Shown in pieces: positions 1 to 36,800 of a DNA stretch of 36,800 nt. The DNA is taken from positions 377 to 37,176 of the forward strand of contig MHCC01000002.1 in the NCBI GenBank assembly GCA_001816475.1. Direction: 5' to 3'. The position numbers and the translations under genes were made by a program. Position 1 is the stretch's first letter. The number at the start of each line of letters is the position of its first letter. The notes under the pieces are model-generated. The model was not told where the DNA came from and made no database searches. It saw nothing but the letters and a program-made list of their open reading frames with translations. The stretch is from Candidatus Blackburnbacteria bacterium RIFCSPLOWO2_01_FULL_40_20. GTDB lineage: Bacteria; Patescibacteriota; Microgenomatia; UBA8517; UBA10165.

Positions 1-654
1 GTTGTTCGGTTTTGAAAAATATGAGGAAACACACTAAACAGGGAGTATTCGACCAATTAAAAACATAAGTGAATGAACAACGAAAACAATGTAGACGTCT
101 AGGGATGCAAAATGAAGGTCTCCTCCGGAACGTTTGTTTGCGTCGCAAAAGTTATATTGTACGACAATGTAAAACTGAGTTCTGTTGCAATTTTTGTACC
201 CGTTTACACCAATAGGCGAAGCATCCTTAACACTCATGTAATTTACGGAGAAATAAATCCTACATAACTTGACCACCACCATCCCTCAAAAGAGAATCGC
301 CCGACGCAAACGCTCAGGACCTTGAAAGTTATCCACAGATTCTTGATCAAACTATATCAATTGAAGCTAAATATCACGATTTTGGAGCGAAGTATCGTGC
401 CGAGTAGAGCACTTTGCTCTCCCGAAACTTTTACGCTCCAAAATTGTTTTTAGCTTCGTTTTTCTTTTCTTACAATTCCTTAGCAGTCTATGTCGCAATT
501 TGCGTGAAAACACTAGATCTAAATGCGTGAAAAAAGTGGTGTTAATTATAGGACACCCCGAATTATAGGTACTCCTCCCCTCCCTTGAGATAACCCATTA
601 AAAATATTTTTAATATATTTAATTAGGGTCTAGACTAGATAAACTGGATGTAAA

Positions 655-927
655 CTAGTTATTAATGCCCATATCTAGCCCTAAAAGTGCTGGATTTCTA
701 ATTATTAGGTCTGCCCAATCTAAATCCTCATATTTGTGTTCCCCAAGAGTATATTCAATATTAGGAAAATCTTTTAGTTGGTCTATCGAAACCTGAAGAT
801 CTCCTTTTTGTTTTAAGTCAGTCACTTTAACCTTTGCTCCTTGTGAAGCAAAGAACCTGGCAGCCCCTACTCCTCCCTGATTAATACCTAAACCTAAGAT
901 TAGGACTTTTTTGTTAATAAAATTCAT
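655..927 (-). pseudogene. murD: 3'-truncated murD (UDP-N-acetylmuramoylalanine--D-glutamate ligase), N-terminal ~80 aa only
   Basis: MNFINKKVLILGLGINQGGVGAARFFASQGAKVKVTDLK...DLIIRNPAL is a MurD N-terminal Rossmann region; the ORF stops after 90 aa and no continuation is seen in 1-655; start overlaps murC end. Confidence 0.7.
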
Positions 928-2285
928 ATATGATCTTCTGCAATTTGCCGTGCCAGTTTATCGATATCTCCTGCGCCTACAAAAAAGATTATGTCATATT
1001 TTTGATCTTTTTGTATTAATTCTTCTAACGTCTGTTCATTTTTTTCTAAGTAACTAACATTATTTTTACCCACTGCTTCCACTAACTGTTTGCTATTTAC
1101 CAAACCTGTGTCTACTTCCCTGCTGGGATAGATATCCAAGATATAGATCTGATCTACTGGTAACTCAGATAAAACTTTAACAAACTCATTAAATAAAACA
1201 TGTGTTCTGGAAAACATATGCGGCTGAAAGACCATAATGATTTTTTTGTCAGGAAATTTTTCTCTAGCTGCCTCCATTGTTACTTTAATCTCTGTAGGAT
1301 GATGGGCAAAATCAGAATATACCTTGACTCCACCACTTTCCCCCAAGTATTCAAACCTTCGGCCAATACCTGTAAAATCCATTAGGCTTTTTTTAATGAT
1401 TTGAGGATCAATTCCTAAAGCTAGACCTACCTGATAAACTGCTGAGGCGTTTAAGATGTTATGCCTTCCGGGGATTTGTAAAGGAAAATCAATCAGCTTA
1501 CCCTGATACCCGATAGTCTTAGTCTCCCAAGCGTCGCTTGGCGAGACTAAGACGTCGCATATTCCTTTATCTGAAAGATTGGCTATTATTTTATCTTTTG
1601 CTTGTCCTAAAAATTTTTTAAAGCTATCTTTAACTGCCGAGAAGTCTTTAAAATACTCAGGATGATCCATTTCAATAGTTGTTACTACGGTAATATCCGG
1701 GTGGGTTGCTAAGAAGTTATCATTAAACTCATCTGCTTCTGTTATGAAGATTCCTTTATAAGTTTTGGAGTCTTCGCGTTTCGCACTAATATACTTTGAC
1801 TTCCCTATTCTGTAATTTGTTCCCCACTTTGGAACAATTGCTCCAAGTTCTACTGTTGGATCTAATCCTGCCTCCTCTAACAAGAGTCCTATCATGGCAG
1901 TAGTGGTAGATTTGCCATGGGTTCCACAAACAGCAATAACAAATTTATCTTTTTCTAAAAACTTCCCCATAAATTGTTGCCAGGTCATAACTCGTATACC
2001 TCGATTACTAGCTTCTCGCAGCTCTTCGTTGTTAGGATCAAGAGAAAATATTGCTGGAGTAACGGCTAAAATATCGGTAGTATCCCCAGGTGTCCTATCT
2101 AGCCCACCTCCCAGGTGGGATAGGGAGTGGCCTGTGAACAATTGGCGTTTGTCAAAAACTTTAGTAAATTCGTTATGAGGAAATTTATCACAACCTGTTA
2201 CTTTAAATCCTTGAGACTCCGCAATGGCAGCAATAGCAGAGGCTCCACTACCCCCTATCCCCAAAAAGTGTATATGTTTTGCCAT
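924..2285 (-). CDS. murC: UDP-N-acetylmuramate--L-alanine ligase
   Basis: IHFLGIGGSGASAIA, CGTHGKSTTTAMIG, EADEFNDNFL, YSDFAHHPTEIK motifs of MurC. Confidence 0.95.
   Translation of the reverse strand: MAKHIHFLGIGGSGASAIAAIAESQGFKVTGCDKFPHNEFTKVFDKRQLFTGHSLSHLGGGLDRTPGDTTDILAVTPAIFSLDPNNEELREASNRGIRVMTWQQFMGKFLEKDKFVIAVCGTHGKSTTTAMIGLLLEEAGLDPTVELGAIVPKWGTNYRIGKSKYISAKREDSKTYKGIFITEADEFNDNFLATHPDITVVTTIEMDHPEYFKDFSAVKDSFKKFLGQAKDKIIANLSDKGICDVLVSPSDAWETKTIGYQGKLIDFPLQIPGRHNILNASAVYQVGLALGIDPQIIKKSLMDFTGIGRRFEYLGESGGVKVYSDFAHHPTEIKVTMEAAREKFPDKKIIMVFQPHMFSRTHVLFNEFVKVLSELPVDQIYILDIYPSREVDTGLVNSKQLVEAVGKNNVSYLEKNEQTLEELIQKDQKYDIIFFVGAGDIDKLARQIAEDHI
1516..1553. repeat. long hairpin inside murC coding region
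   Basis: gtcttagtctcccaag cg tcg cttggcgagactaagac: about 16-bp stem with a one-base bulge. Confidence 0.75.
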
Positions 2286-2541
2286 TACTTAAGATTTTAC
2301 CTCAAAAATGGATGATTTGCCTAAACGATAACAACAGCTCTTTTTGTCCATTGTTTTTGAAATTTTTTTAAAGATATTCTGTGATTTGGCCCAAAGTGCC
2401 AGGGGTCGTGTAAATAATAGCTTTTCTCGTCTTTACCTTTTAAAACTAATAAAAGTGTTGTCGGTGTTTTGGCATAAGATCTCTTCATGGAGATAATAAT
2501 GGGTATTTTTTGAGGGTCTAGACTAGATAACTGGAGGAGTT

Positions 2542-2673
2542 ATGATGCCTTGGCAGTTTATGGCTACAATCACAAGAAAGTCAACCACGAAAGGAAAATT
2601 AAATAACTTCGCATTTGACTTGCGTCTACACCTTGAATCACTTCTCTATTATCTATTTACTGCTTGCTATTAA
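2542..2673 (+). CDS. possible 43-aa small protein
   Basis: ctGGAGGAGttATGATG: strong Shine-Dalgarno and ORF MMPWQFMATITRKSTTKGKLNNFAFDLRLHLESLLYYLFTACY*; below ORF-track cutoff. Confidence 0.3.
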   Translation: MMPWQFMATITRKSTTKGKLNNFAFDLRLHLESLLYYLFTACY

Positions 2674-2682
2674 TTGCTTTTT

Positions 2683-3486
2683 CTACCCTCCCCAACTTGC
2701 AGTTAAGAACATTGTGGCAAACACAACAGCCCCTACAATTAAATATTCTCTAATTGTTTTTTCGAACAATCGTTGTTGCAAATTTGCTTGACCCAAGCCT
2801 AAACCCGCATAAAGAACCGTCGTAACTGCCAGCGAGCCAACCACAACCGTAATTGGCCAAAAAGAAAGCATCGCTGCCATTTGCCCAACTAACAGAGACA
2901 GCCCGATAGACGTGTATAAAACATTTTTGGACACAGTGTGCTCAAGGTCTATTGACCAAAAACCTTGCAAAAAAAGTGGGGTTGAGGCCAAAACGGCCAC
3001 CAGGCCATTGACCCAAAAATCAAGCCTTAGGGAAAAAATTGCGTTGAATATAAAGAACGCTACCACAAGTGTAAGCAAAAAACCTACGGCATGGGCTGCT
3101 CGCAACAGCTGAATAGTACGCGCCGCGGCAACTGTGTAGATGTTTGATGTAAGAAAAAGTGCATATGCCCCTAAAGTGTAAGCAGTGACGAGTATAAGTC
3201 TAAGTCCAAGTCTAAGTGTTGGTGATAATGAAGTAAAAAAACCACTATTTTCCAATCCAAGGTAAAACAGTTGAGTTCCGGCTGCAAAAAAAACAGGTAA
3301 TACTAAAGTTAAAAGTGTTGCATTCCTGCCCAAGCCTTCTTTTAGTGCGAAAAAAGACACAAGTAAAGAAAATAATATAAATCCGCCAATTGAAGAATAT
3401 CGATATGAAAAATCCAAAAATTGAATGGCAAAAAAACCAGTGGCCAGAAGTACCGAACCAAGCACAAATTTTTGGCGTTTAGTCAT
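2683..3486 (-). CDS. multi-pass membrane protein of unknown function
   Basis: 267 aa with many hydrophobic helices. Confidence 0.75.
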   Translation of the reverse strand: MTKRQKFVLGSVLLATGFFAIQFLDFSYRYSSIGGFILFSLLVSFFALKEGLGRNATLLTLVLPVFFAAGTQLFYLGLENSGFFTSLSPTLRLGLRLILVTAYTLGAYALFLTSNIYTVAAARTIQLLRAAHAVGFLLTLVVAFFIFNAIFSLRLDFWVNGLVAVLASTPLFLQGFWSIDLEHTVSKNVLYTSIGLSLLVGQMAAMLSFWPITVVVGSLAVTTVLYAGLGLGQANLQQRLFEKTIREYLIVGAVVFATMFLTASWGG

Positions 3487-3494
3487 CGAATGAT

Positions 3495-3552
3495 AGTACC
3501 ACGGGTATCATGGGTATCACGAGCTTGTGGTACTCGTGGTACTCGTGATACT
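3495..3552. repeat. inverted repeat built from 9-nt tandem units
   Basis: gtaccacgg gtatcatgg gtatcacga / gtggtactc gtggtactc gtgatactc; arms pair with several G.T wobbles. Confidence 0.75.
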
Positions 3553-3554
3553 CT

Positions 3555-4271
3555 TTAAATTAAGTTCGCGTAAACTTTTTGAACGTCGTCCTGCTCGTCT
3601 AAAGTTTCAATTAACTTTAAAACCTTTTGTTCTTTTGCTGGATCTTCCAAACTTATTGGGGTCTTGGGACTAAATGTTAACTCAGCAGACTTAACACTCA
3701 TGCCATTTTGTTCTATTAACTCTTTAATTTTGAAAAGATCAGCAGATTTCGTATAAACTTCAATCCCATCCTCTACTTCTTCAATATCCTCTATTTCCAA
3801 ATCCATCAACTTAAGCATCGTTTCGTCAGAACTTGCCCCCTTTTCAACAACAATCAATCCTCTATGTTCAAATTGATAAACAACTGACCCTGGAGTACCA
3901 ATTGATCCCCCATTTTTATCAAAAATATTTTTTATTTCTTGTGTGGTTCTATTTCTTTTGTCGGTTGCAGCTTCCACCAATATTGCAACTCCCCCGGGTC
4001 CGTATCCTTCAAATAAAACCTCCTCGAGGACAATGCCTCCTTCTCCCCCGGCACCACGTTCAATTGCCCGTTCAACATTTTCTTTGGGCATATTAATTTC
4101 TTTTGCTTGTTCAACTAGCAAACGAAGCCTTGGATTAGCATTTGGATCTGATCCGCCCTCACGCGCCGCAATTGTCATTGCGTGAACTAGTTTTGAAAAA
4201 GCCTGCCCCCGTTTGGCATCCGTTACCGCCTTTGCACGTTTAATTGTTGACCATTTCGAATGTCCTGACAT
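3555..4271 (-). CDS. yebC: YebC/PmpR family regulator
   Basis: MSGHSKWSTIKRAKAVTDAKRGQAFSK...NPRLRLLVEQAKEINMPKENVERAIERG hallmark. Confidence 0.95.
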   Translation of the reverse strand: MSGHSKWSTIKRAKAVTDAKRGQAFSKLVHAMTIAAREGGSDPNANPRLRLLVEQAKEINMPKENVERAIERGAGGEGGIVLEEVLFEGYGPGGVAILVEAATDKRNRTTQEIKNIFDKNGGSIGTPGSVVYQFEHRGLIVVEKGASSDETMLKLMDLEIEDIEEVEDGIEVYTKSADLFKIKELIEQNGMSVKSAELTFSPKTPISLEDPAKEQKVLKLIETLDEQDDVQKVYANLI

Positions 4272-4277
4272 AGCCCT

Positions 4278-4283
4278 ATTATA
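4278..4283 (-). promoter_or_regulatory. -10 element of yebC, placed for a leaderless transcript
   Basis: minus strand TATAAT-agggct-ATG (6 nt gap). Confidence 0.6.
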
Positions 4284-4418
4284 CAATTTTCAATTCGAAA
4301 TTTGAAATTTGAAAATTGGAGCGCCCAGCAATTTGACTTTCTGAGAATAAAAAACTATACTACAGGTTAGCAATGCAAATTGCGGTTCTTTAACAACAAC
4401 CAAGACATCAGAGGGAGT

Positions 4419-4727
4419 ATGATGGACAAGATCTTGATCGAGCGGTTCATCGATAAACTGAACGAGCTGCATATTAGTATTCGCTGGGGCGAATTCGCCC
4501 ACTTTGGGCGTGGAGATATTCATATCTTTGTGAATGCTAAGGATGGCTTGAACGCACACGTTGCTGTCACTACATATGGAGTCGTTCCGAATTGGTCAAA
4601 AATCGAAGTGTATAGAGGCGGAGTCCGGGTGGGACTGTTCAACTCTCTGGGTCAGATCGTGATCAAAAGAATAGATCAGTCGCCTGAGCAGTCGGACAAA
4701 CTGACGTTTCGCTTAAGCGAAAGATAG
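4419..4727 (+). CDS. hypothetical protein (~102 aa)
   Basis: ORF 4380..4727; gggagtATGATG suggests start at MMDKILIERF. Confidence 0.55.
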   Translation: MMDKILIERFIDKLNELHISIRWGEFAHFGRGDIHIFVNAKDGLNAHVAVTTYGVVPNWSKIEVYRGGVRVGLFNSLGQIVIKRIDQSPEQSDKLTFRLSER

Positions 4728-4854
4728 TAGATTCAAAATCCAACTTAGATTGGTATCATGCTGCCAGCACCGACTCCGAGCATCCAGCACTTGCTTCACT
4801 CCCAACGATCAGGGATCTCGCTCCAGTAATATTGGGATAGGCAAGAAGCTTGTA

Positions 4855-4915
4855 ATAATGCCTGGGGGGGACTGATTGACTGTAAAGTCGAAAGGTCTAC
4901 TTCCCCGGGCAACTA
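4855..4915 (+). ncRNA. possible structured RNA with a GTAA tetraloop hairpin
   Basis: gcctgggg...ccccgggc closing stem (one G.T) enclosing gact-GTAA-agtc; no ORF. Confidence 0.3.
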
Positions 4916-4917
4916 AT

Positions 4918-4992
4918 AATTTTCAATTTATTAATTTTTAATTTTTCAAATTTAGATTTGATTCCGATTCAATCGGAATTAATTCCAAATTT
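4918..4992. repeat. AT-rich dispersed repeat with central hairpin, copy 1
   Basis: aaatttagatttgATTCCGATtcaATCGGAATt; reverse-complement homolog at 31021-31090. Confidence 0.65.
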
Positions 4993-4999
4993 CCCCTAC

Positions 5000-5027
5000 T
5001 TGACATCTTTATAACACTCTCTATACT
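5000..5027 (+). promoter_or_regulatory. promoter of TPR protein
   Basis: TTGACA - 16 bp - TATACT. Confidence 0.7.
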
Positions 5028-5055
5028 CAAAGATTAGTTAGAGTTTACTATTTTC

Positions 5056-5808
5056 ATGGACCCTGCCCTACAAGCTATTGACGCGGCCGTAAGTGGTCGT
5101 TGGAGTCAAGCTGAAGAAATAAACAAACAAATATTAGAAGAAAACCCTTGCGACAAGGAAGCCTTAAACAGACTTGCCCGAGCCTCTCTGGAACTTGGAA
5201 AACTCTCCAAAGCTATTTCAAATTATAAAAAAGTATTAAAAATTGATCCGTATAACAACATTGCCCAAAAAGCCTTGCAAAAATTAGAAGCTTTAGAGGC
5301 AAACAAAGAAGGAATAAAAGTTTCTGAAAAAAAGAAGGGCGTATTAACACGAGCCATAAACGGCGATAGAACAACTACACTTGCCACTTCAAATCTTTTT
5401 ATCGAGGAACCAGGAAGGACAAAAACAACATCACTAATTCATCTTGGCGAGAATTGGGTTGTGTCCTCCCTTGACTCAGGAGAACCTGTTTATCTTGCTC
5501 CCCACGCTCACAGAGTCTCTGTCGAAACTGATAATGGATTATATATCGGACGTTTGGCAGACGACCTTTCCCGCCGAATAATAAGCCTAATCCGAGAAGG
5601 AAATAAATATGTTTGTTTTGTGCGCTCCGCGTCTCTCGGATCAGTCAAAATTTTTCTCAGAGAAACTTTCAAAGCCGAAAAATTGCAAGGCATACCCTCT
5701 TTTCCAACAACTGAAAAACAGTCCTACTCTTCTTATTCTCCTAGTATCTCATCTGAAAATGAATCAAGCGACGAATCAGAATCTCAAGAAGCCTCCGAGG
5801 AAGTTTAA
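5056..5808 (+). CDS. TPR repeat protein
   Basis: EALNRLARASLELGKLSKAISNYKKVLKIDPYNNIAQKAL tetratricopeptide pattern. Confidence 0.8.
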   Translation: MDPALQAIDAAVSGRWSQAEEINKQILEENPCDKEALNRLARASLELGKLSKAISNYKKVLKIDPYNNIAQKALQKLEALEANKEGIKVSEKKKGVLTRAINGDRTTTLATSNLFIEEPGRTKTTSLIHLGENWVVSSLDSGEPVYLAPHAHRVSVETDNGLYIGRLADDLSRRIISLIREGNKYVCFVRSASLGSVKIFLRETFKAEKLQGIPSFPTTEKQSYSSYSPSISSENESSDESESQEASEEV

Positions 5809-6746
5809 TAATTCTTTGCAAAATTCTCGCCTAAGATGATTTCAAAATCTGTTGGACTAAGAGGTTCTTTTTCCTCCAGATCGCAACCAAATACTTCCGC
5901 AACTTTTTTTGCGGTAACTGTTTCCAAATCGGACTTTAAACCTCGCAAAACACAATTTTCAACAACATCCTTGTTGGTTTGCGTCCCAACCACCCGAGTC
6001 CCCAATGTTGATAAAATGCGCCCAACCTCGCTGGCTAGTCCTGATTTGTCTGAACTGTTAATTACCACAACCCGTTTTGATTCAGCAAAGACTGTGTCGT
6101 CCCGTAGAGGCTCAAAAGCGACCCTTGCTTGGTCTGGTACAATTTCCAATCCTTCCTCACCATCCGCAAGTGTAATTCGTTTCAAAACACCTTGAGTTTC
6201 TAAATCTATTCTGCGCCGGTCCCCTATTCCAACTTTACTTGTAGCGATAAGAACATTTAACCTGTCAAAAAAATCCAAGTTGGTTTTAATTCCCCGGCTT
6301 GTAATAGCTTTAGAAAACGCAGATACAAACCCCAAACCACGACCTTCAAAAAGACTCACGCCGTCTTTATCAATCCACCCGTCAATTGGTAAACCTAACG
6401 AGTTTTGAAGTGAATATCTTAACAGTTCGCCCTTTTTGCCCTCTTGCCAACCTAGCTCCCAAAGACTTCCTGCCAACCATTTTCCATATTCTCCCGCCAC
6501 GTCAACTTGTGTTTTTTCAGAAATTTTAATAACAATAATTTTTCCACTTTTGGGGCTATATGAATAAATAGTCGGATCGGCAGTTGCAGCTACCACTGTA
6601 AACCGGGTATCTAAAGTCCAAATCCTTTCTTTCCATGAACGATATAATTCCCAAGAAAGAATAACCGTACAAATCAAAATGAAAACGAAAACCAAACGCA
6701 GTGAAAAAAACCTGAAATGTGAACTTTTCTTACGACGAGCAGGCAT
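5805..6746 (-). CDS. membrane-anchored LytR_C-domain protein
   Basis: N-terminal TM; C-terminal VVVINSSDKSGLASEVGRILSTLGTRVVGTQTN resembles LytR_C; start MPARRKK. Confidence 0.65.
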   Translation of the reverse strand: MPARRKKSSHFRFFSLRLVFVFILICTVILSWELYRSWKERIWTLDTRFTVVAATADPTIYSYSPKSGKIIVIKISEKTQVDVAGEYGKWLAGSLWELGWQEGKKGELLRYSLQNSLGLPIDGWIDKDGVSLFEGRGLGFVSAFSKAITSRGIKTNLDFFDRLNVLIATSKVGIGDRRRIDLETQGVLKRITLADGEEGLEIVPDQARVAFEPLRDDTVFAESKRVVVINSSDKSGLASEVGRILSTLGTRVVGTQTNKDVVENCVLRGLKSDLETVTAKKVAEVFGCDLEEKEPLSPTDFEIILGENFAKNY

Positions 6747-6789
6747 ATAATTTAAGCTATCACAAATAGACAAACCAGCACAAGAAGCA

Positions 6790-7341
6790 CTAAAGCGCAG
6801 CATGCGTATCAAGAAGCCAATCAGCTATATTTCTTGTTTCTTCTAGGGTAAGCTCAGGAGAGGGACGGAATCCTCTGGCCTTGGCCAATCGTGCAATAGA
6901 ATATCTGTCTGCCAATAAATTAAAAATTTCACCATTATCAGCCTGCATCCCCAGCTGTATTCCTTTATCGGCCAATACATGGTAAATTGCGCCTGCTGGT
7001 GCACTACTTAAAACACAACCCAAAAAAGTAAATTTATCCGCCATTGCTTGAGATCTGGAACTTATGAGATAACCTGCTTCTTCTACCAACAGAACTGCAC
7101 CGCACGACAAACGAACATCACCCCGATTATTTAACTCAAATGCACAAGCGCTAAGCACATGATCTAAAACGTTTTCAACCTGCCTAGAAGTAAGATTTTG
7201 CGGTTTTTGAGCTGATTGTTCTATGTCCTCCACTATTATCTTTAGAAGGCTATAGTTGTAATCAACCTCTTCGACCGTTTCTTCAGGTTTTACACCAACG
7301 AATTCCGACCGAAGACCATTTACTGCTGTTTCAGCAGACAT
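6790..7341 (-). CDS. hypothetical protein (~183 aa)
   Basis: long uninterrupted ORF, no family recognised. Confidence 0.55.
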   Translation of the reverse strand: MSAETAVNGLRSEFVGVKPEETVEEVDYNYSLLKIIVEDIEQSAQKPQNLTSRQVENVLDHVLSACAFELNNRGDVRLSCGAVLLVEEAGYLISSRSQAMADKFTFLGCVLSSAPAGAIYHVLADKGIQLGMQADNGEIFNLLADRYSIARLAKARGFRPSPELTLEETRNIADWLLDTHAAL

Positions 7342-7378
7342 GACACATCTTAAAGCGCTCACCGCGATGTGTCAATGG

Positions 7379-9067
7379 TTAGTATCTTTCTTTTACCAAA
7401 CGATCAAAGTGGCGGTCGCGCAAGAGCTTAAAGTAGTCGCGCTTCAGGCCATGATAACTAAAAAGCTGGGCCAAGTGATCCCCACCAACAACTTGTGGCA
7501 CCACAACGTAATCTGCACCCTTCTCGTACAGTGCTAATGCGTCCAGGGGGATAGCGCTTGTAAATATTAAAAGAGGCTTTCGTTCAAATTTGGCTACAAA
7601 CTCCAACAAAATTAAGTTGTCTTCAACGTTTCCAACAGTTGAGATAACAAGTTTTGACTCCTCCAAATTAAGGGAGGACAAAGTTTCGACGTCTGAGACA
7701 TCCCCATAAAAAGCCGTATGGCCCTCTGCAATTAGTCTCTCTACAACAGACGGGTTAAAGTCAACAACAACCACTTCCTCCTCCAACCTCTTGAACGTCG
7801 GTAGTAGTCTGCGCCCTGTTCGATCGCAACCCAAGATAACAATATGTTTTGCAAATGTCTTGTTTATTGCCAAGGCATTTTCTTTGATCTTTTTCCTTTC
7901 AAATAACCGAAGAAAGTACTCAAGTTTTTTGTAAAAAACAGCACTATACGAAATTAGGTACGTTGAAACAAGCATTGTAAAAACTGCAGTTAACGTTACC
8001 AATCCCCCAATATTTTGAGAAACATGTCCTAAGCTTATGCCGAGCGCCACAACAATTAAAGAAAATTCTGAAAGTTGAGAAGATGAGGCAGCAACAAGAA
8101 AAGAAGTCCTCTTTTTATAGCCCATTGCCCCCAGGAGCGAGGTAATAACAAAAGGTTTAATAGTAATAACAAAGATAGACAACAAGACAGCAAGTAATAC
8201 TACACTTAAATTAATCCCAACTACCATCTTTGTTCCCAGTAGGAAAAAGAAAATTGTAATAAAAAAGTCACGCAAGGGCTTTACTCTTGAAGCAATTTGC
8301 AAGTGGCCTGATGAGTTCGCAAGTGCAACACCTGCCAAGAGGCCTCCAATTTCTGTGGAAAAACCTACCGCAGGTAGGCTGGCAACTGAAGCAACAAGAA
8401 GCATCCAACCAATACTTGAAACAAACAAGAGCTCAGATGAAGAAGTTGCAATCCTGTCAAAAATCTTTGGAAGAACAAACTTTGCCAAAATATACACTGT
8501 AAAAAAGAGTAAAGCTCCTTTAAGTATTACCCAAAAGAACGTTAATTCTGAAACAGATTGATTTTTAAATCCAGACAAAAAAACCAGAATCAAGATGGCT
8601 ACTACATCTTGAATCAACAAAAGTCCGACAGTCAATTTTCCATACAAACTGTCCAAATCTCTCTTTTCTGACAATAGCTTGACAATAATGATCGTGCTTG
8701 AAAAAGTAAGTGCCGCGGCAATGTAAAGTGATTCAACTGAATTAAATCCAAAGGCAAGAGAAACCAAAAACCCTAAAATGGAAGTAGCTGCTATTTGCCC
8801 GACTCCCAAAACCAATACGGAATCACCTATTCGCCAAAACTCCTTTAAACTAATTTCCAGACCAACCAAAAAAAGAAGGAGCGTTACGCCCATTTGGGCC
8901 ATTGCTTCGAGAAGCGGTTGTTGATGTTCCAGGTCAAACCCCAAAAGCCCAACAAATATTCCGGCTGTTAAATAACCAATAAAAAGAGGTTGGCGAAATA
9001 ATCGTGCAACAAATCCAAATGCACCGGCTGCAACAATTCCCAAACTAATTGTCAAAAAAACATTCAC
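7379..9067 (-). CDS. Kef-type cation/proton antiporter with TrkA-N domain
   Basis: Na/H exchanger helices; KHIVILGCDRTGRRLL Rossmann motif. GTG start at 9067 inferred from TATACT-gttttt-GTG. Confidence 0.9.
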   Translation of the reverse strand: MNVFLTISLGIVAAGAFGFVARLFRQPLFIGYLTAGIFVGLLGFDLEHQQPLLEAMAQMGVTLLLFLVGLEISLKEFWRIGDSVLVLGVGQIAATSILGFLVSLAFGFNSVESLYIAAALTFSSTIIIVKLLSEKRDLDSLYGKLTVGLLLIQDVVAILILVFLSGFKNQSVSELTFFWVILKGALLFFTVYILAKFVLPKIFDRIATSSSELLFVSSIGWMLLVASVASLPAVGFSTEIGGLLAGVALANSSGHLQIASRVKPLRDFFITIFFFLLGTKMVVGINLSVVLLAVLLSIFVITIKPFVITSLLGAMGYKKRTSFLVAASSSQLSEFSLIVVALGISLGHVSQNIGGLVTLTAVFTMLVSTYLISYSAVFYKKLEYFLRLFERKKIKENALAINKTFAKHIVILGCDRTGRRLLPTFKRLEEEVVVVDFNPSVVERLIAEGHTAFYGDVSDVETLSSLNLEESKLVISTVGNVEDNLILLEFVAKFERKPLLIFTSAIPLDALALYEKGADYVVVPQVVGGDHLAQLFSYHGLKRDYFKLLRDRHFDRLVKERY

Positions 9068-9113
9068 AAAAACAGTATAGCAAAATTTAGAAAATCCGAT
9101 ATATAATTTAACA

Positions 9114-9377
9114 ATGAAAATCAAGAAAAAAGTTTGGCCGGAGTATTTTGAAAGACTTTTAGGCGGATCTAAAACTTACGAGCTAAGACTTGCTGACTTT
9201 GAATGTAATCCTGGAGATGTTTTGGTTCTTGAGGAATGGGATCCAAAAACTGGAGACTACACAGGGCGCACACTAGAAAAGACCGTAACCTATGTTGATA
9301 AATTCAAAATCGATAAACTTTTTTGGCCAAAAGAAGAAATTGAAAAACACGGACTCCAAGTAATTTCCCTCAAGTGA
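9114..9377 (+). CDS. DUF3850/ASCH-like small protein
   Basis: KVWPEYFERLLGGSKTYELRLADFECNPGDVLVLEEWDPKTGDYTGR. Confidence 0.75.
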   Translation: MKIKKKVWPEYFERLLGGSKTYELRLADFECNPGDVLVLEEWDPKTGDYTGRTLEKTVTYVDKFKIDKLFWPKEEIEKHGLQVISLK

Positions 9378-9390
9378 TATAATATAGGGC

Positions 9391-10389
9391 ATGGAAAGAG
9401 CAAGACAGCTTACAAGACGCGACCTTCTCAAATTTGCTGGTATAGGCACAGCAGAGCTACTACTTTTTTCGTGTACCTCTTCACAACAACCATCAAACGC
9501 AACTTCTCCTGAAAAACCAAGTCCAACAATATCTCCTGAATCGCATGCGCTCGGCGAACACGATAAATTCCACTATCGAAGCGAGGGTAAAAATTTACCC
9601 GTGACCCCATTTTTATATCTCCCTTTCTCTCGTGTGGATTTTGGGAAAGTTACAGTTGCTCAAGGTTGGGAAGCAAACGAAAACGAAAAGGCCAGAAGTA
9701 AGGTTGTTGCACATGAGGCTATTGATTTTGCTGCACCTTACGGGACAAAAGTGGTCGCGCCTTGCGACGGAATTGTGATCTCGTCTTGTGAAGAAGGTTG
9801 GAGAGTTGTTGGTGAAAACCAAGTGGTGTACAACGGCAAAAAAGTTGCATACGGCGGTGGAATTTTTGTTGAAATTGCCCGTGAAGACGGCCAAAGAGTT
9901 CAACTCTTACACCTTTCAAGCCTTGACTCCTCTATACCGTTTAGTAAACCAAACCCCAAAAAGGATGGCGGTTGGAGTCCAACTAAGCACAGCCTACCGT
10001 TTGATGAACTAAAAAAGATTGGCAAACCGGTTAAAGCTGGCGACATAATTGGAACAGTCGGACTAACAGGTTTAGAACTCGGAACACTTGGAAAATATCA
10101 AGGAGAAGATAGGCCATTGTCCGTTACAGAAAATGAATTAGAAACATGGGACGAGGTCGGAGCGCATGTTCATTTGGAGATTTTTGAAAGAAATGAAAAA
10201 GGTGGAAAATTTGGAAGACGCGATCCATTTGCAATTTACTCAACTTTTGATAAATATTCACTCGATGGGAAAAAACCTCTTGGGAAAGATCCGCTGTTTT
10301 ACTTAAACCAAGGTATCCCGCAAACCTCAGCTCGCCTCTCTTTGCGCGACTGGGCACAATTTGTCACGAATATTCTCCGTCAAGCATAA
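9391..10389 (+). CDS. Tat-signal lipoprotein with M23 (LytM-like) peptidase domain
   Basis: TRRDLLKFAG twin-arginine, LLLFSC possible lipobox, HEAIDFAAPYGTKVVAPCDGIV and HVHLEI metal motifs. Confidence 0.85.
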   Translation: MERARQLTRRDLLKFAGIGTAELLLFSCTSSQQPSNATSPEKPSPTISPESHALGEHDKFHYRSEGKNLPVTPFLYLPFSRVDFGKVTVAQGWEANENEKARSKVVAHEAIDFAAPYGTKVVAPCDGIVISSCEEGWRVVGENQVVYNGKKVAYGGGIFVEIAREDGQRVQLLHLSSLDSSIPFSKPNPKKDGGWSPTKHSLPFDELKKIGKPVKAGDIIGTVGLTGLELGTLGKYQGEDRPLSVTENELETWDEVGAHVHLEIFERNEKGGKFGRRDPFAIYSTFDKYSLDGKKPLGKDPLFYLNQGIPQTSARLSLRDWAQFVTNILRQA

Positions 10390-10410
10390 CCGCGCAACAA
10401 AGCTCGAAAA

Positions 10411-10429
10411 TGGGTCCAATAGTGACCCA
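10411..10429. other. hairpin after the M23 gene
   Basis: tgggtc caatagt gaccca. Confidence 0.4.
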
Positions 10430-10496
10430 GTTTGATACCTTTGTCAAAATTTAGCCTCAGTTCCACGTCAGACGTGGACAAAACAGTAACAAAAAG

Positions 10497-10586
10497 TCCC
10501 GATGTGCAAAGCTAGGACACCACGTCATATGTGGTAGGCCCGTAAAACGGGCCACTTCGGAAGTGTACTGGGTTGACACATCGGGA
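10497..10586 (-). ncRNA. multibranched structured element (candidate 3' UTR/ncRNA of rluD)
   Basis: 10-bp closing stem tcccgatgtg/cacatcggga enclosing three adjacent hairpins; minus strand continues CTTTTTGTT. Confidence 0.55.
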
Positions 10587-10589
10587 TAT

Positions 10590-11318
10590 CTAATCTCTAT
10601 CATCCACTTCATCAAGCATGCCAAGTACTTTTTGAAGATCTTCGGGAAGAGTTGATTCAAGTTGAATTCCCGTTCCGTCTTTTGGGCTTTTGAAGGAAAT
10701 TTTTGCAGCATGTAAAAAAAGCCTCGGGCACCATTTGCGATCGTTTCTCGCTGTCTTGCGGCCAGCGTAAAACTCATCCCCCACAATTGGATGTCCAATA
10801 TGTTTAAGGTGAATTCTTATTTGATGTGTTCTACCCGTTTTGGGGTAAAGCTCTAAAAGACTAAGCTCCTCGGTATTTTTACAGGTCACTTTGTTTTTTA
10901 CACTCAACACCACATATCTAGTTTCTGCTTCTCTACCTCCCGGCAAAACTCCAAATCTTTCCCTATTCCAAGGAAGACGACCAACAGACACAGAAATTGT
11001 TCCGCTTCCAGGCTCAACCCTACCATGGGCCAGTGCAACATAGGTCTTCTCCACCTCCCTTTCCTTAAATTGTCTTTGTAATTCTTCAAAAGCTTCTTTT
11101 GTTTTGGCAATAAGCAATATCCCACTCGTTTCCTTGTCTAACCTGTGCACAATTCCATTTCTACACTCTTGAAAATTGAAAATTGAAAATTGAAAATTAG
11201 CCGCCACCCATCCCTGAACGGTTTGATCTTTAACAGAGGCAGCATCATTTACAACCATTCCGGCTGGTTTATCAATAACGAGCACGGCGTTATCTTCAAA
11301 TAAGATTTTAGGCACCAT
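10590..11318 (-). CDS. rluD: RluA/RluD family 23S rRNA pseudouridine synthase
   Basis: NGIVHRLDKETSGILLIAKT catalytic motif; LYPKTGRTHQIRIHLKHIGHPIVGD. Confidence 0.93.
   Translation of the reverse strand: MVPKILFEDNAVLVIDKPAGMVVNDAASVKDQTVQGWVAANFQFSIFNFQECRNGIVHRLDKETSGILLIAKTKEAFEELQRQFKEREVEKTYVALAHGRVEPGSGTISVSVGRLPWNRERFGVLPGGREAETRYVVLSVKNKVTCKNTEELSLLELYPKTGRTHQIRIHLKHIGHPIVGDEFYAGRKTARNDRKWCPRLFLHAAKISFKSPKDGTGIQLESTLPEDLQKVLGMLDEVDDRD
11171..11198. repeat. (GAAAATT)4 heptanucleotide tandem repeat inside rluD
   Basis: gaaaatt gaaaatt gaaaatt gaaaatt. Confidence 0.95.
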
Positions 11319-11380
11319 CGGTAAATATTACCACAAAATTCGATTTGACTTACCAGACCTTCATATGCCTAAATGTATAT

Positions 11381-12616
11381 ATGGCCGAAGACGAAAAATT
11401 AACTCCAGAGCTTGTACACAAGCAAGCTGACGAAGTGGCTTTAAAAGCATGGAAAGAACAATTTCCCGAAAACAATCCAAGCATCCCGCTAAACAAGAGC
11501 TTGCTTTTAACACCTGCCGAAAAAGCTAGGGTCTTAAAAAGTGGAACTGACGTAAAGAAAAATGAAACTGAAGGGAGATATGACGAGGACTCAGATGAGT
11601 CAAGGTACACTCCGATTAGCGACGACGAATTCGAAGAGACAATTAACGGACTTGCAAGCAACGCCCCAAAGCTTAGGCACTTAATAGAAACTGAGGGACA
11701 AGAAACAGAAGAAGAGAATTTTCCAGAAAGACAAAAACTCAAAGAAACTTATAAAAGCCTTGCAAGCGCTCTAGATAAAATTGGGATTACCTCTGAAATA
11801 CGGGAATCTGGAATCAGTAAAGACGTAAAACTAATAGGTGTTGATGGTAGTTTTTATATTACGTCTCTCTCAACCCGTCATGCAGGTGGAGAACGAGGAA
11901 TACATATAACTAGAGAGTATCAATCAACAAACGGGATAACCGCCCACAAAGAAATGATATTGGAGCCTGACGGGAGCTGCGTTTGGAGAAGCAGATCTGG
12001 CGCTATTGAAGAAAAAGGACGGATTGGTGGCGTCGCTGAAGGAAATCCAAAGGTAGTGTTAATGGGAAGCGAAAGAATGGTTAATGTGATTTCAGTAGCA
12101 ATTGCCGAAAATCCACCAGACAAGATACATGAAAAGCTTAGAGAATGTAGAAACAAGCTCGTTGACTGTTTCAATTTAGGCGAAAGGACATATCAGACCG
12201 TAGTTGACCCGGAAACAAACGAAGTATACGAAGCGCATCGCTACTCTCCTTCAGGAGATAAAGAACTCGAATCAGAAATTAGGGTTATTAAATATGATCG
12301 CAAAAACGGAATTTGGGTACCTAGAGCAATCTATACAATTTCAGAAAATGGAGATGCTGATTTCGATATAATTTCTTCTGAGAAGTACAGCGTCCATTCA
12401 TTTATTCGTCATAACGAGGGAGGAGTTGACGCTTACGAGTTGAGAAACTCACACAGAGTCTTAATTGAGTTTCAACAACTTACAACGCGTTTTGCAAAGC
12501 CACAAGAAGCCCAAAGCAAGGCTGAAGAAAAACCACAGGAAAGTATCGAAACCAAAAATAATAACAAAAGCGGTCTAAGAGGCTTTTTAAGAAGATTCGG
12601 AAGAAACAAAACTTAG
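11381..12616 (+). CDS. hypothetical protein (~411 aa)
   Basis: long acidic ORF; start MAEDEKL just after TATAT. Confidence 0.7.
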   Translation: MAEDEKLTPELVHKQADEVALKAWKEQFPENNPSIPLNKSLLLTPAEKARVLKSGTDVKKNETEGRYDEDSDESRYTPISDDEFEETINGLASNAPKLRHLIETEGQETEEENFPERQKLKETYKSLASALDKIGITSEIRESGISKDVKLIGVDGSFYITSLSTRHAGGERGIHITREYQSTNGITAHKEMILEPDGSCVWRSRSGAIEEKGRIGGVAEGNPKVVLMGSERMVNVISVAIAENPPDKIHEKLRECRNKLVDCFNLGERTYQTVVDPETNEVYEAHRYSPSGDKELESEIRVIKYDRKNGIWVPRAIYTISENGDADFDIISSEKYSVHSFIRHNEGGVDAYELRNSHRVLIEFQQLTTRFAKPQEAQSKAEEKPQESIETKNNNKSGLRGFLRRFGRNKT

Positions 12617-12624
12617 ACTTGGAC

Positions 12625-13023
12625 TTACCTCTTTTCCCTCTTCCCTTCGCACTTAATACAAAACGTTGCTTCGGGGTAAATTACTAAACGATCAGTGTCA
12701 ATTAGATTGTTGCATTCCTCGCAAATTCCATATTGACCAATTTTAACTCGAGTTAAAGCCTTTCTCATTTGAACAATTTTGCGATCTAACTCACGTTTTA
12801 GAGCGTCCGCTCTGGCGTGTCCAAATTGCTCAGCTGCTACAGTATCTGGCGACGCAAGGTTTTCTTCGCGGCCGTTGACAAAGGGGTCTTCCCGATCCAG
12901 GCCGGACCTTCTTGCCTCAAGAGATTTGAGTCGAGACGTTAAAAAATCTCCAATTGGAGCAAGCAATTTGGCCGGAATCCTTAGAGGATTAGTTTCTCCG
13001 TTTGATTTTGCTATTTTTTTCAT
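12625..13023 (-). CDS. TraR/DksA-family C4 zinc finger protein
   Basis: IGQYGICEECNNLIDTDRLVIYPEATFCIKCE. Confidence 0.9.
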   Translation of the reverse strand: MKKIAKSNGETNPLRIPAKLLAPIGDFLTSRLKSLEARRSGLDREDPFVNGREENLASPDTVAAEQFGHARADALKRELDRKIVQMRKALTRVKIGQYGICEECNNLIDTDRLVIYPEATFCIKCEGKREKR

Positions 13024-13025
13024 AA

Positions 13026-13105
13026 AACCTGTTTCAAAACTCGCCTTGTGAGCTCGTTTTGGGAGCTTCGCTAGGTTGTATGAACTAGTTTTGAAACCAG
13101 TTCAT
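13026..13105 (-). promoter_or_regulatory. possible structured 5' leader of the dksA-like gene
   Basis: gtttcaaaact (13031-13041) pairs with agttttgaaac (13087-13097); a second, exclusive hairpin gaactagttttgaaaccagttc at 13082-13103. Confidence 0.4.
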
Positions 13106-13114
13106 AAATTCAGT

Positions 13115-13759
13115 TTACAAACCTGCTCTTTTATAAATTGTAAATGCCAATACCCCGGAAAGAACAACTCCAATTATAACATTTACACTCTCTGCTGGCA
13201 ATTGCGGCAATTGCGACACACTACCAATTGCAAAAACCGACAGGATTGCATACAAAAATAAATACACGCACAAGGACGCCATTCCAACAAACCCAATTCT
13301 TCCGGAAGGATACCAAGAAAGCTTTCGGTAGCGAGTCGAAATGAACCTATAAAGTAACATTGATAACAAAACTAATGCCACCTTAAGTAGTTGAATCTTA
13401 AGAGTAAGGAGGCTTGATAAATTGAAACTTACCACAGAAAACAAAAGTGCTAAATTAGAAAAAAGTAAAAACCAAAAAAACCCGATGGCGGAGGCGTCTA
13501 TTACTTCATAAAACTTAAAGGAAAATTTTTTTAATGAATATAGACTTGCTAATACTACTCCTAAGCTGACTGTCCAAAATAAATATTCCCGAGCCCAAGT
13601 GTATCCTACCCATTGTCCAATGAGACTACCAGCAAGAACAATTAAAGTAAATTTGAAAATGCAATTATGGGGATAGTCTTCTTTAAGCCTTCTCCAAAAA
13701 ACAAACGAGAAAGAAAAAGCTGCAAAAACTAAAAAGAGTGAGTTTGCAAAAGTAGTCAT
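13115..13759 (-). CDS. integral membrane protein, Lgt-like N-terminus
   Basis: MTTFANSLFLVFAAFSFSFVFWRRLKEDYPHNCIFKFTLIVLAGSLIGQWVG; upstream ORF extension is repeat-derived. Confidence 0.6.
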   Translation of the reverse strand: MTTFANSLFLVFAAFSFSFVFWRRLKEDYPHNCIFKFTLIVLAGSLIGQWVGYTWAREYLFWTVSLGVVLASLYSLKKFSFKFYEVIDASAIGFFWFLLFSNLALLFSVVSFNLSSLLTLKIQLLKVALVLLSMLLYRFISTRYRKLSWYPSGRIGFVGMASLCVYLFLYAILSVFAIGSVSQLPQLPAESVNVIIGVVLSGVLAFTIYKRAGL

Positions 13760-13790
13760 GTGTGCGTATTTATTTCTAACGCCATCTCTT

Positions 13791-13918
13791 GTCATTCCGG
13801 CGAAAGTCTTCGACACTGAGTCCTTCGACGGTGAGCTCAGGACTGTCGAACCGCTCAGACCGAAGGGCCGGAATCTATAAGAATTTTTTATAAATTCCAA
13901 AAACAAGTTCGGAATGAC
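13791..13918. repeat. GTCATTCCGG palindromic element, copy A
   Basis: gtcattccgg...ggaatgac with nested ttcgac/gtcgaa arms. Confidence 0.85.
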
Positions 13919-13935
13919 AAGAAAACTCTTGATCA

Positions 13936-13962
13936 TTGACAGGGACGCAGCAAAAATTATAT
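13936..13962 (+). promoter_or_regulatory. promoter of 153-aa membrane protein
   Basis: TTGACA - 15 bp - TTATAT upstream of GTG start. Confidence 0.5.
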
Positions 13963-13978
13963 CATTTTCATTACTACC

Positions 13979-14440
13979 GTGCTTGAACTTCCACATACCA
14001 TTATCGGTGCAACTATAGCCCTAAAGGTTGGAAATCCTGCACTTGCACTCCCGCTTGCTTTGGCGAGCCACTTTATTGTGGATATGATTCCACATTGGAA
14101 CCCCCACTTAAACCGCGAAATGATGGAAAAAGGCAGACTAAGTGATAAAACGACATATGTGGTAATTGTAGACGTAGGTTTAAGTTTACTAGCAGGCTTT
14201 TTTATAGCTTCTCAGGCACTTCCAAATACAGGTCACTTTATAACAGTTTTGGCTGCTTCCTTTTTGGCAGTTGCCCCAGACGTTATCGAATCTCCCTATT
14301 ATTTCTTCAAAAAACATTACAAAATTATTGAAAAATTTATTGATTTCCAAAGAAGCATTCAAAATGATGCATCTCCGGTAGTGGGATTGTTAACCCAAGT
14401 TCTTGTAGTTGCAGCAGCCTTATGGTGGGTTTTGAAGTAA
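13979..14440 (+). CDS. small membrane protein (153 aa), unknown function
   Basis: hydrophobic ORF LELPHTIIGATIALKVGNPALALPLALASHFIVDMIPHW. Confidence 0.75.
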   Translation: MLELPHTIIGATIALKVGNPALALPLALASHFIVDMIPHWNPHLNREMMEKGRLSDKTTYVVIVDVGLSLLAGFFIASQALPNTGHFITVLAASFLAVAPDVIESPYYFFKKHYKIIEKFIDFQRSIQNDASPVVGLLTQVLVVAAALWWVLK

Positions 14441-14460
14441 AACTAATTTAATACCTCTAC

Positions 14461-14590
14461 AATCATTCCGGTGAAAGTTTTCAACACTGAGTCCTTCGAC
14501 GGTGAGCTCAGGATTGTCGAACCGCTCAGACCGAAGGACCGGAATCTATAAGGTAATTTTGCATGGATTCCGTGTCGAGCACGGAATGAC
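14461..14590. repeat. GTCATTCCGG palindromic element, copy B
   Basis: near-identical to copy A through the central cactgagtccttcgacggtgagctcagga.tgtcgaaccgctcagaccgaagg segment. Confidence 0.85.
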
Positions 14591-14597
14591 AGCAATA

Positions 14598-15170
14598 TTA
14601 TTTCACTCTTTCTATATATTCCCCGCTTCGCGTATCAACTTTAATTTTGTCCCCCACCTTGATAAAAAGAGGAGCTCGCGCGTCAAGCCCATTTTCAAGC
14701 TTTACATCTTTATAAATATTTGTCGCACTATTCCCTTTAACGCCAGGAGCTGCCTCAGAAACTGCCAAAATAACGTTTGGTGGCAACTCTACTCCTAATG
14801 GTAATTCGCGATCAGCCTGCGACCAAAAAAGAACCTCAATTACTTGTCCCTCGTTTAGAAATTTAAGGTCGTGTCCTAAGATATTATTACCCACCTCAAG
14901 TTGTTCATAAGTTGTGGGATCCATAAAAACAGCGTTGCTTCCATCGCGGTATAGATACTGAAGTTTTCGTTTTATAGTCGTTATCGGCTCAATTGATGCG
15001 CCTGACGTAAAAGTCTTCTCCTCAACAGCTCCGTTTCTAAGGTTACGTGCTGCAACTCGAATAATAGCGTTTCCCCTCCCCATTTTTACATGAGAATAAT
15101 CAATTACTTTATAGGGTTGACTGTCCATCTGAAACGTTGTTCCCTTTTTTAGACCTGTAACTGGAATCAT
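14598..15170 (-). CDS. efp: elongation factor P
   Basis: MIPVTGLKKGTTFQMDSQPYKVIDYSHVKMGRGNAIIRVAARNLRNGAVEEKTF. Confidence 0.93.
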   Translation of the reverse strand: MIPVTGLKKGTTFQMDSQPYKVIDYSHVKMGRGNAIIRVAARNLRNGAVEEKTFTSGASIEPITTIKRKLQYLYRDGSNAVFMDPTTYEQLEVGNNILGHDLKFLNEGQVIEVLFWSQADRELPLGVELPPNVILAVSEAAPGVKGNSATNIYKDVKLENGLDARAPLFIKVGDKIKVDTRSGEYIERVK

Positions 15171-15196
15171 ATTTTGTATTGTATCAAACTTGTGCC

Positions 15197-15230
15197 TAAA
15201 AAAACAAACCCCGCTATGCGAGGTTTGTTT
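15197..15230 (-). terminator. rho-independent terminator of the 138-aa gene
   Basis: aaacaaacc...ggtttgttt stem with TTTTTTT tail on minus strand. Confidence 0.8.
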
Positions 15231-15268
15231 AAGAGAGCCTACTGGCACGCTGAGCAGAACTCACTAAC

Positions 15269-15685
15269 TTATTGACCGGCTGGTTGAGTTTGTGTAGTTT
15301 GCTCGCCACTTTGAGTATTTAATGCTGCTTTTCTTGCTTTTACTGCAGCAATTTTTGCTTCCCTGTTAGCCTTAAACGTTGCTAATTTTTGCGCAAGGGC
15401 CTGCTTCCTGTCTGCCTTTGCCACCGCTTGGACATCTTTAATGCAGGCTACTCTTTGTTTTTGAATATCCTTAAACTGCGACCTCTTCTCCTGTTTTATA
15501 ATCTTTCCGTCTTTGACGTCCTGCCAGATCGGCTTTAACAGGCCGTTGGCAGTTTTATTACAAACTTTAACCGTTTGGCCTAAATTTGGGGCGGTTTCTT
15601 GTGCAAATACCGGAAGAGCAGCCACTCCCAACATCATAGATACTGCGATTGAACCAATTACTATTTTTCTCGCTGTCTTTATCAT
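15269..15685 (-). CDS. secreted hypothetical protein, Lys/Ala-rich
   Basis: signal peptide IVIGSIAVSMMLGVAALPVFAQE. Confidence 0.75.
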   Translation of the reverse strand: MIKTARKIVIGSIAVSMMLGVAALPVFAQETAPNLGQTVKVCNKTANGLLKPIWQDVKDGKIIKQEKRSQFKDIQKQRVACIKDVQAVAKADRKQALAQKLATFKANREAKIAAVKARKAALNTQSGEQTTQTQPAGQ

Positions 15686-15740
15686 GTAATCATCACCCTT
15701 CCTATTTGTATTACGCAGATTGCCCTTAAAAAGTTTCAGG

Positions 15741-15770
15741 TTGGATCAAAAGAAAGAACTGAGGTATAAT
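15741..15770 (+). promoter_or_regulatory. promoter of tRNA-Leu leader
   Basis: TTGGAT - 18 bp - TATAAT. Confidence 0.5.
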
Positions 15771-15781
15771 TGAAGCCATGT

Positions 15782-15870
15782 ACTCATTTAACTCAGGTTG
15801 CAACCTTTGTTAAATGGGCGTGAACCTAAAATACTGTTATTAGAGATCAAGCTGGAGTATTTTGGGTATA
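15782..15870 (+). repeat. two-hairpin dispersed element, copy 1 (tRNA-Leu leader)
   Basis: tttaac..gttaaa hairpin then cctaaaatact..agtattttggg hairpin; homolog at 30021-30110. Confidence 0.7.
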
Positions 15871-15871
15871 A

Positions 15872-15955
15872 GCCGCGGTGGTGGAACTGGTAGACACGTA
15901 GCTCTCAAAAAGCTATGAGCGCAAGCTCGTGACGGTTCGAGTCCGTCCCGCGGCA
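15872..15955 (+). tRNA. tRNA-Leu(CAA)
   Basis: gccgcgg/ccgcggc acceptor, long variable arm, ggttcgagtcc T-arm, ctCAAaa anticodon loop; CCA not encoded. Confidence 0.93.
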
Positions 15956-16025
15956 CTTACACTTAGCTAGTGATTGTTCCGCTAAGCGAGACACACATAG
16001 ACAAGTACTGTTTCCTCTAGAAGAA

Positions 16026-16385
16026 TTACCCCCAAGCAACAGTTTTGATATTGAGGTTTTTTCGGTCCATTGGAACCAAGGACAAAAAGAAATTAACCAC
16101 AGTATCCTGGTCATATGGCTTACAAGAAAAAATATCTATTAAAAATTCATTTGTGCTTGCAAATGTGTGAATTGAGATATGGGAATAATCAATTATCAAG
16201 AATCCACTAAGCCCCGGGTTCTTTGGAATTCCTTCCATAACAACCGGTCCGTAAAGTATACTCATTCCGATTTTTTCAGGGAGCTTTTCAAGAAAGTTCT
16301 TTACGAAGGTTGTATCGTTAACTTTTTCTGGTGGACAGTTTTCCACGTCCACAATAATATGATATCTTTTTTGCTGCATTCTCAA
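16026..16385 (-). CDS. S-adenosylmethionine decarboxylase-like (SpeD family) protein
   Basis: YSHISIHTFASTNEFLIDIFSC matches the SpeD pyruvoyl cleavage region. Confidence 0.75.
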   Translation of the reverse strand: MRMQQKRYHIIVDVENCPPEKVNDTTFVKNFLEKLPEKIGMSILYGPVVMEGIPKNPGLSGFLIIDYSHISIHTFASTNEFLIDIFSCKPYDQDTVVNFFLSLVPMDRKNLNIKTVAWG

Positions 16386-16499
16386 TACTTCCCAAGTATA
16401 CGTTCATAGATTACGTATATTTTATTAATACAAGAAATTTTGTGATTGTCAATATTTGGGCAATATTGCACTAGTACTAGGCACAAAACTTCTAAAGAG

Positions 16500-17819
16500 T
16501 TATTTCTCCCTTTTTGTCTCTCTTTCGTAGAACTTTATTCGGTCTCCCTTGAAATGGAGTTTTATTGACCGCAATGGACCATTTCTGTGTTTGGCAATGT
16601 CAAGCGAACAGTTTTCAAGGTTTTCGTCGTCCTCCCTCCACAAAAACATAACAACGTCCGCATCTTGTTCAATTGCCCCGGATTCCCGAAGATCTGAAAG
16701 TTGGGGCTTTTTAACACCCCGTTGTTCAACAGAACGAGAAAGCTGGGAAAGTGCGATAACAGGAATCTTAAGTTCACGAGCTAAATTTTTTAACCCTTGA
16801 GAAATTTCTGAAACTTCCTGCACCCTGTTTTCGAGATTCCGTCCGCGTACAAGTTGCAGATAATCAACAATAAGAATGTCCAAACCCCGCTCAATTTGGA
16901 GTCTTCGGGCTTTGGTCCGCATCTCAAGAATTGATAAACCAGGCGTGTCGTCAATATAAAGCGGGCCTTCGGCCAACTCCCCCATGGCATCCGACAACTT
17001 TGTAAAATCATCCTCACCCAGTTTTCCGGTCTTTAGCTTCCATGCATCAATATTTGCTTGAGACACCAAAAGACGGTCGACAAGCTCCTCTTTGCTCATT
17101 TCCAAAGAAAAAATACCTACCGGCTTTTTCAACTCCACTGAAATATGTTGAGCAATGTTTAACACAAGAGCCGTTTTCCCGACACCAGGGCGGGCTGCTA
17201 AAATTATAAGGTTTGACTTTTGAAACCCGGCAAGCGCATCATCAAGCGAGTGGAACCCCGATGGCACGCCACGCATCCCCCCTGATTGTTTGTGAAGCTC
17301 GTCTAACCTATCGAATGATTCAGCCAAAGCCGAGCGGACTGGTATAAAAACTTTTGATAAGTGTTGTTGGCTCAATGAAAACACTTCAAGCTCCGCTCTG
17401 TCTAAAAGTTCGTCAGCAACAATCCCCTCATCAAAAGACATTTCAACAAGTTTTGCAGCAGCAGTCATCAAGGAACGCTTTGTAGCTGCGTCTTTTACAA
17501 TTTTTCCATAATGCTCAACATGGGCTGCCGTTGGAACTTGGTTTACAAGTGAGGCTAAGTAGCTAACTCCCCCAATGTCTTTTAGTTTCTTTTTTTGTTT
17601 TAACTTTTCAGAAACAGTAACAACATCAATCGGAGTTCTGGCCTCATAAAGCTCAAGCATTACATCAAAAATGAAGGAATGCTTTGTCTCGTAAAAGTGG
17701 TCGGGTTTTAAAAATTCAGCAACGTTGACTATGGAGTTTTTATCAAGAAGAAGTGCGCCAAGAACTGAGATTTCAGCATCTGAGGAATGTGGTGGTATTT
17801 TAACTTGTACATTGGCCAT
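16500..17819 (-). CDS. dnaB: replicative DNA helicase
   Basis: PHSSDAEISVLGALLLD, ARPGVGKTALVLNIA, LIVDYLQL, LSQLSRSVEQR. Confidence 0.96.
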   Translation of the reverse strand: MANVQVKIPPHSSDAEISVLGALLLDKNSIVNVAEFLKPDHFYETKHSFIFDVMLELYEARTPIDVVTVSEKLKQKKKLKDIGGVSYLASLVNQVPTAAHVEHYGKIVKDAATKRSLMTAAAKLVEMSFDEGIVADELLDRAELEVFSLSQQHLSKVFIPVRSALAESFDRLDELHKQSGGMRGVPSGFHSLDDALAGFQKSNLIILAARPGVGKTALVLNIAQHISVELKKPVGIFSLEMSKEELVDRLLVSQANIDAWKLKTGKLGEDDFTKLSDAMGELAEGPLYIDDTPGLSILEMRTKARRLQIERGLDILIVDYLQLVRGRNLENRVQEVSEISQGLKNLARELKIPVIALSQLSRSVEQRGVKKPQLSDLRESGAIEQDADVVMFLWREDDENLENCSLDIAKHRNGPLRSIKLHFKGDRIKFYERETKREK

Positions 17820-17886
17820 GATCGTCTACATGCTACCGCGCAAGTTGTGATTACGGTAGATAGTGGACCGCAGGCGGTAGACCCCT

Positions 17887-18537
17887 TTAACTTCTTCTCT
17901 CAAGTACTACAACTTGTACTTCGGTGGGCAGCTTGTCGGACATAACGGAATATTTTGTATCTTTCACGGGCTCTATTCCCATTTCTTTAACAAAGTCCTC
18001 GACTGGAGCAAGTTTTTCTGCAAGTTGAGGTGCCATTCCGGGAATGTTGTAATGCATTGGTATAACAACTTTGGGCTCAAGACTTGCAACAACCAAAGCC
18101 GCCGCCTCAGCATCAATTGTGTAATTTCCGCCAACAGGAACCATCAAAATATCAATGTTCCCAATTTGACCAACTTGGTCCTCAGTTAACTTGTGCCCCA
18201 AATCTCCCAAGTGACAAATTATTATCGAATCTATCTTGATAACAAACACGGTGTTTTGACCTCTTTCCTCACCTTGTTTGTTGTCGTGATAAGTTGGTAT
18301 GCCAAAAATTGAAACTCCTTTGACTTCATACTCGCCAGGATTTTTAACAACTTTCGGATCCCCATCCACTTGTCCTGCTTGGTTGTGGTCGTCGTGGTCA
18401 TGAGAAACTGTAACAATATTGGCTTCAATTTTTGGGAACTTAAAGCCAAGTTTACTTGAAGAGTATGGGTCTGTAACAACTGTCACAGATTTCCCTTTTA
18501 TTCGAAAAGATGAGTGCCCAAGCCAGGTTATGTCCAT
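17887..18537 (-). CDS. MBL-fold metal-dependent hydrolase (UlaG-like)
   Basis: DITWLGHSSFRIKGKSVTVVTDPY, SHDHDDHNQ. Confidence 0.88.
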   Translation of the reverse strand: MDITWLGHSSFRIKGKSVTVVTDPYSSSKLGFKFPKIEANIVTVSHDHDDHNQAGQVDGDPKVVKNPGEYEVKGVSIFGIPTYHDNKQGEERGQNTVFVIKIDSIIICHLGDLGHKLTEDQVGQIGNIDILMVPVGGNYTIDAEAAALVVASLEPKVVIPMHYNIPGMAPQLAEKLAPVEDFVKEMGIEPVKDTKYSVMSDKLPTEVQVVVLERRS

Positions 18538-18627
18538 CGCAAGTCATACTATCACCTGGTAAAAAAATTGCCAAGAAGCAAAATATAACTTGCAAATTGA
18601 CTTTTTTTAAGTTAAAGTACGCAAGAC

Positions 18628-19062
18628 ATGCGCAAAGATGTGCTGGCAGCAATTGTGATTGGGGTGAGTCTTGGCGCAGTTGTTGCTTTTGGCATCTGGC
18701 GGGCAAAAAGCTATCTTTCCCCTAAACAAATTTCACCAATCTCTGCTCAACAAACAACGTTACCCACCCCACAAGACCAAGCCCAAGCAAACTCTGATTT
18801 GGTTATCACACAACCTGAAGACAACACAGTGACAAACTCGGACAAAGTAACAATTAAGGGTTCTGCAATACCAAAATCGACAGTTGTAATAGTTTCAAAT
18901 AGCGACGAAGCAATCGTTGAAGCTGATCAATATGGAAGTTTTGAACAAGAAATCGCGCTTGATGGCGGACCAAATGAAATTAATGTCACTTCATACGACG
19001 ACCAAGGTAACGAATCTGCTCAAGAACTGACTGTTGTATACTCAACGGAGGTGGGACAATGA
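18628..19062 (+). CDS. membrane-anchored protein with Ig-like domain
   Basis: N-terminal TM; VITQPEDNTVTNSDKVTIKGSAIPKSTVVIVSN. Confidence 0.7.
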   Translation: MRKDVLAAIVIGVSLGAVVAFGIWRAKSYLSPKQISPISAQQTTLPTPQDQAQANSDLVITQPEDNTVTNSDKVTIKGSAIPKSTVVIVSNSDEAIVEADQYGSFEQEIALDGGPNEINVTSYDDQGNESAQELTVVYSTEVGQ

Positions 19063-19820
19063 AAAGTATGTCGTATGTCTTATGTTGTTTGTTGTTGATT
19101 ATCGAAGCAGTAATCTTTCTGACACCCACCTTGGCACTCGCGCAAGAGGACTCCTCGACCTCAGCTTCCGTTAGTGGTGCCAAAGCTTCAGTCCGCGATA
19201 AGGTTCGCGAAACCATTGAAAACCTGATCAAAAAACCAAGGGCGGTTATTGGCACACTTAACCAACTTGCGGACAGCACTCTTGAAATTAAAACTAAGGG
19301 CGGAAAAGTCGCAATGATTGCAACAACAATTGACACAACCTATTCAAGATTTAATAAGGGTAAAAAATCTGACATTAAGTTTGAAGAACTTGTAATTGGA
19401 GATTATACGATCGCGCTTGGAAACAAAAACACAAGTGGTGTTGTTGAAGCAAAAAGAATTTTGACTTACGACAAGTCTCCAGCTCTTACCAAAAAGTCTG
19501 TTTTCGGGCTCGTTGAAGAGGTCAACAAGGGAAATATCAGTATCAAACATCCCAAAAACGAAAAGTCTTGGACAATCCAAACCTCAAAGAAAACTAATTT
19601 TACGGGTAAAGGCGTTGAAGAACCTTCGACCTTGAACATTAAAGATATTGAAGCTGGAGACCGAATTGTTGTACTTGGAACAATGGATGAAAAAACAAAG
19701 GACACAATTAATGCCCTAAGAGTCCATATTTTAAATGGAAAAGCTTTGGGCTTACAAAAATCCAGCCCAAAGCCATCCCTAAAGCCGTCTACTTCACCTT
19801 CACCTTCACCTTCACCTTAA
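19059..19820 (+). CDS. secreted hypothetical protein with Ser/Pro-rich C-terminus
   Basis: signal peptide; KPSTSPSPSPSP tail encoded by (ccttca)n. Confidence 0.7.
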   Translation: MKSMSYVLCCLLLIIEAVIFLTPTLALAQEDSSTSASVSGAKASVRDKVRETIENLIKKPRAVIGTLNQLADSTLEIKTKGGKVAMIATTIDTTYSRFNKGKKSDIKFEELVIGDYTIALGNKNTSGVVEAKRILTYDKSPALTKKSVFGLVEEVNKGNISIKHPKNEKSWTIQTSKKTNFTGKGVEEPSTLNIKDIEAGDRIVVLGTMDEKTKDTINALRVHILNGKALGLQKSSPKPSLKPSTSPSPSPSP

Positions 19821-19853
19821 CCAAAAGCGTCTCCCAGCCACGCAAGAGTAACT

Positions 19854-20008
19854 GTCATTCTGGCGAAAGCCAGAATCTATATCAACGTCATTCCGGCGAA
19901 CGCCGGAATCTACATAATATAGATTCCGGGTCAAGCGCTTCGCCATGAGCCCTTCGACGGTGAGCTCAGGACTGTCGAACCACTCAGTGCCAAATGGCCC
20001 GGAATGAC
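19854..20008. repeat. GTCATTCCGG palindromic element, copy C (compound)
   Basis: gtcattctggcgaaagccagaat, gtcattccggcgaacgccggaat, then central module and ggaatgac. Confidence 0.85.
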
Positions 20009-20024
20009 AAAAAATAAGTACCTC

Positions 20025-20426
20025 TTAGACCCTTACCACGTAAGTACTTGCAATCTTGTCGTGCAAAGCTTGCTTCTTTCCGTCCCAAAGTACCATCAAA
20101 TAACCAATCCCTAAAATAATTCCAGAAACTGCTTTCCCTATTATCTCTCGTAAGAAAAAGGTAATTGCAGTAGGTTTGTTACCTTGCGCATCTACCACCT
20201 TTATCCCCAACACCTTTTTACCCAATGTTTGCCCTGCTGAAGATTGATAGAAAACATAGTATCCAATGCCCAACAGCAAACCAACTGCATAACTTAGAGC
20301 ACCTTGAGCGTTTGCTCCAGCCAAACCAAGAACTATTCCTACAAGAAAAGAAAAAACTGTTATGATTATTCCATCAATCAAAGCTGCAATAAATCTTCTT
20401 CCAAACCCAACAAATTGTGCGTTCAT
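20025..20426 (-). CDS. RDD family membrane protein
   Basis: FGRRFIAALIDGIIITVFSF...GQTLGKKVLGIKVVD. Confidence 0.85.
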   Translation of the reverse strand: MNAQFVGFGRRFIAALIDGIIITVFSFLVGIVLGLAGANAQGALSYAVGLLLGIGYYVFYQSSAGQTLGKKVLGIKVVDAQGNKPTAITFFLREIIGKAVSGIILGIGYLMVLWDGKKQALHDKIASTYVVRV

Positions 20427-20449
20427 ATTTCACCTCCTTTCATAACAAT

Positions 20450-20487
20450 GTCATTCCGGCCCTTGAGCCGGAATCTATAAAAATGAC
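20450..20487. repeat. GTCATTCCGG palindromic element, copy D (minimal)
   Basis: gtcattccggcccttgagccggaatctataaaaatgac. Confidence 0.8.
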
Positions 20488-20553
20488 AAAATTTGCTTAA
20501 AACTTGACAACATATACAACTCAAGAATACAGTTAACATATAAACAATTGCAA

Positions 20554-21603
20554 ATGGCAGACGGCAACGATCAACAAAATAAGATAGTCATGCCGTCAAT
20601 CGAGCCTACTGATTGGACAATTTCTGAACTCTACAGTCGCAGTTTTGAACTGGTTAAAAGGTATAAAGTTCTTTGGGTTTTTGGAATGGCAGTTGCGGGT
20701 CTTGCCTCAGGAACAGGATTTAATAACTTTTCAAATTTCAGCTCGAGCGATACTAAAAGCATTCAAAAATATTTGAATCCCTCCCCAGATGCTACTCCTG
20801 ATAAAATCTCTCAAGTTCTTGGCGACGCAACCTCGCAAAGCGCAATTGCTGACCTGGTAGGTAATCTCGCATCAAGTATCCCTGTTGGAATATATGTCCT
20901 TCTTGGAATTGAAATCCTCATACTTGTCATTGCAGGAATTGTTGTATCTTTAATCAGTTCCTCTTGGGCGAATGCAGGCCTAATTCAATCAATACAAACT
21001 GCCTTAAAAGGAACAGCGCCAACAATTCAGGAGTCGTCTGAAAAAGCCTTTCCTTCAATAAAGCCCTTAATTTGGCTTTCTCTAATTCCCACGTTGGTTC
21101 TTTGGATCGTCACACTTCTTGTTGCAGGAGTTGTTGCTGCAGGAATAGTTTGGGGTGGATCAATAAAGTTTGTATTTATAATCTTGGCAGTTGTCGCTTT
21201 CTTTGCTTGGGCATACGCTATCATCAAACTAGTACTTGCTCAAATTTGGGCACAAAGAATTGTAATTATTGAAAACGAAAAATGGCTTGCGTCGCTAAAG
21301 CGAGGTTTGAAGATTGCAAAGAAAAAAGGCTGGGCAATGGTACTTTTGGGGTTGGTTAATACTATATTTTCAGGAATAATAACTGGTGTTCCAATTATGG
21401 TCATTGGAGGATTATTGGTTGGGGGATTCTTGAGTTTGAAAACAAATATGAGTTTAGGGATCCCGTTGTTAACTGTTGGTGGAATTCTTCTTGCTATATT
21501 TATTTTTGGATTTTTGCTTTTTGCGGGAATCTTAACAGCTTTTAAAGCATCTGTTTGGACAATTGCTTATATCAAAATAAGAGGAAAATATGACAAAGAA
21601 TAA
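20554..21603 (+). CDS. multi-pass membrane protein
   Basis: long hydrophobic ORF WTISELYSRSFELVKRYKVLWVFGMAVAG. Confidence 0.8.
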   Translation: MADGNDQQNKIVMPSIEPTDWTISELYSRSFELVKRYKVLWVFGMAVAGLASGTGFNNFSNFSSSDTKSIQKYLNPSPDATPDKISQVLGDATSQSAIADLVGNLASSIPVGIYVLLGIEILILVIAGIVVSLISSSWANAGLIQSIQTALKGTAPTIQESSEKAFPSIKPLIWLSLIPTLVLWIVTLLVAGVVAAGIVWGGSIKFVFIILAVVAFFAWAYAIIKLVLAQIWAQRIVIIENEKWLASLKRGLKIAKKKGWAMVLLGLVNTIFSGIITGVPIMVIGGLLVGGFLSLKTNMSLGIPLLTVGGILLAIFIFGFLLFAGILTAFKASVWTIAYIKIRGKYDKE

Positions 21604-22315
21604 TTTAGCAAGTTTCAAAATAAGATTATTATCTTTTCTAACCGATAGATTTATATTTTTCTTACCGCACGCGATTGGCTTGATGTTTGTTGCTTCAAGT
21701 AATAATCTTCAATCTTTGGTCGTAAATTTTTTGTTCTACTTTGCGTTGGCCGCTCTCCCTTTTGCAATCTTTAGAGCATTTTTCTATAACGCAATATTTA
21801 ACAGTAAGTTTGGTGGAAACTTAGGGAAATTAATAACAGGATTGCGAGTTGTTAATAACGACGGAAAATTGCTCACCTTCAGGCGGAACTTCTTCCGACA
21901 CACTGTTGGATTTCAACTCTCGCTACTCCTTTTTGGCTTAGGTTTTTGGTCAATTATTAAAGATGAAAATAAACAAGGGTGGCATGACAAGGCTGTGGGA
22001 TCAAAAGTAGTTGTTGCCACAAACCTTTGGCCACTGTCGCTTATAGCTTTAATCATCCTGGCTATTGCAAACTTCACACTGGTTGCAAATTCAATTCAGC
22101 GCATATCAAGCGGGTCAATTCCAACTGAAGCATTAACCCTTTACTCGCAAATCCAAGAACAGTCAGAACAAGAAAACGAATTTAACATTGAAAATCCTGT
22201 AGACTTTGAAAATTTTGAGAACTTTGAAGATATTGGGGGGTTAGATAAAGAACAATTTTTTGACGAAGAATTACCTGAAAAATTGGATCAAATAGAAGAT
22301 ATTGAAAGTATCTAG
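21590..22315 (+). CDS. RDD family membrane protein
   Basis: FKIRLLSFLTDRFIFF...GGNLGKLITGLRVVNNDG...WHDKAVGSKVV. Confidence 0.8.
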   Translation: MTKNNLASFKIRLLSFLTDRFIFFLPHAIGLMFVASSNNLQSLVVNFLFYFALAALPFAIFRAFFYNAIFNSKFGGNLGKLITGLRVVNNDGKLLTFRRNFFRHTVGFQLSLLLFGLGFWSIIKDENKQGWHDKAVGSKVVVATNLWPLSLIALIILAIANFTLVANSIQRISSGSIPTEALTLYSQIQEQSEQENEFNIENPVDFENFENFEDIGGLDKEQFFDEELPEKLDQIEDIESI

Positions 22316-22468
22316 GGCATTGACAACATCTTGTGCAAAAACCTCCAGGGACTCTGATCAAGAAGTCCGCAGAAGGTCCGCGTCAACTGCATGCCATCGG
22401 CCCTTACGAGATGCCGTATTATTGTACCACCGGAATTGCTAAAAGTCAAACTATGGGGCTTTTGTGCC

Positions 22469-22496
22469 TTGACAAAATATATATGAGTGGTATAAT
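22469..22496 (+). promoter_or_regulatory. strong promoter of T-box-like leader
   Basis: TTGACA - 16 bp - TATAAT. Confidence 0.85.
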
Positions 22497-22502
22497 ATTT
22501 TT

Positions 22503-22765
22503 ATAAATTAATCAAAAGCGTTCGGCCGCCTTAAGGCGAGCTGAAAAGCGGAGTCACGATCCGCAATCCTGAGCGAACCTGTACTGAGCGAAGTCGAAGT
22601 AGTCGAAGGGCGCAGCGAGCCAAATACTCGACGGAAAAAGTGAATGCCGTAAAAAATTCACAACCGCTGTCATCCCTTTAAGGATAGAGTCGGAATAAGA
22701 GGCCCGATGGATAAATCATCGGGCAATAAGGATGGGACCGCGGGAGCGGTCTTCTTTCGTCTAAA
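22503..22765 (+). promoter_or_regulatory. T-box-like riboswitch leader, predicted tRNA-His sensing
   Basis: AATAAGGATGGGACCGCGGGAGCGGTCTTCTTTCGTC resembles the T-box AGGGTGGNACCGCG...TTTCGTC; preceding gcccgatg/catcgggc stem; TGGG bulge fits CCCA. Confidence 0.7.
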
Positions 22766-22776
22766 GAACGATAAAG

Positions 22777-22850
22777 ACACCTCTCGTTCCTTGCTTTTGA
22801 CTATTTTCCACTTGCGTGGAGGTCAAACAAAAGCATGGGGCGAGAGGTGT
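22777..22850 (+). terminator. long rod-like hairpin between leader and tRNA-His (terminator or processing stem)
   Basis: acacctctcg/cgagaggtgt, tgcttttg/caaaagca, tccac/gtgga nested stems, then TTTAAGTTTAACTTT. Confidence 0.5.
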
Positions 22851-22910
22851 TTAAGTTTAACTTTGCTCTTTGTTGTTTGTCGTTTGTATTTTGTCGTATG
22901 TCGTATTTAT

Positions 22911-22986
22911 GGTGGTCGTAGCTTAATGGCTAAAGCACGGGCTTGTGGAGCCTGTGATGGGGGTTCGATTCCCCTCGATCACCCCA
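22911..22986 (+). tRNA. tRNA-His(GTG)
   Basis: G-1 encoded, GTGGTCG/CGATCAC acceptor, gcttGTGgagc anticodon arm, C73, CCA encoded. Confidence 0.95.
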
Positions 22987-23160
22987 AGCAAAATACCTTG
23001 TTTGGTTTTTGTCTCATACGCGAGATAGAAAACCAGGCTTGGAAGCGCTTGAAAAGGAGGTGGGCTGTGGATCACTAAACCACCCTAAAGGGTCGGGAGA
23101 GCGCGTCGCGGAAGACTTTTGTTTTCCAAAACCGCTCTCCCCACCCTCCCGTTTCAAAAT

Positions 23161-24285
23161 ATGGAAACAGTAGATATAACAAAAAAGTTAGTTTGCATTC
23201 CGTCATATGTTGACGGAGGTTGCAACGAGGCGAAAATTGGCGAATTCTTGTTTGGGCATTTAAAGAAATTCCCGTGGTTAGATGTGGAAAAACAGAATGT
23301 CGGCAAAAACAGGTTTAACGTAATTGCAAAAGATAAATATCAAACTCGGGTCTTGGTTTGCAATCACATTGACACAGTTTGCCCGCAAGACGGTTGGAAA
23401 ACAAATCCATTTGAATGTACTAAGAAAAATGGCCAACTCTTTGGGCTGGGAACATCAGATACAAAAGGAAACGTTGCTGCTATTTTGTCAGCAATCAAAA
23501 AATCCGGTCCAACCAAGGGGGCAATGTATTTATTTTATGTGGACGAAGAATACGATTTTAAGGGCGTAAAAAGATTTATTGATAAGTATAAAAATCAAAT
23601 TTCACCCGAAGTGGTTGCATCAGGAGACGGTGGGATGCTGGAAATTGGGAATGCGTGTCGGGGGTTGATTGAAATTAACTTTAAAGTAAAAGGTAAATCT
23701 GGGCACTCGGCAATCCCGACAAGTGGAAACAACGCAATAGTTGGATCTTTTCAAGCTTTCAAAAAACTTGAGAAATATGTTTCAAACTTTGAAAGCCCTG
23801 ATCTTGGTAAAAGCACTATTAATCTTGCCTGGATTTCTGGTGGACAATCTAAACCCGATACGGGAGTTTTGGGCAAGGAAGGAAATGTTATTCCAGATAT
23901 TGCAGATCTCGTAGTTGAAGTCAGAACATCTGATGCAAAGTTAAGAGCACAAGATGTTATTAACAAGTTTGAACAATATTTGAACGAGCAAGATCTTGCC
24001 CTTGTAAGTTCTTCTGTAAGACACGACTATGGAGCTTGGATTACAGACAAAGAAAAACTTAAACAAGTTTGCAAGCTTATTGAAAACCCACAGTTTACCA
24101 TGGCCCAAAATCGCGGTTATGTAGATTTACAAATGCTTTGGGAAAGTTTTAAAAAACCAGTATGTTTTACGTTTGGTGCTGGCGAAGAAAATACGGCGCA
24201 TAAACCAAATGAGTATGTAAAAATTGATAAGTTAGAAACTGCAACAAACTTTTGGGAAAAATTTGTTGAGATTGAATGTAAATGA
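23161..24285 (+). CDS. M20 family metallopeptidase
   Basis: VCNHIDTVCP, LFGLGTSDTKGNVAAILSAIK, YVDEEYDFKGVK, GKSGHSAIPTSGNNAI. Confidence 0.9.
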   Translation: METVDITKKLVCIPSYVDGGCNEAKIGEFLFGHLKKFPWLDVEKQNVGKNRFNVIAKDKYQTRVLVCNHIDTVCPQDGWKTNPFECTKKNGQLFGLGTSDTKGNVAAILSAIKKSGPTKGAMYLFYVDEEYDFKGVKRFIDKYKNQISPEVVASGDGGMLEIGNACRGLIEINFKVKGKSGHSAIPTSGNNAIVGSFQAFKKLEKYVSNFESPDLGKSTINLAWISGGQSKPDTGVLGKEGNVIPDIADLVVEVRTSDAKLRAQDVINKFEQYLNEQDLALVSSSVRHDYGAWITDKEKLKQVCKLIENPQFTMAQNRGYVDLQMLWESFKKPVCFTFGAGEENTAHKPNEYVKIDKLETATNFWEKFVEIECK

Positions 24286-24309
24286 TGTGATATCATCAAA
24301 GGAGACAAG

Positions 24310-25542
24310 ATGGACAAACCACAAACATTAAAGGGTTTTCGGGATTTTTTACCCGAGAAAATGATAATTAGAAACGAAGCAATTCGAAGGTTGCGTGGTA
24401 TCTTTGAAAAGTATGGTTTCGACGAGATTCAAACACCATCCTTAGAATACCAAGAAGTTTTACTTGGAAAATATGGCGAAGAGGCAGAAAAATTAATGTA
24501 TCTTTTCAAAGATCCCGGGCAACGCAATGTGGGATTGCGCTACGACCTGACTGTTCCCTTTGCTCGTGTAGCCAGTACTTATCAAGATTTACCAAAGCCT
24601 TTTAAGCGATATCAAATCCAGCCTGTGTGGCGTGCAGAAAACACGCAAAAAGGAAGATATCGTGAATTTTACCAATGTGATGTTGATATGGTTGGCACAT
24701 CCTCCCCTCTTGCGGATGCTGAAATTATTGCAGTTATCAACGATTCTCTAAAAGCTTTAGGTTTTTCAAACTTTAAAATAAGAGTTAATAGTCGTGCCGT
24801 ACTTTTTTCGATTATGGAAAATGCCGGAATCGATAAAGAAAGATGGTTAACTGCAATTCAATCTATTGATAAGCTTGATAAGAAAACTCAAGAAGAAGTT
24901 GAACAAGAATTGGCCCAAAAAGGAATTTCTACAGAACAAACAAAAAGTATTTTCGGGAACATAAAAAGTGCTTCGCCAGATGAGTTTTTATCAAAAACTA
25001 TCGAGTATACAAAAAACATGGGAGCATACGAAAATGTTTCTTTTGACCCCACGCTAGCGCGAGGACTTGATTATTATACAGGACCGATATTCGAATCGGT
25101 TGTCGAAGAACCAAAAATTGGATCAATAACCGGCGGCGGTAGATATGATAATTTACTAAAAACTTTAGGCGGTCCGGATCTTCCTGCAACAGGAACTACA
25201 ATTGGACTCGATAGGGTTGTTGATGTTGTTGATGAGTTGAAATTGTGGTCGCAAGAAAAAACTGTTACTAAAGTTCTCGTAACAGTTTTCAACCCAGAAT
25301 TGCTACTTCAATCAATTAAAATCGCCTCAACTTTACGAGGAAGCGGCGTTAATGCAGAACTTTATCCGGATGAAGCAGCAAAACTCGAAAAACAATTAAA
25401 ATATGCAAATAATAAGGGTATTCCCTTTGTTGTTTTAATCGGCCCTGAGGAAGATGCAAAAAATTTGGTACAATTAAAAGACATGGCCTCTGGAAAATCT
25501 GAAAATATAACTTTAGAGCAACTACTAAAGAAAATTAAATGA
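24310..25542 (+). CDS. hisS: histidyl-tRNA synthetase
   Basis: LKGFRDFLPEKM, QIQPVWRAENTQKGRYREFYQCDVDMVG, FDPTLARGLDYYTGPIFE. Confidence 0.96.
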   Translation: MDKPQTLKGFRDFLPEKMIIRNEAIRRLRGIFEKYGFDEIQTPSLEYQEVLLGKYGEEAEKLMYLFKDPGQRNVGLRYDLTVPFARVASTYQDLPKPFKRYQIQPVWRAENTQKGRYREFYQCDVDMVGTSSPLADAEIIAVINDSLKALGFSNFKIRVNSRAVLFSIMENAGIDKERWLTAIQSIDKLDKKTQEEVEQELAQKGISTEQTKSIFGNIKSASPDEFLSKTIEYTKNMGAYENVSFDPTLARGLDYYTGPIFESVVEEPKIGSITGGGRYDNLLKTLGGPDLPATGTTIGLDRVVDVVDELKLWSQEKTVTKVLVTVFNPELLLQSIKIASTLRGSGVNAELYPDEAAKLEKQLKYANNKGIPFVVLIGPEEDAKNLVQLKDMASGKSENITLEQLLKKIK

Positions 25543-26507
25543 ACTCCAAAACAACTGCCTATTTATTACTTCTTATTACCTCAATGATTTGGGGATTTGG
25601 AGGACCAATCCTTAAACATACCCTGGGATATATTCACCCTTTTAATTTTCTTTTTTGGAGATTTACATTAACTTCTCTAATCGCACTACCAATTTTTATT
25701 TGGTATATAAAACGTAACCCTATCAAAGTCGAGTGGGTTCCTAAAATGATTTTAGCCGGTTTACTTGCCACAACTATTAATTTAAGTTTTGTCATTTCTG
25801 GATTTGCCCGAACTTCAGCCATTGAAGCAAGTTTACTTATTAGCGTTTCTCCCCTATTTGTTGTTATTGGCGGATGTGTTTTCTTAAAAGAAAAACTTAA
25901 TAATCGAGCCCGACTTGGAGTTGCATTTGCACTAATGGGCGCACTTATTTCCGCCACTGGCCCACTAATATTTGGCAACAATCGCTCAAATTCTGAATCA
26001 TTCCTGGGAAATATTTTTATACTTTGCGGAGGACTTGTTTGGATGATTTTTGTACTTTTATCAAAGCGATGGGAAAAAGAGGGAATCAAACCGTTCCATA
26101 TTGCTTCCATGTCGTTTTTTGTAGGTCCGCTTACATTCCTGCCAATGGCAATACTAGAGGGCGGCAAGTTACCGTCAATAACCTCAATTCCTCAACAGGC
26201 TTATTTTGGCATGTTTTACATGGCCATTTTCTCATCAATCGTTGCTTATACTGCCTACGAAACAGGACTTTCCAAAATCCAAGCATCCAAAGCTGACGTT
26301 TTCCAATATTTACAATCTGTTTGGGCTGCTCCACTTGCACTGGTTTGGCTTGGAGAAACCCTACCCTCCACATATTTAATCGGGCTGCTATTCGTTATCA
26401 CTGGTCTGATCCTTGCAGAATTTAAGCCAGGAGCCATAAAGGGCATTGGCCTGCTTGCAACGCTCAATCTCCCCCTTCGCGGTCACCATCTTGCCAACCA
26501 TAAGTAA
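25539..26507 (+). CDS. EamA/DMT family transporter
   Basis: ten-helix hydrophobic ORF, SMIWGFGGPILKHTLG..., overlaps hisS stop. Confidence 0.88.
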   Translation: MNSKTTAYLLLLITSMIWGFGGPILKHTLGYIHPFNFLFWRFTLTSLIALPIFIWYIKRNPIKVEWVPKMILAGLLATTINLSFVISGFARTSAIEASLLISVSPLFVVIGGCVFLKEKLNNRARLGVAFALMGALISATGPLIFGNNRSNSESFLGNIFILCGGLVWMIFVLLSKRWEKEGIKPFHIASMSFFVGPLTFLPMAILEGGKLPSITSIPQQAYFGMFYMAIFSSIVAYTAYETGLSKIQASKADVFQYLQSVWAAPLALVWLGETLPSTYLIGLLFVITGLILAEFKPGAIKGIGLLATLNLPLRGHHLANHK

Positions 26508-26552
26508 AAGCTTGCCGATTGAGAGTAAAAAGGGTATAATAACTAGAAAAGT

Positions 26553-26861
26553 ATGAAAGCAAATATTCATCCAACCTGGTACCCGGAAACAAAAGTAGTT
26601 TGTGCTTGCGGAAATACATTTACCACAGGATCAACCATTCCACAAATCCGTGTGGAAATTTGTTCTGCATGTCATCCTTTTTATACGGGCCAAATGAGAT
26701 ATGTTGATACCGCCGGAAGAGTTGATAAATTTAAGATGAAACAGCAACAAACACAAAGTAAAGATATCGTTTCAAAGAAACAAAAACGGGCTCTTAAAAA
26801 GAAACAAAAGCTTGAACAAGAAGCCTTGAGACCAACAAATCTAGCCGAGGTGAGAAGTTAG
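26553..26861 (+). CDS. rpmE: 50S ribosomal protein L31
   Basis: [28 protein letters not shown]...[19 protein letters not shown] at 26535-26540. Confidence 0.93.
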
Positions 26862-26897
26862 ATCTTCTGCACTTTGCAACTTCACACTTCTAAAGTT

Positions 26898-27611
26898 ATG
26901 AATCCTAATTCTCAAACAGTCTATCTCGAAGTCCGCCAGGCAGCAGGAGGAGACGAAGCTAAAATTTGGGCTTCAGACCTTATACGAATGTACCTACGGT
27001 ATGCAGTCAAATGTGGTTGGAAAGCTTTGCAAGTTGACGAAGGGACCCTAAAAATATCGGGGCATGAGGTATTTGATGCACTAAAAAACGAGAGTGGAGT
27101 CCACAGAGTCCAAAGAATTCCGGCAACTGAAAAAAGAGGTAGGGTTCACACGTCAACCGCTACCGTTGCGGTTGTCCCACAAATTTCACAATCACAAATT
27201 CAGGTGAACCAAAATGACCTTGATTGGCAATTTTACCGCTCTGGCGGGCACGGGGGCCAAAATGTTAACAAAGTTTCAACAGCTGTAAGACTAATCCATA
27301 GGCCAACAGGGATTGTTGTTACCGCCCAAACCGAGCGTTTTCAAGAACAAAATAGGGAAATTGCGCTAGAACTACTTCGCGGAAAACTTTATCAAGCAGA
27401 GGAGGAGCGAAAGATGCGAGAAATTCAAGGATACCGTACTGCCATCGGCTCTGGGGATAGGTCAGAAAAGATTAGGACTTACAATTTCCCTCAAAGCCGT
27501 GTCACCGACCACAGAGTTGGTAAATCTTGGGGAAACTTGGAAGCAATTGTGGATGGAGAATTAGATAAAGTTGTGGAAGCTTCAAAACAGCTCGACTCCA
27601 AAATCGCTTAA
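26898..27611 (+). CDS. prfA: peptide chain release factor 1, short form lacking domain 1
   Basis: SGVHRVQRIPATEKRGRVHTSTATVAVVP and GGHGGQNVNKVSTAVR; begins just before VYLEVRQAAGGDEA. Confidence 0.85.
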   Translation: MNPNSQTVYLEVRQAAGGDEAKIWASDLIRMYLRYAVKCGWKALQVDEGTLKISGHEVFDALKNESGVHRVQRIPATEKRGRVHTSTATVAVVPQISQSQIQVNQNDLDWQFYRSGGHGGQNVNKVSTAVRLIHRPTGIVVTAQTERFQEQNREIALELLRGKLYQAEEERKMREIQGYRTAIGSGDRSEKIRTYNFPQSRVTDHRVGKSWGNLEAIVDGELDKVVEASKQLDSKIA

Positions 27612-27621
27612 GGGAAATTAC

Positions 27622-28764
27622 TTACTCCTTCGCTTCTTCAAGTGTTGCCGAAACAGCTATCGTTTTGTCATCTCTCCAAACTTCGATGTCCACTTTTTCT
27701 CCAACTTTATGTTTATTGACTAAAACCGCCAAGCCGCCTTTATCCTCTTCAATTTTTTCTCCTCCAAATTTTATTATGATATCTTCCGGTTTGATTCCGG
27801 CTTTGTCTGCCGACGACCCCGAAACAACATCTTGAACATACGCACCTTGTGGAACCTCGTTTGCCAGCGCTGCAGCTTTTGAAACTATTTGATATTGAAC
27901 CCCAAAAAACGGACGGACAAATTCGCCTGTATTATGGAACTGCTCGATTGATCCCTTAACAACATTAATGGGGATTGCAAAGCCAATGTTTTGGGCACCT
28001 GCTGCAACAGCCACATTCACACCAATTACTTGACCGCTGCTGTTTAATAGTGGTCCCCCGGAATTACCGGGATTGATAGCGGCATCAGTTTGAATAACAT
28101 TGTCCAAACGTTCAACGTATCCTTCATACGGATTACCCCCAGCCTCTATCCCCCTCCCCAAACCAGAAATAACTCCCGTTGTTACAGATTGTCTAAACTC
28201 TCCAAGCGGCGTTCCGATAGCTATAACAAGTTGCCCAACTTGCAAATTTTCAGAATCTCCAAGTTTAACCTCGGGCAAGCCCGTTGCGTCGATTTTCAAA
28301 AGTGCGATATCGTTTGCCGGATCACGGTAAATCTTCTTAATTTCATATTCTTTACCCTCTTTCGTTATGGCCTTATAGGAACCTTGCGCATCAACAACAT
28401 GTTTATTTGTGACAATTAAGCCATCGGCTGAAACAATAAATCCAGTGGCTAAATCTTGTTGGCCTCCTCCCTGCTCTTTTATCCCAAAGCCACTGAACGG
28501 GTTAAAATCCAATATTCTTCTTCGTGGAGTTTGTATTGCAATCGTAACAACAGCAGGCGAAGATTCTTTAACTGTATTTATAACTACCGATTCCTCGTTT
28601 ACTACTTGTTTTTGGCCAATACCAGAAGATTGTGAACTGCCTGATATTCTAGGAAAAATATAATCAAGAGGCTTAATAACAAATATACGATCGGCCAAAG
28701 CACCACCAAGAACAGAAACAAGGATTACAATGCCCAAGACTGTAGTGATAATAAATCTTCTCAT
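27622..28764 (-). CDS. HtrA/DegP-like serine protease with PDZ
   Basis: SPAVVTIAIQ, TNKHVVDAQG, AINPGNSGGPLLNSSGQVIGVN. Confidence 0.92.
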   Translation of the reverse strand: MRRFIITTVLGIVILVSVLGGALADRIFVIKPLDYIFPRISGSSQSSGIGQKQVVNEESVVINTVKESSPAVVTIAIQTPRRRILDFNPFSGFGIKEQGGGQQDLATGFIVSADGLIVTNKHVVDAQGSYKAITKEGKEYEIKKIYRDPANDIALLKIDATGLPEVKLGDSENLQVGQLVIAIGTPLGEFRQSVTTGVISGLGRGIEAGGNPYEGYVERLDNVIQTDAAINPGNSGGPLLNSSGQVIGVNVAVAAGAQNIGFAIPINVVKGSIEQFHNTGEFVRPFFGVQYQIVSKAAALANEVPQGAYVQDVVSGSSADKAGIKPEDIIIKFGGEKIEEDKGGLAVLVNKHKVGEKVDIEVWRDDKTIAVSATLEEAKE

Positions 28765-28768
28765 AGCT

Positions 28769-29992
28769 TTACTTTAGAAGCTCAATCGCTTTTTCAAGCT
28801 GGTTATCCTTTTCCGAGTCATCTCCTTGAGTTATTTTAACATCCGGTTCAAGTCCTGTTCCATTAACCCAAGTCCCCTTTGGCGTTAACCACTTGGCAAT
28901 TGTTATGTGTAAGCCCGCTTGGCCAATTTCTTGTGACTCTTGAATTGTACCCTTTCCAAAAGTTGTGTCCCCTACAATTTGGCCACGACCCGAGTCCTTA
29001 ATTGCGCCGGCAACTATCTCGGAGGCGGACGCACTTCCTTTATTAACTAATACAATCAGTGGTATATTGGGAAGTTTTGGATTCCCAGTAACTTTTAGTT
29101 CTTTATTATTTCCCTTACCGCTTTCAATAACTACCACGCCACTAGACATGAATTCAGATGCAATAGTAACTGCGCCGTTAAGATACCCACCAGGATTATT
29201 TCTCAAATCGAGGATAACACCCTTGCCATTTTGATCTTTAATTTTCTTGATAGCGTTGTTCCATTCGTTATCTGTTTGATCACCAAAACGAAGCAGTTTA
29301 AGGTGGGCTATGTTTTTGTCGGGTCCCTCAAAAGTCAAAATAACAGAAGGCACTTCAATTTTGGCACGAGTCAACTCTTTTTCAAATGGCTTGTCCACAC
29401 CTTCCCGAGTAAGCACTAAAGTAACGGCAGAGCCAGCCTTTCCTCGTATTAAGTCCACTGCGTCTGGCAAGCTCATACCAACAGTTCCTATCTCAACATT
29501 CTTTTCTTTATCCTTTATTCCAACAATAAAGTCTCCTGCCTTAATCCCTGCTTTTTGAGCTGGAGAACCGTCCAGAGGTGCAATGACCGCAAGCTGAGTT
29601 CCCTTAAATCCAATTTGTATTCCAACACCTTCAAATTGTCCACCTAAATCTTCTTGAGTTCGCTTTTGTTCTGTGGGAGGTAAAAATACAGTGTATGGGT
29701 CGCCAACTGCCGCGACCATTCCCTTAATTGCTCCATAAACCATCTCCTTTGTATCAAGTTTTGTCTTGTCGTAATATGAGTTTTCCAAACGATCCCAGAC
29801 ACTCCAAAAAAGTGCAAACTCCACATTTTGTTTGTCTTGAGGTGTTGCGCGGTTTATCGTAACTTGAGGAACAATTTTTTCTCGATTTACAACAACGTCT
29901 TGATGTCCAAGCCACCAACCACCAAAAAATGACACGAAGCAAAAAGACAAAATAAGCGCAAAGAGTCGAACCTTGGAAAGAGAAACTTTCAT
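28769..29992 (-). CDS. S41 C-terminal processing protease
   Basis: DPYTVFLPPTE, PDZ, LRNNPGGYLNGAV, NKGSASASEIVAGAIKDSGRG. Confidence 0.94.
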   Translation of the reverse strand: MKVSLSKVRLFALILSFCFVSFFGGWWLGHQDVVVNREKIVPQVTINRATPQDKQNVEFALFWSVWDRLENSYYDKTKLDTKEMVYGAIKGMVAAVGDPYTVFLPPTEQKRTQEDLGGQFEGVGIQIGFKGTQLAVIAPLDGSPAQKAGIKAGDFIVGIKDKEKNVEIGTVGMSLPDAVDLIRGKAGSAVTLVLTREGVDKPFEKELTRAKIEVPSVILTFEGPDKNIAHLKLLRFGDQTDNEWNNAIKKIKDQNGKGVILDLRNNPGGYLNGAVTIASEFMSSGVVVIESGKGNNKELKVTGNPKLPNIPLIVLVNKGSASASEIVAGAIKDSGRGQIVGDTTFGKGTIQESQEIGQAGLHITIAKWLTPKGTWVNGTGLEPDVKITQGDDSEKDNQLEKAIELLK

Positions 29993-30020
29993 TATTTATT
30001 TAAGAATAACTGAATTATAA

Positions 30021-30110
30021 ACTCGTTTAACTCGAGCTTGCAACTCTCGTTAAACAATTTTGAACCCAAAATACTGTTGTTGAGATGCAAACTGGACTAT
30101 TTTGGGTATA
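30021..30110. repeat. two-hairpin dispersed element, copy 2
   Basis: gtttaac..gttaaac then cccaaaata..tattttggg; aligns with 15782-15870. Confidence 0.7.
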
Positions 30111-30152
30111 GAGACTTTGAAAGAGGCTCTCGCTTAGCGATAAATGCAACCA

Positions 30153-30407
30153 TTAACTTACTTTAACGCTAAATGGAATTAATGCCAGGAATCTTGCTCT
30201 TTTTATCTCGCGGGTTAGCAACCTTTGATGCCTTGCACAAATGCCGCTTCTGAAACGTGACACTATCCTTCCTCTGTCGTTGACAAATTTGGACGCCAAA
30301 TCTGCCTCTTTGTAGCTTGGAGCAACTTTTTCTTTACAAAAAGGACAGAACGCGTTCAAGACGCGCCTTGTGTGTTTTTTTTGAACTCGCTTTTTTTCTT
30401 TTGCCAT
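30153..30407 (-). CDS. rpsR: 30S ribosomal protein S18
   Basis: CPFCKEKVAPSYKEADLASKFVNDRGRIVSRFRSGICARHQRLLTREIKRARFLALIPF. Confidence 0.95.
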   Translation of the reverse strand: MAKEKKRVQKKHTRRVLNAFCPFCKEKVAPSYKEADLASKFVNDRGRIVSRFRSGICARHQRLLTREIKRARFLALIPFSVKVS

Positions 30408-30516
30408 ATATATATCAGTTCATCAGTTTTCAGTTTACCAGTCACCAGTTTGCAGGTTTTATTTTAAACCGACTCACCAATACCTAACAAACCGAAACCT
30501 GACTAAATGGATTTCA

Positions 30517-30996
30517 TTAAAAGGGAATATCTTCTCCCTTTTCCGCTTGTTTTTCTTTTTTCTTAGGTTCTTCCTTAGATGCCTCAGGTTTTTTCTCTGG
30601 CTTTTCAACAGCCGTTGCTAAATCTTCCGGAATATCTAAATCTTTGCCTTTCGGACCTCCTGCTCCACCCAAGAAAATAACTTCGTTTGCTACAACTTCG
30701 GTCGTTTTGCGTTTAATGTTGTCTTGCCCTTCCCACTCGCGCGTAGACAGTCGGCCTTCAACATATACTTGCTTACCTTTTGTTAAAAATTCTGAACAAA
30801 TCTCAGCCAAACGATTCCAGGCAACAACTGTAACAAACTCCACATCCTCTTTTGTCTCACCTGTTTCAGTTTTCCATTGCCTGTTTGTGGCCAGTCCAAA
30901 AGTGCAAACCGCAGTTCCCTGGGGAGTATATCGCAACTCCGGATCGCGCGTTAAATTCCCTATTAATAAAACCTTGTTTAATGATCTACTTGCCAA
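30517..30996 (-). CDS. ssb: single-stranded DNA-binding protein
   Basis: SLNKVLLIGNLTRDPELRYTPQGTAVCTFGLATNR; acidic tail ending DIPF. Confidence 0.96.
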   Translation of the reverse strand: MASRSLNKVLLIGNLTRDPELRYTPQGTAVCTFGLATNRQWKTETGETKEDVEFVTVVAWNRLAEICSEFLTKGKQVYVEGRLSTREWEGQDNIKRKTTEVVANEVIFLGGAGGPKGKDLDIPEDLATAVEKPEKKPEASKEEPKKKEKQAEKGEDIPF

Positions 30997-31020
30997 CTCT
31001 TTTCACCACCCCTCTACGAT

Positions 31021-31090
31021 AATTTTCAATTTGAAATTTGAAATTTTTAATCAACTCCGATAAGATCGGAGTCAAATCTAAATTTTATAA
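31021..31090. repeat. AT-rich dispersed repeat with central hairpin, copy 2 (inverted)
   Basis: ACTCCGATaagATCGGAGT within AAATTT-rich flanks. Confidence 0.65.
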
Positions 31091-31114
31091 TGCTTAAATT
31101 TAATTCATTGAAAA

Positions 31115-31543
31115 TTACTTTTTTCCCACAGCGTTTTTCTTCTCTGCTGTTTTCTTTGCTGTCGCCTTCTTAGACTTTACCTTAGTCTTAGACTTAGACT
31201 TAGGATCAGGTTCTTTCTCCGTCTCTGTCTTCTTTGCCTCTTTTTCGCTTTTCTTAACTTTTGCCTTATCAGTCTTAATAATAAGATGCCTTAAAATCTG
31301 GTCGTCGTTTTGCAAAAGTCTGTCAAATGATCCAACTTTATCAGAAGGCAAATTAGCGATTATAAAATAGTAAACACCTTCACTTTCGTGCTTAATTGGG
31401 TATGCAAACTCACGTATACCCCATTTTTCAGTTTTCTCAAAACTTCCGCCAGCTGACGCTGCGGTTTTTTCGATTTTTTCCAAAACAGCCTTTTGCTTTG
31501 CATCGGCAAGTTTGGAGGATAAAATAACAGTTAATTCGTACAT
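31115..31543 (-). CDS. rpsF: 30S ribosomal protein S6 with Lys-rich C-terminal extension
   Basis: MYELTVILSSKLADAKQKAVLEKIEKTAASAGGSFEKTEKWGIREFAYPIKHESEGVYYFI. Confidence 0.93.
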   Translation of the reverse strand: MYELTVILSSKLADAKQKAVLEKIEKTAASAGGSFEKTEKWGIREFAYPIKHESEGVYYFIIANLPSDKVGSFDRLLQNDDQILRHLIIKTDKAKVKKSEKEAKKTETEKEPDPKSKSKTKVKSKKATAKKTAEKKNAVGKK

Positions 31544-31668
31544 AATTACAACAAACGACAAACAACATACAACAAAGTTAGGAGGTCAACTTTTATTATT
31601 TCCTTTGTTCTAGGCTGTTTGTTCTAATCATCATTATATCAGCTTCACATTCTTCATGCAAGAAAGGC

Positions 31669-33762
31669 CTAGAGGTCATTAGTGAGAATTTCCTGAACTT
31701 TCCCTTCCCAGTCTAAAACAACCACCACATCCTTTGATCCCAGCTGGACTGGATTGTAAATATGACTCCCTAAATAATTCTCTGTTTTTCCAACCAAAGA
31801 TTTTGTGTGCAATCTCACCTTGCGAACATCCAGCGGGGCTAACTTCCATTCTTGATTCTTTTCATCTTGCTGGAAATGCAAGTAGAGCTTATTTGCATTA
31901 TCAATAAAGTTGGGCGGGTATACAGAATTCCAGAATCCAGGTTGAATTTTTGCAGGTTCGATACCTAAATGCTGGAACAGCTCCAACGATTCTTCTGTGT
32001 AGGCAGTTTTCTTTGGCGTTATGTCTCTGGTGGATATTCCCACCTTGGGCAAAGTTTCGATAAATCTGCCAATCGAAACACTGTTTGTTGTATCCAAAAA
32101 ATAATCTGCTTGCGAAATTTTAAGATTAATTTTCCCTCTCAATTCATAATGGGGAATTGCGTATAGCCCGGAAACAGATTCAACTTCCCTAACATTTTCC
32201 CCTAAAGTATCCGTCCAAAATTGAGGATCAAGCAAAGTGATAGCGTAACCAAAATTGCCTCTAGGCGCAATAATTTCAACCACTGCCTGTTTAAAGCCAT
32301 CTTTTCTTCTCAGCTGTTCTGTTACAAATTTCCCATCCAGCTGATCGGGTAAGCTCACTTGTTTGTTAAACGATTTCAGTTTTGTCCTCTCCCAGCCGGC
32401 AATATCAGACCTTTTTGCTCTCCCTTCAAAGGTGAACTCGTTCCCTCGAGCTAACTCAGTCCTCATATACTCGTACTTTGCCTCAAGAATTCCAGCTGCG
32501 CGAGGGTCCCTTTTCCTAAGTTGTTCTATTCTTTGTAAAAAAACAGGACCATTTGACATAAACTCGCTGAAAGTTTCAGCAAAATCCTCAACCGGATTAG
32601 TTGTGGAGTAACCAGAAACAAACCAGCCAAGTTCATCAATATTGCTTGGCAACTTGCCAAAATAGATCGATTCATAAAGCATTTTTTGCATTTTCCCTAC
32701 TGTTCGTTCAAAACCAACTTGAAAATCCCTAAATTTCTTGTCTTGTGATAAGCCTATCAGTCTACTTTCAGCCCTTTGAAGATCGGAAATGTAATGCCCT
32801 CCTTCATGAAATATAACCGATGCGTCAGTCTCCGATCCCAACACCATTACCTGTTCCCTATTAGGAAAACGTTTGCCATATCCAGGTTCGTAGTGTCCTC
32901 CCCCTCTATTGCTTTCAATAAATATTTGTTGTGGCGGGGGCATTCCTTGATTTCTAAGGAACAAGGCAAATCTTGCAAGCGACCCCGCCCAACTTTGTGG
33001 CATCACAATCCAGCTATTATTATCAACAACGATATTCAGCCTTAGGTCAATTAATCCCAAAATGTTTTCGCAATCTTCTTGTTGCAAAGATTTTTTCTCG
33101 GGATCGCGCTCAATTAATTCAGAAAACCTGGCTCTTACAAGATTAAAGGCTAATAAATTATCTATAGCCTTTTCATTCACCGCCAATTCTCTTCCTTCAA
33201 AGTGTAGTCTTCCATTCTGATCAAATCGGTATTCGCTTTTTCCGTTCTTCAACAACCCCCACGAAGCTAATAAAAAAACTCCTCTTTCGAGAAAATAGCT
33301 TGATTGTTCTTTTGAGCTTTTAACAATCTCAGCCTCAGAAGATGAGTCTTTTTCTTTCTCGTACTTGACCTTCCATGTATAGTTTTTCAGACCACTATTG
33401 GCGACTTGCTCAAATTTCTCTTGTTCATTCAAGAACTTAAAGATCTGATCTTTTAACACTTCTTCCTGCTCTCTTTTATTCTTCGCCCTTTCCAACTCCT
33501 CAAGAAAATTTTTTCGCTCCGATTGTTCTTCCTTAGTCGCTTGAGCTGCAATTAAACTTCTAGTGTGACTTAATTCTGCTTCGGTCTTAAGAAAACCCGG
33601 AAGCCCAACTGCAGCAATAGCCGCAGTTCCTAAACCTGCGCCGGCCAAACCAGCCATAAAGTCTCGACGGGTAACTCTTTTTTGAAGTAAACTTTCAATC
33701 TTTCCTTTTAAAGGATCCACTGCAGCCTGTTTTACTGGTAGTTGTTCACCTGATTCTTCCAT
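31669..33762 (-). CDS. Tat-signal protein with HEGGH putative zinc-protease motif
   Basis: TRRDFMAGLAGAGLGTAAIAAVG; VIFHEGGHYISD. Confidence 0.7.
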   Translation of the reverse strand: MEESGEQLPVKQAAVDPLKGKIESLLQKRVTRRDFMAGLAGAGLGTAAIAAVGLPGFLKTEAELSHTRSLIAAQATKEEQSERKNFLEELERAKNKREQEEVLKDQIFKFLNEQEKFEQVANSGLKNYTWKVKYEKEKDSSSEAEIVKSSKEQSSYFLERGVFLLASWGLLKNGKSEYRFDQNGRLHFEGRELAVNEKAIDNLLAFNLVRARFSELIERDPEKKSLQQEDCENILGLIDLRLNIVVDNNSWIVMPQSWAGSLARFALFLRNQGMPPPQQIFIESNRGGGHYEPGYGKRFPNREQVMVLGSETDASVIFHEGGHYISDLQRAESRLIGLSQDKKFRDFQVGFERTVGKMQKMLYESIYFGKLPSNIDELGWFVSGYSTTNPVEDFAETFSEFMSNGPVFLQRIEQLRKRDPRAAGILEAKYEYMRTELARGNEFTFEGRAKRSDIAGWERTKLKSFNKQVSLPDQLDGKFVTEQLRRKDGFKQAVVEIIAPRGNFGYAITLLDPQFWTDTLGENVREVESVSGLYAIPHYELRGKINLKISQADYFLDTTNSVSIGRFIETLPKVGISTRDITPKKTAYTEESLELFQHLGIEPAKIQPGFWNSVYPPNFIDNANKLYLHFQQDEKNQEWKLAPLDVRKVRLHTKSLVGKTENYLGSHIYNPVQLGSKDVVVVLDWEGKVQEILTNDL

Positions 33763-33800
33763 TACTTCGAATTCATTTTAATCACAATACAAACACCATT

Positions 33801-33880
33801 GCAATACACGGATGTATTCGGTGGTATTAGGCAATATATGGCAATATCTGGTAATATATGGAAACATCTGGTAATGTTAG
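33801..33880. repeat. 10-bp periodic array upstream of fic gene
   Basis: gcaatacacg gatgtattcg gtggtattag gcaatatatg gcaatatctg gtaatatatg gaaacatctg gtaatgttag. Confidence 0.85.
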
Positions 33881-33883
33881 GAT

Positions 33884-34876
33884 ATGCTAATTCCTCCTAA
33901 ATACACACTCACACAAAAAATTGTTGAACTTTTGCAATCGATTGAGGGCTCGCGAGAAGTCATCAACTCAATCCAAATCCCACCAGAAGTTGAAGCAAAC
34001 ATAAGACGCCGATCAACTTTAAAAAGTTCATTGTTTTCTGCTCGAATCGAAGGCAACACAATCGACTTGGACGAAATATCGCGGCTCCCTTCCCAAGACC
34101 AGAGGAAGGTAGAAGTTTATAACATTTTGAAAGCTCTGAATTGGATTCATCAAAGAGCAGCACGAGATTTAACAATCAAAGATGTTTTAAATTTACACGA
34201 GCTGGCTCTGAATTCTCTTATAGAAAAACAAAACTTAGGAAGTTTTAGAACTAACTTCGAGGCTATCTTTAATTCAGCTGGTATTGCAATCTACCTTCCA
34301 CCTCGCCCTGTTCAAGTTCCACCTCTTTTAAACCGGCTGCTTAAATATGCAAACAGTCCAAAGGAGCCTTTTATTCCAATTCGGGCTTGTATCGCCCACT
34401 ACACATTTGAAAAAGTTCATCCTTTTTTGGACGGAAACGGACGCGTTGGCCGCCTATTTTTGCAAGCAGTTCTGGCAAAAGGCGGATATGGAATGAAATC
34501 ACTGACGTCGATTGAAGAATATCTCGACAGCCACAGATCGGAATATTACCGTTCGCTTGAAGAACCAGAAAAAGATATAAGCGACTATTTGGAATTTATG
34601 TTGCGAGCTTTGGCGCAAACGGCAGAAGAGGCACGAACGCAGGTGTTGACAAAACAAAAAGCGGAAATTGAAGATACACTACTTCCCCGACGAGCTGAAA
34701 TTTTAAACATTGTTAAAGATCATAAACTTGTTGGCTTTGACCAAATCCGCCGCCGATTTCCCAAAATTAACGAAAGGACTCTGCGCTACGACCTCAAAAA
34801 ACTAGCAGACTCTGGTTTCATCAAAAAAAGAGGAACAACAAAGGGAGTTTATTATGGTCCATCTGATAACGCGTAG
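33884..34876 (+). CDS. Fic family protein with C-terminal winged-helix-like region
   Basis: HPFLDGNGRVGR Fic motif; SARIEGN inhibitory motif; C-terminal DQIRRRFPKINERTLRYDLKKLADSGFIKKRG. Confidence 0.93.
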   Translation: MLIPPKYTLTQKIVELLQSIEGSREVINSIQIPPEVEANIRRRSTLKSSLFSARIEGNTIDLDEISRLPSQDQRKVEVYNILKALNWIHQRAARDLTIKDVLNLHELALNSLIEKQNLGSFRTNFEAIFNSAGIAIYLPPRPVQVPPLLNRLLKYANSPKEPFIPIRACIAHYTFEKVHPFLDGNGRVGRLFLQAVLAKGGYGMKSLTSIEEYLDSHRSEYYRSLEEPEKDISDYLEFMLRALAQTAEEARTQVLTKQKAEIEDTLLPRRAEILNIVKDHKLVGFDQIRRRFPKINERTLRYDLKKLADSGFIKKRGTTKGVYYGPSDNA

Positions 34877-34918
34877 CACCAGTGGCCATAGAAGCGGAGC
34901 TGCAATATGCTTCGCAAG

Positions 34919-36703
34919 CTATGCAATTGTGAAATCCCGCTCTTTTACTCGCATCTTTTTTTCCATGAAGAAAGCTACAAAAAGAGCTGTAAAAAATGAA
35001 AACAGACTAATTAAATTTCCCGCTTTTCTAATTGGCGTATCCTCAAATGACAATACCACTTCGTGATTCCCTTTAGGGACACTAACATCAATAAAGCCAT
35101 ATTCATTTTTGAAAGAAAACGGGGTCTTTTGCCCATCCATATAAACTTGCCAACCTGGGAAATAGTTTGTATAGAACCGCAACAAAGAATCTTCTTGCGC
35201 GTTTATTCCATATACTTTGTAATTCGCTTTCAAATCAGTTTTGTAAAATGTTGCCTTGCCCGAAGATGCCTCCACTTCAGAGGCCGGAACAATAAAAGAC
35301 TTTGGCAATACTTTTGTAACATCCTTGTAATAGAGTCCACTCGGAACACTCTTGTGAATAATTTCATGATCGCCCACGTCTTTTTCTAATCCTTTAAGGA
35401 AGTTTTGATTATTGTAGTTGATTATATTTTCTGGAATGTAATAGGCGGGATGTAAATACCCTGAATAAAAAGCAATAACCAAAATAACTATAGCTAGATA
35501 AGTCAATAAACGTTGTACGCTGTTTTTGATAAACAAAAATATTCCTCCTCCAACAACAGATGTGCAAAATATTATTAAGGTCAGGTACCTCCAAGGAAAT
35601 TGAAAATAACCAAAATAGGGCAGCTTTTCCCAAACGAAGCTTGAAATGTCAAACATCATAAAAATGGAAATTACTAACCCTATTCCAGATGAAATTAATA
35701 ACCAGTGAACGAACTCAAATTTGCCTTTACGAATTAAGAAATTGATTAATAACCCTATACATATTATTAACAAAATCCAATGAACGACTCCTATTTGAAA
35801 AGACATTTGGTCCTCACAACCAGGTAAAGATGGTCCATAATCCCACTTGTTTGAAAATATTTGTAAAGGACATACAAAATGAAGGTGATAGCTACCAGCT
35901 CCAGTGAATGTTCCTTGCGATTGTGTATATTTGGTTTCGAAAATACTTGGCAAAACAAAGAAAGAAGAAATTAAAAATCCAAAAAGGAGCGATACGGAGG
36001 AAGATATAAATATTTTTTTTGATCTGTATTTTAATAGAAGAAATATTTGAAATAAAACAATCACTGGTCCAAAAATCGCAGTTGTTAAAACATGTGAAAG
36101 TGAAAAAGCTCCAAATATTATTGTTGTTGCGAAAAAATATCTGCCCTTTTGCTTTTCCCAATAGGAATTAAGGGCCCAAAATATACCTGGTGCAAGCGAG
36201 ATCGCAGTAAATTCGGCCATAGAAGCTCTGACGTAATATTGCAGAATATGGTAAGGAGCAAAAACGTATAACAAGGCCGATGTTAATCCACCCAAAACTC
36301 CAAAATGTTTTCTTGAGAATAAATACATAAAAAAGCCCGACGATAGCCATAACAGAGATGAAATAAAATTAAATGCTGCCAAATTAGGAAGGCCAAATAG
36401 TTTGGGAATTAAGTACAAATAGTAGAAACCTGGTGGATAAAAGTTGAATTGGGGCACTCCTGTTCCAGGATAATATGTGTCAACATACCTTATAGGAAAT
36501 TGTCCGTCCAAGAAAGCACTCGAAAATTGTCTTGTAAAAACTAGTTGAAAAAGAATGTCATGCGCCTTCATGATCATCCCGCTGTTTACCAAAAATGGCC
36601 ATAGAAGAACTGCAACCGCGACAACCGTTACTGCAATTGCCAAAAATTTTAATATTCCCTCAGTCGGATCCTGCCCGAAAGATCGTTCTCCGCTCGAGTC
36701 CAT
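34919..36703 (-). CDS. large multi-pass membrane protein (PTPS-related/YfhO-like type)
   Basis: DILFQLVFTRQFSSAFLDGQFPIRYVDTYYPGTGVPQFNFYPPGFYYL; many TM helices; C-terminal periplasmic domain. Confidence 0.75.
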   Translation of the reverse strand: MDSSGERSFGQDPTEGILKFLAIAVTVVAVAVLLWPFLVNSGMIMKAHDILFQLVFTRQFSSAFLDGQFPIRYVDTYYPGTGVPQFNFYPPGFYYLYLIPKLFGLPNLAAFNFISSLLWLSSGFFMYLFSRKHFGVLGGLTSALLYVFAPYHILQYYVRASMAEFTAISLAPGIFWALNSYWEKQKGRYFFATTIIFGAFSLSHVLTTAIFGPVIVLFQIFLLLKYRSKKIFISSSVSLLFGFLISSFFVLPSIFETKYTQSQGTFTGAGSYHLHFVCPLQIFSNKWDYGPSLPGCEDQMSFQIGVVHWILLIICIGLLINFLIRKGKFEFVHWLLISSGIGLVISIFMMFDISSFVWEKLPYFGYFQFPWRYLTLIIFCTSVVGGGIFLFIKNSVQRLLTYLAIVILVIAFYSGYLHPAYYIPENIINYNNQNFLKGLEKDVGDHEIIHKSVPSGLYYKDVTKVLPKSFIVPASEVEASSGKATFYKTDLKANYKVYGINAQEDSLLRFYTNYFPGWQVYMDGQKTPFSFKNEYGFIDVSVPKGNHEVVLSFEDTPIRKAGNLISLFSFFTALFVAFFMEKKMRVKERDFTIA

Positions 36704-36800
36704 ATTATCAATATATAATTGTCCTAAAGGGAGATCAAGGAAGAAAATATCAAAAGGTGTAGGCAGGTCAGCACATGGTATACACTTTACAGGTGAACGA

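Follow-up and report, generated by a model that had tools for sequence, protein, structure and literature searches.

A probable REPIN-like miniature transposon beside an rluD-like gene in a Blackburnbacteria genome, built from end units that flank Y1 transposase genes in relatives

The ends of canonical IS200/IS605 elements and of their MITEs (PATEs) are asymmetric and carry subterminal hairpins that are recognized by the Y1 transposase. REPINs, or REP doublets, consist of two inverted hairpin units and are tied to one Y1/RAYT lineage (Bertels & Rainey, 2011; PMC3116915). REP-associated transposases act on such hairpins (PMC2817692, PMC6006769). In TIRtrons (TIRYT) the inverted repeats on either side of a RAYT-like gene are of another type than the GTAG REPs; some are self-complementary, and their dimers are dispersed in the genome. 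A GGGGWSAS motif is common to some of these TIRs, not to all (Di Nocera et al., 2013; PMC3733652). The text of Quentin et al. (2018; PMC6006769) on the TnpA-REP classes makes no mention of Microgenomates or Parcubacteria, and our literature search, which had most subscription journals outside its scope, returned no description of REPIN- or TIR-type elements in Patescibacteria.

The locus considered here lies in a window of 36,800 nucleotides from Candidatus Blackburnbacteria bacterium RIFCSPLOWO2_01_FULL_40_20, the genome of which (G000; 958 kb in 27 contigs) is 98% complete. A cloverleaf-like element of 90 nt occupies positions 10497-10586. It is closed by a perfect 10-bp stem with arms TCCCGATGTG (10497-10506) and CACATCGGGA (10577-10586), which encloses three adjacent hairpins: hairpin 1, ACCACGT-CAT-ATGTGGT (10519-10535), hairpin 2, GGCCCGT-AAA-ACGGGCC (10537-10553), and hairpin 3, CACTT-CGG-AAGTG (CACTTCGGAAGTG; 10553-10565). 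Every motif that the first-pass annotation had named for this stem and these hairpins was located at its sequence. Folding as RNA over 201 nt gave the cloverleaf as the minimum-energy structure, stable on both strands (z = -4.87 on the plus strand and -2.96 on the minus strand; none of 200 shuffles as stable). Folded as DNA, the 90-nt element gave z = -6.39 (plus) and -4.84 (minus), and again no shuffle out of 200 was as stable on either strand. Among stretches of 110 nt the cloverleaf ranks 13th of 2936 strand-windows, and is thus not the most stable structure in the window. The earlier annotation had taken 10411-10586 as one element; that span in fact takes in two distinct repeats, one of 53 nt (10429-10481; discussed below) and the cloverleaf itself. 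A proposed long-range pairing of ACCCAGT (10425) with ACTGGGT (10567) fared less well: both motifs are present, but about one 7-nt match is expected by chance in a region of this size (our own estimate), and we judge the pairing to be fortuitous. ACTGGGT is part of the spacer of the right-hand unit described next.

The two halves of the element are inverted copies of a unit of approximately 37 nt, made up of the box TCCCGATGTG, a 10-nt spacer and a hairpin with a 3-nt loop. When the element was used as a DNA query against 95 genomes, scattered short matches to its two ends turned up in 14 of them, and from these a common unit of roughly TCCCGATGTG-NNAANCTANN-CCACNNCCGANGTGG could be read. A 37-nt covariance model (R1) was built from 21 units of relatives, with the window units excluded. 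It detects both halves of the element: the right unit, on the minus strand at 10550-10586 with the hairpin CACTT-CCG-AAGTG, at 44.7 bits (E = 1.9e-10) and the left unit, on the plus strand at 10497-10536 with the hairpin CCACGT-CAT-ATGTGG, at 30.3 bits (E = 1.1e-6). The unit was found in 39 of the 95 genomes, the source genome included, with at most 29 matches per genome (the maximum, in G001), and 26 of the 30 unit loci checked are intergenic. The element was without a match in phage records, and in viral contigs as an exact pattern, so that these searches gave no sign of a phage origin.

The unit hairpin covaries. For 38 distinct units, 47 double-changed cells were counted against 22.2 +/- 4.4 in shuffled alignments, and the covariation score, 0.316, exceeded that of every slid version of the hairpin (0.181 at most); the first 21 units taken by themselves gave no excess over shuffles. 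This pattern could come from templated correction of palindromes as well as from selection. Pairing is possible between the box and the 5' arm of the hairpin, too. Co-variation of this pairing is above shuffles while its score is not above the slid controls, and the pairing is only suggestive.

In relatives the unit is associated with Y1 transposase genes of the REP-associated (HUH) kind. At two loci (L025 and L029) a gene with a Y1_Tnp domain lies directly between two inverted units; both genes score for Y1_Tnp, with a REP_Tyr_transpos match below cut-off. Among the 150 unit copies and 150 Y1 domains listed, 25 units have a Y1_Tnp domain no more than 400 nt away, against an expectation of 0.64. 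These 25 copies represent 16 separate genes, the members of a pair not being independent, and the association is to a small extent circular because four of the 21 R1 model sequences were taken from the flanks of two Y1 genes. The arrangement is nearly uniform: units are mostly on the minus strand to the left of the gene and on the plus strand to its right, with hairpins pointing outward and boxes toward the gene. Y1_Tnp occurs in 35 of the 39 genomes with units versus 25 of the 56 without (Fisher p = 4.7e-6). The flanked proteins carry the HUH motif and mostly the Y---NP motif, and all 15 of those placed in a tree belong to a single clade of 17 members (support 100/99), which shows clustering rather than an unbiased frequency, since these rows had been selected on account of their flanking units. 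In Pfam, Y1_Tnp was the only domain matched by two flanked proteins (the C-terminal HTH of transposase subclass 2.1 was looked for in the Pfam matches alone). Beside one Y1 gene (in G071; L072 2096-2183) the unit is followed by several tandem copies resembling GCAGAGGTGTAATG. The source genome itself gave no match to PF01797 or NF047646.

Units also occur as closed doublets. Besides that of the window, at least 20 are present among the unit copies listed, with lengths of 48-57 nt; nearly all of the 20 listed are of 55 or 57 nt, with one hairpin shared by both units. The window doublet is the sole 90-nt form among them: each unit has its own hairpin, hairpins 1 and 3, and hairpin 2 stands between them as an extra relative to the usual form. 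A second, decayed copy with the same three hairpins is found elsewhere in the source genome (L005, on contig C22). Both arms of the window element align with it, at a score of 64 where shuffles reach 28 at most. The counterpart of hairpin 1 in this copy is ACCACGTCATACGTGGT, and that of hairpin 2 is GGGACGT-ATG-ACGTCCC, in which two base pairs are fully compensatory with respect to the window. The source genome has one intact doublet and one decayed copy.

Compared with the described systems, the element resembles a REPIN in that two palindromic units, inverted and separated by a short spacer, form one larger hairpin, which is noncoding, intergenic and of a sequence type tied to one Y1 lineage. 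A further REPIN feature, the flanking of a RAYT-type Y1 transposase gene by the unit, is seen in relatives only, and the cognate transposase was not detected in the source genome. The unit alignments have no GTAG/GTGG tetranucleotide at the foot of the unit; the 10-nt box TCCCGATGTG is there instead. The element also differs from a REPIN in its hairpins, the usual doublet of relatives sharing one and the window copy having three. With neither a GTAG foot nor a detectable resident transposase, it does not qualify in our view as a canonical REPIN. The likeness to TIRtrons is that, in relatives, a RAYT-like gene has on both sides inverted repeats that bear no relation to GTAG REPs, whereas the flanked proteins here are Patescibacterial and approximately 220-235 residues in length; no GGGGWSAS was seen by eye in 39 aligned units. 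The HUH plus Y---NP signature is shared by the flanked proteins and the TnpA-REP classes (Quentin et al., 2018; PMC6006769), and the system also works like REPtrons (PMC2817692). It differs from IS200/IS605 elements and PATEs in that its ends are inverted rather than asymmetric and the flanked genes are RAYT-like rather than short IS200 TnpA genes. We class the element as REPIN-like, or as a dimer of TIR type, belonging to a RAYT-type transposase.

We consider the complete element at 10497-10586 to be a REPIN-like non-autonomous miniature transposon, that is, two inverted end units of the Y1/HUH (TnpA-REP or RAYT-TIRYT) type without a transposase gene, and put the probability of this reading at roughly 0.85. 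The model matches, the DNA fold and the decayed second copy all bear on it. In their anatomy, a hairpin with a short conserved box in inverted positions about an HUH/tyrosine enzyme, the units correspond to the substrate of a single-stranded DNA transposase, and the aside of the first-pass annotation that the tight loops would suit single-stranded DNA recombination is supported by the match of the ends to units flanking Y1 transposases in relatives. In the mechanism proposed here, the units would fold once the DNA became single-stranded, for example on a lagging-strand template. A Y1 transposase supplied in trans would recognize the hairpin plus the box and cut with its tyrosine, and the doublet would then be moved or copied to another, usually intergenic, site; recognition and cutting of the units presumably fall to the Patescibacterial Y1 transposase. 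Counted against this reading are the lack of a detectable Y1 transposase in the source genome, the single intact doublet there, the want of a GTAG/GTGG foot and of a clean empty site, the atypical three-hairpin form, and the limits already given for the Y1 association, the tree and the first 21 units. Since no Y1 transposase was detected in its genome, the element is probably a relic left stranded.

The element lies between two convergent genes. An M23 peptidase-domain protein (PF01551) is encoded on the plus strand at 9391-10389, and an rluD-like pseudouridine synthase of the RluA family (TIGR00005, 219 bits) on the minus strand at 10590-11318; the closest named matches of the latter are from Woesebacteria and Blackburnbacteria MAGs, and the genome is accordingly Woesebacteria-like. 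In a relative of the same family (G005) a 55-nt doublet directly follows the rluD orthologue and overlaps its stop codon. The rluD 3' flanks of six other relatives (G001, G002, G004, G006, G008 and G009) contain no doublet. A clean empty site was sought and none was found; the intergenic region in G001 carries a different hairpin. Shared ancestry and a preferred site both fit the doublets at rluD in the window and in G005. An antiporter-like gene follows rluD in G005 and in several other relatives. In the window, a small ORF (9114-9377) and the M23 gene separate rluD from the antiporter-like gene (7379-9124), which suggests a local insertion of 9114-10389 between the two. The simplest history would be an old insertion that was inherited vertically after loss of the transposase, and the window copy is probably now immobile beside rluD.

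By exaptation the cloverleaf might now serve as a terminator for rluD or as a stabilizer of the 3' end of its mRNA, the closing stem followed by CTTTTTG stopping RNA polymerase. The element starts approximately 4 nt past the rluD stop codon, its rluD-sense strand folds as RNA (z = -2.96, as above), and the T-rich stretch CTTTTTGTTACTGTTTT that had been noted on the minus strand after the closing stem is indeed present (10480-10496), as a possible terminator tail. The G005 doublet is in the same place, and the decayed second copy likewise begins at the stop codon of a gene. However, the closing stem encloses a 70-nt loop, and a terminator scan, in which loops of only 3-8 nt are considered so that a larger enclosed loop is outside the pattern, called no terminator-like pattern. 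The T-tract is also absent from the two homologous copies that were read, L005 and G005, so a terminator role is possible for the window copy only, and on balance we regard it as doubtful. As a separate observation, the TAG stop codon of the host gene lies inside the end box (TCCYTAGGTG) in two copies, at the rluD end in L126 and at 1478-1490 in L005. It is conceivable, though improbable, that the 90-nt three-hairpin composite is a distinct type of miniature element, moved as a unit (there are two copies in the source genome, with the compensatory changes in hairpin 2) and kept after transposase loss by taking over 3'-end formation or termination of its host gene.

The first-pass annotation had described the element as an RNA of no recognized class. 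That no Rfam family matches was borne out: searches at the gathering threshold and at E <= 5 returned only chance-level matches far below gathering, and together with the stable multibranched fold this would suit a new class of structured regulatory RNA, be it a riboswitch, an sRNA or a tRNA-like structure. The ends are, however, dispersed repeats tied to one transposase clade; the element is downstream of genes, and the G005 copy at the same place has one hairpin only. We therefore regard a new RNA class as very improbable. A chance palindrome or a misassembly artefact, to which the single intact copy in the genome might point, can practically be dismissed given that none of the 200 shuffles folds as well, that both halves match an independently built model and that a decayed homologue exists elsewhere in the genome.

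The 53-nt repeat next to the miniature element (family C; 10429-10481, plus strand) is separate from the cloverleaf. It consists of TTTGATAC..TCAAA, a conserved linker TTTAGCCTCAGT and the hairpin TCCACGT-CAG-ACGTGGA. The near-palindrome TCCACGTCAGACGTGGA that had been reported as a neighbour of the first hairpin is present at 10462-10478 and belongs to this repeat, which spans it, rather than to the cloverleaf. The source genome has eight matches to family C, six of them strong and two weak; 36 relatives have none. Besides the window, sites lie on contigs C25 (three copies), C15 and C12, with weak matches on C24 and C1. The hairpin covaries in the six strong copies, which are those from which the model was built. 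Family C is possibly another orphan mobile end. It was also considered as an integron attC site and rejected: core-site motifs were absent on reading, and the two tyrosine recombinases are on other contigs than the repeats. The window contains further repeats. One of approximately 90 nt with CCTTCGACGGTGAGCTCAGGA has three copies (13792-13881, 14463-14552 and 19921-20010), two of which are 94% alike, and one of 76 nt has two copies that are 74% alike (15795-15870 and 30035-30110), the first of which stops 2 nt short of the tRNA gene at 15872.

The present analysis supplies the sequence of a unit and a clade of transposases for a REPIN/TIR-type system in Microgenomates-like Patescibacteria. Ultra-small genomes would be expected to rid themselves of repeats. 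That such elements persist, among them a relic that lacks its enzyme, is relevant to the question of how these sequences survive genome reduction.

Follow-up and report, generated by a model that had tools for sequence, protein, structure and literature searches.

Short palindromic elements with IS630-like ends in Microgenomates genomes, one of them next to a tRNA-Leu gene

Two copies of a short repeat in the window (the whole stretch of 36,800 nucleotides analysed here, from a Candidatus Blackburnbacteria genome) are very probably non-autonomous mobile elements (MITEs) of the IS630/Tc1-mariner family. The repeat is short and non-coding, has many dispersed copies with imperfect terminal inverted repeats, and occurs as the same element in unrelated flanks. 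Its ends are common to an IS630 element, and an IS630-family (DDE_3) transposase is encoded in the genome.

The two copies in the window

The features of the two loci are as follows.

15765..15770, + strand: TATAAT, probable -10 box of tRNA-Leu (sequence; spacing in relatives G001 and G004)
15779..15870, + strand: putative MITE copy 1, between the -10 box and tRNA-Leu (model R1, 74 bits)
15783..15818, + strand: arm/hairpin 1 of copy 1 (folding, arm comparison)
15824..15867, + strand: arm/hairpin 2 of copy 1 (folding, arm comparison)
15872..15956, + strand: tRNA-Leu (CAA), a host gene outside the element (ARAGORN; Rfam RF00005, 55.8 bits)
28769..29992, - strand: S41 protease gene, neighbour of copy 2 (Pfam)
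30018..30110, + strand: putative MITE copy 2 (model R1, 93 bits)
30025..30055, + strand: hairpin 1 of copy 2 (folding)
30064..30107, + strand: hairpin 2 of copy 2 (folding)
30153..30407, - strand: rpsR, gene for S18, neighbour of copy 2 (Pfam)

Sequence, folding, ARAGORN and Rfam confirmed the arrangement described in the initial annotation, in which TATAAT is followed by about 90 nt with two hairpins and then by tRNA-Leu. This TATAAT was not called by a consensus promoter scan because it has no good -35 before it. The orthologous tRNA-Leu genes of G001 and G004 have a -10-like box 11 and 9 nt upstream, respectively, and no element. When copy 1 was removed from the window with one TA kept, 11 nt remained between TATAAT and the tRNA, the same as in G001. 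Around the tRNA gene (14598-16385 of the window), we observed genes for elongation factor P (14598-15248, - strand) and S-adenosylmethionine decarboxylase (16026-16385, - strand) and a 138-aa ORF (15269-15685, - strand).

The second copy was where the initial annotation had placed it. The best match in a whole-genome search was 30021-30110 (80% identity, E 7.5e-15), and the model gave the full element as 30018-30110. In each of the five family relatives examined, rpsR lies immediately next to the S41 protease gene and leaves no space for an element; in the window, copy 2 stands between the two genes. Since removal of copy 1 restores the spacing of a relative and the two genes flanking copy 2 are adjacent in five relatives, both window copies are best read as insertions. 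Copy 1 would have moved the probable -10 box about 92 bp away from tRNA-Leu. If the TATAAT is a promoter, the transcript would begin near 15777 and include the whole element as the 5′ leader of pre-tRNA-Leu, a hairpin-rich leader that RNase P would probably remove. A neutral passenger insertion beside tRNA-Leu is our default reading.

The element family and its IS630 partner

The element is about 92 nt long and contains no transposase gene. It starts with TATAC(T/C)C or TAAACTC and ends with G(G/A)GTATA, and nothing is conserved outside. In copy 1 the left end is degenerate (TGTACTC for TATACTC) and the right end is GGGTATA. Reading inward from either end gives the same motif, TATACyC-NNNNN-ACTCnAGTTTGCA, and these are the imperfect terminal inverted repeats. 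Nearly all copies have TA at both ends, which fits the IS630 family, known to transpose into TA with duplication of the TA (PMC2170065). In the mechanism we propose, an IS630 transposase, probably that of the full-size element still present in the window genome, would bind the subterminal motif ACTCnAGTTTGCA in both arms and cut at the TATAC/GTATA ends; as the ends and the spacing suggest, the element would then be pasted into a TA, which would be duplicated.

More copies were detected by the same whole-genome search, on contigs C1, C15 and C17 of the window genome and in relatives, so that the initial annotation's concern that only two copies might exist fell away. The copy on C17 is very similar to copy 1 (BLAST E 1.7e-29). 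The window genome has five complete copies and one half copy; the half copy, with hairpin 1 only, lies upstream of a membrane-protein-like gene on C15 (L023:2990-3042). With a covariance model built from an alignment of 22 complete copies, 58 relatives were searched and the element was found in 17. A single genome gave as many as 29 matches; in other genomes, some matches are one copy read again on the other strand. The Woesebacteria genome G031 has about 28 copies. The element was also present in 15 of the 238 genomes drawn from across the class.

A pattern scan of 85,462 species returned 99 stretches. Nearly all of the 80 listed came from Microgenomates (Gottesmanbacteria, Daviesbacteria, Woesebacteria, Curtissbacteria, Roizmanbacteria, Blackburnbacteria and others) or from unassigned Patescibacteria; the few exceptions among these 80 were an archaeon, Bacteroidetes, Acinetobacter and two unclassified bacteria. 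The arm pattern had no match in 2.9 million viral contigs, and a viral carrier was rejected on this ground. Several loci of the Gottesmanbacteria genome PFMK01 (L158, L159, L183, L185, L186, L188, L202 and L216) belong to a related, longer subfamily that is present many times in this one genome and has variable internal palindromes in hairpin 1 and a different stem in hairpin 2.

Most copies (59 of 73) overlap ORFs by 30 nt or less, while 92% of random placements overlap more (simple ORF calls). Among these 73 copies the orientation relative to tandem genes was mixed, 22 sense and 16 antisense; 27 copies were in divergent and 7 in convergent gaps, which is only a hint because the ORF calls are crude. 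A right-hand half element was observed within a ribosomal protein operon, between apparent rplB and rpsS genes (L051:2940-3057, genome G036).

One Gottesmanbacteria genome has six copies with 98-100% identity, yet their 60-base flanks differ from one another about as much as random sequences do. Near-identical copies with unrelated flanks were also found, as pairs, in two Daviesbacteria genomes, one other Microgenomates genome and two Woesebacteria genomes. Identical copies in unrelated flanks indicate that the family moved recently. A counterpart of one G031 locus in G012 is without the element; it is too diverged to be read base-exactly.

Some matches of the arm pattern without a second arm ran into the end of a gene. 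In two such loci, L210 and L182, the adjoining gene encodes an IS630-family transposase (NF033545, 228 and 171 bits, cut-off 100; PF13358). L210 has 31-nt inverted ends containing TATACCCCTCT. When the L210 transposase served as the query, single copies turned up in the window genome and in G055, which both carry the element; the other 56 relatives gave no match. The window-genome gene, on contig C20, is an uninterrupted frame of 342 aa (L242:2798-3826) with PF13358 (DDE_3) at 5.5e-33 and NF033545 at 219 bits (cut-off 100). Just upstream (L242:2600-2730), we observed a fragment resembling the central part of a further IS630 transposase, which seems to be an older, truncated copy.

In the window genome, the hairpin-2 arm matches the 5′ end of the IS630, TATACTCCTCATACTCCAGTTTGCAT (score up to 18, 0 of 4000 controls), whereas the hairpin-1 arm matches the 3′ end of the IS630, AACTAACTCAGGTTTGCAA, which is cut by the contig end (score up to 14, 1 of 4000 controls). 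In copy 1, the matching stretches are the hairpin-1 outer arm TNACTCAGGTTGCAA, for the 3′ end, and the reverse complement of hairpin 2, beginning TATACCCAAAATACTCCAG, for the 5′ end. The two arms thus correspond to the two different ends, one each, which is the strongest single link to IS630. In all, an IS630 transposase lies beside the same terminal repeat in L210, L182, G055 and the window genome. Another Gottesmanbacteria genome, distinct from the one with six near-identical copies, has three identical IS630 3′ ends with a transposase C-terminus at contig ends, and the frame there terminates in LLTDNFQLVPA, like the window-genome transposase. The mobile repeat proposed in the initial annotation is borne out by the dispersed family, the insertions at the window loci and the ends matching IS630.

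Related IS630 elements are now absent from most element carriers. Among the class members, 2 of 238 have the IS and 15 of 238 the element, and none of 16 other genomes reached through pattern matches has the IS. In 16 carrier genomes, a search for unpaired arms flanking a transposase returned matches that were nearly all full elements; the partner came from the wider scan. MAG assemblies tend to lose multi-copy IS, and therefore the absence of the IS is weak evidence.

Palindromic arms and alternative readings

Each arm is its own palindrome, and the element therefore forms two hairpins. Their stems covary: in 19 of 21 pairs both sides change, with 197 such cells compared to 53 in shuffles. 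Of all cells, 89% pair, compared to at most 52% when slid. The alignment has 79 rows, a few of them the other strand of copies already included, and was fitted to the structure; an unfitted alignment of 22 rows agrees with the covariation result. The initial annotation had allowed that copies might show no compensatory changes, and the alignment shows that they are abundant. Its own example, a T.G pair of copy 1 replaced by C-G in copy 2, is real. The copy 2 stem is not simply improved, as it has a broken pair near its top (ACT..ACT).

When half-hairpins were swapped between copies, both hairpins were weakened, from -10.2 to -6.2 and from -11.9 to -9.1 kcal/mol. In contrast, the pairing energy between arm 1 and arm 2 was not copy-specific (-17.2 own, -17.1 swapped kcal/mol), and long-range arm-to-arm pairing was rejected as the conserved structure. 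The local palindrome is thus what copies conserve one by one. Mismatches in the stems were 83 G.T and 67 A.C. These similar counts, together with the lack of a strong strand preference among the insertions (22 sense, 16 antisense), suggest a DNA palindrome or the lack of a strand preference rather than one functional RNA strand.

Several copies differ inside the hairpins. In one (L040:3014-3107, G036), the interior of hairpin 2 runs in the opposite direction to that of the family, as though it had been flipped between the arms of its own stem. Within hairpin 2, two copies in G031 (L053:2894-3007 and L054:2839-2981) carry an identical short insert, GAATAACAGCGGATTGCCGCT. Other copies have different short palindromic inserts, which are nested small repeats. 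Within one genome, AAAA and TTTT are exchanged blockwise on both sides of hairpin 2.

The other reading in the initial annotation was a tRNA leader domain, that is, a tRNA-specific structured leader with a regulatory or processing role in pre-tRNA-Leu. The position directly between the -10 box and the tRNA and the stable two-hairpin fold would suit such a leader, but copy 2 lies between protein genes with no tRNA beside it, other copies are in many unrelated gene contexts, and the orthologous tRNA-Leu genes of G001 and G004 do without it. Nor does the element belong to an Rfam family: the Rfam covariance models found only tRNA at gathering level, and a permissive search of 15700-15960 gave only below-cut-off matches over the tRNA gene. 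Such a leader is highly improbable and is already refuted as the origin. We also consider it unlikely, if less so, that the element is a conserved RNA, either small or cis-regulatory, that travelled with its genes under selection as RNA. The strong covariation, the copy-specific stems and the weak excess between divergent genes in crude gene calls could all be explained in this way. Against it, G.T mismatches are not clearly above A.C, both orientations are used, identical copies are in unrelated flanks, and the ends match an IS. The RNA-like character suggested in the initial annotation is thus not needed. Two inverted hairpins also resemble a BIME, and many genomes of the order (29 of 58) have genes for Y1_Tnp, so that mobilisation by a RAYT (Y1) transposase, as for a REP/BIME-type repeat, had to be considered. 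This, too, is very improbable, as the ends match IS630 and no Y1_Tnp was found in the window genome, G012, G031 or G032, which include the richest carriers; this absence largely refutes it. Many of the Y1 transposase genes in the relatives G001-G057 encode about 225 aa, RAYT-like in size, and are not linked to the element. An integron attC site was rejected, because the boxes RYYYAAC/GTTRRRY are not general: ATTTAAC/GTTAAAT was seen in some copies and CTCTTAC/GTAAGAG in many.

Template switching, which would perfect imperfect palindromes during replication, is an alternative only to selection as the cause of the covariation, not to the MITE reading. It may explain the compensatory changes, though we hold this tentatively. 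The strand-symmetric mismatches are consistent with it, and the AAAA/TTTT exchanges and the inverted hairpin-2 interior of L040 point to template switching at palindromes, with selection on the hairpins as the alternative. Selection would also account for the fact that both arms stay palindromic in many genera. Full-size IS630 copies, judged by eye from their sequence, do not have the arm hairpins at their ends; the hairpins therefore arose, or were kept, in the MITE for another reason. It is possible, if rather doubtful, that selection keeps each arm palindromic because a local hairpin or cruciform aids persistence: the IS630 transposase or the host might recognise the structure, or the hairpin might be transcribed and then protect or trim host RNAs, for example pre-tRNA. 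If so, this end architecture would be undescribed for IS630 MITEs in the literature compared.

Relation to known elements

A search of the open-licence literature for MITE and Candidate Phyla Radiation (CPR) terms together found no paper. The MITE reading would document such a family, with a probable full-size parent, in the Microgenomates of the CPR, which have small genomes regarded as streamlined. An element without a gene can slip between a promoter and a tRNA and there mimic a conserved RNA leader. Covariation alone is no proof of a functional RNA, since palindromic mobile DNA gives the same signal.

REP/BIME repeats with RAYT (PMC2817692) are similar in being inverted hairpin pairs scattered between genes. 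The present element differs from them in its TA ends, its IS630 arms and the several rich carriers without RAYT. Correia/NEMIS in Neisseria and ERIC in enterobacteria, compared by description and not by sequence, are likewise small palindromic repeats with TA termini that are mobile without a transposase gene (PMC2229807). For these, no source IS is known to the review PMC2229807, whereas the present element has a matching IS630 in the same genome. ISY100 of Synechocystis (IS630/Tc1-mariner) represents the family of the presumed moving enzyme. It inserts into TA with TA duplication, and its N-terminal helix-turn-helix domains bind the ends (PMC2170065). ISY100 differs in being an autonomous full-size element; its chemistry would apply here by analogy.

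Among known elements, the most similar in kind is RUP, a 107-bp repeat unit in Streptococcus pneumoniae that has been ascribed to IS630-Spn1 (PMC2229807, PMC3049150). Both elements are about 100 bp long, have no gene, carry TA ends, are intergenic and dispersed, and have ends like those of a resident IS630. They differ in sequence and host. RUP is described as folding its terminal repeats onto one another; in the present element, by contrast, each arm is a palindrome of its own and arm-to-arm pairing is not specific to a copy.
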